The notes under the pieces are model-generated. The model was not told where the DNA came from. It made no database searches and saw nothing but the letters and a program-made list of their open reading frames with translations. 64,000 nucleotides of DNA from Methylobacterium tardum (lineage in GTDB: Bacteria > Pseudomonadota > Alphaproteobacteria > Rhizobiales > Beijerinckiaceae). The translations under genes and the position numbers were made by a program. Each line of letters starts with the position of its first letter. The stretch's first letter is position 1. Below, in pieces: positions 1-64,000 of this stretch. The stretch lies in contig NZ_CP097484.1 of assembly GCF_023546765.1 (NCBI RefSeq), positions 1,367,501 through 1,431,500 of the forward strand. Direction: 5' to 3'.

Positions 1-1529
1 CCCGACTTCCGTCAGCGCTCTGCAGAGTTCGTGGAGGAGGTCCGGGACACAGGCGAGGGTGCGCCGTACGAGAAGCAGTACTTCCGCAAGGACGGCTCGC
101 ACTGGTGGGGCTTGTTCACGGCACGCAAGCTCGGCCCCGGCTTCGTGGAGTTCGTGCTCGACATATCAACGCGTAAACACGCTGAGGCAGCATTGCGCGA
201 TAGCGAGGAGCGCTTTCGCGCCTTGGTCACCGCCGGCACCTACTCGATCTATCGCATGAGCCCCGACTGGCGGATCATGTACCAGCTCGATAGCGCAAAT
301 CTCACTCATACAGCCGAGCCCATCGAGGACTGGGCGTCCAAGTACATTTTGGACGATGACTGCCCGATCGTGTTCGCCGCGATTGAGCAGGCGATCCGCA
401 CCAAGTCTCTGTTCGAGCTGGAGCATCGTGTTCGGCTCGCCGACGGCCGTGTCGGCTGGGTGATCTCGCGAGCGGTTCCGCTGCTCGACGGCCAGGGCGA
501 GATCACCGAGTGGTTTGGGGCGGGTACCGACATCACCGAGAGACGGGAGGCCACCGAAAGATTGCGCGAGAGCGAGGGACGCTTCCAGCAGTTCGCAGCC
601 TCATCGGCTGACGCGCTCTGGATCCGGGACGCTGCAACGTTTGCGATGGAGTACGCCAGCCCAGCGATGCACTCCGTCTACGGTGTGCCACCCGAGAGAC
701 TATGTTGGGAGGCGTGGAGCATTGGACAAACCTTGTCCTGCCCGAAGACCGTGACGGGGCACTTCGCCATCTCGAACAGGCCCGAGGCGGCGAGGCCACC
801 ATACATGAGTTCCGCATCTGCCGGCCACCTGAGGGCGAGGAGCGTTGGATCCGCAACACCGATTTTCCACTCCGCGACGGGATGGGACGCGTCCAGCGCA
901 TCGGCGGCATCGCCGAGGACGTGACTGACGCCAAGCGGGCCACCCAGCGCCTGGAGGTGCTGGTGAACGAGCTGCAACACCGCTCGCGCAACCTACTCGG
1001 CGTCGTCTCGGCGGTTGCGGACCGGACAGTGAAGCAGGGTGGCCCCGTGGAGGCCTTCGAGGAACGGCTGCAGGCGCTCAGCCGGGCTCTTGGGCTGCTC
1101 AGCCAGAATGGGAGCGACACCGTCGAAGTCGGAGCCTTAGTCCGCGCCGAGTTGGCCGCACACACCGAGGCGGCCTCCGAACAGGTTGAGATCTCGGGTC
1201 CAGAGGTGCGCCTCAGGGCCCGTCAGGTGCAGAACTTCGCGCTGGCGCTGCATGAGCTAACCACCAACGCGGTGAAGTATGGAGCCCTGAAGGGCAGCCC
1301 TGGTCATCTCGCCGTGACCTGGGAGGCAGTGCTGGATCGGCACGGACATCGCCGATTGGCCCTGAGCTGGAGCGAGAGCGGTGTTGCTATCAATCCGGAG
1401 ACGATCACGCGCCGCGGCTGCGGTACTGAATTGATCCAGGAGGCCTTGGCCTACGCGATGCAAGCCCAGGTCGACTACATCCTCGGGTCCGACGGGGTGC
1501 GCTGCCGGATCGAGATGCCGATCTCCTGA
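1..1529 (+). pseudogene. PAS-domain HWE-family sensor histidine kinase, 5' partial and frameshifted
   Basis: The reading frame is open from the first base, so the start lies outside the window. Two or more PAS modules (conserved DITER-type linkers near 520-540 and 915) precede a kinase core of the HWE family: the H-box HRSRN near 985, the N-box with HELTTNAVKYGAL near 1250, the WSE triplet near 1370 and a G-box GCGTEL near 1420. Such kinases autophosphorylate a histidine and pass phosphate to response regulators, often in light or general stress signalling. The last PAS is read in frame 1 up to about 700 and continues in frame 3 from about 702; skipping two bases (or adding one) after codon CTA at about 694-699 restores a normal PAS. 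No membrane segment is visible in the part seen. Identity of the family is firm; whether the shift is real or an assembly error is unknown. Confidence 0.85.
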
Positions 1530-1692
1530 ACGCCGAACATCAGCTCGGCGGCCCTATCGCTGATCACGATATTGCCTTTGGGAGTGGCGTATCGCTGGGA
1601 TCCCAAGCGCGCTGCACCGCGTTGAGGCGCGCTAGCGAGCCGGCTCCGGCCTTCCTCACCGCTGGCGATGAGCGCCACTGAGAGCCGTCTGA
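1530..1692 (-). pseudogene. Possible PAS-domain remnant between two kinase genes
   Basis: Apart from the end of the upstream kinase, the minus strand at about 1520-1600 can be read as a short peptide (GNIVISDRAAELMFG) that matches the usual first strand and helix of PAS domains. There is no room for a whole domain. It is best seen as a relic of an inverted kinase gene, or as chance; the rest of the gap shows nothing. Confidence 0.2.
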
Positions 1693-1713
1693 TTGCACTT
1701 GTCGACAGAAGCC

Positions 1714-3897
1714 ATGATGGACGAGGCGCTCGACCTGCCTGTGGCAGGAGCGGCTGAGCGACTGCTGCGCTGGCTCACCGCGGCAGCCCTGGCGTTACCA
1801 ATCCTGATCTTCACGACCGCTTCATGGATCGCCTACGGCAACGCCTTCAGCGAGGCGCACGAACGGCTGCATCGCACCCTCGATCTCATGCACGAGCACG
1901 CCGCGAAGGTGCTTGAGACCCACGACCTGGTCGTGGAGCAAATCGACCAACTGACCCGCGGTCTCAGCGACGCCGACGTCCGGGCTCGGGAACCCGATCT
2001 GCACGCCCGTCTCGCCAAGATCGTCCGCCGTCTGCCGCAGGTGAGCAACATCTGGGTGCTGGATGCGATCGGTCACCCCCTCGTCGGCTCAATTGCTTCT
2101 CCACCGCCACAGGCGCTCGACCTATCCGACCGCGACTACGTCCGTGCCCACCGCGACGGCACGACCCCTCGTGGGCAGGCCTATATCGGTGAGGTGCTCG
2201 TCGGTCGCGTGTTCGGCAGGCGCAACTTCCAGATCAGCACGGCGCGCGAGGAAGGGCAGGGCGGCTTTGCGGGCGTGGTGGCGGTGTCGGCCAGCCCCTC
2301 GTACTTCCATGATTTTTACGGAGACGTCGTACAGGGCGGTGGCATCACGACGGCATCGTTGATGCGCGCCGACGGCACCGTCCTCGCCCGCTATCCAGCA
2401 CTGCCCGATGACGTGACCCGGCGTTCGGCGCACGGACCGATGATGCGCGCCATCGCACAAAGCCCTGGGCGCGGTCTGGTCAAGGGCCGTTCCGACCTCG
2501 ATGGCGTCGAGAGGATCAATGCCTATCGGCGGCTGCCGGGGTACCCAATCTACGTGACTGTTGGTATCGATCGCGCCGTCGTGATCCACGGCTGGCTGAT
2601 GCTGATGGCCAGTCACTTGATCTTCGGCATCCCCGCGACACTCGGGCTCGTCGCCCTGAGCCTTGTCGCCTTGCGGCGTACACGCCGCGAGGCGATGGCC
2701 ATGGCAGCCCTGCATGCCGAGGCCGCCCGGCGTCAGGACATGGAAGCGCAGCTTCGGCAGGCGCAGAAGATGGAGGCGATTGGCCGCTTGACGGGTGGCA
2801 TTGCGCATGACTTCAACAACTTGCTTCAGATCATCCTCGGTTCGCTCGATCTTCTCGGTCGTCGCATGGCGAACGGCGACGAGCGCCAGCGCCGCCTGAT
2901 CGAGAACGCACGCGAGGGTGCGACGCGCGCGGCCAACCTGACGCAGCGCCTGCTCGCCTTCTCGCGACGACAGCCTCTCGAACCCAAGCCGCTCGACGCC
3001 AACAAGATCGTGTCCGGCCTGTCCGAACTGCTGCGGCGCACGCTCCCGGAGACGATTCAGATCGAGACGGTGCTCGGCGGCGGCCTGTGGCGGACCCACG
3101 TGGATGCAGGCCAGCTGGAGAACGCGTTGCTCAACCTCGCCGTGAACGCGCGCGACGCCATGCCTGAAGGTGGGCGGCTCACCATCGAGACGGCGAACGC
3201 TCACCTCGACGAGGCTTACGCGGCGTCCCGTGTGGAGGTCACAGCGGGGCAGTACGTCCTTGTGGCGGTGACTGACACCGGCACCGGCATGAGCCCGGAG
3301 GTGATGAGGAACGCCTTCGAGCCGTTCTTCACCACAAAGGAGCAAGGTAAGGGTACGGGTCTCGGCCTGAGCCAGGTTTACGGCTTCATCAAGCAATCCG
3401 GCGGACACATCGCCTTGTACTCCGAGGCTGGGCAGGGGACCACGGTCAAGCTGTACCTACCACGCTATACCGGCACCGAGGAGATCACCGAGCCGCACGC
3501 CGCCGCGCCAGTGCAGGCGGATGGCAAAACGGCGGTTCTCGTCGTTGAGGACGAAGAGGGCGTGCGCCGCTTCGCCGTCGAGGCGCTGCGCGAGATCGGC
3601 TATCGTGTGCTCGAAGCGAGCGGCGCGGCCGTGGCCCTGCGCCTGCTGGCGGATCATCCGGAGGTTGCACTGCTTCTGTCGGATGTGGTCATGCCCGAGA
3701 TGGATGGGCGCAGGCTGGCGGATGCTGCGCTGAAACTGCGCCCGGACCTGAAGGTCGTGTTCATGACCGGGTACACACGCAACGCCATCGTTCACAATGG
3801 CGTGCTGGACGCCGGCACGCATCTGATCGGCAAGCCGTTCACGCTCCCGCAATTAGCCACCAAGCTCGACGCGGTGCTCAAAGGGTCTGGAGCGTGA
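1714..3897 (+). CDS. Membrane Cache-domain hybrid sensor histidine kinase with receiver domain
   Basis: Sensor kinase of about 727 residues. A first membrane helix lies near residues 20-42, followed by a periplasmic double-Cache-like region of about 250 residues and a second membrane segment (LMLMASHLIFGIPATLGLV region). The cytoplasmic part has a HisKA H-box (GGIAHDFNNLL), an ATPase with the N-box NLAVNARDAMPEGG, G1 DTGTGM and the F/G2 boxes FEPFFTT and GTGLGLS, then a receiver domain with acidic pair DEE, phospho-acceptor in LLSDVVMPEMDG and the conserved KPF. It should sense a small extracellular ligand and end in a phosphorelay. ATG codons at 1714 and 1717 are preferred; an in-frame TTG at 1693 would add seven residues. 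No partner regulator is adjacent. Confidence 0.9.
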   Translation: MMDEALDLPVAGAAERLLRWLTAAALALPILIFTTASWIAYGNAFSEAHERLHRTLDLMHEHAAKVLETHDLVVEQIDQLTRGLSDADVRAREPDLHARLAKIVRRLPQVSNIWVLDAIGHPLVGSIASPPPQALDLSDRDYVRAHRDGTTPRGQAYIGEVLVGRVFGRRNFQISTAREEGQGGFAGVVAVSASPSYFHDFYGDVVQGGGITTASLMRADGTVLARYPALPDDVTRRSAHGPMMRAIAQSPGRGLVKGRSDLDGVERINAYRRLPGYPIYVTVGIDRAVVIHGWLMLMASHLIFGIPATLGLVALSLVALRRTRREAMAMAALHAEAARRQDMEAQLRQAQKMEAIGRLTGGIAHDFNNLLQIILGSLDLLGRRMANGDERQRRLIENAREGATRAANLTQRLLAFSRRQPLEPKPLDANKIVSGLSELLRRTLPETIQIETVLGGGLWRTHVDAGQLENALLNLAVNARDAMPEGGRLTIETANAHLDEAYAASRVEVTAGQYVLVAVTDTGTGMSPEVMRNAFEPFFTTKEQGKGTGLGLSQVYGFIKQSGGHIALYSEAGQGTTVKLYLPRYTGTEEITEPHAAAPVQADGKTAVLVVEDEEGVRRFAVEALREIGYRVLEASGAAVALRLLADHPEVALLLSDVVMPEMDGRRLADAALKLRPDLKVVFMTGYTRNAIVHNGVLDAGTHLIGKPFTLPQLATKLDAVLKGSGA

Positions 3898-4266
3898 GCT
3901 TCGGGCGTCTCTGCTGGAAAGCGGGCCAAATAGCCACGCTTTTCCACGCGAATCATGACCGAGGTGGGTCGATGAGGACGCCGTCACCGTTCGTCATCGC
4001 ACCTTGAGCTGCTCCGCACTCCACCTCATATGGCGGTGCGCCATCGGTCGTCATGGTCGAGCAGGGGCGTTGACAGGGCGCGGATGCGCATTCTCCTCGG
4101 TGTGAAACCCGACGTTCCAAACCCATCCAATGAGGCGTGGGCCGGGATGGGCCGACCGTCGGCGAAAGGCTGGCCGCAGACGCGAAAACCGTCGGCTGCC
4201 CGGACTCGACTCCTCCAAGCCGCCTCCAGTCCAAAGTAACGCAACCTCACTGTCAAAAGCTGAATC
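3898..4266 (+). other. Intergenic stretch with no convincing gene
   Basis: Both strands were read; open frames here lack plausible protein composition and ribosome sites. Nothing else recognised. Confidence 0.5.
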
Positions 4267-4503
4267 ATGGACAATCAGAGCCATCACAAGCTCTATAATA
4301 TCTTCATGCACCGTCATAAGCCCGCCCTTCACTGCGCAGTGCGCCAGGACTGGCCTGTGCCCAAGTTCATCGGGCCGGAGATGTGGATGTATAGCGGCAC
4401 GATGTCAGAATCGGAACCGCTGCCAGGCTTCGACGTTCAGGCGGCGCAGCAGGCCGGTCGAATGTTGAGCTATTATGTGTTCACGTCGCTGGCGCGGCGG
4501 TAA
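4267..4503 (+). CDS. Small hypothetical protein (78 aa)
   Basis: Encodes a 78-residue soluble protein beginning MDNQSHHKLYNIFMHRHKP. It has natural amino-acid composition, tryptophans and a C-terminal YYVFTSLARR tail, with no signal peptide or membrane segment. No family is recognised; I have the impression of a small lineage-specific protein with paralogues in Methylobacterium, but cannot verify this without a search. It stands alone, flanked on both sides by empty DNA. Confidence 0.5.
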   Translation: MDNQSHHKLYNIFMHRHKPALHCAVRQDWPVPKFIGPEMWMYSGTMSESEPLPGFDVQAAQQAGRMLSYYVFTSLARR

Positions 4504-4793
4504 GAAACAGCCGTGACCGGCACAAGCAGCCTTGAGGAAGGCCTCACCATTGCAAATTGAAGAGTTTACAAAAAGGAGCTGCCTCAGCGAGAGGCGGCTC
4601 AGTCGAAGGGAGGAAACGCCAGATTGGGCTACCGCACGAGGCTACAGTGTCGCCTGTGCTGGCGTCCGTACTTGAATGACAAGCTTCGACGTAGGCCTCC
4701 GGTGCGCCTGGAATTGCACGATCATCGAACTTGCTTCGCAGTTGGGTAGAGCTATCCCGAGCTGAGACTTACGCTCGGAGGCGAAAGTCGGCA
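4504..4793. other. Intergenic stretch
   Basis: No gene, hairpin or repeat recognised. Confidence 0.4.
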
Positions 4794-5153
4794 TCACGTG
4801 AGCAAGAGCAGCACGCGTGCGCCTTGGATCGCAGCCAGGGTGGTTTCCGGAGCCCCACTCCAGCGAGCCTCGTACTCGAGTTCATCTAACCGCTCCGACA
4901 TCCGTTCTTGACGCCAGTCACGTCCGACCGGGAACTCACCGAGTAGCTCGGTCAATGCTGCCATGTAGGTGCAGGGCGGCGACACGGGCACGGAGGATTG
5001 CATCGGGCTCAACTCCAGCGCGACTCGTGAGGCATCTTGCCCGATTGGCTCGTCATCCACCATGATCAATCGGAGAACACGCGGATGCGAAGCCGGCTGA
5101 GATATCGAGCGACCGTTGTCCGTGCAGCAGCGCTTCTGGAATGCCGGGAACAC
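4794..5153 (-). CDS. Hypothetical protein (about 119 aa), uncertain
   Basis: A minus-strand frame of up to 119 residues. The C-terminal half (YMAALTELLGEFPVG followed by a charged helix with RQERMSERLDELEYEARW) looks like a real helical protein, whereas the N-terminal third is less convincing, so the true start may be an internal codon such as the methionine in LIMVDDE. No family is recognised. Neighbouring DNA on both sides is empty. Confidence 0.35.
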   Translation of the reverse strand: MFPAFQKRCCTDNGRSISQPASHPRVLRLIMVDDEPIGQDASRVALELSPMQSSVPVSPPCTYMAALTELLGEFPVGRDWRQERMSERLDELEYEARWSGAPETTLAAIQGARVLLLLT

Positions 5154-5570
5154 GGATCTCGAAAAGGAAACTTACACACGCGCTACTTTTCTCAAACCTC
5201 AGTGTGAACTCGAAACCGATAAGTGCTCGGAGCGAGCATGACGCCTGCTACATCTCACATGGCTTCTACCCGCCGATACAACGCGCTTTCAGCACCAGCT
5301 ATCATGCGCAGAGTTGTTCTGATTGTGCCGCAAGGGCCGGGGGCGCTCCCTTAGCTTTCCCTGGAACACCGCTCCTTAGCTGCATGCACTTGCAGCTCCA
5401 CTCATATCTAGAGTCTGTGGCGGCGATGTACGCGCTGATCTTAAACGATCAGCGCGTGCATCACTCAAGTACCGAAAAGCTTAGGCGATGAAATCAAGGT
5501 CCAAACCAAAATGGTCAACCAATCTTACCTGTTCTTCGACCAAGCCGCATCCGCTGGAGTGACCTCTAGT
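5154..5570. other. Intergenic stretch of lower GC
   Basis: GC is visibly lower than in the neighbours and no reading frame is credible. It could hold regulatory sequence for the flanking small genes, but no motif stands out. Confidence 0.4.
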
Positions 5571-6259
5571 TCAGATCGGATGATCGTAGATTCGAACGCG
5601 TCGGGCACCGGGTAGGCGGGTGTCGCTCTCGGCCAGCGATCCGCGACCCGCATCGCCCCTGTGAGTGGCCGAGCCCACGGCTGGATCCGGGTCGCCTAAC
5701 GTCGTCTCGCCACCCGCCGTGCTCGGCTCTACGCCACTCCAACCCTCGCGTCGCCAGCCTTCGGCGCTCGCGTCGAGGTCGAGCGCCCCGTGCTCCTCCA
5801 GTATGCGTACGGCGGAGTCGGAATAGCCCTCAGCCACGCGGACCGTCAGCAGCGTACCGCCGCGCCGGACGCCCTCGGCATAGGCCCGGGCATCCTGCTC
5901 GCTGACGCCGGCACCGGTCAGCGAGCCCGTCAACCCACCTGCGGCCGCACCGACGCCCGCTCCCGTCAAGGTGGCCACGAGCCAGCCCGCGGCCACGACG
6001 GGGCCGACGCCGGGAATGGCCATCAGCCCGAGGCCGGCCAGCAACCCCGCGCCCCCCCGATCAAGGTCCCGATCGTCGCGCCCGTCCCGGCACCGCTCGC
6101 GGCGTGATCGGATGCGGTACCCGCCCCGGTGCCGCCGTCGGCGTTGTTGCCGACCAGGCTTATATCGCCGTGCGGTACGCCTGCCGCTTCCAGCTTCGAC
6201 ACGGCCTGAGCCGCCTCGTCGTATCGATCAAACAATGCGGTGAGCGTGCGCGCCGTCAT
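5571..6259 (-). pseudogene. YflT-like general stress protein, frameshifted in a poly-G tract
   Basis: The start MTARTLTALFDRYDEAAQ and the alternation of a small N-terminal alpha/beta domain with a glycine-rich segment match the heat-induced stress protein YflT (17M) family; the same opening is seen in the neighbour at 6806-7702. A glycine/alanine-rich hydrophobic middle (GLGLMAIPGVGPVVAAGW) is followed by a second small domain (YAEGVRRGGTLLTVRV). The frame breaks near 6051-6057, where the coding strand has seven G; eight G would join both halves as IGGGAGLLAG. Codon ATG at 6259 is preferred over 6271. It forms part of a stress-protein cluster on the same strand. Role in the cell: unknown stress protection; function inferred from family only. 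Confidence 0.75.
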
Positions 6260-6303
6260 GAAAAGCTCCAAAATTGGGAGAAAACTGCTTCGAACTGCGA
6301 GGG

Positions 6304-6690
6304 TTATTCGGCGGCGACGTTGCCCTTGAAGTCGAGGCCGATGTTGGCCGGTTTGCCGTCCATCGTCGCGCTGCCGCGCCAGATGCCGTCCGCATCCTCT
6401 TTGAGATCTCTCACGTCGCGGAAGCCGGCTTTCTCAAGCCGCCGCCTTGCCTCGCCCTCGGTGAAGCTGTTGGCTCCTTTCTCCAGCTTGACGTTCGCGG
6501 GCGCGACAGTGCCGCCGGGCTTGCCGTCCTGGACGTGATCCGTGTTGGGTCGTGTCACGGCGTTCTGTCCACCCGACGTCGCGCTCGAGGCACCCCCGGT
6601 CGCGGGCCTACCTGTGGTCGTGGTCTGGGCAAGCACAGGCGTCGTGGCGAAGAGCGGCAACAGAACGAGGAGCGTACGAATCAGGAACAT
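6304..6690 (-). CDS. Secreted PepSY-like small protein
   Basis: A 128-residue protein that starts at ATG 6690 with a clear signal peptide (MFLIRTLLVLLPLFATTPVLAQ) and so is probably periplasmic. A threonine/glycine-rich linker leads to a C-terminal domain of about 60 residues with the pattern FTEGEARRRLEKAGF, DLKEDADGIWRG and DFKGNV, which resembles PepSY-type domains. PepSY-like proteins often act as protease inhibitors or modulators, but the role here is unknown. An in-frame upstream extension exists but lacks a signal sequence at its start, so 6690 is chosen. Confidence 0.75.
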   Translation of the reverse strand: MFLIRTLLVLLPLFATTPVLAQTTTTGRPATGGASSATSGGQNAVTRPNTDHVQDGKPGGTVAPANVKLEKGANSFTEGEARRRLEKAGFRDVRDLKEDADGIWRGSATMDGKPANIGLDFKGNVAAE

Positions 6691-6721
6691 GCGAGGTCTC
6701 TGGCATTGCGTGTGATGTGAA

Positions 6722-6752
6722 GCCGTGTGCCGCCAAGCTTGCGGCACACGGC
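6722..6752 (-). terminator. 12-bp perfect hairpin between stress genes
   Basis: GCCGTGTGCCGC at 6722-6733 and its exact complement at 6741-6752 enclose a 7-base loop. It lies just after the DUF2382 gene that ends at 6806 and before the next gene, as a terminator would, although no T-run follows. Confidence 0.55.
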
Positions 6753-6805
6753 GCACTCGAACGCTCGCCCAATCCGTTAAGTATTAGGCGGCACGATAAA
6801 TGGCA

Positions 6806-7702
6806 TTAGACAGGCTTGCGCGGCGTAGTGCCGGTGTTCGTGCCAGTCGTGCTGGTGCGACTGACATTGCCGCGCTCATCCTCGACCTCGACCTCGGTGT
6901 GCCGCACCTTGTCAGCGATGGTCTCGACATGCTGCGTCGCGTCCTTGCGGATGCCAACTTCCTCAACGACGCGGGCCTCCTTCGCCACCACCGCCTCCTC
7001 GCGGATCTCGGTCGCCTCGATGACCCGGTTCTCGAACAGGGCCTCGTCAGCCGCCGTCACCGGCCGGTCGACCGGACGGCGCTCGACATGAACGGTCTCG
7101 TCGCGCAGGGTGACCTGCTCCTCGACCGGCCTCTCGGCGACGTACGAGCGCACCCGCACGCGGCCGGCCTCAGCCACGCGCTTGCCGACGTTCAGCCGTT
7201 CCTCGGCGACCGGGATGTAGTCCTTTTCGCCCGCGGTCGTGGCTGTCGCGGAGCGCTCACCGGAGGCGTAGGCCGCTGCACCCGCAGTCCCTGCCGTTGC
7301 ACCAGTCGCCGCGGTCGTGCCGCCCGTCGCCGAGTACCCGCTCCAGCCCTCCTTGCGCCAGGAGGCCTCGCGCTGGTCGAGATCGACCGAGCCGCTCTGC
7401 TCCAGGATGTCGTAGGCGGTCTCGATCTGGGCTTGATCTGACTGCACCGTCAGCAACGTACCGCCGCGGCTCAGACCCTCGCTGTAGGCGTAACGGTCCT
7501 CCTCGGGCATGAAGAACTCCTTGAGCGAGCCCCAGAACCCGCCCTCGTCGCGCTGGTAGTCATACGAGCCGCTTGTACGCGCCGTCTGCGCACCCTGGAC
7601 CAGCCGGATCGCCGATTGCGGGATGCCGGCAGCCACGAGCTTGGCCTGTGCGGCCTGCGCCTCGGCGGGCTTGTCGAATAGCGCAGTGATCGTCTGCGTC
7701 AT
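6806..7702 (-). CDS. YflT-like / DUF2382 (YsnF/AvaK) stress protein
   Basis: A 298-residue soluble protein. The N-terminal 110 residues form a YflT-like stress domain (MTQTITALFDKPAEAQAAQ, then YSEGLSRGGTLLTV), an alanine/threonine-rich linker follows, and residues about 140-260 carry the charged, repetitive DUF2382 pattern IPVAEERLNVGKR, VRVRSYVAERPVEEQVTL, HVERRPVDRPV found in YsnF and AvaK. Members are stress-induced proteins of unknown biochemistry. Its ATG overlaps the stop of the upstream DUF2382 gene as ATGA (7699-7702), so the pair is translationally coupled. Confidence 0.88.
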   Translation of the reverse strand: MTQTITALFDKPAEAQAAQAKLVAAGIPQSAIRLVQGAQTARTSGSYDYQRDEGGFWGSLKEFFMPEEDRYAYSEGLSRGGTLLTVQSDQAQIETAYDILEQSGSVDLDQREASWRKEGWSGYSATGGTTAATGATAGTAGAAAYASGERSATATTAGEKDYIPVAEERLNVGKRVAEAGRVRVRSYVAERPVEEQVTLRDETVHVERRPVDRPVTAADEALFENRVIEATEIREEAVVAKEARVVEEVGIRKDATQHVETIADKVRHTEVEVEDERGNVSRTSTTGTNTGTTPRKPV

Positions 7703-8229
7703 GATGAGGTCTCCTCGGATCTCGTTGAAGCTGTTGTGTTGGTGACATGCCCGTCGGCGGACAGGCGTTCGGCGACGGCGCGCTGCTTGCGCAGCGTCAC
7801 CGGAACCTCGACGTCCTCACCCGACGTTGTCCGACGGATGTGCACCTCTTCCTTCAGGACGAGCCGCTTCTCGGCGACGAGGATCTCCTCGAGGACGGGG
7901 ATGATCGTCACCCCGCCTTCGGTACGTGCGACCGGGACGGCTTCGCCCTCGGCCAGCGTGCGGTTCACAGACACCCGGGTGACGCCCACCGCATCGCTGC
8001 GCAGGCTCTCGCGCAGGACCTGCTCGGTGGTCTCGGTGTGCGTGCTGACACGAACGCGGCCGGTCTCCACGACGCGCTTGTCGATCCGGGCGCGTTCCTC
8101 GGCGACCGGGATGACGAGCTCAGACCCGGGGCCAGGGTCGACGGTATGGGGCTCGGCCGCAGGACCACTCCGGTCGGACTTCCCGCGGACCGAGGCAACG
8201 CCCTCGGCGTTGTCCGGCGGACCGCTCAT
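7699..8229 (-). CDS. DUF2382 (YsnF/AvaK-type) domain protein
   Basis: A 176-residue soluble, highly charged protein. Two copies of the DUF2382 signature are visible: IPVAEERARIDKRVVETGRVRV near residue 40 and IPVLEEILVAEKRLVLKEEV near residue 110, with VSVNRTLAEGE between them. It is the first gene of a two-gene unit with the longer DUF2382 protein downstream (ATGA overlap). ATG 8229 is preferred over an upstream GTG at 8241. Function is unknown beyond association with stress responses. Confidence 0.85.
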   Translation of the reverse strand: MSGPPDNAEGVASVRGKSDRSGPAAEPHTVDPGPGSELVIPVAEERARIDKRVVETGRVRVSTHTETTEQVLRESLRSDAVGVTRVSVNRTLAEGEAVPVARTEGGVTIIPVLEEILVAEKRLVLKEEVHIRRTTSGEDVEVPVTLRKQRAVAERLSADGHVTNTTASTRSEETSS

Positions 8230-8419
8230 TGGCTGCACCACGCCAGGTCGAAGTGACCGGGCGCACTCGGCGAGGTGTCTTCACTGATCATGGCAACCTC
8301 GTGGGCGTATCCGATTGGACGGCTGGCTGCAGAACGTTCCCGCAAGCGAGACGAAGCGGACCAGGCCCGGCCAGCCGGTGGAGTAAATCGATGTGATAAT
8401 GCGGGGCGGACGCTCTAGG

Positions 8420-8599
8420 CTAAACGGGCTGCCGGCCTGTCCTCGCAGCCCGCCCGGGGACTTTTGCGGGCTCGGGAGCGCCGCGCACGCCATGCTTCTC
8501 GGCCCGGCCCTGCGCCTCAACCTCGGGGTCACCGGTGATCTTGCCGAGCGCTTCCTTCAGCGACCCGCGCGCATGCGGAGGCGGTTGCTTAGCGGACAT
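8420..8599 (-). CDS. CsbD-like stress protein, 59 aa
   Basis: A short minus-strand gene: ATG at 8599, TAG at 8420-8422. The product begins MSAKQPPPHARGSLKEALGK and continues ITGDPEVEAQGRAEKHG; G(S)xKEAxGKITGDxExEAQGRAEK is the hallmark of the CsbD family of small, abundant, hydrophilic proteins induced by general stress. It is usual in length for the family (about 60 residues) and sits beside the DUF2382 and YflT stress genes. It has a strong hairpin in its 5' leader (8623-8653). The assignment rests on the motif; function of CsbD proteins is unknown. Confidence 0.82.
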   Translation of the reverse strand: MSAKQPPPHARGSLKEALGKITGDPEVEAQGRAEKHGVRGAPEPAKVPGRAARTGRQPV

Positions 8600-8622
8600 G
8601 GTGCATCGACGCCCTGGAGTGC

Positions 8623-8653
8623 TGCGCCTCCGGCAATGCGTGCCGGAGGCGCA
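8623..8653. terminator. 13-bp perfect hairpin upstream of the CsbD-like gene
   Basis: TGCGCCTCCGGCA at 8623-8635 and its exact complement at 8641-8653 flank a 5-base loop. It lies 24 bases before the CsbD start, so it is either in the leader of that gene (possible attenuator or stabiliser) or a terminator for transcription from elsewhere. No T-run is present. Confidence 0.45.
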
Positions 8654-8940
8654 TTTGTCCCGTCAAGTCGGTTGTAGCGAACCGGTTCCTCGATCTTTTT
8701 TTGGTTGTTTCTAACCGGGTATGTAGGTCTTTTTGTACCGGTTCCGCAGATCTCTTCGGGAAAGTTACAGCGCCGTATGGATTGATGCCGAGTCACGGGC
8801 GTGCTGCCGAGCCAATAAGCGCTCTGATCGTACATACGTTGACCAAGCGAAACTCGCCGCTTCTCGCATCCGGCGTCGAACCGAACTCTTGTCGAACCTT
8901 CCGATCTCGACGTGGAGCAGATATTTTCTTTGACTGCAGC

Positions 8941-8964
8941 GAACCGGCACCCAATACCCCGGTT
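8941..8964 (+). promoter_or_regulatory. Possible EcfG-type stress promoter, weak
   Basis: GAAC at 8941, a 16-base spacer, then GGTT at 8961 resembles the alphaproteobacterial general-stress promoter GGAAC-N16/17-CGTT with two mismatches. It is about 60 bases before the membrane-protein gene at 9021, in a stress-gene cluster. Similar GGAACCGGT blocks occur near 8685 and 8737 on the other strand, without a matching second half. Confidence 0.25.
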
Positions 8965-9020
8965 ATCGTTTCGGCATTGTGCCATCTTGCCTGCTCAAGC
9001 ATCGCTTTCCGGAAACTCTC

Positions 9021-9983
9021 ATGACTGACAATTTACGCCCCGAAACACCGCGCGACTTGGGTGACCATGACGCGCCTCATACCAGCCCCATCACGCCGGG
9101 CGAGGACGCGCGCTCGATCATGCTGAACCGGATATCCTGGGGCGCGGTGCTCGCAGGCGTCGTGGTCGCCCTGGTCGTACAGCTGCTCCTCAACCTCCTG
9201 GGGCTTGGCATCGGGGCAGCTTCACTTTCCGCGGCAGGTGGCGACAATCCCTCCGCGCAAACCTTCTCCATCGGTGCCGGCCTCTGGTGGACGCTCTCCG
9301 GCGTGATCGCCTCCTTCGCCGGTGCCTACGCGGCAGGCCGCCTCTCGGGCAAGCCGAAGGAGAACACCGCCGCCTGGCATGGGCTGACGGCCTGGGCCTT
9401 CACCACGCTGGTCATCTTCTACCTGCTGTCCTCCACGGTCGGCGGTGTGCTCGGCGGTGCCTTCAACTCGCTCAGCAGTGTGGCCGGCGGTCTGGCCCAC
9501 ACGGCCGGCGGCGCGGTTCAGACCGCCGCGCAAACGGCCGCGCCATCCCTCTCGAAGGTGAGCGACCCGTTCTCCTCCATTGAGCAGTCGGTTCGCGGGG
9601 CTTCCGCTGGCCAGGATCCGGCGGCCGCGAAGGATGCGGCCGTGGCCGCGGTGCGCGCCGCCGTCACCGGTGACCAAGCTCAGGCTGAGGCGGCGCGCAA
9701 CCGTGCGGCGGAGGCTCTGGCCAAGGCGCAGAACATCCCGGTCGATCAGGCGAAGGGTCAAGTGCAGCAGTACGAGCAGCAGTACCGTCAAGCGGCCGAC
9801 AGCGCCAAGGAGCAGGCGAAGCAGGCGGCCGAGTTGACGCGCAAGGCCGTCTCGCGCGGTGCCCTGTTCGGGTTCTTCGCGCTGGTGCTCGGCGCTGTAG
9901 CCTCGTGGTTCGGCGGGCGCATGGGTGCCGTCCACCCGACCATCACCGGTCTGAACCTCACGCCCATGCAACGCCGGTTGTGA
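9021..9983 (+). CDS. Inner-membrane protein with four hydrophobic segments and a coiled region
   Basis: About 320 residues from ATG 9021 (an alternative GTG/TTG at 8979 adds 14 unlikely residues). Membrane segments are visible at roughly residues 35-65 (WGAVLAGVVVALVVQLLL), 80-105, 120-145 (FTTLVIFYLLSSTVGGVLGG) and 275-300 (GFFALVLGAVASWFGG). Between the third and fourth lies an alanine/glutamine-rich, probably helical 120-residue loop. Similar proteins in this group of bacteria are annotated only as PhnA-like or hypothetical; no enzymatic motif is seen. It is divergent from the CsbD/DUF2382 genes and probably part of the same stress island. Confidence 0.75.
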   Translation: MTDNLRPETPRDLGDHDAPHTSPITPGEDARSIMLNRISWGAVLAGVVVALVVQLLLNLLGLGIGAASLSAAGGDNPSAQTFSIGAGLWWTLSGVIASFAGAYAAGRLSGKPKENTAAWHGLTAWAFTTLVIFYLLSSTVGGVLGGAFNSLSSVAGGLAHTAGGAVQTAAQTAAPSLSKVSDPFSSIEQSVRGASAGQDPAAAKDAAVAAVRAAVTGDQAQAEAARNRAAEALAKAQNIPVDQAKGQVQQYEQQYRQAADSAKEQAKQAAELTRKAVSRGALFGFFALVLGAVASWFGGRMGAVHPTITGLNLTPMQRRL

Positions 9984-9989
9984 CCGACT

Positions 9990-10049
9990 CCCCTGCGTGA
10001 ACGCAGGGGCATCTCCCGGCCATGATCGCCTGGTTCGCGATCATGGCCG
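9990..10049 (+). terminator. Two consecutive hairpins after the membrane-protein gene
   Basis: CCCCTGCG/CGCAGGGG (9990-9997 and 10002-10009) is followed by a 13-bp perfect stem CGGCCATGATCGC/GCGATCATGGCCG (10017-10029 and 10037-10049). The pair lies directly after the stop at 9983 and is the likely transcription end. Confidence 0.7.
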
Positions 10050-10386
10050 CCTCGAGAGTTCCCGCTTCGGGCCGCAGGTGCGGCTCGATTCACGCGCCGT
10101 CATCGCCGGCCCGACAGCCATAAATGGTTTAGCAGGGGACCGTCGCCTTTAGGCGACGGGGGAACGCGGCTCGGCGATTGCTCCTGAGAACAGATCGGGT
10201 ACGATCTCCCTGTGGCGTTGAGATCGTACAAATATCGGCTCCGGCCCAATCGCGCGCAGGTCGTGGCGCTCGACGCCATGCTGCGGGACTTCTGTGGCCT
10301 GTACAACGCAGGGCTCCAGCAGCACATTGAGGCGTTCCGCCGTCGACGTGTCAGCCTGGGCTACGCCCAGCAGGCAAATGAACTTA

Positions 10387-11427
10387 GAGCCGGTCCCGGG
10401 CGGATTGCGACGGGTTAGCGGCTGGCGCGTTGACGGGTGAAGGAGCATGCCGATGCCTTCACCTCTGTCGGTCGACTTACGCGAGCGTGTCGTGGCTGCC
10501 GTGGCGGCAGGGGCCTCGTGCCACCGAGCCGCAGCTCGCTTTGGGGTCAGCGTGTCCAGCGCCAGCCGCTGGTCGCAGCGCTCGCACCAAGAGGGCCATG
10601 TCGCGCCCAAGCCGATGGGCGGCGATCACACCTCGCAGCGCATCGAGGCGCATGCCGCACTGATCCTGGCGACTTCCGAACAGGAGCCGCGTCTCTTCCT
10701 GCGCGAGCTGCGCGACCGACTGGCTGAGCAGGGCGTCCAGACCAGCACAAGCGGCCTGTCGCGCTTCTTCCAGCGACACGCGATCACCTGGAAAAGGGGG
10801 CGACGTATGCAGCTGAGCAGGAGCGTGACGACGTAAGAGCGGCCCGCGCGGCTTGGTTCGAGGCCCAGCCCGAGCTCGATCCGGACCGGCTGGTGTTCCT
10901 GGACGAAACAGCGGCTGCCACCAACATGGCGCGCCGCTACGGCTGGGCCCGACGCGGCGAGCGCTGCCGGCTTGCAGCCCCACTCGGCCACTACAAAACC
11001 ACGACCATCACGGCCGCCCTGCGCACGAGCGGGCTGTGTGCCACCGCGCTGCTGGACGGCCCCACGAACGGCAGGTGCTTCTGCAGCTATGTCACCGACA
11101 CCTTGGTCCCGGTGCTGCAGCCGGGCGACATCGTTGTCATGGACAACCTGCCAGCCCACAAGGTCGCCGGCGTGCAGGATGCGATCGAGGCCGCAGGAGC
11201 GCGGCTGCTCTACCTTCCGTCCTACAGCCCTGATTTCAACCCGATCGAGCAGGCCTTCGCAAAGCTGAAGGCTCTGCTACGCAGCACGGCAGCCCGCACG
11301 ATCCCGGATCTCTGGGCGGCGATCCGTCAGGCCTTCACCCGCTTCACGCCGCAGGAGTGCCGCAACTACCTCGCCGCAGCCGGCTACGAGAATGACTTGG
11401 CCGTCGCTACCTGACCGGGAACAGCTC
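10387..11427 (+). mobile_element. IS630-family insertion sequence with TA target duplication
   Basis: The element is flanked by TA at 10385-10386 and 11428-11429, the target preference of IS630. Its ends are imperfect inverted repeats (GAGCCGGTCCCGGGC on the left, GAGCTGTTCCCGGTC read inward from the right; 12 of 15 match). Length is 1041 bp. It interrupts tnpB of element A, so it arrived later. Confidence 0.9.
10447..11414 (+). CDS. IS630-family transposase made by -1 frameshifting
   Basis: Two overlapping frames. The first (ATG 10447, preceded by AGGAG) gives an HTH region (AAARFGVSVSSASRWSQR) and runs to 10836. The second holds the DDE catalytic core: D in VFLDET, D in VVMDNLPAHK, E in YSPDFNPIEQAF. 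The two overlap at GAAAAGGGGG (10791-10800); a -1 slip there gives EKGATYAAEQERDD and a continuous protein of about 322 residues. Such slippery sites are typical of IS630 elements, and all catalytic residues are present, so the element is probably active. Confidence 0.88.
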
Positions 11428-12249
11428 TAAAGCCTGCCGCGCTGACGATCCCGAGGGGCTGGGACGCTGGTCGTTCACTGCCTTGCAGCAGGTGCTACGC
11501 CGCCTCCAGCAGGCCTACGCTGCCTTCTTCAAGCGCGGATACGGGTTTCCTCGCTTTCGCGCTGCGGCCCGCTACCACGCCGCCACGTTCCGCTTCGGCG
11601 ACGGGCTGAGCCTGAGGAAAGATGGTCGCCTCGGCATCGTCGGTGTGCCGGGCGGGATCAAAGCCGTCTGGCACCGCAAACTGCCGAAAGACGCGACGAT
11701 CGCCACCGCGATCGTGACGCGCCAGCAGGGCAAATGGTACGTCGTGTTCTCGGTCGAAGCCGCCTTTGCCGACGCTTGCGGTACCGGCACCGTCGGCATC
11801 GATCTTGGGCTGAACAGCTTAGTCGCAACCAGCGACGGAGAGATCATCCCGGCTCCGCGCTATGCTCGCCGGGCGCACACGGCTCAGCGACGCCGCCAAC
11901 GCGCGCTCGCACGCTGCCAGCGCGGCAGTCGCCGCCGCCTAAAGGCCAAGGCCCGATTGGCGGCGGCGTCTGCGAAGATCGCGCGACAGCGGCGCGATCA
12001 CCTGCACAAGCTCTCGCGGTCCCTGGTGTCACGGTACCAAGGCATCGCGTTTGAAGATCTCAATCTGACTGGGCTCAAGAAAGGTATGCTGGCCCGGTCC
12101 GTTCATGACGCCGCGTGGAGCACGCTCGTTCAGTTCGTCCGGTTCAAGGCTGCAAGTGCCGGAGCCGAAGTCGTGCTGGTCGATCCGCGCGGCACATCGC
12201 AGACGTGCCCGTCCTGTGGCGCGATCAAGCCGAAGGCGCTCAAGGAACG

Positions 12250-12422
12250 CCAGCACCGCTGCACCTGTGGCTGTGTGCTGGACCGTGACGTTGCCGCGGC
12301 CAAGATCGTGCATCGACGGGCCTTCGGATAGGGCCGGGATATCGTGCCTTCAGGACTTAAGCGGGCGGGTTGCCGCGGAGCTGTCCTGAGAAGCCGCCTG
12401 CTTCAGCAGGCGGAGTTGTCAC
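12250..12422 (+). ncRNA. Predicted omega-RNA (reRNA) at the right end of element A
   Basis: In IS605 elements the guide RNA of TnpB overlaps the end of tnpB and the right end, with the guide being the flanking DNA. The hairpin at 12394-12413 is conserved in element B with a compensating change (CCGCCTGC/GCAGGCGG against CCGCCCGC/GCGGGCGG), which supports a selected structure. The guide would start at about 12423 (GTTTGAGAACCGCG). The 5' limit is a guess. Confidence 0.35.
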
Positions 12423-12450
12423 GTTTGAGAACCGCGCGTTCGCGGAGGTC

Positions 12451-13881
12451 GGTCGTGTCCCTGGAGGTGGTGTAGCTCGCCGGTAGCGGGAGAGCCCGCC
12501 TGCGCGCCCTTGACAGCGCTGTAGCAGGCGGGATCTCTCGCGGGGTGGTCATCGGCGGTTGCCGGGTAGGGTCGGGTTGCGAGCACCAACCTCGAACCCG
12601 AGAGACCCTCGATGACCGACGAGATGATGGCCCTGCGCGGGCTGATGGAGAAGAGCGCCGACGCCGATCTGCTGCGCGAGATGATCGGCTTTGCGGCCAA
12701 ACGCCTGATGGAGCTGGAGGTCGGTGGCCTGACCGGCGCGGCCCACGGCGAAAAGAGCGCCGAGCGGCTGGTCCAGCGCAACGGTGACCCGTGACCGGGA
12801 TTGGCAGACGCGGGCCGGCACGGTCGAACTGCGCATTCCGAAGCTGCGTAAGGGCAGCTACTTCCCAGGCTTCCTAGAGCCGCGCCGGATGGCCGAGAAG
12901 GCGCTCACGGCTGTGATCCAGGAGGCCTACATCCAGGGCATCTCGACCCGCTCGGTCGATGACCTCGTCCAAGCCATGGGCGGCACAGGCGCGTCGAAGA
13001 GCCAAGTCAGCCGGCTCTGCCAGGAGATCGACGAGCGCGTGGGCGCGTTCCTCGCCCGGCCCATCGAGGGCGAGTGGCCCTACCTCTGGATCGATGCGAC
13101 CTACGTGAAGGTGCGCCAGGACGGCCGTATCGTCTCTGTCGCCGTAATCGTGGCGGTGGGCGTCAACGTTGACGGCCGTCGCGAGGTGCTCGGCATGGAT
13201 GTCGGCCCGTCCGAGGCCGAGACGTTCTGGACGGACTTTCTCCGCAAGCTGGCGCGGCGCGGCCTGCGCGGGGTCAAGCTGGTGATCTCGGACGCCCACG
13301 AGGGCATCAAGGCGTCGGTGGCCAAGGTGATGAACGCGACCTGGCAGCGTTGCCGCGTCCACTTCATGCGCAACGTGCTCGCCCATGCCGGACGCAGCGG
13401 GCGGCGTGTCGTCTCCGCCTTCATCGCCACGGCATTTGCTCGAGGCACGATGCCGAGGCGGCCCGTCAGCAGTGGCGGCGCGTGGCTGATCAGCTCCGGC
13501 CGAAGGTCCCCAAGCTCGCCGCGCTGATGGACGAGGCTGAGCCGGACGTGCTGGCCTACATGGGCTTCCCCACCCAGCATCGGGTCAAGCTGCACTCCAC
13601 GAACCCGCTGGAACGCCTCAACGGCGAGATCAAGCGCCGGACCGAGGTGGTCGGCATCTTCCCCAACGAGGCGGCCATCACACGCCTCGTCGGCGCGATC
13701 CTGCTGGAACAGAACGACGAGTGGGCCGTCCAGCGCTCCCGCTACATCACCCTGGAAAGCATCGCCCCGATCGGCGATGATCCCCTCGTCAGCCTGCCGA
13801 CCCTGGCAGCCTGATCAATCCGGCCCAAGCCGGTGATCGTGGTGGCCACGCCGAAGCTACACCACGCCAGGGGACACAGCC
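12451..13881 (+). mobile_element. IS256-family insertion sequence with 8-bp target duplication
   Basis: Target duplication CGGAGGTC is found at 12443-12450 and 13882-13889. The terminal inverted repeats are 28 bp, 21 of 28 matching; both share GTGTCCC near the outside and TGGTGTAGCT on the inside. Length 1431 bp, usual for IS256. The clean duplication suggests a fairly recent insertion. Confidence 0.9.
12612..13814 (+). pseudogene. IS256-family (Mutator) transposase with two frameshifts
   Basis: Read across three frames, the product is a normal IS256 transposase of about 400 residues: start [17 protein letters not shown], catalytic DDE with D in [11 protein letters not shown] in [11 protein letters not shown] and E in [20 protein letters not shown]. 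The first shift is near 12779 (an extra G after GGT gives GACCC and a stop TGA at 12792) and the second near 13445 (between TAFAR and [12 protein letters not shown]). With the shifts the enzyme cannot be made, so the element is immobile unless these are sequencing errors. Confidence 0.88.
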
Positions 13882-14187
13882 CGGAGGTCGATCGCGGCAT
13901 TGGTGTCGCGGTCGATCTCCGCGCCAAAAGCATCGCTTGGGTGCGACGAGTTCGACGCAGGACAAGGCCAGTGGATCGCGATTGCGATTTCCCAGCCTCA
14001 GCAATGGAAGATTGAGAAACCGAGCCAGCACAACCTCGGGTTTTAGGCGCTCTGCCGCAATGTAACCTATGTTGTGTACTCAACATGGTTAGGAAAAATT
14101 TAGGCTTTGGCCGGCAGCTTGATCTTAGTCGACTGCCATGCTGCTCGGCGAGCGGCCAGTCTCTGCAATATTCGGACCCGAAGCGCC

Positions 14188-15948
14188 ATGCTGAAGCTGT
14201 TTGCGAGCGCCCGCCCTTCAGGCTTACGCCTGAACAAGAAGTCGGAAGCAGCTCCCAAGCTCAGCCGCGCCACGCTGGAGGCCAAGCTCGCGGCGCTCAG
14301 CAAGTCGCTGGCCACGATCGAGTTCGCGATGGACGGCACGATCCTCCAAGCCAACGCCAACTTCCTCGCCGCCATGGGCTACGAGTTGGACGAGGTCGTG
14401 GGCAAGCACCACGCCATGTTCATGGACAAGGGCGAGGCCGAGAGCAAAGCCTACGCCGAGTTCTGGGCCACGCTGCGTCGCGGCCAGTTCCAGTCCGCCG
14501 AGTACCGGCGCTTGGCCAAGGGCGGCCGGGAGGTCTGGATACAGGCGACCTACAACCCGATCCTCGATGAGGCGGGCAAGCCCATCCGGGTGATGAAGTG
14601 CGCCACCGACGTGACCGCGCAGAAGATGCAGGCCGCCGACTTCTCCGGCCAGATCGACGCGATCAACAAGGCGCAGGCCGTGATCCACTTCGCCATGGAC
14701 GGCACGATCCTGGACGCCAACGACAACTTCCTCAAAGCGGTCGGCTATGACCGGGCCGAGGTCGTCGGCCAGCATCACGCGATGTTCGTCGCTCCTGAAG
14801 AGGCCAAAGGCTGGGAGTACGCCAGTTTCTGGCAGAAGCTCGGTCGCGGCCTACACCAGAACGCGGAGTTCCGCCGCTTCGCCAAGGGCGGGCGGGAGAT
14901 CTGGTTGCAGGCCAGCTACAACCCGATCTTCGACATGAATGGTCGCCCGTTCAAGGTCGTCAAATACGCCACCGACGTCACGGCCGAGAAGCTCAAGAAT
15001 GCCGACTTCTCCGGCCAGATCGACGCGATCAACAAGGCGCAGGCCGTGATCCACTTCGCCATGGACGGCACGATCCTGGACGCCAACGACAACTTTCTCG
15101 ACGCGATGGGCTACCGGTTCAATGAGATTCAGGGCCAGCACCATCAGATATTCGTCGAGCGAGCCTACGCGGCTAGCCGCGAGTACCAGGAGTTCTGGCA
15201 GAAGCTGCGGCGGGGCGAGTTCCACTCGGCCGCATTCTCGCGGGTCGGCAAGAACGGGCGTGAGGTCTGGATCCAAGCGACCTACAATCCAATCTGCGAC
15301 ATGTCCGGTCGCCCATTCAAGGTGGTCAAGTACGCCACCGACATCACCGAGAATGTCCGCGCCCGCGCGGCAGCCTTGGAGGCGGCCCAGAAGACGGCGG
15401 CGAACGTACAGGCGGTGGCGGCTGCGGCCGAGGAGATGACCGCGTCGGTGGCCGAGATCACGGTATCGATGAGCCGCTCTAAGCAGGCGGTGGACGTGAT
15501 CCACGGCCATGCCCTGAGTGCGGACCGCTCGACCGTGCAGTTGCACAAGGCCACGGAAGCGATGGATGGGGTGGTGCAATTGATCAGCAAGACGGCCGAG
15601 CAGATCAATCTGCTGGCGCTGAACGCGACCATCGAGTCGGCGCGGGCAGGTGAGGCGGGCAAGGGGTTCGCGATCGTGGCCAACGAGGTCAAGGCGTTGG
15701 CCACACAGACCACGACCGCCACGGTTCGCATCTCGGAGGAGATCGCGGCGATGCAGGACGTGTCGGCGGAGGTGGTGCAGACTCTGGCGGCGATCAGCGA
15801 GGCGGTCGGATCGGTGCAGGACTTCGTCTCGGGAGCAGCCGCGGCGATCGAGCAGCAGAGCGCGGCAACGGGCGAAATCTCGGCGAACATGCAAGTCGCA
15901 TCAGCCGGTATGGCTGATATCAGCCGGAGCCTCAGCGCCTTGGTTTAG
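14188..15948 (+). CDS. Soluble methyl-accepting chemotaxis protein with three PAS domains
   Basis: A 586-residue cytoplasmic chemoreceptor. ATG 14188 ([15 protein letters not shown]) is chosen over an upstream start at 14107, since similar proteins begin with this helix. Three PAS modules of about 122 residues each (near residues 30-150, 150-270, 270-392) share [15 protein letters not shown] and end ATDVTA or ATDITE; modules two and three start with an identical DNA segment. The C-terminal 190 residues are an MCP signalling domain with the hairpin tip [33 protein letters not shown]. No membrane helix. PAS-only receptors of this kind usually bind heme or flavin and report redox or oxygen state; that is inference. 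No che gene is nearby. Confidence 0.93.
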
Positions 15949-16075
15949 CGTGTCTCAGACCGCTGACGACACGCCCATTCTTCAGTCGCCTGGGGTGGCA
16001 GAGCGCCTTTGTAGCGCCTGATACTACCGTGGTGTGATGTGCCCGTCTTGCGCCCGAGTTCCCGAGGAGGGAAAA

Positions 16076-16396
16076 ATGGCCGAACTCCGAGTGCTTCCTG
16101 TCGATCTAAGTGCCGCGGGCACAAGCCACATCAGCAATTTGCTGGCAGCTGCGGCGACAGAAGGGCGGGATCTCGGCTCGCGCATTCCGCACATGCGAAT
16201 GCTCGCGCATTCCCTCGATCGGCTCGCGCAGACGTTGAGTGAAAATGTCCGCGTTCTGAGTGTTGACCTTGAGTCGAACCACCCAGAAATCTCCGAGGCG
16301 CGCGTTGCCATGGCAAAGCTCGACCGACTTGTCCAGGAAGTCCGTAAGCTGGTTGAGATGTTGGACGCGTTGCCGGTCAAAACGCCCGAGTCGTAG
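16076..16396 (+). CDS. Hypothetical helical protein (106 aa)
   Basis: ATG 16076 is preceded by a strong ribosome site (GAGGAGGG, 16064-16071), which decides the start over an earlier ATG at 16034. The product is a 106-residue, mostly helical protein (MAELRVLPVDLSAAGTSH, then RMLAHSLDRLAQTLSEN, ending VEMLDALPVKTPES) with no membrane segment. It follows the PAS chemoreceptor by about 130 bases on the same strand. No family is recognised. Confidence 0.7.
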   Translation: MAELRVLPVDLSAAGTSHISNLLAAAATEGRDLGSRIPHMRMLAHSLDRLAQTLSENVRVLSVDLESNHPEISEARVAMAKLDRLVQEVRKLVEMLDALPVKTPES

Positions 16397-16786
16397 AGGG
16401 CTGTCCGGCTCTGAAACCAGACCGATCGTGACATGCAGATGAGACCAGACAAGCCGCAGAGCGACAAGGGTCGCGACCACATCTGCCATCAGGGCAAGTA
16501 TCAGTTTCGCAACATCAATTGCTCATGGTGGACAGTCCTATGTGCTGACCAATGTATGGGATGAGGGAAATTGCGAGGCTCCTGCGTAACGGATGCCCCT
16601 GGTGGTTGAAAGCGTAAGCGTGGGAGGGCGACGGGCATGCGCGGCCGCTAGCTCCAGGACGCGTGCAGCCTCAAGCAGTCGTAGGTGCCCTGCCAGAGGC
16701 CAGCCACGGGCCGCGCTTCGTATTGAACAGACGGCCTTCAAAGCCTTTTCTAAGGTGACGCTGCCCCCAACCGAAGCAATGACACC
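16397..16786. other. Intergenic stretch
   Basis: Lies between convergent genes. No gene or strong terminator recognised on either strand. Confidence 0.4.
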
Positions 16787-17854
16787 CTACACGCGCTCGA
16801 GCTCGAGGTAGCCGATGACGCCCGCAGCATCTTCCGTGTAGGTCGTCTTTCGGACCGCCGAGGGCTCAAGATCCTGGGCGAAGCGCTCGATCTCGTCGCG
16901 GGAGCGGTACAGAAGGTACCAATCCATGTACACTTCCATGTAGGCCTCCTCGGGAACACCCCAGAGGAAGTTCGGGATGACGAGTCGGCCGCCGTCGTTG
17001 AGCTGGTCGAAGAGGATCCGCGTCAGGCGCGCGGCCACCCTGGCATCGAGGTAATCGTAGAGGCCGGCAGCGTAGATGAGGTCGAAGCGCCCCAGGTCTG
17101 CCTTGCCCGCGAGGATGTTGCGGACGGTTACCTGCCTAGTCTCGATCGCATCGGAAATCGACGCCCGGTAGCCGTCGACGGTCGACAGGCTGACCGGGTC
17201 TTGGTCGGTCGCGAGCAGACGTCCGACACGCCCCTCCCTCAAGGCCACGCTCAGTTCCGCCTCGCGGAGGTGGCCGCTGGCGACCGCCAGGATCGCCGGC
17301 ATGTCGCAGCGGGCTGCGGTCTCGTCAATCTTCGCGGCCAGGATGGACCGGCGATGGCGCACCGCCTCGCAGGCCGTCACGTCGACGGTGAAGGTCATGA
17401 CCGTCCGCCCGGCATCGGTCGCTGCCTCTTGCGCGAGCCGCGCGGCGGGATGGCGGTAGACGAAGTCCAGCAGCCCGGCATCCCCGGGGTATCCGCGCGG
17501 CTGCATGAAGGAGTGCCGCGTGAACGGACATTCGTGCACGAGGCCGGCGAGGGCGTGTGCACGGGCGGCCGGCAGGACTGCCTCCCGCCACGCCCGATCG
17601 CCGAACGCCTCCTTCAAGGCTCCGAGTAGATCGATGACGGCGCTCGTCAGCCTCGCGTAGTTCCCCGGCTGCGCAAGTCCGAGAAGGTTGGTTAGGGCTC
17701 GCCCGACGTCGTCCGCTACGACCGGGTAGAGTTCCTCGGGAATCTCCGCCGGGATCTGGCTGACATCGCCGCGCGATCGCTCGAACTCCCTGAGCGACAC
17801 AAAACCATGCAAGCGATCGCGCTCGCGGGATAGTGAAAGTTGCCCACCCGACAT
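16787..17854 (-). CDS. SAM-dependent methyltransferase of the 3-hydroxypalmitic acid methyl ester (EF) type
   Basis: A 355-residue soluble protein from ATG 17854. The N-terminal half carries the family block ECPFTRHSFMQPRGYPGDAGLLD and the linker RHRRSILAAKIDE; the C-terminal half is a class I methyltransferase fold with an unusual glycine motif (ILAVASGHLREAEL), an acidic DQDPVSL after the second strand and DLIYAAGLYDYL near motif IV. Relatives are annotated as extracellular-factor 3-hydroxypalmitic acid methyl ester biosynthesis proteins, by analogy with Ralstonia PhcB; whether this one makes a signal is inference. The start codon directly follows a TGGTTAAGC box that recurs upstream, so the gene may be self- or signal-regulated. 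Confidence 0.75.
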   Translation of the reverse strand: MSGGQLSLSRERDRLHGFVSLREFERSRGDVSQIPAEIPEELYPVVADDVGRALTNLLGLAQPGNYARLTSAVIDLLGALKEAFGDRAWREAVLPAARAHALAGLVHECPFTRHSFMQPRGYPGDAGLLDFVYRHPAARLAQEAATDAGRTVMTFTVDVTACEAVRHRRSILAAKIDETAARCDMPAILAVASGHLREAELSVALREGRVGRLLATDQDPVSLSTVDGYRASISDAIETRQVTVRNILAGKADLGRFDLIYAAGLYDYLDARVAARLTRILFDQLNDGGRLVIPNFLWGVPEEAYMEVYMDWYLLYRSRDEIERFAQDLEPSAVRKTTYTEDAAGVIGYLELERV

Positions 17855-17928
17855 GCTTAACCACCCCTGAGTCCCGACGCCGGAACGCATCCACGGCTTA
17901 TGGTTAAGCTTAACGAATGGTTAAGCTT
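17853..17928. promoter_or_regulatory. Three TGGTTAAGC boxes around the methyltransferase start
   Basis: ATGGTTAAGCTT occurs at 17900-17911 and again at 17917-17928 as direct repeats with a 17-bp period; the reverse complement GCTTAACCA lies at 17855-17863, touching the start codon. The first box is part of a palindrome TTAAGCTTAA. This looks like an operator array. Confidence 0.45.
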
Positions 17929-18206
17929 TGTCTAGGGGGTTGCTGAAGCGTGCGGAGCGCGAAGGATCCCATGCCTATGTATGACCCTACCGGACCAGAG
18001 CGCCCGTTTGTTCATCCTTGATCGCATCATCGGCTGCACACATCCGACGATGCGCCATCAGGGCTTGCCGGCCGCCCTCGCAGGGCTTGCCCGATCACCG
18101 GCCTGACCCGTCGTGCTGAGCGTCGGACGCGCAGCTATCGGTCGATGCGCCACAGGCGGCATTAAGAATTTCGGGACGTGCCGCTGGTATCGATGCCGCG
18201 TGAGGC
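17929..18206. other. Intergenic region between divergent genes
   Basis: Holds the promoters of the methyltransferase (leftward) and the GGDEF-EAL gene (rightward). Apart from the boxes at 17853-17928, no clear site is seen. Confidence 0.4.
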
Positions 18207-20247
18207 ATGTCCGAGATGAGTACCGCAACGCTCGACCAACTCGACTGCGAAATCGGCAAGCGTTGGTTCCAACGCCGTTCGTCGATCCTGCACGAGGCAT
18301 TCAAGGCGCAACACGCGCACTCTACGCGCGAGGAGATGGGCCGGGCGTGTCAGCTCGTAGGCATGCTCTACATCGCGTTCGGCGCGATGGACGCGCTCCT
18401 CATCAGCGACATGCTCCCGTACCTCATGGCGTTGCGCGTCCTGATTGGTGGTGCCTACGTCATCGGGATCGTGGCGCAGGTCCGTCGTGGCGTCGCCACG
18501 CGCATTCTGGAGCTTCAGTGCTGCCTCGGTATCTACGTTGGCTTCGTGGCATGGCTGCTCCTCGCGGCACAGAGCTCCGACGCGAACGCGATCCTCTACT
18601 ATGCAGGGTACGGCCTGATCTTCATGCTGGTCGCCAACCTGTTTTTCAATCTCAGCTCCGAATTTGCTCTAATTTCGTCCGGCTTGATTACAACTACCTT
18701 CCTAATCTGGGCCACGATATTTTCTGATAGCACAATTTACGTCATTTGCTTCGGTTCGCTTTACGTTTTGAGCTTCCTGCTCACGATGTTTTTGAACTTC
18801 AAGTACAATCGCGAGCGCTATCGCGTATATCTGAACGCCTGCCGCGCGGAGTTGCGGCAACGAGAGATCGTGTTACGCGGGGAGGAGCTTTTCCGGCTGT
18901 CCACGACCGACGTCTTGACCGGATTGTCGAACCGACGTGCCATCGACGGCGTCCTGCAGGAACTCTGGCTCGCCAAGACGACTTCGGGTCAGACGTTCGG
19001 CATGCTCCTGATCGACGTCGATTTCTTCAAGCTTTACAACGACCGCTATGGGCATCAGCAGGGCGACCGGTGCCTCGCCGCGCTGGGTGAGGTCATGCGG
19101 AGCGCGGCCGACCGGAGACGGTACGCCCTGGGTCGATTCGGCGGCGAGGAGTTCGCCGCCCTTTTCCCGGCCACCTCGACCGAACAGGTCCTCGCTTTCG
19201 CCGAGGAGGTCCGTCAGGCCGTCGAGGCGTTGCAGATCCCACATGCCGCGCGGCGCGATGCCCTTTCGACCGTGACGGTGAGCATTGGGGCGGCGTTCTC
19301 GGCGGATGCCGCGGGCGACAAGCCCGAGCGCACGGTGACCGCAGCCGATCTCGCCCTCTACGTCGCTAAGGAGGAAGGCCGTAACCGCGCGCGGGTCTTC
19401 AACGCGCGAATGCTCCATGGCGCTGAAGGTGACGATCTCGGTGCCGAGACGCTTCGATCGGCGGTCGCCGACGGGCGTATCTCCGCGGTCTTCCAGCCCA
19501 TCGTCGACGTATCGACCGGTCGCATCTGGGCCGCGGAGGCGCTCATGCGGCTCAAGGATGCCGAAGGTCGCGCGATCTCGCCGGAGGCGTTCATTCCCGT
19601 CGCCGAGCGCACGGGAGTCATTCTCGAGATGGGCGCATGGATACTGCGCGAGGCTTGCGACCTGCTCGCGAGCGAGCCTGCCCTCCCGATCGTCAGCGTG
19701 AACGTGTCCGCGCGACAGATCGGCGACCCGGACTTCGTCGGCACCGTCGAGGCGGTCGTCCGGGCGGCCGGCATCGCACCGTCGCGTCTTGCCCTGGAGA
19801 TCACCGAAAGCGGGCAGATCAGCGGCAACCCGGAGGTCGCCAGGTTGATGGATCGGCTCTCCGAGAGTGGGATCCGCGTCTGGCTGGACGACTTCGGGAC
19901 GGGATTCGCGGGCCTTACGTGCCTGAGCGAGCTTCGCTTCGATATGGTCAAGATCGACCGTTTCTTCGTACAGAGCTGCGACACGCCCCGCGGTGCGAAA
20001 TTGCTTAAGAACATCATCGATCTGGTCGGGAACTGTTCCCAGAGGCCCATCGTCCGAAGGCGTGGAAGAGGCGCGGCAGATCGAACTCGTATCATCCTTT
20101 GGCGTGGATCTATTTCAAGGCTACCATCTCGGCAGACCTATGTCGCGGCACGAGTTGAAGCGGAGACTCGCCGATCAACCAAATCCCGAAGAACCGTTCG
20201 ACCTCACTGCGGCCTTTGGGGACTGCGTCGTTCATAGTACAGCGTAA
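18207..20247 (+). pseudogene. Membrane GGDEF-EAL cyclic-di-GMP enzyme, frameshifted near the C-terminus
   Basis: Six or so membrane segments fill residues 45-210 (for example LILTMFLNF-type helix before the GGDEF). The GGDEF domain has an intact active site (RFGGEEFAALFP) and LTGLSNRRA; the EAL domain has AAEALMRL, NVSARQ, ITESG and DDFGTGFAGL, all needed for phosphodiesterase activity. Near 20053 the frame shifts: VGNCSQRPIV continues in another frame as EGVEEARQIELVSSFGVDLFQGYHLGRP, the normal last EAL helix and strand. Without correction the protein loses the final EAL residues and gains a basic tail of about 60. Intact or not, the enzyme class is clear: c-di-GMP turnover at the inner membrane. 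Confidence 0.88.
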
Positions 20248-20693
20248 AACTCACACCGGCTCGGTAGCGTGCGTTCCAGATTGATGTCCTCCGGGCACTC
20301 GAGCTTATAAGGCAAATCAAGTCGGCGAGCTCGGGTAAGATTACGCCAGATCATCGAATGGTACGCTGGCCGCGTTGACCGGAACCTAGTAGCCCAAATC
20401 AGGTGCTGATCACCTGCGGCGAGAGGCGACTTGTGGCAGGTTTCGTTGAAAGTTCGGAGCCGGGCCGAAGGAGCACTGTGGGCCGCCCCAGACGGAGACG
20501 TTCCTGCTACCGCTCTTTGAAAATCGACTAACGGGTCGCAGCTGTATCGACCTCTGACATGACCGACGCCTCCGATATGGCTGCGTCGAACTAGAGGGCT
20601 ACTCCGAAGCACCACACTAGACGCTTCGCCAAAGTCCGCTTGCGGCCGAGCAAGCCGCTCCAATCGGCCCACCGCTGGCAGAAAGGCAACCAG
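20248..20693. other. Intergenic stretch
   Basis: About 450 bases between convergent genes; the open frames have unnatural composition. Nothing recognised. Confidence 0.4.
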
Positions 20694-21578
20694 CTACCGT
20701 CGCCATCTTTCGAAGAGCCGCCCGAGGACGCCGGCTTTGGCGGCGTAGCGGTCGGGCAGGGGCCGATCGAGCGCGAACTGGGCCGAGCCCCCTACGGTTT
20801 CCGTACCCCGGTAGCTGCAGCCAAGCGAGCGAGCCAGGGACGCGATCTCCTTCAGCACCGCCAGGAAGCCGGGTCCATCGATTGGCACTGGCTTGGCCAT
20901 CCGCATTTCCCTCATGCCCGGATCGAACCCGATGTACTGGTAGCCGCGCTGCTCAAGCTCGGACCGGAGCTTCGCCAAAGAGGCGTCCGCGCCCCAGAAC
21001 TCGAACCGTGTCGGTCGGATGCGGGCGTCGTCTGAGACATCGAGGTCAAGTTCACCGATTACCTCTGTCGGAACAATGATCGGAGCGACCTCGGCCAAGC
21101 ACCGCCGCTCGATCGCCAGCGGGAAGAACAATGCTTCCGCCGCAGCGTAGGCGATGCGCTCCACACCGGCCACGTCCTCCGTAACGAAGTAGAAGTCGCG
21201 CCGGTTTGCGCCGTGCTGCTCAGCCAGGTAGCAGGCGGGCACGGACGCCTTCGTCAGATCCTCACAGATGCGTTCCAAAAGCCTCCAGTTCCGCCGTGAT
21301 CCTTCAGGGGTCAGCAGATCCCAGCCGCCCGCTGCCCTCAGCGCAGGATTGCTGGGTCTGAGCACCTCGTCCTCGCGGGAGGAGGGCATGAGAAGCAGGA
21401 CGGGACGAGAAGCTGCAGTCTTCAGGAGCGGGAGGCTGATCCTGGCACTGACGAATAGCTCGCCGCCGTTAGGTTGATATCGAACCAGGGAGCGGCGGGG
21501 GTCGCCCTTCTTGAGGATCTCGCCGGTTTCTTCGTCGCTGACCTCCTCGCCGAGGACATCAAACTCGCTCAGCGCCAT
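20694..21578 (-). CDS. DUF695 / RraB-like domain protein
   Basis: A 294-residue soluble protein (start MALSEFDVLGEEVSDEETG). The first two thirds have the look of a DUF695-type domain (FYFVTEDVAGVERIAYAAAE, RCLAEVAPIIVPTEV); the last 100 residues (FWGADASLAKLRSELEQRGYQYIG, then a helix ARSLGCSYRGTET) resemble the small alpha/beta fold of the ribonuclease E inhibitor RraB. The combination is known in some bacteria but its role is not. Domain assignment is from pattern only. The start is close to the debris of an IS605 element. Confidence 0.55.
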   Translation of the reverse strand: MALSEFDVLGEEVSDEETGEILKKGDPRRSLVRYQPNGGELFVSARISLPLLKTAASRPVLLLMPSSREDEVLRPSNPALRAAGGWDLLTPEGSRRNWRLLERICEDLTKASVPACYLAEQHGANRRDFYFVTEDVAGVERIAYAAAEALFFPLAIERRCLAEVAPIIVPTEVIGELDLDVSDDARIRPTRFEFWGADASLAKLRSELEQRGYQYIGFDPGMREMRMAKPVPIDGPGFLAVLKEIASLARSLGCSYRGTETVGGSAQFALDRPLPDRYAAKAGVLGRLFERWRR

Positions 21579-21589
21579 CGGTCACCCCC

Positions 21590-22775
21590 ATGGTTAGTTC
21601 CCCTCCCTAAAGGGAGGGGCTTTCAGGAGCCCTGCACGGTCCCTTTTGGAAGGGGACAACACGGACCTCGATAATGCGTTACGGACATCCCCATCAGACG
21701 CAGATTGTCGGCCACGTTCCGATCGGCGTCGGCCCCGGTGGCCGCACGCATTACAGCGGAAGACCTTGCGCTCGCGGTCGCCGAGACAGCCACAACGCGA
21801 GCACGATTGGCTCGTCCAGGCGGGATCGACTGCAAGGAGCGGAACGCCCGCGATCGCCGCCTTGTACGTGAGGAACGCGCGCAGCTGGTAGAAACTCCAG
21901 CCGGCGTGATCCCAGCGCAAGGCGCGGGACACCTGCGTGCGCAGGCGAATGCCCGCGAGGTCTTCGATGCAGATCCCCGCGCGTCGCGTGATCGCGTCGT
22001 GGATGACGCTCCGCGAGATCGTGTGGTTCTCCGCCGCGTGAAAGCGCCTCTCCCTGCTCGACAGCCGTTGCAGGACGGCGCGGCAGCGACGCCGCGTCGA
22101 CCCCGTGTGCCCTTCGAGGCTTTCCTCTGGAGTGAACGCCGAACGCGTTGATGGCGCTCGCGCACTGCCTTGCGGTGCCCGCCTCGCGCTCATGCGCGAG
22201 AGCAGGAACTGGCAGCGGGCTCGTTCCATGACGAAGCTCCTCAGCAAGAGCACAGACGGCAAGCTGATCCCTAACGGGATCAGCGCCGAACTCTTCAACG
22301 TCGCGCAGGCCCCTCGACTTCACCTCCGCCTCCCTCCAGAAGTTTGCAGAGGGCTGCCGGCGACGCCTGCTGGATCGGCGATCACGCCGCTAGCCACGAT
22401 ACCCAGACCACCTCGCTGCGCGCCTTCAGGGCCGTGCAGATGTACGCGTTCGGAAAGCGCGGCAGGCCACGGTTCAAGCCCACCGGTCGGTTCGCCAGTG
22501 TCGAGGGCAAGGGCGAAGCCATCATCCGCTCCGAACCGGTGCCGGCCGTGCATTGGAACGGGTTGGTGCTGCTGTTGCGCCCTGACCGCAAAGACAAACC
22601 CGCGAGCGCGAAGGACCTTGTCCGACCCCACGTCCGTCAGGGCGTCGGAGTAGGTCGCCCGTTGAAAGGGGAGTACCAGCTCCGCGAGGCCGTGGCCGTG
22701 TCGCGAAAGCGAGGACCACGAAAGGCGGGATCAGAGCACACCTGGCCCCCCAGCTTTAGCCGGGGGTGGTTCAGA
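21590..22775 (-). mobile_element. Decayed IS605-type element with tnpB pieces in both orientations
   Basis: Minus strand from about 22240 to 21630 reads, over several frames, as the C-terminal half of a TnpB: LQRKASKGTRGRR, RERRFHAAENHTISR, GICIEDLAGIR, VDPAWTSQSCSRCGCLG and, after a shift, GADADRNVADNLRLMG. The right end has hairpins at 21600-21619 (CCCCTCCC/GGGAGGGG) and 21641-21657; a probable left-end hairpin lies near 22746-22766. Within it, the plus strand at about 22400-22640 codes for an N-terminal piece of a different TnpB (AFGKRGRPRFKPTGRF, SVEGKGEAII). At least two broken elements are therefore joined here. Confidence 0.65.
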
Positions 22776-22902
22776 TTAACTTTGGCGGATGCTGAAAGTG
22801 AGGTTGTGGCCGAGACCAAGAAACCGTCCTCCCCCCGTGAGCACACGAGAGCGAGCCGTCCAACATGCAGGAAGCGGCGGATGAGCCGCCGCTCACTGGT
22901 CT

Positions 22903-24628
22903 TTAGGCCGCCCGAACGGAGGCGAGAAAACGCACGACCTCGGCCGTGAGATGTTCGGACTGCTGCGACAACTCCGAAGCTGCTCCCAGAACTTGGCTAG
23001 CTGCCGTGCCTGTCTGTTCGGCCGCGCCCGCGACGCCGGCGATGTTGTTCGTCACCTCACCTGTGCCTGCAGCCGCCTGAGACACGTTGCGCACGATCTC
23101 TTGGGTCGCCGCGCCCTGCTGCTCGACGGCGGCCGCGATGCTCGTGGCTACGGCGTTGATCTCGCGGATCCGGCTGCTGATCCCGCTGATGGCGCTGACC
23201 GCTTGGTCGGTCACGCCCTGGATCTCGCCGATTTGTCCGGCGATCTCGTTGGCGGCCTTCGCGGTCTGGGCCGCCAGCGCCTTGACCTCGGTGGCCACCA
23301 CCGCGAAGCCCCGACCAGCCTCACCGGCCCGGGCCGCCTCAATCGTGGCGTTGAGCGCCAGGAGGTTGGTTTGAGACGCGACAGAGGTGATCAGCCCGAC
23401 CATGTCGCCGATCTTGGCGGAGGTGGCCCTCAGCGCCTGCACAAGCCCGGCGGTCTGATCGGCCTCTGCCACGGCAGTGTGGGCGAGTTCGGCCGAGCCC
23501 TGAACCTGTCGACCGATCTCCTGAACGGACGAGCCGAGTTCCTCGGCGGCAGCGGCCACGGTGTTGACGTTCGAGGCCGCCTCTTCGGCGGCGGCCGCGA
23601 CCGTCGCCGACTGGCTGGCGGTCTGTGTGGCGGTTGCGGTCATCGCCTGGGCCGTGGACTGCAACTCGGTCGCCGACGATGAGACCAGGCCGACGATGCC
23701 ACCGACCGACCGCTCGAAGGCTTGGGCCATCTGGCGCATGCCCAGCTTGCGCTGCTCCTCGGCCGAGGCGCGGGCGAGCGCCGTCTCCTCTTCCAGGCGG
23801 CGTGCCTGGATCAAGTTGTCCTTGAACACCTGAACGGCCCCCGCCATCGCGCCGATCTCGTCACGCCGGTCCGTGCCGGGGATGGCCGCCGAGGCATCGC
23901 CCTCGGCCAGACGGCCCATGACCGCGTGTAGCTGCTTCAGCGGCGACAGGGCCCGCCGCAGTGAGAGCCAGAGCACGCCAACCGCGACAGCGGTGACGAG
24001 CAGCCCGATCATGATCGCTTCCTGGACGAGAGCGTCGATGCTCGCGAGGAAGTCGGCGCGCTTCACGCCGACGTAGAGGACACCGATGACGCTGCCTGAT
24101 GCGTCGCGGATCGCGCTCGTAGCGCGCGAAGTGGGGCGTGCCGAGCACGTCGACCTCGCCCTGGTACGACACGCCCTGGCGCAGGACGGCATCGTAGGCT
24201 GCGCCCTGCGCGAGCTTGGTCCCGACCGCGCGAGTGCCGTCGGCCTTCGTCACGTTGGTGGCGATCCGGGTATCGCCCAGGAAGATGGTCGCGCTGCCAC
24301 CGATGATCGCGCGCACGCGATCGACAGCGGCATCGGCGGCGTCGATGGCGTGGGTGCCCACGTACAGGCGATCACCTTGGACGCTGAAGGTCGCGCTCCC
24401 GCCTACGTCGGCGAGACCCTGCTGGAGCAGGCGCAGGTTGCTGGCGAGACTGTTCTGGGCGCGCGTCTCCAAAGCGGCGCGCATCTGCACGAGCAGCAGA
24501 CCGGCGAGGATCGACGTCGCGAGGACGAGCAGCACCGTGCTGAGCAGGCTGACGCGCGCGGGCAACGAGAGTGCCGGCAGTCGCGAAACGCGGGCGCGCG
24601 TCGCCGATCCGGTGCGGTCGAGGTGCAT
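22903..24628 (-). pseudogene. Membrane methyl-accepting chemotaxis protein with Cache/HAMP, frameshifted
   Basis: ATG 24628 (MHLDRTGSATRARVSRL) leads into a membrane helix (LLSTVLLVLATSILAGLLL), a periplasmic single-Cache-like domain, a second helix ([17 protein letters not shown]), HAMP and a signalling domain with tip [32 protein letters not shown]. The frame breaks near 24118 inside the Cache domain: GTPHFARYE continues as [17 protein letters not shown] in another frame. One base restores it. Apart from this the receptor is normal in length (about 575 residues). It would sense a periplasmic ligand; no chemotaxis partner is adjacent. Confidence 0.88.
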
Positions 24629-24965
24629 GGCAGAGTTCCCTATTCGGGCGCGTACACTGCACACCCGTTGCGTTCGGACCAGCGCCGAAACTTGAACTCA
24701 CCCTAGGCTTTCAAGGTTGTGCCTTCGTTAAAGGCACGACCATCCCGAGAACAGGCTCTGCTGGGCTTCTGCGAATAGCAATAGATCGGTGCATGGGCAC
24801 CTTGGTGGACGCGCGTACATATTGATCTAAGTTGTTTCAATCTGCGGTTGTCTTGCGCCTCAGCATCACGATGACGTGATCAAGCCTTCGAGAGGAGCCG
24901 CAGTTTCCTGCCTTGTCGCGCCGGTCCACGTCGTACGTTGCGCAGCGTCGCCGCAGCTGATTGAC
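24629..24965. other. Intergenic region between divergent signalling genes
   Basis: Separates the chemoreceptor from the hybrid kinase. No clear promoter or hairpin recognised. It may include the first codons of the kinase if the GTG at 24876 is used. Confidence 0.35.
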
Positions 24966-27900
24966 ATGAACACGAGAGCGACGGCACTTCGCGCGCGCAT
25001 CTGCCCGCGCTTGCCTCTGCCCCGGTCTATCTCTGAAGCTCTTGACGTGCCCAACACCTTCTTCGCAGGCGGTGGCCAATGCGGCGACCGGGTTCGAGCC
25101 TACGATTGGGCCGCGACGTCGCTGGGCCCGATCACGGCTTGGCCCCAAAGCCTGAGAACTACCGTCGGCCTCGTGCTGCTCTCGCACGTGCCGATGGCGC
25201 TGCTCTGGGGTGGGGACGGCGTCATGATCTACAACGACGCCTACGCGGTCTTCGCCGGCGACCGGCACCCGCAGTTGCTGGGCTCCAAGGTGCGAGAGGG
25301 CTGGCCCGAGGTCGCCGACTTCAATGATCACGTCATGCGCGTCGGCTTGGCTGGCGAGACGCTGTCCTACAAGGATCAGGAACTGACCCTGTATCGGCAC
25401 GGGCGGCCCGAGCAGGTCTGGATGAACCTGGACTCCTCGCCGGTTCTCGGCGAGAGCGGCCGCCCGGCGGGCGTGCTCTGCATTCTTGCCGATACCACCG
25501 ATCGCGTCGCCGCCGAAATGCAGCCGGACGATGAGAGCGAAATCCGCGACAGTGAGGCTCGGTTCGCCAGCGACGAGCGCCTGCGCGCCGCACTGGACGC
25601 CAGCGACACAGGCACCTTCCGCTGGAACATCCGGACCAACGCGCTCGATTGGGACGAGGCCCTCGACCGGCTGTTCGGCCTGACGCCCGGCGAGACGGCG
25701 CGCAGCCTCGATCAGTTCATCGCCCTGGTCCACCCGGACGACCGCGCTGGCGTGATCGCGCGCTGCGAGGATTGTGCGGCGAGCGGTGCGGATTTCGAGA
25801 TGGCGTTCCGCGTCGTGCGCCCCGACGGCAGCCTTCGCTGGCTCTACGATCGCGGCAAGACGTTCCGCGATCCAGACGGCACCCCCTCGTACATGACAGG
25901 AGCGTGCGTCGACATCACAGAGCGGCGGGAGGCCGAGGAGCGCCTGCGCACGAGTGAGGAGCGGCTGCGGCTCATCATCGAGACCGCGACCGATTACGCC
26001 ATCCTGACCATGGATCCGGATCGCCGGATCACGAGCTGGTCGGCCGGGGCGGAGGCCACGTTCGGCTACACCGCCGAAGAGATCATCGGTCAGCTCGGCG
26101 ACGTGCTGTTCACGCCGGAGGACCGGGCCGCCGCTGTGCCGCAGGCGGAGGCTGGGACCGCGATGACGGACGGCGTCGCACCGGACGTCCGTTGGCATCT
26201 CAGGAAGGACGGCAGCCGCGTCTTCATCCGCGGTGCCGCTCGCGCTCTGCGCGACGGGCAAGCTCGTGGAATCGGGCTTCTGAAGATTGGACGCGACGAG
26301 ACCGAGCGCAGCACCGCTGAGGAGCGCCTGCGCGCGAGTGAGGAGTTCAACCGCCGAGTCCTCGCCAGTTCTGCAGATTGCATCAAGGTGCTCAGCCTCG
26401 ACGGCCGCCTGGAGTTCATGTCCGAAGGCGGCCTATGCGTGATGGAAGTCGACGATTTCAGCGCGATCGAGGGGGCGTGCTGGCTCGACTTCTGGCAGGG
26501 CGACGATCACGCCAAGGCGCTTACGGCCGTGGAGGCGGCCAAGCGCGGCGACACGGGTCGCTTCCAAGGGGCCGCTCCGACGCTGAAGGGTTCGCCGCGC
26601 TGGTGGGACGTGGTCGTCACGCCGATCCAGGGCGCGTCGGGCCGCCCTGAGAAGTTGCTGTCCGTGTCGCGCGATATCACGGCGACCGCGCGAGCCTCCG
26701 AGAAACTGCGCGCGAGCGAGGCGCAGTTGGTGCACTCCAACGCGCTGCTCGCCGCGGTGATGGAGGCGGTGCCTGGGGTGGTCTACGCGAAGGATCTTCA
26801 GGGCCGCATGCTCGCGGCCAACCGCGGCACGGCCGAGCTCGTCGGCAAGTCGATCGCGGAGATCCTCGGGCGCACGGATCTGGAGTTCCTGGACGACCCG
26901 GTCCAGGCCGAGTCCGTGATGGCCAACGATCGGCGCATCATCGAGCGAAGGCAGCCTGAGATCGTCGAGGAGACGGTGACCAGCCCCGACGGCATCCCTC
27001 GGGTCTGGCTGTCGACGAAAGCCCCGTTCACCGATGCGACGGGCACTGTCAGCGGGCTTGTCGGCACCTCTGTCGACATCACGCACCGGAAGCTCGCCGA
27101 GGAGCGCCTGCGCGCGCTCAACGAGACCCTGGAACAGCAAGTCGAGGAGCGCACGCGCGACCGCGACCGCATGTGGCGGCTCTCGACCGACGTCATGCTG
27201 GTGGCAGACTTCCAGGCCCGCATCGAGGCCGTCAACCCGGCCTGGACGACCCTGTTCGGCTGGCCGGAGGAGGAACTCGTCGGGCGCTCGTTCATGGGCC
27301 TCGTCCACCCGGACGACGTGGCGGCGACGCTCGCCGAGGTCGGCCGGCTCTCGGAAGGCATCACCACGCTGCGCTTCGAGAACCGCTACCGCGCCAAGGA
27401 TGGCAGCTACCGCTGGCTGTCCTGGACGGCGGTGCCGGACGCGCGCTTCATCCACGCGGTCGGACGCGACATCCAGGCCGAGAAGGAGGCCGCTGAGGCG
27501 CTGGCCGCGACCGAGGAGGCGCTGCGGCAATCGCAGAAGATGGAGGCGGTCGGCCAGCTCACGGGCGGGCTGGCGCACGACTTCAACAACCTGCTCACCG
27601 GCATCTCGGGCTCGCTGGAGCTGATGCAGGCCCGGATGAGCCAGGGCCGGATGACGGATCTCGACCGCTACATGAGCGCGGCGCAAGGGGCGGCCAAGCG
27701 GGCCGCCGCGCTCACGCACCGCCTGCTCGCGTTCTCGCGCCGACAGACGCTCGACCCCAAGCCGACCGACGTCAACGCCCTGATCCACGGCATGGAAGAC
27801 CTGATCCGCCGCACCGTGGGTCCGTCTGTGCACATCGAAGTGGTCGGGGCTGGCGGACTCTGGCCGGCCTTGGTCGACCCGCCGCAGCTCGAGAACGCGC

Positions 27901-28667
27901 TGCTGAACCTGTGCATCAACGCCCGCGACGCGATGCCGGACGGTGGCCGCATCACCATCGAGACCGCCAATCGCTGGCTCGACGACCGGGCAGCCCGGGA
28001 GCGGGATCTGCCGCCTGGACAGTACCTGTCGCTGTGCGTCAGCGACAGCGGCACCGGTATGACGCCGGACATCATCGCGAAGGCGTTCGACCCGTTCTTC
28101 ACGACGAAGCCGATCGGTCAAGGTACCGGGCTCGGGCTGTCGATGATCTACGGCTTTGCCCGGCAATCCGGCGGACAGGTTCGGATCTACTCGGAGGTCG
28201 AGCAGGGGACGACGGTGTGCCTGTACCTGCCGCGCCATCACGGCGACGTGGGTGAGGCCGAAGCCGCTCCGGACCTCGCCGATGCGCCCCGCGCCGAGCA
28301 GGGTGAGACCGTGCTCATCGCCGATGACGAGCCGAGCGTGCGCATGCTGGTCACCGAGGTTCTGGAGGATCTCGGCTACACGGCGATCGAGGCAGCAGAT
28401 GCGCAGTCCGGTCTCAAGGTCTTGCAGTCGGACGTCAGGGTCGACCTGCTGGTCACCGATGTCGGACTGCCTGGCGGCATGAACGGCCGCCAGATGGCGG
28501 ATGCAGCTCGCGTGAAGCGACCGGATCTCAAGGTGCTGTTCATCACCGGCTACGCCGAGAACGCGGCGGTGGGCAATGGCCACCTGGAGCCGGGCATGGC
28601 CGTGCTGACCAAGCCGTTCGTCATGGAGACGCTTGCGAGCCGGATCCGCGAGATGATCGAGGCTTGA
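24966..28667 (+). CDS. Soluble hybrid histidine kinase with about six PAS domains
   Basis: About 1230 residues with no membrane helix. Six PAS/PAC modules can be counted from linkers such as DITERREAEERL, DETERSTAEERL, DITATARASEKL and DITHRKLAEERL; the first (AYDWAATSLGPITAWPQSLRT) is the kind often found at the front of Methylobacterium kinases. Then come HisKA (GGLAHDFNNLL), HATPase with NLCINARDAMPDGG, DSGTGM, FDPFFTT and GTGLGLS, and a receiver with ADDEPS, TDVGLPGGMNG and KPF. The receiver ends the protein, as in complex phosphorelay kinases. Start is uncertain: ATG 24966 is given, while GTG 24876 and GTG 25047 are in frame; the last fits homologues' usual opening. It stands alone, without a cognate regulator. 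Confidence 0.9.
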   Translation: MNTRATALRARICPRLPLPRSISEALDVPNTFFAGGGQCGDRVRAYDWAATSLGPITAWPQSLRTTVGLVLLSHVPMALLWGGDGVMIYNDAYAVFAGDRHPQLLGSKVREGWPEVADFNDHVMRVGLAGETLSYKDQELTLYRHGRPEQVWMNLDSSPVLGESGRPAGVLCILADTTDRVAAEMQPDDESEIRDSEARFASDERLRAALDASDTGTFRWNIRTNALDWDEALDRLFGLTPGETARSLDQFIALVHPDDRAGVIARCEDCAASGADFEMAFRVVRPDGSLRWLYDRGKTFRDPDGTPSYMTGACVDITERREAEERLRTSEERLRLIIETATDYAILTMDPDRRITSWSAGAEATFGYTAEEIIGQLGDVLFTPEDRAAAVPQAEAGTAMTDGVAPDVRWHLRKDGSRVFIRGAARALRDGQARGIGLLKIGRDETERSTAEERLRASEEFNRRVLASSADCIKVLSLDGRLEFMSEGGLCVMEVDDFSAIEGACWLDFWQGDDHAKALTAVEAAKRGDTGRFQGAAPTLKGSPRWWDVVVTPIQGASGRPEKLLSVSRDITATARASEKLRASEAQLVHSNALLAAVMEAVPGVVYAKDLQGRMLAANRGTAELVGKSIAEILGRTDLEFLDDPVQAESVMANDRRIIERRQPEIVEETVTSPDGIPRVWLSTKAPFTDATGTVSGLVGTSVDITHRKLAEERLRALNETLEQQVEERTRDRDRMWRLSTDVMLVADFQARIEAVNPAWTTLFGWPEEELVGRSFMGLVHPDDVAATLAEVGRLSEGITTLRFENRYRAKDGSYRWLSWTAVPDARFIHAVGRDIQAEKEAAEALAATEEALRQSQKMEAVGQLTGGLAHDFNNLLTGISGSLELMQARMSQGRMTDLDRYMSAAQGAAKRAAALTHRLLAFSRRQTLDPKPTDVNALIHGMEDLIRRTVGPSVHIEVVGAGGLWPALVDPPQLENALLNLCINARDAMPDGGRITIETANRWLDDRAARERDLPPGQYLSLCVSDSGTGMTPDIIAKAFDPFFTTKPIGQGTGLGLSMIYGFARQSGGQVRIYSEVEQGTTVCLYLPRHHGDVGEAEAAPDLADAPRAEQGETVLIADDEPSVRMLVTEVLEDLGYTAIEAADAQSGLKVLQSDVRVDLLVTDVGLPGGMNGRQMADAARVKRPDLKVLFITGYAENAAVGNGHLEPGMAVLTKPFVMETLASRIREMIEA

Positions 28668-28684
28668 GGGCGGCGCGGTCTTTT

Positions 28685-28779
28685 GTCAGAACTGTCGGTT
28701 CTGTCAGCGCCGTTCATGCAGAGCGGGGTACGACAGGGCGTCTGTGGGGCGCGATCTCGGAGGTGCCCTGACGATAGGG
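28685..28779. repeat. Copy 1 of a dispersed intergenic repeat of about 95 bp
   Basis: Starts GTCAGAACTGTCGG (28685-28698) and ends TGACGATAGGG (28769-28779). The same two blocks, in the same order and about the same distance, occur at 46542-46635. The first block with the following GTTCTGTCAG also forms a small hairpin that could end the kinase transcript. Confidence 0.5.
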
Positions 28780-28810
28780 ACAATTGCGACGAAAGGTCGA
28801 CGGCCGGCTC

Positions 28811-29044
28811 TCAAGGTGGGCTGTCAGCGCAGCTCCGCGCCTTTCCGAGAAGGGCGTCCCGGTGGGTTCGCAGCAGGACGAGGCTCGTCATGTATGACGT
28901 GAGCAGCATCTCGTCCCGTGCCGCGACCTGTGCGTGCTCGGCCACGTTGGCGACGCGCATGCACTGGTCGTGAAAGCGCCGCTCGCACGCGACGATATCT
29001 TCGTTCACGGCGATCAGCGCCTCGATCCATCTCTGCGTCACCAA
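28811..29044 (-). CDS. Small helical hypothetical protein (77 aa)
   Basis: A 77-residue protein (MVTQRWIEALIAVNEDIV...) that is rich in charged helices with heptad-like spacing (HDQCMRVANVAEHAQVAARDEMLL). No membrane segment or known domain. The composition is natural, and it lies on the same strand as the downstream genes. Function unknown. Confidence 0.5.
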   Translation of the reverse strand: MVTQRWIEALIAVNEDIVACERRFHDQCMRVANVAEHAQVAARDEMLLTSYMTSLVLLRTHRDALLGKARSCADSPP

Positions 29045-29113
29045 ACCGGCTCTCCCGCTATGCTCGACACAATCTAGGGCGTAGCCAGCTATCGGGAGAG
29101 GAGGTGAGACGAT

Positions 29114-29509
29114 CTACACCGTAGGATCGCCCGGATTGTCCGCCTGCTCAGACGTGATCGTCTCGGCTGCCTGACCGAGGCCGCCCTGGATCACGCGCAG
29201 CACCACTTGTGGCGAGATTTCCGCGGGCTCGCCGCCGAAGAGGCTCGTGATCAGCTTAGCGACCTCCGCGCCGGATCCGGGCGGCTCAAGCGTTCCAGTG
29301 GCCGCGAGCGCCTCCTGCTTGAGCGTTTCGGGCTCGATCAGGCCGGCTTTGGTCATCTCGCGCAGCAGGAACGCGCACACGATCGAGTTGGCACGCGCCT
29401 GATCGAACAGGGCCTCAAAGGCCGGCCCAGAGCCCTCGAAAAACCGGCTGAGTGCCTTAAGCAGCGGTTCCAGTTCGCCCTCGGTGATCGGCCGATCCGG
29501 GTCCGACAT
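29114..29509 (-). CDS. Hypothetical protein (131 aa) downstream of a chemoreceptor
   Basis: ATG 29509, product starting [20 protein letters not shown]. It is an acidic, mostly helical protein ([21 protein letters not shown], then [20 protein letters not shown]). No family is recognised. It begins 36 bases after the chemoreceptor stop at 29545 on the same strand, so it is probably co-transcribed and may be accessory to that receptor (inference). An apparent longer frame that joins it to the receptor is an artefact of the frameshift there. Confidence 0.65.
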
Positions 29510-29544
29510 GGGCTGATCCTTGTGCCTCGACTGGGCTCTAGCGC

Positions 29545-31161
29545 TCAAAGGCCATAGCGTTCGGCCAGCGCTGTCAGCGCCTGGGCCAGCTCCGTGAGGT
29601 TCGCCGAGGCGGTCTCGACCTGCCGCGTGCCGGCCGCGGTCTGCTGGCTCGCCTGCCGGATGTTCTGCAACGCCGCCATGACCTGCTCGATCGCCAACTG
29701 CTGCTGGTTGGTCGAGGCGACGATCTGCTGAAAGGTCTGGACATTCTCCTCCACGCGCCGCCATCTCTGCGATGGTCTGCTGGGTCGTGTCGGAGCGCGT
29801 CTTGCCGGCGGCGGCGCGCTTGACCGCCTCCTCGGTCAGCATCACCGACGTGTTGATGCCCCGCTGGATCTCCCCCAGGATCGCGCGGACCTGAACGGTC
29901 GCCGCCTTGGCCTGATCAGCCAGGAGCTTCATCTCCGAGGCTACCACCGCGAAGCTGCGGCCGCTCTCGCCGGCCGCCGCCGCCTCGATCGCGGCGTTGA
30001 GCGCCAAGAGGTGCGTGCGTTCGGAGATGTCGTTGACGCTCTCGATGATGTCGCCGACGGCTTGCGTCTTCGCCGACAGGCTGACGATGTTGCTGGCCAC
30101 CGCCTCGCCTTGCTCGCGGATCGCGTCCATGGCCCTGGCCGTGTCGGTGGCCGCGCGTGAGCCCTGACGGACCGTCTGCGCCGTGGCCTGGGCGGTGGCG
30201 ATCACCTCGCCGGCGCGCTTGGTGACCAGAGCGCCCGAGCGGGTGATCTCATCGACCGTCGCCACCGTCTGCTGCACGGCGGCGAACTGTTGCTCCACCG
30301 AGGCCGCCTGCTCCTGCGCCGAGGCGCGGATCTCGGTCGCGGCCGCGGTCAGGTCCGCGGTCGCCGAACGATTGGTGCGCGCGAGGTCCGACAACCCCGC
30401 CACCATCGCGTTCAGCGTCGCCGCCAGCCGTCCGACCTCGCCACCGATACCGGCTTCGAGCCGGCCCGAGAGGTCGCCCGCGCCGATCCGCTCGACAAAG
30501 CTCATCACGCGACGAGCGGCTGGACGATCAGGCGACGGATCGCGATGCCGATTGCGAGGCAGATCAGCAGCGTGATCAGGGTCCCACCCCAGAGCGCCAT
30601 GCTTTCGCGGCGCTCGGCGCGCGCGACCTCGGCGTTGCGTCGGGCTCGGGCACTCTCCACCAAGCTCTCGATGCCGGAGAGCCGCGCGCGCAGGGTATCG
30701 AAGAACTGCTTGCCGCGGCCTTCGACCTCGATGCGGACCCCGTCCCGCCGCGTCGCTGGATCGGCCGCCAACCGTATGGCCGCCTCGCCGATGTTCGTCT
30801 GCCAATCCCGTGCAGCGCTCTCGGCTTCGTTCAGCAGGCGCGTCCGCTCGGGGCCGTTGCCGATCACGGACCGCAACCGGCTGATGGCTTCGTCGAGGGC
30901 CGGACGACCATCCCTGTAGGGCTCCAGGCTGCTCTCGCGCCCGGTGATCAGGTAGCCGCGCAAGCCGATCTCCTGATTGAGCATGGCGGCGCGAAAGCTC
31001 TCGAGGCCGCGGATCACCTGATTCGAGCGCTCGAGGGCATCGGTCGCCTCACGCCGCTCGTTGCCGGTGAGCAGGACCGCGCCGCTGCTGAGCAGCGAGA
31101 CCAGCGCGATGATGCCGATCGCCCCGCCGATCGTGCGGTTGAGGCCGAGCGTGTTTGGCAT
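29545..31161 (-). pseudogene. CHASE3-type methyl-accepting chemotaxis protein with two frameshifts
   Basis: ATG 31161 (MPNTLGLNRTIGGAIGI) opens a membrane helix, a periplasmic CHASE3-like four-helix domain ([22 protein letters not shown] is typical), a second helix ([19 protein letters not shown]), HAMP, and a signalling domain with [30 protein letters not shown]. Frame breaks near 30508 (LIVQPLVA, then [18 protein letters not shown]) and near 29757 (TIAEMA, then [15 protein letters not shown]). Each needs one base. Corrected length is about 538 residues. The receptor class is certain; whether the gene is dead is not. Confidence 0.87.
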
Positions 31162-31339
31162 GCCCGCTCTCTCCGATCCGGTCCTCGCGCGCCCTGAGCG
31201 CTCTTGGCCGGGCTCTATCGGCTCGAAGGATCCGGAGGCAATCGCGAGTGGGTTAACGAGCACACCGGCTTGGCATTGCACAACCACTCGACCTAGTGTC
31301 GTTCCGGTTCGGACACGACAGAGTGAACTTAAAGCATCG

Positions 31340-31645
31340 ATGCAGTCGCTTTGTGGTGAGCATGACCTGAACCGCGTTGACAGCACCGCTCGCTCTTGCG
31401 GACCGGCCGGCACGCATCGGACCACCCTCGACCTCGGCGAGCCTCTGGCGCGCGAACTCGTACGAGGACTTGTGCGATCGGCCGTCACACGCGGAATCGA
31501 TCCGGCGACACGTCTCAAGGCGTTTCGCACGCTCAAGGAGAGTGTGATCGCGATGTCTCAGGATCCGGCGACGATCACGTCTGCCGAGCAACTGGTCCAG
31601 GCTGTCGATCTCTGCCTACGCGATCTGTCCACCTTGACATCGTGA
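31340..31645 (+). CDS. Hypothetical protein (101 aa)
   Basis: A plus-strand frame from ATG 31340. The second half (LGEPLARELVRGLVRSAVTRGI, then ESVIAMSQDPATITSAEQLVQAVDLCLRDL) is convincing as a helical protein, the first 30 residues less so; GTG 31361 is an alternative start. No family is recognised. Confidence 0.5.
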   Translation: MQSLCGEHDLNRVDSTARSCGPAGTHRTTLDLGEPLARELVRGLVRSAVTRGIDPATRLKAFRTLKESVIAMSQDPATITSAEQLVQAVDLCLRDLSTLTS

Positions 31646-31736
31646 GGTCGGAGGCGATCGTCACGCCGTCGTGCGGGCGCGTTCGACTGGCTTCAGCGCG
31701 ATTGACGGCACGTCTGAGCGGAGGGGTGAACCAGTC

Positions 31737-31964
31737 TCAATCGGGCAGCGGTGATGTGCGCCCGACTTCCTCGCTCATCGTTCCGACAATCGGTATGCTC
31801 TCCACGAGAAGCCGGATCATGTCAGACCGGCTGTCGAGCATCGCCGCAGGCGGCTCACCGACGAGGGCCTTCCAGGCCGCAACGAATTCCGGTTGAGGCA
31901 GGCCGTCCAGTTTGCCGTGCGGCCGAGACGTCGATCGAACCAAGGGGTCGCGTTCGTTGGTCAT
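31737..31964 (-). CDS. Small hypothetical protein (75 aa)
   Basis: Encodes MTNERDPLVRSTSRP..., with the well-formed stretch FVAAWKALVGEPPAAMLDSR and a helix SDMIRLLVESIPIVG. It looks like one of the many small soluble proteins typical of this genus. No known domain. Convergent with the gene that ends at 31645. Confidence 0.6.
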   Translation of the reverse strand: MTNERDPLVRSTSRPHGKLDGLPQPEFVAAWKALVGEPPAAMLDSRSDMIRLLVESIPIVGTMSEEVGRTSPLPD

Positions 31965-32238
31965 GAGGAAGTACGCCGAGGCTCCGCAATGTGTTGCGTT
32001 GCAGCGCGATCGTGGTCAACGGCAACTTAACACGGCTGTCGAAACAGCGGTTTGACCCCGCGCAATCTCCTGGTGATCTGCCGTTTCCGGCGTGGACGAA
32101 CAGTATCGCTGCCGAAGCACCGGTTTGGTCCGACCAGTCGTCCAACGACCAAGCCGGCCGACGAAATGCTCCGTGCGGCTGCGGACGAACGCGTCCCGAG
32201 CGTTGACTTCGGACGGTGGTGGTGCCGATGACAGGATC
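31965..32238. other. Intergenic stretch
   Basis: Divergent spacing between two small genes; no motif recognised. Confidence 0.35.
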
Positions 32239-32484
32239 ATGTCCAAGAACCTTCCACAGGGTCAGGCGACCTTCCGTGGTCGCGGTCTCGCATTCGTTCA
32301 CGGCACCCGTATCGTCGTGAAGGTTTGCCCGCACTGCTCGCAGTGGAACGCGCCGAAGGCGGCCGACAGGGGCGTATGTGGCTGGTGCGCCTACGTGCCT
32401 TCGTACGAAGACTTGGTGCCTGTGACGCCGCGCGACGATCCTCGAGAAATGTTTGCGTTTCGCGGTCACTTAACGCTCGATTAA
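32239..32484 (+). CDS. Small zinc-ribbon protein (81 aa)
   Basis: ATG 32239, product MSKNLPQGQATFRGRGLAFV. Two CxxC knuckles (CPHCSQWN and CGWCAYVP, 18 residues apart) form a likely treble-clef or rubredoxin-like zinc ribbon. The remaining residues are acidic and end in FRGHLTLD. No enzymatic motif. Role unknown; zinc ribbons of this size often bind nucleic acid or act as adaptors. Confidence 0.68.
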   Translation: MSKNLPQGQATFRGRGLAFVHGTRIVVKVCPHCSQWNAPKAADRGVCGWCAYVPSYEDLVPVTPRDDPREMFAFRGHLTLD

Positions 32485-32810
32485 TCGTATCGCTTCACGA
32501 ACGTCTTGCGATCAGCCAAGCGGCTGAGCGCCAAAAGAGCAGCACCGGGATCGTTTTTGACGGTCGATCGCGGCGCGGCCTCGTCGGCGCAGTCGCATGA
32601 GGGGCCGCTCGGCGTACCGGGCTAGCACCGGAATTGACCGATGCGGCTTCGGCTTGCACCATGGCGTGTCCTCGCAAGGGACAGCCGTCGGCCCGGCCTG
32701 GTCGAACTCCCCCGGGTGAGAGGGTCGGGCCGGCGGCCCTGGGCGTACAGCTCTGGAGGCAGGCTGCCCTGTGATCGCGGAGGGCAGCCTGTCCTCCGAG
32801 GCTGAGGCGA
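32485..32810. other. Intergenic stretch with a terminator
   Basis: Separates two convergent genes; only the hairpin at 32761-32790 is recognised. Confidence 0.4.
32761..32790 (-). terminator. Hairpin after the mucR-like gene
   Basis: AGGCTGCCCT (32761-32770) and AGGGCAGCCT (32781-32790) pair perfectly around a 10-base loop, 21 bases beyond the stop at 32811. No T-run. Confidence 0.55.
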
Positions 32811-33290
32811 CTACGCCGCCTTGCGGCCGCCGGTATCAGCCTGCTCGCGTTCGGCCATCGCACCGGGACGACCGAGCCCGATCGCCTTGGCGAGCGCCGA
32901 GCGCTGGGCGGCGTAACTCGGGGCGACCATCGGGTAGTCGGCCGGTAGGCCATAACGCTCGCGGTAGCTCTTCGGGTCAAGCCCGTGACCGGTCAGGTGG
33001 CGCTTGAGCGTCTTATAGGTCTTGCCGTCGATGAAGCTGATGAGACCGTCGTCCCGGACCGACTTGCGGATCTGAGCCGCGCTCGGGCGTTCTACGGCCG
33101 GCGCAGCCGCAGATGCAGACGCAACGGTCGTACTGCCACCTCGACTGAGGCCGACGATTGCCGCGTGGACGCTTCCGATCAGCTCGGGCAGGTCTGCGGC
33201 GCGGACGGCGTTGTTGGAGACGTAAGCGGCGACGATCCCGTCGGCGAGTTTAATGGCGTCGAGCGAACCGCTCGCGTTGACGTCTGACAT
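32811..33290 (-). CDS. MucR/Ros-family transcriptional regulator
   Basis: A 159-residue regulator from ATG 33290 (MSDVNASGSLDAIKLADGIV). The C-terminal half is the Ros/MucR DNA-binding domain: DGKTYKTLKRHLTGHGLDP, then SYRERYGLPADYPMVAPSYAAQRSALAKAIGLG. In classical Ros proteins a zinc is held by two cysteines and two histidines; here the segment before DGKTYK is DDGLISFI, with no cysteine, while histidines HLTGH remain. Some MucR homologues (Mesorhizobium Ml proteins) fold without zinc, and this may be such a case. MucR proteins repress exopolysaccharide, motility and other genes by binding AT-rich DNA; the AT-richer leader at 33290-33556 may be its own target. Confidence 0.85.
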   Translation of the reverse strand: MSDVNASGSLDAIKLADGIVAAYVSNNAVRAADLPELIGSVHAAIVGLSRGGSTTVASASAAAPAVERPSAAQIRKSVRDDGLISFIDGKTYKTLKRHLTGHGLDPKSYRERYGLPADYPMVAPSYAAQRSALAKAIGLGRPGAMAEREQADTGGRKAA

Positions 33291-33560
33291 TGTGCGAAGT
33301 TCCAAGTTCATGCCCCTCGCCGTACAAGTTGTTCGGCTTGGCCGTTGTTCAAGAGGCGGCATTCGTCCGCGTGACAGCAATGCGCGCATGTCATGCTGTG
33401 GTGAGATCCGGCATTGGCATAACTGAACACGAGAAGCGAGCAGCGTTCGTGATTGACGGTGTCGCACCCCCTGGATTGATGACGCCGTCTGATCATCAAT
33501 CCTGACGGACTGACCAGGATTATATTTCTGCAATCGCCGGAAAGCAGCAATCAATCCTAG
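33291..33560. other. Leader region of the mucR-like gene
   Basis: Lower GC than its surroundings with several T- and A-runs (for example near 33520-33535). Likely the promoter and possible autoregulatory region. No gene recognised. Confidence 0.35.
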
Positions 33561-34421
33561 AGGCTGTTATGGACCTGGGTGGGTCTGATGCTCAGATGGG
33601 CTGGGATGAGCCCTGCCCGCAAGCCGTATCCGTCCGACGTTTCCGATGAGGAGTGGGCGCTGGTCGCGCCCTACCTGACGCTGCTGCGCGAGGATGCCGG
33701 TCAGCGCGAGCACGCGTTGCGCGAGGTGTTCAACGGGCTGCGCTACGTCGTCAGGAGCGGCTGCCCGTGGCGGCTGATGCCGCATGATCTGCCGCCTTGG
33801 TTTGTCGTGTATCAGCAGGCCCAGCGCTGGCTATCAGCTGGCTGCTTCGAGCAACTGGCCGAGGATCTGCGCGCGGTGCTGCGCATGGCTGCAGGCCGGG
33901 CCCCGGAGCCGAGCGCGGCCGTGCTCGACAGCCGGACTTTGCGCTCCTCGCCCGAGAGCGGCGAGCGGGCCGGCTACGATGGGGCCAAGCGCAAGAAGGG
34001 CTCGAAGCTGCACATGGCGGTGGACACCCTCGGCCATCTCCTGGCGCTGCACGTCACGCCCGCCGATGCCGATGATCGGGCCCAGGTGGGCCGGCTCGCC
34101 AAGGCCGTGCAGGCAGCCACCGGTGAGAGCGTCGAGGTCGCCTTCGCCGATCAGGGCTATACCGGTGAGAAGCCGGCCACGGCAGCCCGCGAGCACGGCA
34201 TCGAACTGGAGGTGGTGAAGCTGCCAGAGGCCAAGCGCGGCTTCGTGCTGCTCCCACGCCGTTGGGTCGTGGAGCGCTCCTTTGCCTGGGCGACCCGCTT
34301 CCGCAGGCTCGTCAAAGATTACGAGCGCTATGCCAGCACCCTGGCAGACCTGCACCTCGTCGCTTTCGTCTGCCTCATGCTCAGACAGGCCGCTCAACTG
34401 GCCACAGGTTCATAACAGCCT
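33561..34421 (+). mobile_element. IS5-family (IS427-like) insertion sequence
   Basis: Ends are AGGCTGTTATGGACCTG at the left and its inverted near-copy (AGGCTGTTATGAACCTG) at the right. CTAG flanks both sides (33557-33560 and 34422-34425), giving a 4-bp duplication, or TA if the ends are drawn one base further out. Length 861 bp. Confidence 0.9.
33588..34415 (+). CDS. IS5-family transposase
   Basis: A single intact frame of about 275 residues; starts at ATG 33588 or 33606 (MSPARKPYPSDVSDEEWALV). The family block ALREVFNGLRYVVRSGCPWRLMP is present, and the DDE triad is seen as D in AVLDSRTLRS, D in VAFADQGYTG and E in RRWVVERSFAW. All catalytic positions are present, so the element may be active. 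Confidence 0.92.
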   Translation: MLRWAGMSPARKPYPSDVSDEEWALVAPYLTLLREDAGQREHALREVFNGLRYVVRSGCPWRLMPHDLPPWFVVYQQAQRWLSAGCFEQLAEDLRAVLRMAAGRAPEPSAAVLDSRTLRSSPESGERAGYDGAKRKKGSKLHMAVDTLGHLLALHVTPADADDRAQVGRLAKAVQAATGESVEVAFADQGYTGEKPATAAREHGIELEVVKLPEAKRGFVLLPRRWVVERSFAWATRFRRLVKDYERYASTLADLHLVAFVCLMLRQAAQLATGS

Positions 34422-34594
34422 CTAGAGCACCGGTTCTGCGCCGCTGGCCAGAGAGAATGGCGGTGCTGCCGGCGATCCGGTCGACGCACGATGGGATCGC
34501 GCCTGATCTGACGGTCTAGATCGAATGACCACAGCCACGCGCGGACGCTCTGTGTGGTCTGGCTCGGGCGGCAAGGGGAACGGTCGCGCTAAAG

Positions 34595-34661
34595 GATATC
34601 CAACGCAGTCGCAAACACATGTTGAAAAACGTGATTTTGCACATGGAGTGATGTCCAACGC
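34595..34661. repeat. Paired GATRTCCAACGC boxes, locus 1
   Basis: GATATCCAACGC at 34595-34606 and GATGTCCAACGC at 34650-34661, 55 bases start to start. The same pair recurs at 41521-41586. The intervening sequences are different. Confidence 0.45.
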
Positions 34662-34701
34662 GGCCTTTGACGGGCCGCGCAAACGCCCCATCGGCCTGTG
34701 C

Positions 34702-34941
34702 TCAGGCTGCCGTTTTCAGATCTGCCGTGGCAGCGGCGAGGGCGATCGGCTGGAAAGCGCGGACCGGATCGGGGTCGAGCTTGCCTGCCATGCCGGCCAG
34801 GATCCTGTAGGCCTCGGTAGCGTCCAGGGCGGTCTTGTACGGCCGATGCTCGATCAGCGCGCCGTAGATGTCGCAGATCGTGACCAGTCGTACGAGATCC
34901 GGGATCGCAGCGCCGTACAGCCGGTCTAGGTACGGCGACGT
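34702..34941 (-). pseudogene. C-terminal fragment of an HD/HD-GYP-type protein
   Basis: About 79 residues (IPDLVRLVTICDIYGALIEH, RPYKTALDATEAYRIL, GKLDPDPVRAFQPI) match the last helices of HD-GYP and related HD domains, where DIYGALIExRPY is very common. The catalytic HD and GYP parts are missing; upstream sequence belongs to the Crp-like gene. A deletion seems to have joined the two. Confidence 0.6.
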
Positions 34942-34969
34942 GGCCTGAGCGCGAACGCGCAAGCGACGG

Positions 34970-35833
34970 TCAGACCGACTGCGAAGCCAGTTCTGGCCCG
35001 GACGGCAGCGGCGCAGACCTGCGCGCGGTGGCGCGGAGGCCCGATGCGATCGGGCGAACGTCTGCCGGTTCCTGCATGTGAAGGTAGGTCGGGTCGAAGT
35101 CTGCAACTTTGGCGAGCGCGCCGTGAACAAGGATCGTCGCGACCATGCCGCGGACCCGCACCAAGCCACGACTGCGCAGATCCCGCATCGTGCGAGTGAC
35201 GTGAACCGAGGTTATGTCGAGCACGTCGGCAAGATCGACCTGGGTGAGGCCGAAGGGGCAGTGCGTCTCATCCGCTAGACCGACGGCGTCCATGCGCGCA
35301 AAGAGTTCACAGAACAGATGGGCGGCGGCCTCAAAGGCCGAGCGACGGCCCAAGCTGACGATCCGCTCGGCGGTGATCGCGCTTTCACGACCGAGGATTC
35401 GAAAGACGAACTCCGCCCAGTCCGGTTTCAATGCGCCGTCGGCGAACAGGATCTTGCATGGGATCTCACCGAGGATGCAGGTGGTGAGTGCCACGATGTC
35501 GTCACTGGCTCGGCCGGTGAGTTGATCGCCGAGGTCGCATAGGTCGCCCAGCAGTTAGAGTTCTGTGACCTGGCGCGATCCGTTGCCGAGCACGCGGTCG
35601 CGTGCCGCCATCCCGGTGATCACGAGGTGGAGGCTTGAGGCACGCGTGCCTTGAGTGATCGCTTGACGGGCGGCGACGCCGCGTCGGGGGACGACGCAGG
35701 CTTGAAGGCGCTCGAAGGCCTGTGCGCCGCTGCGATCCTGTGGAGCGTCCGTGAGCACCGCATCCTCCAGCCGGGTCGCCTGGCAACGCTTGAATTCTGT
35801 ATTCGCGCCCCTCAACCGTCGGCTACCTGGCAC
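34970..35833 (-). pseudogene. Crp/Fnr-family regulator with an in-frame stop
   Basis: Read through a TAA at 35555-35557, one frame gives a Crp-type regulator of about 285 residues: cyclic-nucleotide-like domain (SSLHLVITGMAARDRVLGNGSRQVTEL, stop, LLGDLCDLGDQLTG) followed by a helix-turn-helix (GLTQVDLADVLDITSVHVTRTMRDLRSRGLVRV). The start used here is only the first codon available. In this genus many such short Crp paralogues exist; ligand unknown. The stop separates sensor and DNA-binding parts, so the gene is probably dead, though the 34970-35494 part alone could be made as a DNA-binding fragment. Confidence 0.75.
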
Positions 35834-35863
35834 TGTGCGTGACGAAGTCGAGACTGTGATGGC

Positions 35864-35980
35864 CTAGAGCCAGAAGATCCCGAGCAGCACGGTCGCCTCG
35901 GCGGCGACGGGGCCAAGGATCAGGCCCAGCGAGAGCCGGTTGAGGCGGAGCGACAGATCGGTGACGGCGTGTTCGGCCAC
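35864..35980 (-). CDS. Very small membrane protein (38 aa)
   Basis: GTG at 35980 follows AGGAGATCAGCC, a good ribosome site, and the frame ends with TAG at 35864-35866. The product VAEHAVTDLSLRLNRLSLG continues with a single hydrophobic helix (LILGPVAAEATVLLGIFWL). Composition suits a single-pass inner-membrane microprotein. Function unknown. Confidence 0.45.
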   Translation of the reverse strand: MAEHAVTDLSLRLNRLSLGLILGPVAAEATVLLGIFWL

Positions 35981-36111
35981 GGCTGATCTCCTGATGTGAG
36001 AGACGCACGCAACGCGCGTTCCGGTCGTTGCCGGCTTTGCCCGCAATAACTGAGCCGTCGACGGAACGAGTACTGTTCACACGTATAGAGTAACTGATGT
36101 TCGGCGTGCGA

Positions 36112-36339
36112 TTACGCCAGTGTTTCTGAATAGTGGTCTGAATGTGGCGGAATTGTGGCACTCGCCTGCGGCAGTTCCGGCGTGCAGGCAGTCTGAACGC
36201 AGGCCGGGCAGTCGTTCAGGCCGGGCAGAAACCGCGCGAGCGGCCAGCGTTGCCGGAACATCGGCGTCTGACCCGGTCTGATGTCGATCCAGGTGCGGCC
36301 CTGGCAGACGAGGCACAGGGCGGTCGAAGTAACGTCCAC
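36112..36339 (-). CDS. Small CxxC-containing hypothetical protein (75 aa)
   Basis: GTG 36339 is preceded by GAAAGGA at a normal distance. The product (MDVTSTALCLVCQGRTWIDI) has two CxxC pairs, CLVC near residue 9 and CPAC near residue 44, suggesting a zinc or iron site. No known family. It lies alone on the minus strand. Confidence 0.5.
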   Translation of the reverse strand: MDVTSTALCLVCQGRTWIDIRPGQTPMFRQRWPLARFLPGLNDCPACVQTACTPELPQASATIPPHSDHYSETLA

Positions 36340-36665
36340 GCGGGCATCCTTTCTCGGGCGCGACCGTTTGGCGCAGCCGTCTTCGGGGATTGGGCAGGGT
36401 GCATAAGGCGCGCCAGGATGGCGGCACTGGATTGACGGCCCCTCAACCTCTGCCGCTGTTCAAGGTTTCGTGTTGGGCTCGCGTTCGGCGAAATCGGATC
36501 TGCGCTGGAGATCGACAATCACGGGAACCGACCCGTTGATCACCAGTTTTCCAGATGCACATTGCGCATGGTGTGCTCCTGTTCAATCCCCGGACGTGGC
36601 GCGAGCTGCTCTTCCCTCAAAGAGCAGCTCGTTCCATGTCGGGATGAGGCCAGCGACAGTGAGTA
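36340..36665. other. Intergenic stretch
   Basis: No credible gene or site in about 330 bases. Confidence 0.35.
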
Positions 36666-36872
36666 TCAGGCCAGCGCCGGCCCGCCCTGGGGTACGAGGT
36701 GCCACCGGCGAATTGAGAGAGCTGCGCGCAGATCCCGCAAGGCAGCGTCGGCCTCTGTCACCGAGGTGAAGCCCTCGCGCTGTACGGTGAAGCCGTTGGT
36801 GCCAGTTACTTCGATGTCGAAACGGCCGTCCAGCCGCTCCAAGACTCGGTAGGTTACGCACTGCGACTGCAT
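36666..36872 (-). CDS. Small hypothetical protein (68 aa)
   Basis: ATG 36872, product MQSQCVTYRVLERLDGRFDI followed by EVTGTNGFTVQREGFTSVTE and a helix with alternating charges. It has a beta-rich first half like small DUF2188-type proteins, in which a sequence-rich two-strand unit precedes a helix; the match is loose. No membrane segment. Confidence 0.6.
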   Translation of the reverse strand: MQSQCVTYRVLERLDGRFDIEVTGTNGFTVQREGFTSVTEADAALRDLRAALSIRRWHLVPQGGPALA

Positions 36873-36960
36873 CGGGCTTTGGGAGATCTTCCGGTTTTCA
36901 CAGGTATGAGCTCAAGGCCGGCGAAGCTCTGCTGGTTCCTGCGCTGTGACCGCGCAGCTG

Positions 36961-37230
36961 CTAGGCCGCAGCCGGCGCGCGCTTTGGACGATCATCGAGG
37001 CACCGCACGATGACGTCGCGCAGCTGGGCGCGGTTGAACGGTTTGCCGATGTAGTCGTCCGCGCCGGCAGTGAGCAGGCGCTCTACCTGATCGGGGAGCA
37101 CGTGTGCGGTCATCGCGACGATCGGCACGTCGCGCACGGGACCGTATAGGGCGCAGATCTGGCGCATGGCCGTGACGCCATTCATGACTGGCATCTCCAC
37201 GTCCATGAGCACGAGGTCATCGATCGCCAC
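36961..37230 (-). pseudogene. Truncated response-regulator receiver domain
   Basis: The frame encodes the last two thirds of a receiver: phospho-acceptor region DLVLMDVEMPVMNGVTAMRQI, then VPIVAMTAHVLPDQ, and the lysine motif DDYIGKPFNRAQL. The first strand with its acidic pair is missing, and upstream sequence does not supply it. Such receivers usually end large hybrid kinases; this looks like the tail of one left after a deletion. Confidence 0.75.
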
Positions 37231-37785
37231 GAACCCGGCGTGCGGATCCGGTTGTGCTATGCTTCAGCTAGGATCTGCTCCGCGTAGCATGGTCGTTCGG
37301 TCCGCGCCTTATAAACGGCGACATGATCATGTCGGCGATCGCAACAGGATTGAGATCGTCCGCTGTTCCATCGCTTCAATGTCGCTCTCGCCGAGCATGA
37401 TGCGTTGGTGAGAACGCGGTGACGCCTTCGTGTCAGCCGTTTGTTCGAGCGTCACCTGGCGCAGCCGCGCATTGTCTGCCTCAAGTACGGCAATTCGGGC
37501 GGTACGACAGACGTCGAAAACGTATTGTCATACCCTCGCTGTCCGCACGGAACGCGCCGTCGATGCGCCAGCCGTACACCTGCGCTTCGATCAGATCGCG
37601 GATCGGCTTGTCCGACTTAGGGGCAGCGTACGCGTCTCAAGGTTTGCACGCATGACCGTCCTCGTGGATGTAGAATACTCAGTGCTGGGCTGGAGCCAGA
37701 ACGAGGTCGCCTCAGCGCGGACCACCTCCTGAACAAGAAATTTGCTCGGAATGCACGACAAATCTCCGGCCAATCTCAGTCCGTC
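37231..37785 (-). other. Degenerate region with scraps of coding sequence
   Basis: The minus strand holds fragments that look once-coding but have no usable start: IRDLIEAQVYGWRIDGAFRA near 37620-37560 and, in another frame, VLEADNARLRQVTLEQTADT and RIMLGESDIEAMEQRTISIL near 37480-37330. They may be remains of one or two small genes. Nothing intact is seen. Confidence 0.35.
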
Positions 37786-38232
37786 CTAGCCTTTAAGCCA
37801 GACGATACCTTCGCGCGCCATACAACCTTCGACACAGGCGCTTTTTCTCGCTCGAACGTAGCCCAGCTTGGGCATGATTTCGGCGACGATGCTGCCCGCA
37901 GACATAATCGTTCCGGGGCATCGCGACTCACTGTAGTCTTCCCCAAGGCGGCTCTGAAGCAGCCGGTCGAAGCCGCAGAGCGCAGGCTCTCCCTTGGCAG
38001 CCGCCGCCTCCATTGCCGCCTTGCCGGACGACGATTTGCCGATCTGAACCATCTGCCGATAGACTGGGTCTGTATAGGACATCAGCTTCGGCTTGGGTTT
38101 CAGTCCCGCGTCATCCATCAGCGCGATGATGTAGTCACCGTCGGCTCGCGTCTTGGCCCTCTCGTACAACGTGCGCTGAGCGCTCTCAGGAAGCTCACGG
38201 ATCCTGTCCAAGGTCCAAGCCTTGACAACCAT
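37786..38232 (-). CDS. Hypothetical protein (148 aa) next to an XRE remnant
   Basis: ATG 38232, product MVVKAWTLDRIRELPESAQR. The N-terminal half is helical with RTLYERAKTRADGDYIIALMDDAGL; the C-terminal half has four cysteines (ALCGFD, SRCPG, SACVEGC) that could bind metal or form disulfides. No family is recognised. It starts 33 bases after the XRE-like remnant on the same strand, so the two probably formed an operon; a regulator-toxin type pair is possible but unproven. Confidence 0.7.
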   Translation of the reverse strand: MVVKAWTLDRIRELPESAQRTLYERAKTRADGDYIIALMDDAGLKPKPKLMSYTDPVYRQMVQIGKSSSGKAAMEAAAAKGEPALCGFDRLLQSRLGEDYSESRCPGTIMSAGSIVAEIMPKLGYVRARKSACVEGCMAREGIVWLKG

Positions 38233-38264
38233 CGTTCCAGTCTCCCCAGGACATGCGCAGGAAT

Positions 38265-38484
38265 TCAGCGCGACTGCTTCTGCTCAGCCGTCGACCGGAT
38301 ATAGCTGAGGCAACGCCGTTGCGCCTGCCGATCCTGGATCCGCCGGAAGGCATCGATGAGCTCGGCGACCTCTTCGGGTGTCGCCCCACGATCGCTCAGC
38401 CCTTCCCATTGAGGCGAGAACGCTTCAGCGGGGATACCAAGGGCGCTCGCGATACGAGTAAGCAGCTCCGATGTCTCGGACGTG
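38265..38484 (-). pseudogene. C-terminal part of an XRE-type regulator, cut by element B
   Basis: About 72 residues (ETSELLTRIASALGIPAEAF, EEVAELIDAFRRIQDRQAQR) match the segment after the helix-turn-helix in many alphaproteobacterial XRE regulators, where LxRIAxALGxPxEAF closes the DNA-binding domain. The DNA-binding part is missing: the right end of IS605 element B (GTTGTCAC, 38482-38489) sits exactly where it should be. The frame happens to remain open into the element. Confidence 0.6.
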
Positions 38485-38650
38485 ACAACTCCGCCCGCTG
38501 AAGCGGGCGGCTTCTCGGCGCAGCTATGCGACAACCCGCTGGCTTATGCACCGAAGGCCGATATCCCGGCCTGAAAAAGCCCGCTGATGCACGATCATTG
38601 CCGCCGCCACATCGCGATCAAGAACGCAGCCGCATTCGCAGGCGTGTGTT
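38482..38650 (-). ncRNA. Predicted omega-RNA region of element B
   Basis: By analogy with element A, the guide RNA would cover the end of tnpB and the right-end hairpin (38491-38510) and use the flank from about 38481 downwards (GTCCGAGACATCGG on the minus strand, the XRE remnant) as guide. It shares GAGAAGCCGCC and GGCGGAGTTGTCAC with element A, with a compensating stem change. The 5' limit is a guess. Confidence 0.3.
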
Positions 38651-39502
38651 CGGGTCGAGAGTGTTTTGGCCTTGATCGTCCCGCACGAGGGGCAGGTTTG
38701 AGAAGTGCCGCGCGGATCGACCAATACGACTTCAGCACCAGCGTTCGCAGCTTTGTACTGTACGAGTTGGACGAGGAGAGACCACGCGGCGTCGTGAACG
38801 GACCGGGCGAGCATCCCGCGCTTAAGCCCAGCCATGTTGAGATCTTCGAACGCGATCCCTTGATAGCGGGAAACCAAGGAGCGCGAGAGCTTGTGCAGGT
38901 GGTCGCGACGCTGGCGGGCGATCTTGGCGGACCCTGCGGCGAACCGAGCCTCGGCCTTGAGGCGACGCTTCGACCCTCGTTTGCACCGCGCCAGAGCCCG
39001 CTGTCTCCGTCGCTGCGCCTCCTGAGCCTTGTGGGCGTAGCGGAGTGCCTCGACCGTCTCGCCGTCGCTCGTGGCGATCAGGCTGTTGAGCCCGAGATCG
39101 ATCCCAACCGAGCCCGTGCCGCAGGTCTCGGCGATCCTTTTTCAGGGTCAGTCCGTCACCGACCCGGAGCGTCGTGCTGTGAAAACGGGTCAGAGCTCGG
39201 AACCGCGGGAAGCCGTGCCCGCGCTTGAAGAACGCGGAATACGTTTGGTCCAGTCGCCGGAGCACCTGTTGCAGGGCCGAGAACGACCAGCGCCCCAAAC
39301 CGTCCGGATCGACGAGTCGACACGCTTTCAACTCGCTGGCTTAAGGCCCGTAGCGCAGGGAGAGACCACGCCGCCGGTAGGCTTCGATCCGCTGTTGGAG
39401 GCAGGCGTTGTACAGGCCGCAGAAGTCCCGCAGCATTGCGTCAAGAGCGGCGCTCTGCGCCCGGTTCGGCCGGAGCCGATACTTATAGGAGCGCACGGAC
39501 AT
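38524..39502 (-). pseudogene. tnpB: tnpB of element B, degenerate
   Basis: ATG 39502 (MSVRSYKYRLRPNRAQ) runs to an in-frame TAA at 39341-39343 after 53 codons, in the spot where element A has AQQANEL. Reading resumes ELKACRLVDPDGLGRWSFSALQQ, then about 145 bp present in element A (residues after GLTLKKD up to CGTGSVGIDLG) are missing near 39135, which also shifts the frame. The last part is well preserved: GIDLGLNSLIATSDGE, FEDLNMAGLKRG, zinc ribbon CPSCG/CECGC, VLDRDVAAA. No active nuclease can be made. Confidence 0.88.
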
Positions 39503-39505
39503 CGA

Positions 39506-39811
39506 TCAGGCGAGACCCTGTTCGCGGGCGATCTGAACGAGAGCACGCGCGCGCTCCAGCGCAGCCCGTTCCTCAACGGTCGCGATCCGAAGCCGCATCC
39601 CCTCAAAGCCTCCGGCCGCGTAGAAATCGTATTCGCAAATCATTTCGTCCCGGTCCGTCCGGAAGGACGCTTTGAGCCGAACCCAGCCTTCGCACTTACC
39701 GCAGCCAATGTGCGTGTAACGTCTATCAATCTTGCTCGGTCGCACGCTCTGCGACTTTCCGCATCCGCCATCGCAGAAAATCTTGATCGGCTGTTCGGAG
39801 GATCGGGACAT
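39506..39811 (-). CDS. Zinc-ribbon accessory protein inside an IS605-type element (101 aa)
   Basis: ATG 39811 directly follows the tnpA stop and the gene ends 3 bases before tnpB, so it belongs to the element's operon. The product MSRSSEQPIKIFCDGGCGKS has cysteine pairs CDGGCGK near residues 13-17 and CGKCEGW near 37-40, a probable zinc ribbon, then an acidic beta/alpha region (MICEYDFYAAGGFEGMRLRI) and a helix. No known IS605 accessory protein matches. It may bind the element's DNA or RNA, or be a passenger; I cannot tell. Confidence 0.65.
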   Translation of the reverse strand: MSRSSEQPIKIFCDGGCGKSQSVRPSKIDRRYTHIGCGKCEGWVRLKASFRTDRDEMICEYDFYAAGGFEGMRLRIATVEERAALERARALVQIAREQGLA

Positions 39812-40207
39812 TTACATCCCTTTCTGCGCGGCGATGTAGGCTTCAACCACCTTGGCGCTGACGTGCCCGACGCTGCCCGCGTAATACGAGCGCGACCACA
39901 GGGTCGGGAGGCGGGAGCGAAGGGCTGGGAACTCCCGGCGCATCAGCCGGGACGAGCGACCTTTGAAGCGGTTAACGATCCCAGCGACCGCCAGCGTCGG
40001 GTCGGCCTCCACGAACAGGTGGACGTGATCCGGCATGACCTCGACGGCGTGGACGATCATCTCGGCTTCCGCGGCCACCTCGGCGATGATCTCCTTGAGC
40101 CGCATGTCGTAAGGCGCGACCAGCACCTTGCGCCGGTACTTCGGGCACCACACGAGGTGGTACTTGAGGCTGAAGGTAGCGCCCGCATTACGTCGGTAGC
40201 GGCTCAT
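39812..40207 (-). CDS. tnpA: IS200/IS605 Y1 transposase TnpA
   Basis: A 131-residue HUH transposase. It has the opening SLKYHLVWCPKYRRKVL, the HUH metal site in VMPDHVHLFVE and the catalytic tyrosine helix in LWSRSYYAGSVGHVS. Length and motifs are normal, so the enzyme should be able to excise and insert single-stranded elements with matching ends, including the tnpA-less element A. Confidence 0.93.
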   Translation of the reverse strand: MSRYRRNAGATFSLKYHLVWCPKYRRKVLVAPYDMRLKEIIAEVAAEAEMIVHAVEVMPDHVHLFVEADPTLAVAGIVNRFKGRSSRLMRREFPALRSRLPTLWSRSYYAGSVGHVSAKVVEAYIAAQKGM

Positions 40208-40398
40208 CCGCCGTTATATGAACGTCGCGCATCTATCTGCAAGGGAGCGTCGGATAGCGGCCCCGCATTCTCCCGTCAGCTAAAGCAGACGGTCCCCTGC
40301 GGAGAAATTTATGGATATCGACGTCGCTCACAGGGGCGTTCGCCGAGGTGCGGCCCATATTCCCTGCGGTCGGCTGCCCGTCGCGTTGCCATCCGCAG

Positions 40399-40725
40399 TC
40401 ACGAGGTTTGTGAGAGCTGCCCCGCATCCTGTCCGGAACGCGCGGGTTCGGAATTGAGCCGCCTGCGCATCGCCTTGCCGGGTTTGAAGGCGATGTGCTT
40501 CTTGGCCTCAACCGCCACAAGCGCCCCGGTCCTGGGGTTGCGGCCGGAGCGTGCCGCGATGTCGTGTGTCGAGAAGGTGCCGAAGTCGCGCAGCTCGACC
40601 CGGTCGCCCCTAGCGAGCGCGTCGGACATCGTCGTCAGGATCGTGGCAACCACGGCCTCGACCTCCTTGAGGTACAGGTGCGGGTTCTGTGCCGCGACGC
40701 GCGCGATGAGTTCGGATCGGATCAT
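40399..40725 (-). CDS. ihfB: Integration host factor beta subunit-like DNA-bending protein
   Basis: 108 residues. The opening [23 protein letters not shown] is that of IHF-beta, as is [19 protein letters not shown], and the DNA-intercalating arm [24 protein letters not shown] is intact. A C-terminal tail of about 15 polar residues is extra. IHF bends DNA at specific sites and serves recombination, replication and transcription; an accessory-region copy could be a paralogue of the chromosomal gene. It ends near the left end of element B. HU-type function cannot be ruled out. Confidence 0.82.
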
Positions 40726-40740
40726 GGATGCGACGACGGC

Positions 40741-41268
40741 TCAGTGCTGCTTCGTCTGCCCGCTGGGCCCCCAGCCATGCGCCTTGATCGCCGCGACGAG
40801 CTTGGCTTGCATGTCGGGGGTCATCGCCTGCATCCACTGTTGCATGCCCTGCAACTGCACCTGGGCGAGTTGCGGCTGTGCGGCCGCCAGACGCTTGCCG
40901 GCCGGCGTCGCGTAGAACGCCGCCATCGCCTGCAGGTCGTCCTTGCCGAGCACCGTGGCGAAGCCGCGCGCCTGGATGTCGAGCAACTCGTCGTAGTGCG
41001 CCGTCAGGGTCGGCAGGACGACCTCCCTGACCAACACCTGTGCCTTGTCGGGCTCCTTGACGCCGATCTGCTGCATCATGCCGACCATCGGTCCCGCCAT
41101 CGCGTTCAGAACGGCAGTCCGATCGCCCTGCATCGCAGCCACGGCGTCGCGGGCCGCTTTGAGCGTGGTCGAATCCGGAGTTGTCGCCGTCGGCGCAGCC
41201 TGTGCCATCGCCGTGCAGGTCGAGGTGGCGACGAGACACAGCCCCAAGAGGGCGGGCAAAAAGCGCAT
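40741..41268 (-). CDS. Secreted DUF2059-type protein
   Basis: 175 residues from ATG 41268 with a clear signal peptide (MRFLPALLGLCLVATSTCTA, cleavage after AMAQA). The mature part is helical with the DUF2059 pattern: LNAMAGPMVGMMQQIG, then AHYDELLDIQARGFATVLGK and LQAMAAFYATPAGKRL, where the last block is typical of the family. DUF2059 proteins are periplasmic and of unknown function. The stop lies 15 bases before the ihfB-like start on the same strand, so the two may be one transcript. Confidence 0.82.
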   Translation of the reverse strand: MRFLPALLGLCLVATSTCTAMAQAAPTATTPDSTTLKAARDAVAAMQGDRTAVLNAMAGPMVGMMQQIGVKEPDKAQVLVREVVLPTLTAHYDELLDIQARGFATVLGKDDLQAMAAFYATPAGKRLAAAQPQLAQVQLQGMQQWMQAMTPDMQAKLVAAIKAHGWGPSGQTKQH

Positions 41269-41741
41269 GGTCGCTCCTGGCACTAGGCGAACGAATCAGC
41301 AGGTAGCCACTCTGTCCGCTCGAGCACCATACGAGGCGATCTCACGTTGTCGATCTCAGTACCAGAACGGTCGACAATCGTAGGCGCTGGTTCGACGATA
41401 GCCTGCCGACGCGTTCAACTCAGCGGCGTGCGGATCCGCTCGCACGGATCACCAATCTCCGAATGCCAGTTCGCTGCCCTCACAGACTCTGCGAGATCAT
41501 GAGCGTGCTCGGAAGCCGATGATATCCAACGCGTGCGTACGTCACTGGTTTTGTTTCGCTGTTGGGTTGCGGATGATGTCCAACGCAGCTTGATCGGAGC
41601 CTTGGCAGCTGGCGCGTCGTTGGCCGGTGAAAGCGCGTCCGATCCAACCTCGGCGCTGACTCCACAGATTGCTCGACCCACGGCAACACGCCGCGACAGT
41701 CTGCAAGGGATCTGCACAAAGCTCCTGAAACCGTGCACGGG
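41269..41741. other. Intergenic stretch with a repeat pair
   Basis: No convincing gene. It holds the second GATRTCCAACGC pair (41521-41586). Confidence 0.4.
41521..41586. repeat. Paired GATRTCCAACGC boxes, locus 2
   Basis: GATATCCAACGC at 41521-41532 and GATGTCCAACGC at 41575-41586, 54 bases start to start, as at 34595-34661. Confidence 0.45.
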
Positions 41742-41915
41742 TCATCCCTCACGGCACCGACTTCTGACGGCGCGTCCGATCTCGTTACGCCGTCCGGACG
41801 ACCAACACGGACTTGGTTCTCCAACTTGGGTTTGTGCCGATGTGATGTCTCCCCGCCTCGTCGCTTCGGTCAGCCGCGCCAGCAGCGCGGCGAGGTCCGG
41901 CGAGATCGTGGGCAC
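41742..41915 (-). CDS. Possible small protein (57 aa), weak
   Basis: GTG 41915 to TGA 41742. The first part (PTISPDLAALLARLTEATRR, GDITSAQTQVGEP) looks natural; the rest is arginine-rich and less so. It is on the same strand as the flanking small gene at 41957. It may be the end of a decayed gene. Confidence 0.28.
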   Translation of the reverse strand: MPTISPDLAALLARLTEATRRGDITSAQTQVGEPSPCWSSGRRNEIGRAVRSRCREG

Positions 41916-41956
41916 CTGTTGACCATGACCGTTCTCGCCCGTCCTACCCCGATCGC

Positions 41957-42358
41957 TCAAGCACTCACCGGACGAATGCCGGTCCTGGCGAACCGCTTCC
42001 GGATCGCGTCCTGCTCGCGCCAGCCTGGGACAGCTCCGACCGCCTCGGGCGCACCGGCCTCCCAAGCTGCGTATTGCGCGATCTCTGAAAGGATCATGCG
42101 ACGCATGCGCTCGGCGAAGTTTTCTTGGAACGCGATGACGGGCTGCAACTCATCCAGGGTCGCACGGGCGGCGACGGCCGCGTTGCTGAGACCGGTCGCT
42201 CGCATCGCCCTTCCGCGTTTGTCCCGGGTGCTGACGTCGATCCGGACCAGGCGCAGGAGGTCGGCGTGTCGGGCTTCCGGCACGAGGCACCAGCGGTCGC
42301 GCTGGGCCGCCGTGATCTTCGACGCGGCGAGCAAGGGCCGAAGTAGCTCCTCGAGCAT
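41957..42358 (-). CDS. Hypothetical protein (133 aa)
   Basis: ATG 42358, product MLEELLRPLLAASKITAAQR, a soluble helical protein with ATLDELQPVIAFQENFAERM and a C-terminal GWREQDAIRKRFARTGIRPV. The composition and continuous frame support a real gene. No family recognised. It lies 39 bases downstream of the next small gene on the same strand, so the two may be co-transcribed. Confidence 0.65.
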   Translation of the reverse strand: MLEELLRPLLAASKITAAQRDRWCLVPEARHADLLRLVRIDVSTRDKRGRAMRATGLSNAAVAARATLDELQPVIAFQENFAERMRRMILSEIAQYAAWEAGAPEAVGAVPGWREQDAIRKRFARTGIRPVSA

Positions 42359-42397
42359 CGCCTCGGCACGCGATGAGGTTCGCGATCATCGCTACCC

Positions 42398-42811
42398 CTA
42401 CGCTGCGTCGAAGCTCTTAGGGGTCGCGGCGCGAGCGGTTCCGGGAACGGATCGTCGGGCGTGCCGATCGACGTTAGCCGTCCTCTGCCATGAACCTGCG
42501 ACAGCCTCCGGGTCGATCAAGTACGCGCCGCTTCCGTACGGGATGACGCCAGGAAGGTCGGCACGGATCCGCTCGGCCCAGCGGGCGGCCATGTCCCGGT
42601 GCGGGATCGTCGGCACGAGCCAGTCACCGAACAGGTGACGCTTGAGCAACCGGGCCTTTTCCGCCTCAATGCGCTGGCTGCCGTCGCCGTACAAGGCCAG
42701 CGCAGGAGCACCTTGAGCCTTTGGCGACCACGCCGAGATCGGCTAGTTGTCTCGAAGGCTGGCAATCACCTTGAGGAGCACGGCGTCGTCTGCGATGTCA
42801 GTATCGGACAT
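42398..42811 (-). pseudogene. Hypothetical protein interrupted by an amber codon
   Basis: ATG 42811 (MSDTDIADDAVLLKVIASLR) is stopped after 22 codons by TAG at 42743-42745; the same frame then continues with natural sequence, PKAQGAPALALYGDGSQRIE, AARWAERIRADLPGVIPYGS and AYLIDPEAVAGSW. Either the TAG is a mutation from CAG, or a shorter gene starts at TTG 42694. No family recognised. Confidence 0.5.
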
Positions 42812-42914
42812 CACTGCCGCCTTATATTCGGCGCTCGGACACTTTTTGCGAGACTTACCGGCTGGCTGCGGAGACAAATAGAGCCCCCCCGCCGCCCAGT
42901 GGAAGGATTCAACT

Positions 42915-44003
42915 TCACATTGATCCTTGTATGATGACTCCATACCAGCCAAGCCCATGGTAAGTCTCATAACCCGGCGTGCGGTGGAACGCCTGCACGG
43001 TCTCCGTCCGGCTTTCCTGCACCACGCCGCTCGTTTGGCCTTGAAAGTCGAGGCTCAGCGTCTCCGTAAGTATTCCTCGGCGATCCGAGGCGGAGAGTAC
43101 GCGGCGGCTTGCATCGACCAGCAGAACCCGCGTGCGTGCCTTATCTTCGGGGGCGACGCGCACACCCTCGACGATCGCCCGCGCCTGCGGCTCCCAATCA
43201 AAGTGGATCGCCAGCACACCCAGCGGTTCGCCATTCGCTCGTCCGTCTCCGCGTACACTGGCAGCGTAAGTCGCGACCTGCGCACCGCCGAGCCGGTGTT
43301 CTTGGCGGACGTTGGCCGCGATATAATCGTCACCGCCCTGCAGCGCTGCAGCCTCCTGAAACCAAGGCTCGCCAGCCACGCTCATGCCGATCACACCAGG
43401 ATAGCGCTCAGGACGACCGGTCGCCAAGATATGGCCGTTCCGATCACAGAGCCAAAGGTCCAAATAGACGGTATAGGCATTGAGGATGACACCAAGCCGT
43501 TCGCTGGCATAACGAACGGCAGCTTGGCTCGGTGCCAGCGCGCAGGCGACAACGGCAGCATCAGTCGCCCACCACCGCACATCGCAAGTTCGCTCATAGA
43601 GATTGCGGTCGATCAATTCGATCGCATTCAGAGCGAGATCAACCAGGCGTTCGCTCTGTGCATGAGTCGCCATGGCTGTGACCGAATGGTGCAAGTCGCC
43701 GATCCGACCGGAGAGATGCGTTTCCAATTCACGGGCGAGGATTTCCACCTCCGCACCGACTGCCCGGACCTCCTGCGCGACGACCGAGAACCCGCGTCCT
43801 TGCTCACCGGCACGCGCGGCTTCGATGAGCGCGTTCAACGCCAACATCTTGGTCTGAGCCGTGATCCGCCGAATGCGGTCGATTTTGTCGCCGGCGATTC
43901 GGCTAACCTCGGCTGTCAGCGCGGATATGGCGGCCAGGGTCGGAGCACCTCCATGGACTGGAGCTTGAGTGGGCGGTGCGAGGACTGGGATCTGTGCAGA
44001 CAT
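42915..44003 (-). CDS. Soluble chemoreceptor with signalling domain before the sensor domain
   Basis: 362 residues from ATG 44003 ([19 protein letters not shown]). The chemoreceptor signalling hairpin comes first (residues about 25-110, tip [32 protein letters not shown]), and a Cache-like sensor follows ([52 protein letters not shown]). There is no membrane helix at all, so a domain that normally lies in the periplasm is cytoplasmic here. Relatives of this arrangement occur in Methylobacterium and other alphaproteobacteria but are little studied. It is orphan: no che gene nearby. ATG 44003 is preferred over an upstream start at 44078. Confidence 0.85.
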
Positions 44004-44484
44004 GCGGAAAGGGATCTCGGTTTGGCCAATTAGAACACGAAAATACTTAAAAAAATCTGCCGAACAAATATCGAGCAAACCGACTGCAAAGTGTTCGCCA
44101 GGCCAACTCTCGGTTGCGTAGACAACAACGAAGTTGTAACAGCGAGGTCGGCGTCGCGAGCATCAGCGCTCCTGAAAGCTCCACCAAGTCATCGACGGAG
44201 CAGCACGATCCCGCGGGCTCAAAGGCGCGGCTGACCCGACCACCAAGCTCACATCGGATACCGCCTGTGATCAGAGACGCGTGCCGAACCCAAGCTGACG
44301 TGGCGCTGCTACCGGCAGCCCAACGTTGTTCTGTCAACTGAGCTGAAGCCGAGGGTTAACGAGCCTCGTCCCCTACGAACATCTGATCTTCCAATCGGTG
44401 TCGCCGAATTCAGGCGCATCGCTGCTGCTCGGCTCGTACCTGCTATCGTCGACGGCGTCGTGCTGGGCGGCCGTGCTCAACTGG
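44004..44484. other. Intergenic stretch
   Basis: About 480 bases without a credible gene. The part before 44003 is AT-richer (44035-44060) and may hold the chemoreceptor promoter. Confidence 0.4.
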
Positions 44485-45102
44485 CTAGGATTTCGCGAGC
44501 CGACGGGGCGTTCGCCGTGCCGCCGACTCACAGTGACGTTCGATCCGGGCGCTCACACGATCTTGGTGGGCCTTCTCCTCGGCGAAGTAGGCCTGCGGAG
44601 ACACGCCGTACGGGCGGTGATGGACGTCCCACGCCACCCAATGGTGGAAGGCGAGATCGGTGGCCCTGCCGGCGTAGCGTGCCTGCCACCGCATGACCTG
44701 GCTCGTGAACGCCATGAGCTCATCCTGGTCGAGAGGCTCAGCCGATCGCGCATCCGCCATCGTGTCCCTGGACAGGCTGACCATGCGAAAGGAATGGCCG
44801 TTCTCGCCGACCCTAGTGACGAACGAGGCCACGCTCTCCTCGGGCGCGGGGCAATCGGCCGCCGCGTTCGAGACGTGCCAGCGATCCATCGCGTCCGGGG
44901 CGATGCAAGGGACCGGCTCATCGGTCCTGGCGAAACGGATGCCCCGGTTGATCGGCACGGGCACGTCGCGGGTTTGACCGTCCGGTCGAAGGCTGAGGAT
45001 GTCGCCGTCACGGACGACCGTGACCGTGCATGCGCGGTCGCTCTTCAACCGCCAGTCGGCGCTGCGCACGCGGTCGCCGACACGGAAGTCTTCCATCCTC
45101 AT
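44485..45102 (-). CDS. Hypothetical protein (205 aa)
   Basis: ATG 45102 (MRMEDFRVGDRVRSADWRLK) or ATG 45096. The first 70 residues are a small beta-rich unit (ACTVTVVRDGDILSLRPDGQ, VPVPINRGIRFART); the rest is helical with several tryptophans (MRWQARYAGRATDLAFHHWV, AWDVHHRP). No family recognised, no signal peptide. Composition supports a real gene. Confidence 0.65.
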   Translation of the reverse strand: MRMEDFRVGDRVRSADWRLKSDRACTVTVVRDGDILSLRPDGQTRDVPVPINRGIRFARTDEPVPCIAPDAMDRWHVSNAAADCPAPEESVASFVTRVGENGHSFRMVSLSRDTMADARSAEPLDQDELMAFTSQVMRWQARYAGRATDLAFHHWVAWDVHHRPYGVSPQAYFAEEKAHQDRVSARIERHCESAARRTPRRLAKS

Positions 45103-45242
45103 GGGATTTGGTCCTTGTACTGGTCTGCCAAGCGAGGCTGTCCCGATGGGGTGTTCTCCCCATCGCGCAGCACGCGGTCCCGTATCTCGTGCGCACCAGT
45201 CGGGTGGCATGGACTTGCATGCCTCAGCGTGAGCGCAGCAAG

Positions 45243-45434
45243 ATGTATCTGGTGGCTATGAGGCACGACGGCGAGACCCGGATCTACGCGGTGGTCAAGG
45301 GGACCGTGGCGGGGGCTTTTCAAACGGTGGCCGCTCTGTGCCCGCCAGGTTGCGCGCCCGAACTCGTCGGCGGTCTGTCGCGCGACACGGCGCGAGCACG
45401 GAAATTCAAGCCCGACGACGTTTGGGAGGTTTGA
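45243..45434 (+). CDS. Small hypothetical protein (63 aa)
   Basis: ATG 45243, product MYLVAMRHDGETRIYAVVKG followed by TVAGAFQTVAALCPPGCAPE and a basic tail ending DDVWEV. It is divergent from the gene at 44485-45102. A longer upstream frame is not credible. No known domain. Confidence 0.58.
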   Translation: MYLVAMRHDGETRIYAVVKGTVAGAFQTVAALCPPGCAPELVGGLSRDTARARKFKPDDVWEV

Positions 45435-45588
45435 GGCGTCGACCTCGTGTCGAAATTGTTGGTTTCGTCACGCGAACCAGTCGCAGAAAGTCTGGGTATC
45501 GACGCCGTGTGCTGCTCGTACCCGTGGGGCTTGGAGATCAAGCCTTGAACGCGTCGAGGTACTTGTTCGCTCTAGCCGAAGCGTCACC

Positions 45589-46002
45589 TCACTGCGCCGC
45601 TTCGGCGGCCGGCTCGCGATCGGAGTGGATCGCCATGGCGATCTTCCGGCGCATCTGGCTGGCCTCGTCGCGGTTGCAGGGTCCGGCACCGATGATGGCG
45701 TTGGCGATCCGGTCGAACCGCTTCCGCGGGAGTTCGAGACGGGGCTGGGCCGCGACGGCTGTGACGATCCGCCGGTCGTGATCTTTCCGCCGGGCGCGCA
45801 TCGTCTGCGCACCGCTGCGGAGCGACCGCACGAAGGCGTGCAAGATCGCGGCGGTGCCGCATCCGGCGAAGAGGTCGTTCGCGAAACCATCGAGCGTCGG
45901 GTTCAGGCTGGAGACGCCGACGACCATGACCATTCCGGCAGCGTCGATGACGCGCGTCGGCGTCTGCGTCAGTCCGTCAAGCGTGCTCTCAAAGTTAGTC
46001 AT
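45589..46002 (-). CDS. Hypothetical protein (137 aa)
   Basis: ATG 46002, product MTNFESTLDGLTQTPTRVID. A small hydrophobic stretch (AAGMVMVVGVSSLNPTLDGF) is followed by a basic helical half (RLELPRKRFDRIANAIIGAG, CNRDEASQMRRKIAMAIHSD). No family recognised. The composition is natural. Confidence 0.62.
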   Translation of the reverse strand: MTNFESTLDGLTQTPTRVIDAAGMVMVVGVSSLNPTLDGFANDLFAGCGTAAILHAFVRSLRSGAQTMRARRKDHDRRIVTAVAAQPRLELPRKRFDRIANAIIGAGPCNRDEASQMRRKIAMAIHSDREPAAEAAQ

Positions 46003-46541
46003 GGCGGATCCTCGCAGGACGATGTGAACGGATGCTTCGCGTCGTAGCGCAGCGCCGAGCGCCTGGCGCGACGATGTTCCCGGTTACAGCAATGATAGGA
46101 TTTTGATGTCGCTTTGCAGCCTATCGGAAACCGATGTCACTCCTGGGGTTTTCTTCCAGGTAGGGACTACCCCGTTCTCTGGTATCTGTGCCACGGCTCT
46201 GTTTTAATCGCTTCTCATGTTACCGTGCTGCAAGTTAATCCGCGGCAATTCATGCCTCAAGGAGGTTTCGCCAGACACGCAATCTGTCCTATGCTCATAC
46301 GTCGGCAGTGTTCGCCCATTGATTGAGCTGTGTCTCATGGCGCTGATGAAGCGATCAGACGCCATTTCGAGGCGGGCGGGACGAAGCTGGCGGCCAGGGA
46401 CCCGCCGCAACGCGTGCTGGCTCCGCTCACGTCCCGCCCTCGGCCGCGGAGATAGCAGCTCCCGCAACCGTGCCGCGAACATACCCGGTGTTCGGCATCG
46501 GTCCAGCGCCGTAGTCCGCCTGTGCGACGCTAGGGTCTATC
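46003..46541. other. Intergenic stretch of about 540 bases
   Basis: Partly AT-richer (46090-46220). No gene recognised on either strand. Confidence 0.4.
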
Positions 46542-46635
46542 GTCAGAACTGTCGGCTATGTCAGGCGCGCCGGTCGAGCAGCTGGGTGCGACACGACGCG
46601 AAGGGGTGATGACCCCTTGGTCTGTGACGATAGGG
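46542..46635. repeat. Copy 2 of the dispersed intergenic repeat
   Basis: GTCAGAACTGTCGG at 46542-46555 and TGACGATAGGG at 46625-46635, as in copy 1 at 28685-28779. Here the outer bases form an inverted repeat, CTATCGTCA (46538-46546) against TGACGATAG (46625-46633). It overlaps the end of the small gene at 46556-46793. Confidence 0.5.
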
Positions 46636-46793
46636 CCAGAAGTGCCGGAGAGCCTCGCTCGTCGGACCGTAAGGAGGGCCACCCCTTCTCGCCTCGTATC
46701 AGCGCGATCACCTCATCCTGGGTGATGTCAGCCTGGCCCAAGGAGACCGTCCAGGATCGACAGTTCGGTTTCCGTGACCTCCTTGTAGGTCAT
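46556..46793 (-). pseudogene. Small protein gene with a one-base insertion
   Basis: ATG 46793 starts MTYKEVTETELSILDGLLG but a GGG near 46738-46742 shifts it to a stop; with two G the frame continues QADITQDEVIALIRGEKGWP and ends near 46556. The start overlaps the stop of the upstream gene as ATGA (46790-46793). No family recognised. Product about 78 residues if corrected. Confidence 0.5.
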
Positions 46794-47029
46794 AATCCGA
46801 GCCTCCGCTCCATTGCTTCGCGGCGACTCTTCGCGCTGGGGCCTTCGGGCTGCACCGGCTTGGGCTTCGGCGGCTGCGGCCTGATCTCGTCCAGCGAGTA
46901 CCCCGCGGCGATGGCCGCGTAGCGCATCAGCTTGGTCAGCGCGTCATAGTCACCCTTGTGATCGCGGCCGAGGGCTGCTTGCCAAGCCTTTCTGAACTCG
47001 CTGAGGGTTGGGATAAGATCGTCGGCCAT
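46790..47029 (-). CDS. Small hypothetical protein (79 aa)
   Basis: ATG 47029, product MADDLIPTLSEFRKAWQAAL, then KLMRYAAIAAGYSLDEIRPQ and a proline/lysine-rich tail (PPKPKPVQP). It is coupled by an ATGA overlap to the next small gene. No known family; it lies upstream of and divergent from umuDC. Confidence 0.62.
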   Translation of the reverse strand: MADDLIPTLSEFRKAWQAALGRDHKGDYDALTKLMRYAAIAAGYSLDEIRPQPPKPKPVQPEGPSAKSRREAMERRLGL

Positions 47030-47506
47030 TTGCCTCATCCTGTTTCTGTAGGTCGGGCTAACCAATTGGAGAACGCCCGGCCTCAACGCAGATGGCGCTC
47101 GTAGTGGAATGAGCCAATTATCGCGTCAGTTACGGGGCAAGGCCAAACGCATACATCGAAGGCAAGCCGCGCCGGCTTTTCAGCGATGTCGATTTCGCCC
47201 TGTATCATGAATGCCGAGGCGCTGGTCTTCCATGATTGAGCCCACTCTCACCTTACGAGGAAGGCTTCCCATCGTCTGCGGTATGATCCATACGATGGTG
47301 CCCTTGACCGAAAGTGGTCTTTGACGCGGTCCCATGATTTGCCTCGTTGAGCCGTTCAGCCTTGCCTTCCGGGTTTTTAGGCAAACTTGGTTCTTCTCTC
47401 CCGAGCCTCCGTAAGGCCGCCCTCCAATGGTTTATCCACAGCCGTCCCCAGGCTAAAAATTTGAGCCTTCGGTCGCCTTGCTTCGCGGGGAACTCAGCGG
47501 CCATCT
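47030..47506. other. Intergenic region upstream of umuDC
   Basis: Spacer between divergent units. The only strong signal is the SOS box at its right edge. Confidence 0.4.
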
Positions 47507-47521
47507 GTTCGCGTTCTGTTC
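47507..47521 (+). promoter_or_regulatory. LexA (SOS) box of the alphaproteobacterial type
   Basis: GTTC at 47507-47510, seven bases, GTTC at 47518-47521: an exact match to GTTC-N7-GTTC, the direct-repeat box bound by LexA in alphaproteobacteria. It ends 20 bases before the umuD start. Confidence 0.85.
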
Positions 47522-47541
47522 CAATTCGGGAAGCGAGCGCG

Positions 47542-47997
47542 ATGGCTGTCGCACGGATCGAGGAACTCAAGCCTGGCGGTTCGGGAACTGTGCGGATCCC
47601 GATCATGGGCCCGAGCCTGTGTGCGGGTTTTCCATCGCCGGCCGATGACTTTGTCGAGGACGCGCTCGACCTGCCGCGCTGGCTTGCGCCGAACCCGCCG
47701 GCGACCTTCCTATGGCGGATTTCCGGCAACAGCATGCAGGGGGCCGGGATCTACGACCGCGATCTCGCTTGCGTGGATCGCAGCCTGACGCCGAACGACG
47801 GAAGCGTTGTCGTCGCAGCGATCGACGGCGAGATGTCGATCAAGCGCTACCGCCAGACCAGCGATCGCGCGTGGCTCGCCTTCGAGAACCCGGACCTGCC
47901 GGTCTTCGCCGTCGAAGAGCTTGGTGAGGGGGTGATCTGGGGCGTGGTCCGGTTCACGATCCATTGGCACACGACGAAGGCCGCGCTGAAGCGATGA
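47542..47997 (+). CDS. umuD: UmuD-like self-cleaving protein of DNA polymerase V
   Basis: 151 residues from ATG 47542 ([20 protein letters not shown]); a longer upstream frame is discounted because it runs through the SOS box. It has the S24 protease dyad: Ser64 in [12 protein letters not shown] and Lys101 in [10 protein letters not shown], and an Ala-Gly cleavage site in [11 protein letters not shown] (residues 28-29). RecA-stimulated self-cleavage yields UmuD', the partner of UmuC in error-prone lesion bypass. The stop overlaps the umuC start as ATGA. Confidence 0.9.
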
Positions 47998-49283
47998 GCC
48001 GCGCGATCGCGCTCATCGATGGCAACAGCTTCTACTGCTCGTGCGAGCGCGTCTTCGATCCGAAGCTCGCTCAGGTCCCGATGATCGTGTTGTCGAACAA
48101 CGACGGCTGTGCCATCGCGCGGACGGCCGAGGCCAAGGCCCTCGGCATCAAGATGGGCGACCCGTACTTCAAGATCCGGGGGCTGTGCGACGCCCAAGGG
48201 GTTCGCGTGTTCTCGTCAAACTACACGCTCTACGGCGACATGTCGGCCCGGGCGAACGCTGTCTACCGCGACTTCGCGCGGGACGTGGAGGTCTACTCGA
48301 TCGACGAGAGCTTTTTGGACCTCTCAGACGTTCGCGAGCAGGACAGGTTCACGCTCGCCCAGGATCTCCGGGCGACGGTGCGCGCCTGGACGGGGATCCC
48401 GACCTGCGTCGGCCTCGGGGCTACGAGGACGCTGGCGAAGCTCGCCAACCACATAGCCAAAACGTTGCCGGCGCTGGGTGGCGTGTGCGACCTGACCAAT
48501 CCGGTCCAGTACGACCACTGGCTCTGCCGGATCCGTGTCGGCGAGCTCTGGGGCATCGGCCGGGCCTCGCTCGCCAAGCTCGAGGCGATGGGCGTCGACA
48601 GCGTCGCGGATCTCCGCGACCTCGATCCCCGGCCAGTGCGCAAGGCGCTGAGCGTGGTCGGCGAGCGCATCATCCACGAGTTGCGCGGCACGGCCTGCCT
48701 GCCGCTGGAGCTGGTCCCGGCGCGCCACAAGGGCTGCGCGGTCACCCGCTCGTTCTCGGGACGGGTCAGCGACCGCGAGACCCTCGGCGAAGCGGTGGCA
48801 GCCCACGCCTCGCGGCTCGGTGAGAAGCTCCGGCGCGACGGGCTCGGCACGGACCACGTGACGGTCTTCTACCATACGAGCGAGCACGACCGCGGCGAGC
48901 CGATGCGCTCGGTCTCAACAGTCGTGAGCCTGCCCGAGGCGACGAACGACAGCCTCGCCCTGATCAAGGCCGCCTGCCTGGGCGTGGCCAAGACATGGCG
49001 CGAACCGGGTGCGGTCCCGTGGCGGTACTCGAAGGCCGGGGTGATCACCACCGACCTCATGCCGTTGGCCGAGAGCCCACGAGCGTTGATCGGGCGGCTC
49101 GATCGGGAGTGCTCCGGACCGCTGATGGCCGCACTCGACGCGTGCAATGCCCGCTGGGGCCGCGGTTCCGTGATCCCCGCGCGCGCTGGATTGGCGACGA
49201 AGCGGGCGTGGAACACCAAGTTCGAGATGCGAACGCCGCGCTACACGACACAGGTCTCGGATCTGCCAGTTGCCCGTGCGTGA
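47994..49283 (+). CDS. umuC: UmuC-like Y-family DNA polymerase V catalytic subunit
   Basis: 429 residues, normal for UmuC. Catalytic motifs are intact: the first aspartate in [17 protein letters not shown], the steric-gate region [23 protein letters not shown], and the DE pair in [13 protein letters not shown]. The helix-hairpin-helix ([17 protein letters not shown]) and little-finger domains follow, and the C-terminal DUF4113-type tail ([26 protein letters not shown]) is complete. Induced with umuD from the SOS box, it carries out mutagenic translesion synthesis. Mobile or plasmid-borne umuDC copies are common. Confidence 0.93.
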
Positions 49284-49293
49284 GATCGCGGAC

Positions 49294-49320
49294 AGCTTGG
49301 CACTAGCCTTCAGCCAAGCT
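49294..49320 (+). terminator. Hairpin after umuC
   Basis: AGCTTGGC (49294-49301) pairs with GCCAAGCT (49313-49320) 11 bases after the umuC stop. Confidence 0.55.
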
Positions 49321-49540
49321 CTCTGGAACTATGCTCGCCTGGGTGCCGATGCTTGCGGTTCGAGCGTTCGATGAGCAGTTCTGGATCATACCACGGCGGC
49401 AGCACAGTCCTTCGCATCGGGTTTTGTAGCGCCGGCCTCAGGCGCTCAAGCAAGACCAGCTTGCCGGCTTCGCCAGGCAAGAACCGGCCGCTCTTGACGC
49501 CGAAGTACCAATCGCTGTCCGGCCGGCAACGCAACTTCAT
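49310..49540 (-). CDS. Small hypothetical protein (76 aa), uncertain
   Basis: ATG 49540, product MKLRCRPDSDWYFGVKSGRF, then LVLLERLRPALQNPMRRTVL and PPWYDPELLIERSNRK. The composition is convincing for a real small protein, rich in arginine, proline and tryptophan. It overlaps the umuC terminator hairpin. A competing plus-strand frame covers part of the same bases. Confidence 0.42.
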   Translation of the reverse strand: MKLRCRPDSDWYFGVKSGRFLPGEAGKLVLLERLRPALQNPMRRTVLPPWYDPELLIERSNRKHRHPGEHSSRELG

Positions 49541-49547
49541 TCACGCG

Positions 49548-49748
49548 GCTGCGGCCGCTGTGTTTCACAAGACGCCTTTGAAAATCCCGGACGGATTGAG
49601 AGCTGAAATTGAGAAGCACGGCTCGATCGGCAAGTGGATCGCCGCCGACGTCGTGCGGCTGTGCACGTACACCAGCGAGCTCAAACTTCTCGCTGAGGGA
49701 CCGAAATCGTCCCGGCGCAAGCGGAAGCGCTCAGCGCCTCACCCGTGA
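49548..49748 (+). CDS. Possible small basic protein on the opposite strand
   Basis: The plus-strand frame that ends at 49748 has a natural-looking last 60 residues (KTPLKIPDGLRAEIEKHGSI, GKWIAADVVRLCTYTSELKL) and a basic tail. An obvious start codon is lacking in the convincing part; the frame opens at 49353 through less credible sequence. It overlaps the HNH gene end by 10 bases. Could be the end of a decayed gene. Confidence 0.3.
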   Translation, partial: AAAAVFHKTPLKIPDGLRAEIEKHGSIGKWIAADVVRLCTYTSELKLLAEGPKSSRRKRKRSAPHP

Positions 49749-50539
49749 TCGTCGCTGAACCCGTGCCTTGACCGATGATCTCGCAGATAGGGAGCATGAC
49801 CGTCGCTCAGGGGCAATGTGATCGTTCGCCCTCCCGTCAACGCGTCAATTGCACGCTCTGAGAGCCTCGAGCTCACGAAGAGCTTGCCCTCGTCGCTGAA
49901 GCTGATGAGGCCCTGGTCGAAGGCTGCATCCCAGAGAGCCGAGAGCAGGAGGCCGTTGTAGACGTCGACTCGCTCATAGGCGTTGGAGTCTGCCCACGGC
50001 TTGATGTGCGAAGCCCGGAGTAGGTCCCGGTCGCGCATCCCCGTGATCGCACAGGCCTGGTTCCAGTACCTGTCCAGGTGCCGTCGAAAGATGCCCTGCG
50101 CTGTACGGACGATGGCCAGCCTTTCGACCTCGGTCGTCGCGGGCATGGTATGGGTCGCGTCCAGGAACTCCTGGTAGGCAGTCGGTGCTAGTTCCGCAGT
50201 AGCCAAATGATAGATCCGCGACAGCGCGTCGCCGAGTTCGGCGAGGCTGCTGACCATGCGGCCAATCTGCCCTGGCATGGGACCGATATAGTTCGTGCCC
50301 GGGAGGATGGCTGCATCGATCCGTGGATCGCTGAACGACACGACCCAAGGCCCGCCATCTTCGCAAGCAGCAACGTCAACCTGCAAGGGCGTCTCTGTCG
50401 AGCGCAGCAGGTACCATCCTTCACTAAAATCTAGCTTGTCCGAGCCTTTCGGAAACCCGTTTCTGTTCGCCACTTGGCGAATGTCGATCCAAACCGACAG
50501 CCGCAAGGGCAGTAGCTTTGCGGGGGCCTGGTACGACAT
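49739..50539 (-). CDS. HNH endonuclease, last gene of the DISARM-like operon
   Basis: 266 residues from ATG 50539, one base after the methyltransferase stop; a GTG at 50557 would overlap it by 17 bases. The N-terminal 150 residues are a beta-rich domain of unknown kind (LRLSVWIDIRQVANRNGF). The C-terminal part is an HNH fold of the HNH_2 type: CAITGMRDRDLLRASHIKPW (His near 178), VYNGLLLSALWDAAFDQGLI with conserved N and D. Enzymes of this type are found as restriction nucleases beside methyltransferases. In classical class 1 DISARM the nuclease-like role is given to the PLD protein DrmC, which is not present here; the HNH protein may replace it (inference). Confidence 0.85.
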   Translation of the reverse strand: MSYQAPAKLLPLRLSVWIDIRQVANRNGFPKGSDKLDFSEGWYLLRSTETPLQVDVAACEDGGPWVVSFSDPRIDAAILPGTNYIGPMPGQIGRMVSSLAELGDALSRIYHLATAELAPTAYQEFLDATHTMPATTEVERLAIVRTAQGIFRRHLDRYWNQACAITGMRDRDLLRASHIKPWADSNAYERVDVYNGLLLSALWDAAFDQGLISFSDEGKLFVSSRLSERAIDALTGGRTITLPLSDGHAPYLRDHRSRHGFSDDHG

Positions 50540-50540
50540 C

Positions 50541-53500
50541 CTACTCAGCCGCGACACGCGCGCCTATCGCGGCGGCAATGTTTCTATACGCAGCTGTGAC
50601 CAACCGGGACGTTCGATATTCATCGAGCTCCCGCAATTCGTTGGCTTTCAGGCCGCGAAAGCTTTCGGACGGATACTCCGGTCCCTTCGCATCAGTAGGA
50701 TCGAGGACGTAGCGTAGATCATCAAAAGTGAGGCCGTATGCATGTGCATACCAGGCATCGAGTTCAGCGCGCAGCAGCGCTCGCCGTTGCTCGTCCCATG
50801 TGAATGGGGGTCCTGAGTACCCTAGATCACGAGCGAACGGTGCCATGGAGTGGCTTGTGTAGACGAGTTCGAGAACGCGCGGAATGATGTAGTTCAGGCT
50901 CTCAGGCCCATAGTGATCAGGAGGAAGAACTGGAAACTGCTTCACATAGAAGAAATTCATGTGCAAGCCGCCCGCCTTCTGGCGAACAACGAAGTCGAAG
51001 ATGAGGCTGCTCATGTTGGCTAGGAGGCACGCGATCTTCCTAACGTCAGTAACGCCGGGGAACATGAGGGGAAGATTGTTCCCTACGCCGACACGCGGAA
51101 CGATCGCGGGAATGAAGGTGCGTTCGTTGGTTGCAGAAGTCAGATCTTTGAAGCCGATGTACCAAGCGTGTGGCCAATGCAGAGAGGCTAACCTCTCTTC
51201 CACGTCAGATTTGTCGACCCAGTAGAACGGCGTCAATTCGAAGTTCGGATCGGCATGTTCGTCAGCGCTCGTTTCAGGAAGTACGCGATAGCCACGTTCG
51301 TCGCCGCGCTGAGCGTAGCCTCCTGCACGATGATCGTAAAAGTTGATCATCTTTGCTTCATAGAGCGGAATATATCGCACGGGTTCGGTGATATCAGAAC
51401 CGGACGCAGCTGCATCGGGATCACTGATCCAATCTGTGCCCTCCTGGATTAGGCCCAGATCGATGAGCTGACTGGCGTCTTTGAACAGCGCACTGTCCGA
51501 GGTCATGTTATACAATCCTTGGCGAAACGTCACACGCCATGGATTGCCTGTAGCCTTATTGGCTTCTTCGATGAGAACGCGAGAGCGTGAGTAGATATAC
51601 TTCGTAAGTCTCGCATCTTCTCGTGCCCGGAAGACAGGCACGGTCTTTGTGTTCGGATTGATCTGCAGAATGTCGTCAGCTGAAAGAATGAAGTTTCTTT
51701 CGGGTTCATTCATCTGGGAGGTTGCAGTTGAGAAGAACGAGAACGTCGCACTCTCAACGCCTTCTCCGATTGTCAGAAGGCAGAACTTCATCCGCGCATC
51801 AGGCGCGGCGAAAAGCTTCATCCTGTTCTCGAAATCGGCAAGACGGATCAGTCGCTTGTTGGCGACCAGATCAGCGAAGAACAGCGAAGTCGTTGCATCA
51901 GTTGCGATGCCCGTTGGGACAACGATCCCCGCCCGACCTCGGGATGAGATCAGCTTCGCAAACAGTTCCGAGAAGAGCGCGTAGGAATTGACTTTGCCGC
52001 GCGCGGTGAGTGGAAATCGCCCCGATGAACGAGCGAACTCGTTCGCAGCTTCGAAAGCGCGCTTGTCTCGCTCGTAAGTGGCAAAAATTTCAGGGTGATG
52101 GAGCTTGAGATCCTGAATGGCCTTTTTGCGCTTAGACCCTGCCAGTAGAGCGATCTCGGGCTTGCGCTGAGCGAAATATTCTTCTTCGCCAAGTTGTATC
52201 ACGTCCCAGGGCGGATTGCCGACAACGATGTCAAACCCTCCGGCAGCGAATGCGTCAGCAAAGGTCAGCCCCCAATGAAGGACGCGCGCGGTTGCGCAAG
52301 CAAGTGAGCCTGAAGCCTCGATCTCCGGCTTGATGCTGACCTGCCGTAGTACGGCAGCAATGTCAGCGGTTGTCGGGATCAGTCTTTCATCGTGGGCGAT
52401 AGCTTGGCTATCTTTGCCAAGAAGGTAGGCCGCGACGTAGATATCGGCAGCCTGTCTCTTCGCGAGCAAACCTGGATCAGACATGGCCTGTTGCCAGAGC
52501 TCCTGGCGTGCTCTGCGTTCGCGAGGCGTGTCTTCCGGCATTTCCCTGAACGTCTCTACAAGTTTCTCGATGTAGGAGTTCTGAAGTTTCCAGGCTTTGT
52601 CATCGAAGATGTCGAGCCGGCCCTGCCCGACGCGTTCATCCCGGTTGATCAGGTAGTACTGACGGCATACGGCTTTGTCGTCCCCGGTCATAGGCTTGTA
52701 GGCCTCGTCCGGAACACCGCTGTCGAGAAGGCTGTCCAGCTTCTCCCCGAAAGCGAACGTTCCGAGAAGGGCGTCACCGCAGACCAGATTGGCATCCAGA
52801 AAGCCGAGTGGCTTGCCAGGTTCGATCGATTCGATCCACAGCGCGACCTTGGCGAGGTCGATAGCCATCGGATTGCGATCTACGCCGTGGACGCAACGTC
52901 GGACAACGTCACGCATCGCCTCTCGATATTGGTCCGCTGAAGCGACACCTCCGTTCCGGACCCGCGCAACACGTGTCGCGAGACGTCGGGCTGCTGCGAG
53001 CAGGAAATGACCTGAGCCACAGGCAGGGTCGATGATGCGCAAGCTGAGCAGAGCTCGCGTGGGATCCTGCGAGCTGGAGACCACGCGGTCCATGACGGGA
53101 TCGGCAACTGTGTCGAGGAGCGCCTGAACCAGACTGTCAGGCGTGTAGTAGCTGCCCGTTGTTTTCCTGGCGTTGCCCTTCGTCTCTGCGCCTTCTGCGA
53201 AGAGCAGCTCGCGTCCATTCGGGCTGATGCGCGGTGCGAGTTCAAGCAGACTTTCGTAGACAGAACCGAGTTCCTCGGTCTGCATATCACGCCAATTCAC
53301 CGGAAGCGTACCATCCTGCCCCCTGAGCCAGGCGAGCCGATGGATGGCTCTCATCAAATCCCGGTTGGCTAGAGCGCAGCTCTCGAGATCATCCATACGT
53401 CCCGGCTCGAACAGACCGGAGAGTGCGGGAAGGCCGAGTTCTTCCTCGCCATCCCCTAATCCGCGGAAGACAACCTGAAGGGCCTCCCAGCGATCAGCAT

Positions 53501-54557
53501 GAGCATCATACGCACTTCGGCGGATGCTGGCCTGTCGTAGGCTTCCAAGGCTGTAGCCTTGAGCATAGCGCTGGCGCTTGAGCGCCGCCGTTTGCGGCGG
53601 ATGCAAGAGGTCGCGATCCTCGGCGACGAACAGGAAGATCAGCCGGTAGACGAGGTGCAGGCACTGCTCGAAATATGCCTGGGCCGGGATCACGCCGCTG
53701 CCGACAAACTTGCGCAGCTCCCCATTGGCCGGGTGGCTCAGGAAGCCAGTTCCTAGTGCGAGAAGGGCTTCCTCGACCCCGTCGCGGAGACGATCGCGTG
53801 CGACTTCGCCCTCTTTCAGTCCGGCAAGCCGCCACCGCTCCAGCGTGCAATCCGTGACCGCGTCAGTAGGCTTGCCGAAGCGCGTCGCGTGCAGGAGCAG
53901 CCAGAGCACGGCGAAATCGACCCGGCCCTCGTTCGTGAAGATCGCGTCAAGATCGGCCTCGATGTAGGCGGGCCGGGTCAGGCTTGGGTTGTCGCGCAGC
54001 AGGCGCAGGCGCGTGCCGCAGCAGGCGAGCCCCCATAGGGCGGCATCTTCGGCGTTGAGCCAGTCCTGCACGACGCTGGCCGCGGACCCGCGCCGTCCGG
54101 CCGCCGTCAGGCTCGCGCTCACGCGGTCGATGCCGTCAGCCGGCGGGACCACGACCACCGGCACGCGTCCACCGAGGCCCTCGAAGGTCACGGGGTAGAT
54201 GTCGCCATCGCGGTCATGCCGCCCGACCGGGACGAGGTCTCGGAATTCCAGGACGTCGCGCAGCAGGGCCTCGGTGAAGCGCTGCGTAGCAGCGAGCGAC
54301 GGCTCCGGATGGGCCGTGAGATCGGCGTAGTGCGCCTGGGCAATCCGGTAGGCGCGCGCGATCTCGTCGCGCAGGATGAGCCCGCGCGCGACGCCGTAAT
54401 CGGCCGCAGTCTGCTCGTCGGCCTCGATGCGGGCGATCTGAGACAGCATCGCCGGCGCGATCAGACCACCCTCTAGGGTGATCGCGTCGAACGCGATCGC
54501 CGGGGTGCGCTTCGCGCGACGGGCCCGCCCAGCAGGTCTCGGCTGGCGCGCCATCAT
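50541..54557 (-). CDS. PglX/DrmMI-like adenine-specific DNA methyltransferase (1338 aa)
   Basis: The protein is large, as is usual for PglX and DrmMI. A 450-residue N-terminal region of unknown fold leads to the gate motif TTGSYYTPDSLVQALL (residues 467-482), motif I IIDPACGSGHF (508-518) and the catalytic NPPW (781-784) in DIVVGNPPWDVIQL, which mark an N6-adenine methyltransferase of the Eco57I/PglX class. The C-terminal third should hold the target-recognition domain (DFENRMKLFAAPDARMKFCL region and beyond). The ATG overlaps the SNF2 stop as ATGA (54554-54557). In DISARM such an enzyme marks host DNA as self; the same role is proposed here. No nuclease motif (PD-ExK) was recognised in it. 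Confidence 0.92.
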   Translation of the reverse strand: MMARQPRPAGRARRAKRTPAIAFDAITLEGGLIAPAMLSQIARIEADEQTAADYGVARGLILRDEIARAYRIAQAHYADLTAHPEPSLAATQRFTEALLRDVLEFRDLVPVGRHDRDGDIYPVTFEGLGGRVPVVVVPPADGIDRVSASLTAAGRRGSAASVVQDWLNAEDAALWGLACCGTRLRLLRDNPSLTRPAYIEADLDAIFTNEGRVDFAVLWLLLHATRFGKPTDAVTDCTLERWRLAGLKEGEVARDRLRDGVEEALLALGTGFLSHPANGELRKFVGSGVIPAQAYFEQCLHLVYRLIFLFVAEDRDLLHPPQTAALKRQRYAQGYSLGSLRQASIRRSAYDAHADRWEALQVVFRGLGDGEEELGLPALSGLFEPGRMDDLESCALANRDLMRAIHRLAWLRGQDGTLPVNWRDMQTEELGSVYESLLELAPRISPNGRELLFAEGAETKGNARKTTGSYYTPDSLVQALLDTVADPVMDRVVSSSQDPTRALLSLRIIDPACGSGHFLLAAARRLATRVARVRNGGVASADQYREAMRDVVRRCVHGVDRNPMAIDLAKVALWIESIEPGKPLGFLDANLVCGDALLGTFAFGEKLDSLLDSGVPDEAYKPMTGDDKAVCRQYYLINRDERVGQGRLDIFDDKAWKLQNSYIEKLVETFREMPEDTPRERRARQELWQQAMSDPGLLAKRQAADIYVAAYLLGKDSQAIAHDERLIPTTADIAAVLRQVSIKPEIEASGSLACATARVLHWGLTFADAFAAGGFDIVVGNPPWDVIQLGEEEYFAQRKPEIALLAGSKRKKAIQDLKLHHPEIFATYERDKRAFEAANEFARSSGRFPLTARGKVNSYALFSELFAKLISSRGRAGIVVPTGIATDATTSLFFADLVANKRLIRLADFENRMKLFAAPDARMKFCLLTIGEGVESATFSFFSTATSQMNEPERNFILSADDILQINPNTKTVPVFRAREDARLTKYIYSRSRVLIEEANKATGNPWRVTFRQGLYNMTSDSALFKDASQLIDLGLIQEGTDWISDPDAAASGSDITEPVRYIPLYEAKMINFYDHRAGGYAQRGDERGYRVLPETSADEHADPNFELTPFYWVDKSDVEERLASLHWPHAWYIGFKDLTSATNERTFIPAIVPRVGVGNNLPLMFPGVTDVRKIACLLANMSSLIFDFVVRQKAGGLHMNFFYVKQFPVLPPDHYGPESLNYIIPRVLELVYTSHSMAPFARDLGYSGPPFTWDEQRRALLRAELDAWYAHAYGLTFDDLRYVLDPTDAKGPEYPSESFRGLKANELRELDEYRTSRLVTAAYRNIAAAIGARVAAE

Positions 54558-57313
54558 AGATCTCCGGGCGTGAGGACGTAGAGGCCGACGATGTCGGCGG
54601 GCAGGATCGGCTCGACCGTGACCCGGGGCGTGCCCTGAGCAGCGGCACGGACGCGGCGGTGATCGGCCTCGAGCGCTTCGCCACGCTGGAGGGCGTAAGC
54701 GTCGATCGCTGGCATGTACGCGCTCAAGACGCGCTCGCGCGCCCGCTCGATCAGGCGGTGGCGCGCGGTTTCAGCAAGGTCGCCGCTGGCGGGTGCCTCA
54801 AGCAGCTGCTGCGCGGTCTCGCCATCCGCGATGGCGGTCGCGCTCGCTCCCACAAAGGCCAGGGTGACGGCTTCCTCAGCGAGCAGCATGCGCTCCGATC
54901 GTCCGTGTACGGTGAGCTTGTGGCGCAGGCGGACAAGCACGACCGTCGTCATGGCGTCGACGGCGCTGGTGCTCCACACACCGGTCCGGGCGAGTTCGAA
55001 GCCAGTCTCGCTCTTGGGGTCGAGCGCGGTCTCCAGCAGGCTCTCGGCTAGGGTCGCGGCGATCGGATGCGCCCGGCCGACGGTGACGGCACCGGCTGGC
55101 GCTTTGGCCTCGAAGCTGATCCGCACGTCGCCCCTGACACCGCTGGCGTCGAGGCGTTCGGTGATGGCGGGCGGTAGCTTGGCGAGATCGGCGCGGAAGG
55201 TCGCGTCGCGGCCGGGCTCCAGCGCCGTGTTGAAGTGGTTCATGGCATGGGCGATGAAGCGTTCGACCCGGTCGGGGCCGCCGATGATCGCGCGCCAGCT
55301 CTCCCACTCGGGCATGACTTCGGCAGGCTTGAGAGCGTGCTGCGCGTAGCGCGCGCGTGAGCGCTTCTCGCCCTCCTCGGCGTCGCGCCAGCACGCCGAC
55401 AGGGCGCTCGCTTCCTTGGCGAACAAGTCGAGCTGCCTCTGCGCTCGGGGGCGTCCGCGGTGCTCCAACATCGCGTTCAAGAGCGCGCCGGAGATCACCT
55501 GACGATCCTCCGGCAGCGCGATGATGACGCCGAGATCCTTCCGAATCCGCTCCGCCTTCCTCAGGATCACGCTGAGGACCGCGCTGTCGATGAGGCTGTC
55601 CGACCCGAACAGTAGCATGGACTTTACCAGGGACGCCGGCTGGCCGAAGCGATCAACGCGCCCCTCGCGCTGCTGATGCCGGGTCGGGTTCCACGACAAG
55701 TCGTAGTGCACGACGGCGTCGAACAGCATCTGCAGGTTGATGCCTTCGGACAGGCAGTCCGTCGCCACCAGTAGCCGCTGTGGCTCCTCGGCCATCCCTT
55801 CGACCCGGTCGCGGCGATCGTCCGGGACGAGCAGACCCGTGACGCTCTCGACGGCGAGGCCCGGGAAGGCCTTGCGGAGCGCGGTGGCGACATACTCGGC
55901 CGTGGCGATGTACCGGCAAAACACGACCGGGTTCGCGCCGGCGGTGATCAGGGGCTTCAGCTCCTCGATCATCATCGCGAGCTTCGGGTCCGGCTTTTTG
56001 ACCAGCGCCTCGGCCTGCTGGATCAGCTTGGCGAGCGCCGGGTCGGTCCCAAGATAGGCGCTCGGCTCTGCGTCGACGGCCTCGGTATCCTCGTCCTCCT
56101 CGTCGAGAACCTGCATCGACAAGCGTTCGGGATCGCCGTCCTGGCGGTTGCGGAGCGCATTGAGGGCCGCGGCCGGCGATGAGCCCACACAGCGGAGCAG
56201 CGCCAACGTCGACCAGAGCGTGAGCCGCTGCCGGTGCGTGCCGTCACCCGCGTCCTCGATGCGATCGAGGCAGTAGTCGAGGACGGCGTCGTGGAACGCC
56301 GTGTGATCGGGCCCGAGCGAGTAGGGGCGGTTGAGCTTCTCGTGTTTCGGGAAGATCTGATCGTCTTCCCACTTCTGCTCGAGGATGTCCTTTCGGCGAC
56401 GCTGCACGAAGTGGCGCGCGAGCGCGATACGGCCGGCATTGGTCTCGAGGCCGGACATCGCGAAGCTCTCATCAAGCAGCTTCAGCAACCGATCGAAGGC
56501 CTCCTCGTCGCCGCTGTGTGGGGTCGCGGTGAGAAGCATTATGTGCCGCGCCGCGTCTCGGGCGAGACGCTGCAGCAGGCGATAGCGCCGCTGGCGGCTA
56601 CCGTGCGTGCCGACGCAGGCATGGGCCTCGTCGACGACGACGCAGGGCGGACACGAGGCCGCGAAGCTCTCACGGCGCTTCTCAGCCTTGATGTAGTCCA
56701 GGCTGACGACCGTGAACGGATGGACCTCGAACAGGCTCTGCGTCCCGACGACTTTCCGTTCCAGGCGCGGCGCGGACGCGGAGGTGACGGCGACGGCCTC
56801 GATGTCGAACTTGGCGCGCAGCTCGCCGACCCATTGATCGACGAGGTGCGGCGGGCACAGGACGCAGAAGCGCTCGATCTCGCCGCGGTCGAGGAGTTCG
56901 CGAAGGATGAGGCCGGCCTCGACGGTCTTGCCGATGCCGACGTCGTCGGCGATCAGCAGGCGAACCACGGGCAGGCGCATCGCCATCAGCAGCGGTACGA
57001 GCTGATAGGCTCGCGGCTCGAAGCTGACGCGCGCCGACGAGCGGAACGGGCCCGCGCCCCGCCGCAGCGACAGGCGGAGCGCCTCCGCCAGAAGGCGGGC
57101 GCTCTCCTGCGTGCCGCGCACGTCGACCTCGGGCGGAGCGAAGTGCGCGGCCTCGACCGGCATCCGCTCCAGAGCCGGCAGTATCGTCAGCGCGTCGGCC
57201 TCAGTGCCGGAGAGCGGGCGCAGGCGAAGCGCGGCCGGGTCGTTGTGGGGCAGCGTGACCCATTCCCGGCCGCGCGCACGCACGAGGTCGCCGGGGGAGA
57301 ACTGGACGGTCAT
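54554..57313 (-). CDS. SNF2-family helicase, DrmD-like (919 aa)
   Basis: ATG 57313 ([20 protein letters not shown]) is preferred over a GTG at 57400, since a one-base correction of the upstream gene ends it exactly on this codon. The SNF2/RapA-like core has Walker [19 protein letters not shown] (residues 123-140), DEAH near 228, LLTATPHSG, and in lobe two [12 protein letters not shown] and [19 protein letters not shown]. The C-terminal 250 residues are alpha-helical with a conserved-looking [20 protein letters not shown]. DrmD of class 1 DISARM is such an SNF2 ATPase; RapA-like helicases in Dpd systems are alternatives. It is the second gene of the operon. Confidence 0.93.
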
Positions 57314-60300
57314 GCCGCGACCTTGAACAGCGACGAGAGGGCAGGGGCGGGTCCTGCTCGGGGGCTCCTGTGAGCACCACGAGCGTCCAGCCGCCGTCAT
57401 CGAGTTCGTCGACGATGTCCTGCGGCGGCGGCGCGTAGGCGATCGCGACGTGGTGGCTGCGCCAAACGTCCAAGATGCCGTTGGCGTCGAACTTCAACCG
57501 CTTGGCGTCGAACGGCGGCAGCCCCCACCGGCCGAGAGCCTGCGGCCACGTCTCCGTGCTCGCTGCGGCCGAGGGTGCCGTGCACACGACGGAGGTCGAC
57601 CGGATCACGCCGGCCGCGAGCCGGACGAGGGTCGTGCGAGCGCCCTCGTCCGTGCGGTCGATCAGAGCGTGGTCCATTTGGTTGTAGTACGACAGCAGAC
57701 AGCGATAGCAGCCGCGCACGCAGAAGGCGTCGCCGAGATCCTGCAGCTTTGAGGCGTCGCGGGTGATCAGCGCGTCCTCGATGCTCTCGGGCGTGAAGTG
57801 CATGACTTCCAGGGCGCGACGGGCGACTTCGGCCAAGCGCTCCGGTTCGCTGACGAGGCGGCGAAGCACGCCGGCACCGCCCTCGCTGGACTCGTAAGCG
57901 AGGATCGCCTTGCGCCTCCGGCGATCCGGGACGGCCTCGGTGGCGATCTCGCCTTCCTCGACCTGAAAGACGAGGCTCAGGCCCCGAGCGATCGCGTATT
58001 GGAGCGTGGCGAGCGTGGTCTCCTCTGCCTCCGGACCGAAGAGCTTCAGCAGGGCCGCATTCTTGTGGTCCTGCACGATGGGTACGACGCGCACGGCTCC
58101 GGGGCGTTCGGGCTCTGCCGGGTCAGCATCGTCATCGTCCTGCTCGCGGTCGGCTCCGACCCATTGGCCGTTCTGCGGGTCGATCGGGTAGCCAAACCCT
58201 GTTTCCGGCTTCCGCTTGCGAAGGCCCAGGTTGAGCCGGCTGATCTGAGCGCGTGGCGCGTAGGTTAGATCCAGGACGGTGCCGTCGTCATCCTCAGCGA
58301 CCGCGGTCAGGATGTCGCTCTGGCCGTTTCGTTTCGCCCAGGTGAAGGTGGTCTGGATCTCGAACCCACGACCCCGGCGGGCCTCCTCGTTCGCGGTGAT
58401 GCGCTCGGACGGGACCGTCTCGACGTTCTCGATGCGCAGAACCTTCTGGATGAGCTTCGAACCTTCGCCGCCAATCTGCGCGCCGCAGGCGTGACACAGA
58501 TTCTGTCCGGCACCCTCGTGGCCCGCGCCGCATGTGCGGCACACGCGCCAGACCGCGAGGTTGCCCTCGGCCAGCATTCCTTGCGGGTCGCGAACGTCCG
58601 GCGGGATCTTGGCACGGACGACCTTGAAGGCGCGCCCCTCGTGGTAGATCAGCGAGCCCGGTCCAAATTCGGCGATCGCCAGGAAGCGGGCACGCTGCAG
58701 GTAGGCCGCCCGCGGCCCGGTGGAGCCCTGCTCGGGCACGTAGGCGTAGAGCGGCAGCCGTGGGAAGTTGTAGCCGGGCAGATAGCCTTCGGTCGCGAGG
58801 TATCGGTGCGAGGCGAAGTCGGAATTGTCCGATTTGCCGCCGTGCTCCAGCAGCCGGATCTGGCTGTTAGCGATGCGCAAGGCGCGCTCGGCGGCGTCGC
58901 GGGCCTGCTTCGTCAGGCCGTGCTTCATGATCTGCCGGCTGGCCTCCTCCATCTGCACGAAGGCGGCGTTGTACAGGTCGCGCCAGCGCCCGAACGCATC
59001 GTTGAAGCGCTGCGCTGCCGTCTTCGCGACATCAGCCACGAATGGCTTGGAGTTCTTCAGCCAATCGCTGCCCGGGTCGTTCAGGACGGCTGGCGGAATG
59101 GAGGTGCGGATGTTGCCCAGGATCCGCTCGAAATCGTCCTCCACGCCGACCACGCGGTCCGGATTTGCGAGCCGGTCGGTGATCTCGGCGCGCACCGTGC
59201 GCTTGGGCGTATCGAGGTCGAGGATGTCCGGGATGGCGTCCGGCAGTTCCTGCCGCAGCCGCCCGTCGATGCCGGCCTTCGCCAGCCAGATGGCGTTGAG
59301 ATGCGCCTCGATCAGGTCGCGGTTGGCGAGATCGATGCCGGGCGGTCGCACGGAGCCGGCGACGAGCTGCTCCCGCCGGGCGAAGTAGTACTGATCGTGC
59401 GGGCTCTGGGCCGCGCAGTAGGTGACGATGAGCGCAGCTTGGCCGGAGCGTCCTGCGCGGCCGGACCGCTGCGCGTAGTTCGCCGGCGTCGGCGGCGCAT
59501 TGCGCAGGTAGACGGCGTTCAGCACCGAGATGTCGACGCCGAGCTCCATCGTCGGCGAGCAGAACAGCACCGGCAGGAAGGTGTCAGCCTCCAGCGGATT
59601 GGTCTGGTCCGCGCGCATCACGTCGAGGTTGCGTTTGCCGGCATCGCCCCAGCGGAAGCGCGCCTCGCGCCAGAGCCGCAGATCCTTGTCGACCTGCGCC
59701 GTGTGCTCACGGCTCTCGAACCCGAGCAGGCTATCGTCGTCGCTGGTGAGGATGTCCGCGGTCTCGCGATACAGGCGCGTGAAGTAGGTGTTTACGTCCA
59801 CCTTCGGCGCATCAGCGACGAGCCGAATGGCGGAGGGCAACAGCCGCAGGCCGGTGATCCCGTACTCCGAGACCTCTCGGATCCAGTTCTGAGCCTTGGC
59901 GATCCGGACGACGCTCTCCAGGAGTTCGTTGTACTCGTGGACCGTGAGGCGTCGATTGCCCGAGAGATGGCCGTGCCGCAGCTTCTTGCCGACGCGGCTG
60001 TTGGGACCGGCGGTGATCAGGCGGCTGTCCGGGCCGCGACCGCTCGGCTGAGCCTTGCCGCCGGCCCCCTCCGGGACGATCAGCAGCCCGGCATTGGAGA
60101 CCGCCTCCTGCTCCGAGATCGCCCAGGGCGTGCGCAGGTTGTCGCGTGAGGATCGGCCCAGGCTCTCGGTCGTCGCCTTCTTCAGGAAGTCGCTCTCGAC
60201 CGCGAGTTCCCCGCGCATGACCTCGAACAGAGCGTGAAAGATCCGTCGACGCGCATCCGGCTTGAGGCCGCGCAGCAGAGGGGCATCCTTGAAGAGACTG

Positions 60301-62591
60301 TCATCGGCACAGCTCTCGAGGCCCGGGTAGTGCGCCCGGATGAGCTGGAGGTTCTCCAGGTTCAGGTTGGTGTACCGCCAGCCGCGGCGCTGGTCGCTCC
60401 ACACGCGGTGGCTGAGAACGCGCGTGAGATCGGTGACAGCCCGCGCACGGGACGGGCCAACGGCCTCGGGCGAGCGCATCCAGTGGCGGCGGCGATCGTC
60501 GTTGTTGTCCTCGAAGCCGAGCGCCTTCTGCACGGCCGTGCCGTACTCGGCCTCGGCGAGCCCGTCAGGCCCGGCGGCCTGCACGGCCGAGAGGACGGCA
60601 GCCCGCAACAGCGTCGTGAAGATGAAGTCGTTGAAGTGGCCGGCCTGAAGCGCCGCGTCCTGACGGTTGTCGGAGAACCCCAGCACCTTGCGCTTGTCGT
60701 CGGCGATCTTCGCCTCGGGACGATGCATGAACCGCAGAAGGCTGCTGACGATGAGTGTCGTCGCCGAAGAACGCCCCTCGGCAGTCAAACCGGCGAGCTT
60801 GTTCTGCTCGCGGGTTCCGGGCTGCGCCTCCAGCTTGCAGTTCAGGCAGAAACGCCACCGGCCGGGGATGAACCAAGCCTGGCGGCCGGCGGCACCGACG
60901 CGCCCGTTCGGCAGGACGAAGGCTGCCGTGACCTGCTGCTTTCGGCGCGTGGACTTCAGGCGCGAGCCACGCGGCGTGTGCTCGACCCACTCGTCGGGGT
61001 ACTCGTCCAGTGCGCCCTGGAAGAACTCGTTGATCGTCTCAGGCTCGGGCACGAGGTAGCCGGCGGTGCCGCCGTCCGTCTCCCGCTCATTGATCGGATC
61101 GTCGATCGAGCGGGCCACGAAATGGTCGCCGTCCTCGTCGCCGAGGCGCATGACCGGGTGGTACTCGTGCCCGCAATCCCGACAGAAATGGGTCGAGAAC
61201 AGCAGCGCGGTCTTGTCATCTGGATGGTGCGTCTGACCCTTCAGCGTGACGCGCCGGATGCCGGTCGGACCGGCCGTACGCAAGGTCGTGTAGACTAAGC
61301 CCGCGCCTGAGATGAACCGGTGCAGCTTGAACGCCAGAAACGCGCGGGACCCGGTGCCGCCCCGCTCTGCGCCGGGACGGGCAAGGAGGCTGAGCATCTC
61401 GCGCAGACGCCCTTCGCATAGTTCCGCGTCGCACCCGGTCTCATGAGCGAGAGCCCTCGCCGCATCCACCAGGGTCATCGGCTGCCGCCGCTTCAGGCGG
61501 CTGGTGTACTCCAGCCCGATCCGAAGCTCGATCCAGACGGCGAGCGGGTGGATTTTCAGCTCGGCGTCTGTGACCTTCGTTGGCACCGGGCTCTGGATGC
61601 ATGCGGCCAGCTGCCCCTGCACGCTGGGGACTGTCAGATCCTCGTCGGTCGCCCGCTGAAGGGTCTCTTCGATGACGCAGTCGTCCGTGACCGCCACACC
61701 GAATAGGTCGCTGGCGACTTTGGCCACCGCTTTGACCGGATCGCCCTGGTCCGGCGTCGCCATGGTCGCGGACGTGCCGATGCAGACGGGATCGGCCACG
61801 CCGCGGCACAGCTGGTCGCGCAGTCGGCGCACCAGAACGGCGACATCGGCACCCTGACGCCCGCGATAGGTGTGCAACTCGTCCAGCACGATCCAGCGCA
61901 GGCCGCGGGCGTTGCCGATCACCTGGGCGTCGAGCTCGCTCTGCCGCGTAAGCAGCAGTTCGAGCATCATGAAGTTGGTGAGCAGGATGTCCGGCGGGTT
62001 GTCTCGGACCTCCTCGCGCTTCTCGCGGCTCTCCTGGCCCGTGTAGATGCGCACCCGTGGGCGCTCGGCCTCTGGAATACCGCACTGGTTCAGGAACTCG
62101 GTCAGGCCCTCGTACTGCGAGTTCGCCAACGCGTTCATCGGATAGACGACGATGGCGCGGGTCCGCGGTCGGAAGTCGGGCTTCTGGCGCTCCCGGATCG
62201 CCTCGTCGATGATCGGCAGGAAGTAGCAGAGCGACTTGCCCGATCCGGTGCCGGTCGTGACGACGAAGCTTTTGTTGGCCTTGGCCTTCGTCAGCGCCTC
62301 GACCTGATGAAGGTGCGGCTCGAGGACCCGGCTGCGCTCACGAAAGACGTGCGTCGTGAGCGGGTGCAGGACATCGTCCTTGACGAGTTCCTGGAGCGTC
62401 TCCCCGCGTGCGAAGTGCGGGTTGATCGTGATCAGGGGATCCGGCCAGAACGCCTTGTTGTCGTAGAGGCGGTCGACCTCGGTCCGGATGTCGTCAGCAG
62501 CGATCTTGTTGAAGGATCGCGCGAAGGCGTCGTAGTCCCGGATTAGGGTCTGGTCGAGGCCGAACGCGTCCACGAGGTCATGTCCCCCCAC
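57310..62591 (-). CDS. DEAD-box helicase with C-terminal DUF1998 (DrmA-DrmB-like fusion), C-terminal frameshift
   Basis: About 1760 residues. Lobe one: Q-like region PHLHQVEAL, Walker A VVTTGTGSGKSLCYF (113-120), TNFMMLELLL, DELH (237-240), GTSATMA. Lobe two: FCSPTMELGVDISVLNAVYL and NYAQRSGRAGRSGQ. Then a cysteine set CRTCG/CHACGA near 1440 and the DUF1998 block with CVRGCYRCLLSYYNQMDH near 1700. This unites what DISARM splits into DrmA and DrmB; MrfA/YprA and Druantia DruE have a similar plan. The frame as given runs on to 57201, but one extra C near 57345 would give LSSLFKVAA and a stop overlapping the SNF2 ATG as ATGA. The start is GTG 62591, just after a palindrome. First gene of the operon. 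Confidence 0.92.
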
Positions 62592-62594
62592 ATG

Positions 62595-62612
62595 ACGGCC
62601 GGTGCCGGCCGT
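62595..62612. promoter_or_regulatory. Perfect palindrome at the start of the defence operon
   Basis: ACGGCCGG (62595-62602), TG, CCGGCCGT (62605-62612) lies 3 bases before the GTG start. It could be an operator or an RNA hairpin that hides the ribosome site. Confidence 0.45.
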
Positions 62613-63047
62613 TGCCTTGAGCCGGCGACGCTACCCTAGGTCCTCGCGCACAGGTAGTAGGAAGCGGGGCTGTAGGCTGCGTAGGCCTCGTTTCAACAGC
62701 GGTTGGGCCGCTACTGTGGCACCAGCGCCTACCGGTCTGACGAGGATAGTTCGTCGACGACTAGACCGAGCGCCACGCGACGCGCACGAATTGCTGAGGT
62801 CGAACGCTCGACGATCCCACGAAGAGCGCTGATCCGAGTTATTGTCAGACCTATCGGTCCATCAGCCTGGGTTCGACGCTCACGGAAGTGAGGCGGTGAT
62901 CTCCTCGATTCCATCCGGCAGTAGGGTCAATTGCAACAATTGCCGGATCGCTGCGTAGGCGCGGCCAGTTCAAGGTGAAGCGCGGTCCATCTAAAACGCA
63001 GGGAGCCCCATGCGCGCAGGCCGGAGATCAGGCGACAATCTTGCACC
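62613..63047. other. Intergenic region upstream of the defence operon
   Basis: No gene recognised in about 435 bases; must contain the operon's promoter and that of the divergent small gene. No clear -35/-10 seen. Confidence 0.4.
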
Positions 63048-63296
63048 GTGGCTCGCCGTGGGCACGACCTCGCGATACTCGGCGTCCAGGCGCAGATGGC
63101 CGTCGGCGAGCGGATCGCCAGTCTGATGGTCGGAGGCCCGAAGGCGCGCAAGGAAACTCACTGGATAGTGACCGAGAAGGTCCTAGTCGCTGGCTCTGCC
63201 GCGGTGACGCTCGCGACGGGCGGCACGCCGCGCAAGGTCGTACGCGGCTACGGTCGGAAGGTCCAAGCCAATCACAGGCAGCTCAGCAAGAGCTGA
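63048..63296 (+). CDS. Small phasin-like hypothetical protein (82 aa)
   Basis: The frame from 63048 gives MARRGHDLAILGVQAQMAVG then ERIASLMVGGPKARKETHWI, VTEKVLVAGSAAVTLATGGT and a basic tail (VRGYGRKVQANHRQLSK). The layout of two helices with VTEKV...GGTP and a final basic helix resembles short phasin-like proteins common in Methylobacterium (family impression, not verified). Divergent from the defence operon. Confidence 0.6.
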   Translation: MARRGHDLAILGVQAQMAVGERIASLMVGGPKARKETHWIVTEKVLVAGSAAVTLATGGTPRKVVRGYGRKVQANHRQLSKS

Positions 63297-63638
63297 CCCG
63301 ACGAACTCGGGCTGTCGTACCCAGGCCGTCCTCGGCCACGCCGCCTCTCGAACCGGCTCTGCGGCGCTGTCGATCGCGACAACGACCTGCCTGGGCGTAA
63401 GGTGCTGGATCATCGAACCCTGCGACCTTCAATGCCCAAGCAATAGAGCAAGGGCTACCTGAACGCTGAAGCAGCCCAGGGCGGCGCTGACGTGACCGAT
63501 CATGCGTGTCAGAGCGGCGGGTTGATCGTAGGCTACATTATCGCCGAGCACTGCGGGCGGCTAAAATCCATCGGGGCCGATCGTCAAAGAACGCTTTCAT
63601 TAGACTGAAGGCGGCATCGAGCGACAGCATGCCATCGA
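63297..63638. other. Intergenic stretch
   Basis: No credible gene or motif. Confidence 0.35.
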
Positions 63639-64000
63639 TCAGGCGGCGCAGATGCGGGGCTCTCGCGACGTTGCGAGCCGCCATGGTGTGCTCGCGTTGC
63701 GCTTGGCTGCATACATTGCCTGATCGGCCGCAGTCAGAATGTCGTGCGAGCTCTGAGGATGTGCGGCCGAGAGAGCGATACCAATCGAGACGTTGATCTC
63801 AGCCGGTCCCGCGCAGATCACGACGGACTGTGAGATTGCCCCGGCGATCCGGTGGGCGAAGCTGCTCAAGGCTGGGCGCAGCACGCGACCGCATGCCTTG
63901 CAAAACGCGTCGGCTGTCTCGCCTGCTCCGGAACGCGATCCCAGTTTGTGCACTGCGTGCGTGCCGGGTGTCTCAACATTCCCCCCGGTCCGGCGGGACG
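63639..64000 (-). pseudogene. C-terminal part of a GGDEF (diguanylate cyclase) domain, at the window edge
   Basis: The last 90 residues (HRIAGAISQSVVICAGPAEI, then NVSIGIALSAAHPQSSHDIL and AADQAMYAAKRNAS) match the end of GGDEF domains. Upstream, where the GGEEF signature and the helix after it should be, the frame reads as unrelated sequence (SGAGETADAFCKACGRVLRP), so a frameshift probably lies near 63870, or the gene is a remnant. The 5' side runs out of the window. Confidence 0.65.

Follow-up and report, generated by a model that had tools for sequence, protein, structure and literature searches.

Near one end of a 64,000-nucleotide stretch of Methylobacterium tardum DNA (hereafter the window), four consecutive genes encode two helicases, an adenine methyltransferase and an HNH endonuclease. 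To which defence system do these genes belong, and which of their products would cut DNA? A first-pass annotation had answered with a compact DISARM variant. It was right to see defence genes here and to relate them to DISARM; we consider it probable, however, that the locus is a compact form of ARMADA type I, an anti-phage system, in which the methyltransferase would mark self, the helicases would find unmarked DNA and the HNH protein would cut.

Layout of the four genes

All four open reading frames (ORFs) lie on the minus strand. A YprA/MrfA-family helicase resembling ARMADA ArmC (57201..62591; PF00270, PF00271 and PF09369) is followed by a RapA/BrxHII/SNF2-like helicase resembling ArmA (54554..57400, with the likely real start at 57313; PF00176/PF00271), a PglX-like, Eco57I-type adenine methyltransferase resembling ArmB (50541..54557; PF07669/PF02384) and an HNH_2 endonuclease (49739..50557; PF13391). 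The co-directional, tightly packed arrangement reported at first pass is borne out, and its domain calls agree with the Pfam matches in all four proteins. Of the ATGA or 1-base junctions that it described, those on either side of the methyltransferase gene stand: the SNF2 and methyltransferase genes overlap by 4 bases, and the methyltransferase and HNH genes are separated by 1 base if the HNH protein starts at an internal ATG (50539), or overlap by 17 bases with the listed GTG as start. The helicase/SNF2 junction is not ATGA in the window, where the helicase ORF overruns the likely SNF2 start by 113 bases; in relatives such as L003, L045 and L076 this junction is a 4-base overlap. The gene order is no chance arrangement, because the same order recurs in 80 related loci wherever the contig is long enough. 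As to base composition, GC falls to 56% at 50-52 kb, covering the C-terminal part of the methyltransferase and the HNH gene.

The YprA/MrfA-family helicase joins in one chain a DEAD/DEAH core and an MZB domain (PF09369, MrfA zinc-binding), which both the first-pass annotation and the main text of PMC12458937 term DUF1998. It carries five CxxC pairs (residues 470, 582, 1351, 1366 and 1628), and its C-terminus holds a degenerate Vsr/DUF559 remnant (about residues 1680-1760) that lacks the Vsr motif and gives no Vsr match. Over its last dozen or so codons, the reading frame differs from that of the closest relatives (P0121-P0123) and of G018 from the same genus, and the ORF therefore runs into the SNF2 gene. 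The altered end may stem from an error in sequencing, or else be a genuine mutation and a defect; a full-length, tightly packed four-gene copy with no frame change is present in a laboratory model strain, on the Methylorubrum extorquens AM1 megaplasmid (L141:6015-18821), a stretch across which the PLSDB gene table lists no gene. Taken together, the out-of-frame C-terminus and the dead Vsr domain could mean that the window locus is decaying and no longer works. We consider this improbable: the frame change touches only those final residues, the Vsr motif is likewise missing in 57 of the 78 readable relatives, and catalytic motifs are present in all four proteins, with Walker-type motifs kept in both helicases (GIGKT and DEAH in the SNF2 protein), DPACGSG and NPPW in the methyltransferase, and the HNH active site discussed below.

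Assignment among ARMADA, DISARM, Druantia and Dpd

In the main text of Bell et al. (2025; PMC12458937), ARMADA type I is described as a YprA homolog, a BrxHII/RapA-like helicase and a PglX-like methyltransferase, generally in this order; a helicase and DUF1998 in one chain, with extra CxxC zinc-type motifs, is normal for it, and its features also include a BrxA-like insert after RecA1 and a MarR-like domain. The same text places the ARMADA helicases nearest to Druantia and has ARMADA sharing SNF2-type and methyltransferase genes with DISARM. The window has the same families in the same order for the three core genes, as well as a one-chain helicase with CxxC zinc-type pairs, and on the grounds of gene order and families the locus is best read as a compact ARMADA type I system of four genes, akin to DISARM and Druantia. 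The first-pass annotation had named a match to an already named system as something that would undo its proposal, and such a match is what we find for the three-gene core. The likeness is incomplete in two respects. ARMADA helicases typically, though not as a strict requirement, carry a C-terminal Vsr nuclease predicted to be active (PMC12458937, main text), whereas that of the window is degenerate. Additionally, the window operon ends in an HNH gene, whereas the main text of PMC12458937, supplement aside, describes ARMADA type I without an HNH component and contains the term once, in a reference title.

The profile libraries give a mixed answer. The best PADLOC families are DruE for the helicase, DpdE and DrmD for the SNF2 protein, DrmMI for the methyltransferase and a model named HNH, such that the 2023 models assign pieces of the locus to Dpd, DISARM and Druantia, a pattern that fits a system absent from the 2023 library. 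DISARM class 1 resembles the window in its DrmD-like SNF2 protein, DrmMI-like methyltransferase and YprA-family helicase, and both the DrmD and DrmMI models match, in keeping with the genes that ARMADA and DISARM share. These matches are the strength of the first-pass reading, which derives the locus from DISARM class 1, with DrmA and DrmB joined in one protein and an HNH protein in place of DrmC. Yet the helicase scores 287 bits with DruE models against 46 with the best DrmA, the SNF2 protein lies below the NCBIfam DrmD cut-off (303 vs 610 bits), the gene order is unlike that of DISARM class 1, and the DUF1998 domain, a separate DrmB in that system, lies in the helicase chain. Neither DrmB nor DrmC is among the PADLOC matches listed for the four proteins (the best 25 of 37 for the SNF2 protein and the best 25 of 50 for the methyltransferase). 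The neighbouring proteins scanned, four next to the HNH gene and, beyond the helicase, 10 and one fragment, likewise show no DrmB and no DrmC PLD nuclease among the matches listed. With ARMADA helicases themselves placed nearest to Druantia, descent from DISARM by fusion is very improbable, and that part of the first-pass reading is given up in favour of the ARMADA type I core order.

The window helicase finds its best PADLOC matches in DruE models but, unlike Druantia, has methyltransferase and SNF2 partners, and no other Dru protein appears among the same listed matches for the four proteins. For Dpd, the PADLOC DpdE model (PDLC02853) spans nearly the whole SNF2 protein at E 1e-192, yet that protein does not reach the NCBIfam DpdE cut-off (192 vs 500), and no deazaguanine synthesis gene occurs among the neighbours scanned. 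PADLOC would, by PDLC02853, label window positions 54554-57400 a Dpd gene.

The HNH nuclease and the core it accompanies

Having placed the core in ARMADA type I, we turn to the gene that closes the operon. In the window HNH protein, about 120 N-terminal residues form an alpha/beta domain ahead of a catalytic domain like that of VcaM4I, an EVE-HNH endonuclease, whose H224, N241, D250 and D254 align with H184, N201, D210 and D214; these active-site residues are kept in every alignment row that covers them. The N-terminal domain, by contrast, is not recognisably EVE: a fold search returned no confident fold, and EVE/PUA is absent among the matches listed. The earlier proposal that the HNH protein supplies the nuclease is plausible given this conserved active site, but not as a stand-in for DrmC, the nuclease expected of ARMADA being the helicase-fused Vsr that is degenerate here.

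A scan of 84,980 species genomes yielded at least 585 stretches encoding a relative of the system, of which the best 80 (L003-L082) were analysed. The helicase is encoded in all 80, and the SNF2 and methyltransferase genes then follow wherever the contig is long enough, some genes reading as split ORFs (e.g. L013, L026, L030, L066, L070 and L073). In the loci as first fetched, 35 carried the HNH gene, none with a Vsr motif, and 21 carried the Vsr motif, none with an HNH gene. When the genomes of 15 loci with neither nuclease and of 20 of the 21 Vsr-positive loci were searched and their contigs traced downstream, 24 more HNH-positive loci came to light, for a total of 59. Of 66 decidable loci, 59 thus have a same-family HNH gene that starts downstream of the methyltransferase at a distance of less than 11 kb (80 fetched; 14 are undecidable, 13 because the contig ends and L059 in addition), and the co-occurrence count called for at first pass came out in favour of an HNH protein that widely accompanies the core. 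The seven decidable loci in which it is absent (L019, L064, L069, L073, L074, L078 and L081) have about 8 kb or more of downstream room, as derived from contig ranges, and because of them the system may be able to work without the HNH protein.

The first view of these loci suggested a nuclease swap, with the HNH gene present only where Vsr is dead. This idea was rejected, as the HNH gene also occurs in 13 of 17 decidable Vsr-positive loci; among Vsr-negative loci the figure is 46 of 49, and the comparison gives a Fisher p of 0.066, a generous value as the loci are related. A tree-based pair test likewise gave no support for a swap, with labels that predate the downstream tracing and hence an outdated 'neither' group and outdated HNH counts.

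Association is not adjacency. The HNH gene starts anywhere between 3 bases short of the methyltransferase end and 10.7 kb past it; only 10 of the 59 genes lie within 300 bases, all of them in Vsr-negative loci, which is what is left of the swap idea, and in the other 49 other sequence intervenes. The HNH protein might then be a VcaM4I-like nuclease of the modification-dependent kind (type IV), separate from ARMADA type I and riding in the same defence island, where it would attack phage DNA with modified bases beyond the reach of the methyltransferase-based arm. This is the main rival to our reading because seven decidable loci lack the gene, other sequence precedes it in 49 of 59, and the catalytic domain that it encodes is also that of a modification-dependent enzyme acting on its own. 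Set against it are the lack of a listed EVE/PUA match for the N-terminal domain, the position of the gene on the methyltransferase's strand in 59 of 59 loci, and its abutting the methyltransferase in the window and in AM1 and G018, which share the compact four-gene form, besides the close spacing in the ten loci noted above. The distances among HNH proteins also track those among helicases: the two matrices, built from the window and 57 loci (58 rows), correlate at r = 0.84, a value that none of 2000 permutations reached and that may come partly from shared species history. On balance we regard an independent type IV passenger as unlikely.

Samples drawn regardless of the HNH gene agree with its being part of the ARMADA locus. 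In an even draw of 240 genomes from the window's class, five have a helicase match at E <= 1e-100: the window's own genome and G313 are complete, G234 holds a 614-residue fragment, and G308 and G206 show no SNF2 or methyltransferase gene within the 20 kb fetched. Among 41 near relatives, a full-length helicase match with the whole core is found in the window's own genome, G018 and G038. All four loci with helicase, SNF2 and methyltransferase genes in these samples (own, G313, G018 and G038) carry the HNH gene. As background, an HNH match at E <= 1e-40 occurs in 4 of the 240 genomes, two being the complete systems (3 of 239, one being G313, when the window's own genome is excluded), in a search that scored first-look candidates only. 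Matches to the helicase relative P0131 at E <= 1e-100 also occur in 41 plasmid records; of four inspected, those of AM1, Paracoccus marcusii and Rhizobium leguminosarum carry the HNH gene, and the Hydrogenimonas stretch stops inside the methyltransferase. The annotated order in Paracoccus marcusii is helicase, helicase, N-6 methylase, three hypothetical proteins and HNH endonuclease. Phage records gave no match to P0131 at E 1e-50.

New beyond the main text of PMC12458937, supplement aside, is the HNH gene that accompanies most decidable relatives; the three-gene core is already published. In the main texts and passages of the literature covered, supplements aside, we found no HNH-ARMADA association. 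For example, the HNH passages of a Druantia III preprint concern ZorE, and the passages on DUF1998 or HNH in a survey of Ralstonia defence and in a paper on Methanoperedens plasmids do not describe it.

Proposed division of labour, cargo and surroundings

In the mechanism that we think probable, the methyltransferase would mark host DNA, its variable C-terminal part determining the motif; both helicases would recognise DNA that lacks the mark, whether incoming or replicating, and travel along it; and the HNH protein would make the cut. The last role is given to the HNH protein because the Vsr domain of the helicase is degenerate here and Pfam recognises no nuclease domain other than HNH in any of the four proteins. 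The variability was gauged across 131 pairs of loci whose helicases share at least 70% identity, taken after a word-sharing prefilter and not independent of one another. Mean identity is 77% for the helicase, 81% for the SNF2 protein and 76% for the N-part of the methyltransferase, compared with 53% for its C-part; that of the HNH protein is 64%, from a table in which one cell, window versus G018, stood at 100% instead of the actual 69%. Between L010 and L018, the helicases are 99% identical and the methyltransferase N-parts 97%, the C-parts 56% and the HNH proteins 92%. Target-recognition swapping occurs in other restriction-modification enzymes, and the variable C-part fits a swapped region of this kind. 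A pairing of specificities between the HNH protein and the methyltransferase was also considered and rejected: HNH identity is unrelated to that of the C-part (rho -0.02), and there is therefore no sign that the two form a matched pair.

Section 6 of PMC12458937 reports experiments on ARMADA type II, whereas the window locus is best assigned to type I. In type II, deletion of any of four genes abolished protection, and a methyltransferase SAM-site mutant lost protection only in part; marking by methylation may therefore not be the whole story. According to a passage in PMC12904381 (2026, PLoS Pathogens), ARMADA, BREX, DISARM, MADS and Druantia restrict by unknown mechanisms, and a conserved HNH protein with intact active-site residues is a concrete candidate for the ARMADA cutting step.

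In 35 of 80 loci (some contigs being too short), Vsr-positive and Vsr-negative alike, the next gene after the methyltransferase is LmuB-like/DUF2326 and mostly of about 650 residues (e.g. L003:22396-24339); the window has no such gene between its methyltransferase and HNH genes. Seven loci (L005, L011, L018, L029, L031, L045 and L079) carry varied cargo between these two genes, comprising HD-domain, weak UDG, AAA/HEC-03B, Schlafen-AlbA, GmrSD-HNH and SMEK proteins. A fuller account, which we put forward tentatively though it could well hold, is that the HNH protein is a conserved further component of ARMADA type I that closes the operon, that the methyltransferase-HNH stretch is a slot for defence cargo, most often LmuB-like/DUF2326, and that Vsr is dead across much of the family, including the branch to which the window belongs, leaving HNH there as the sole recognisable cutter.

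Finally, UmuD-like and UmuC-like polymerase V genes lie on the HNH side of the operon (window 47347-49283, plus strand). An AbiEii-like protein and a resolvase are encoded about 5 to 9 kb past the window's right end (L136:5589-9104), hinting at a mobile or defence-rich region.
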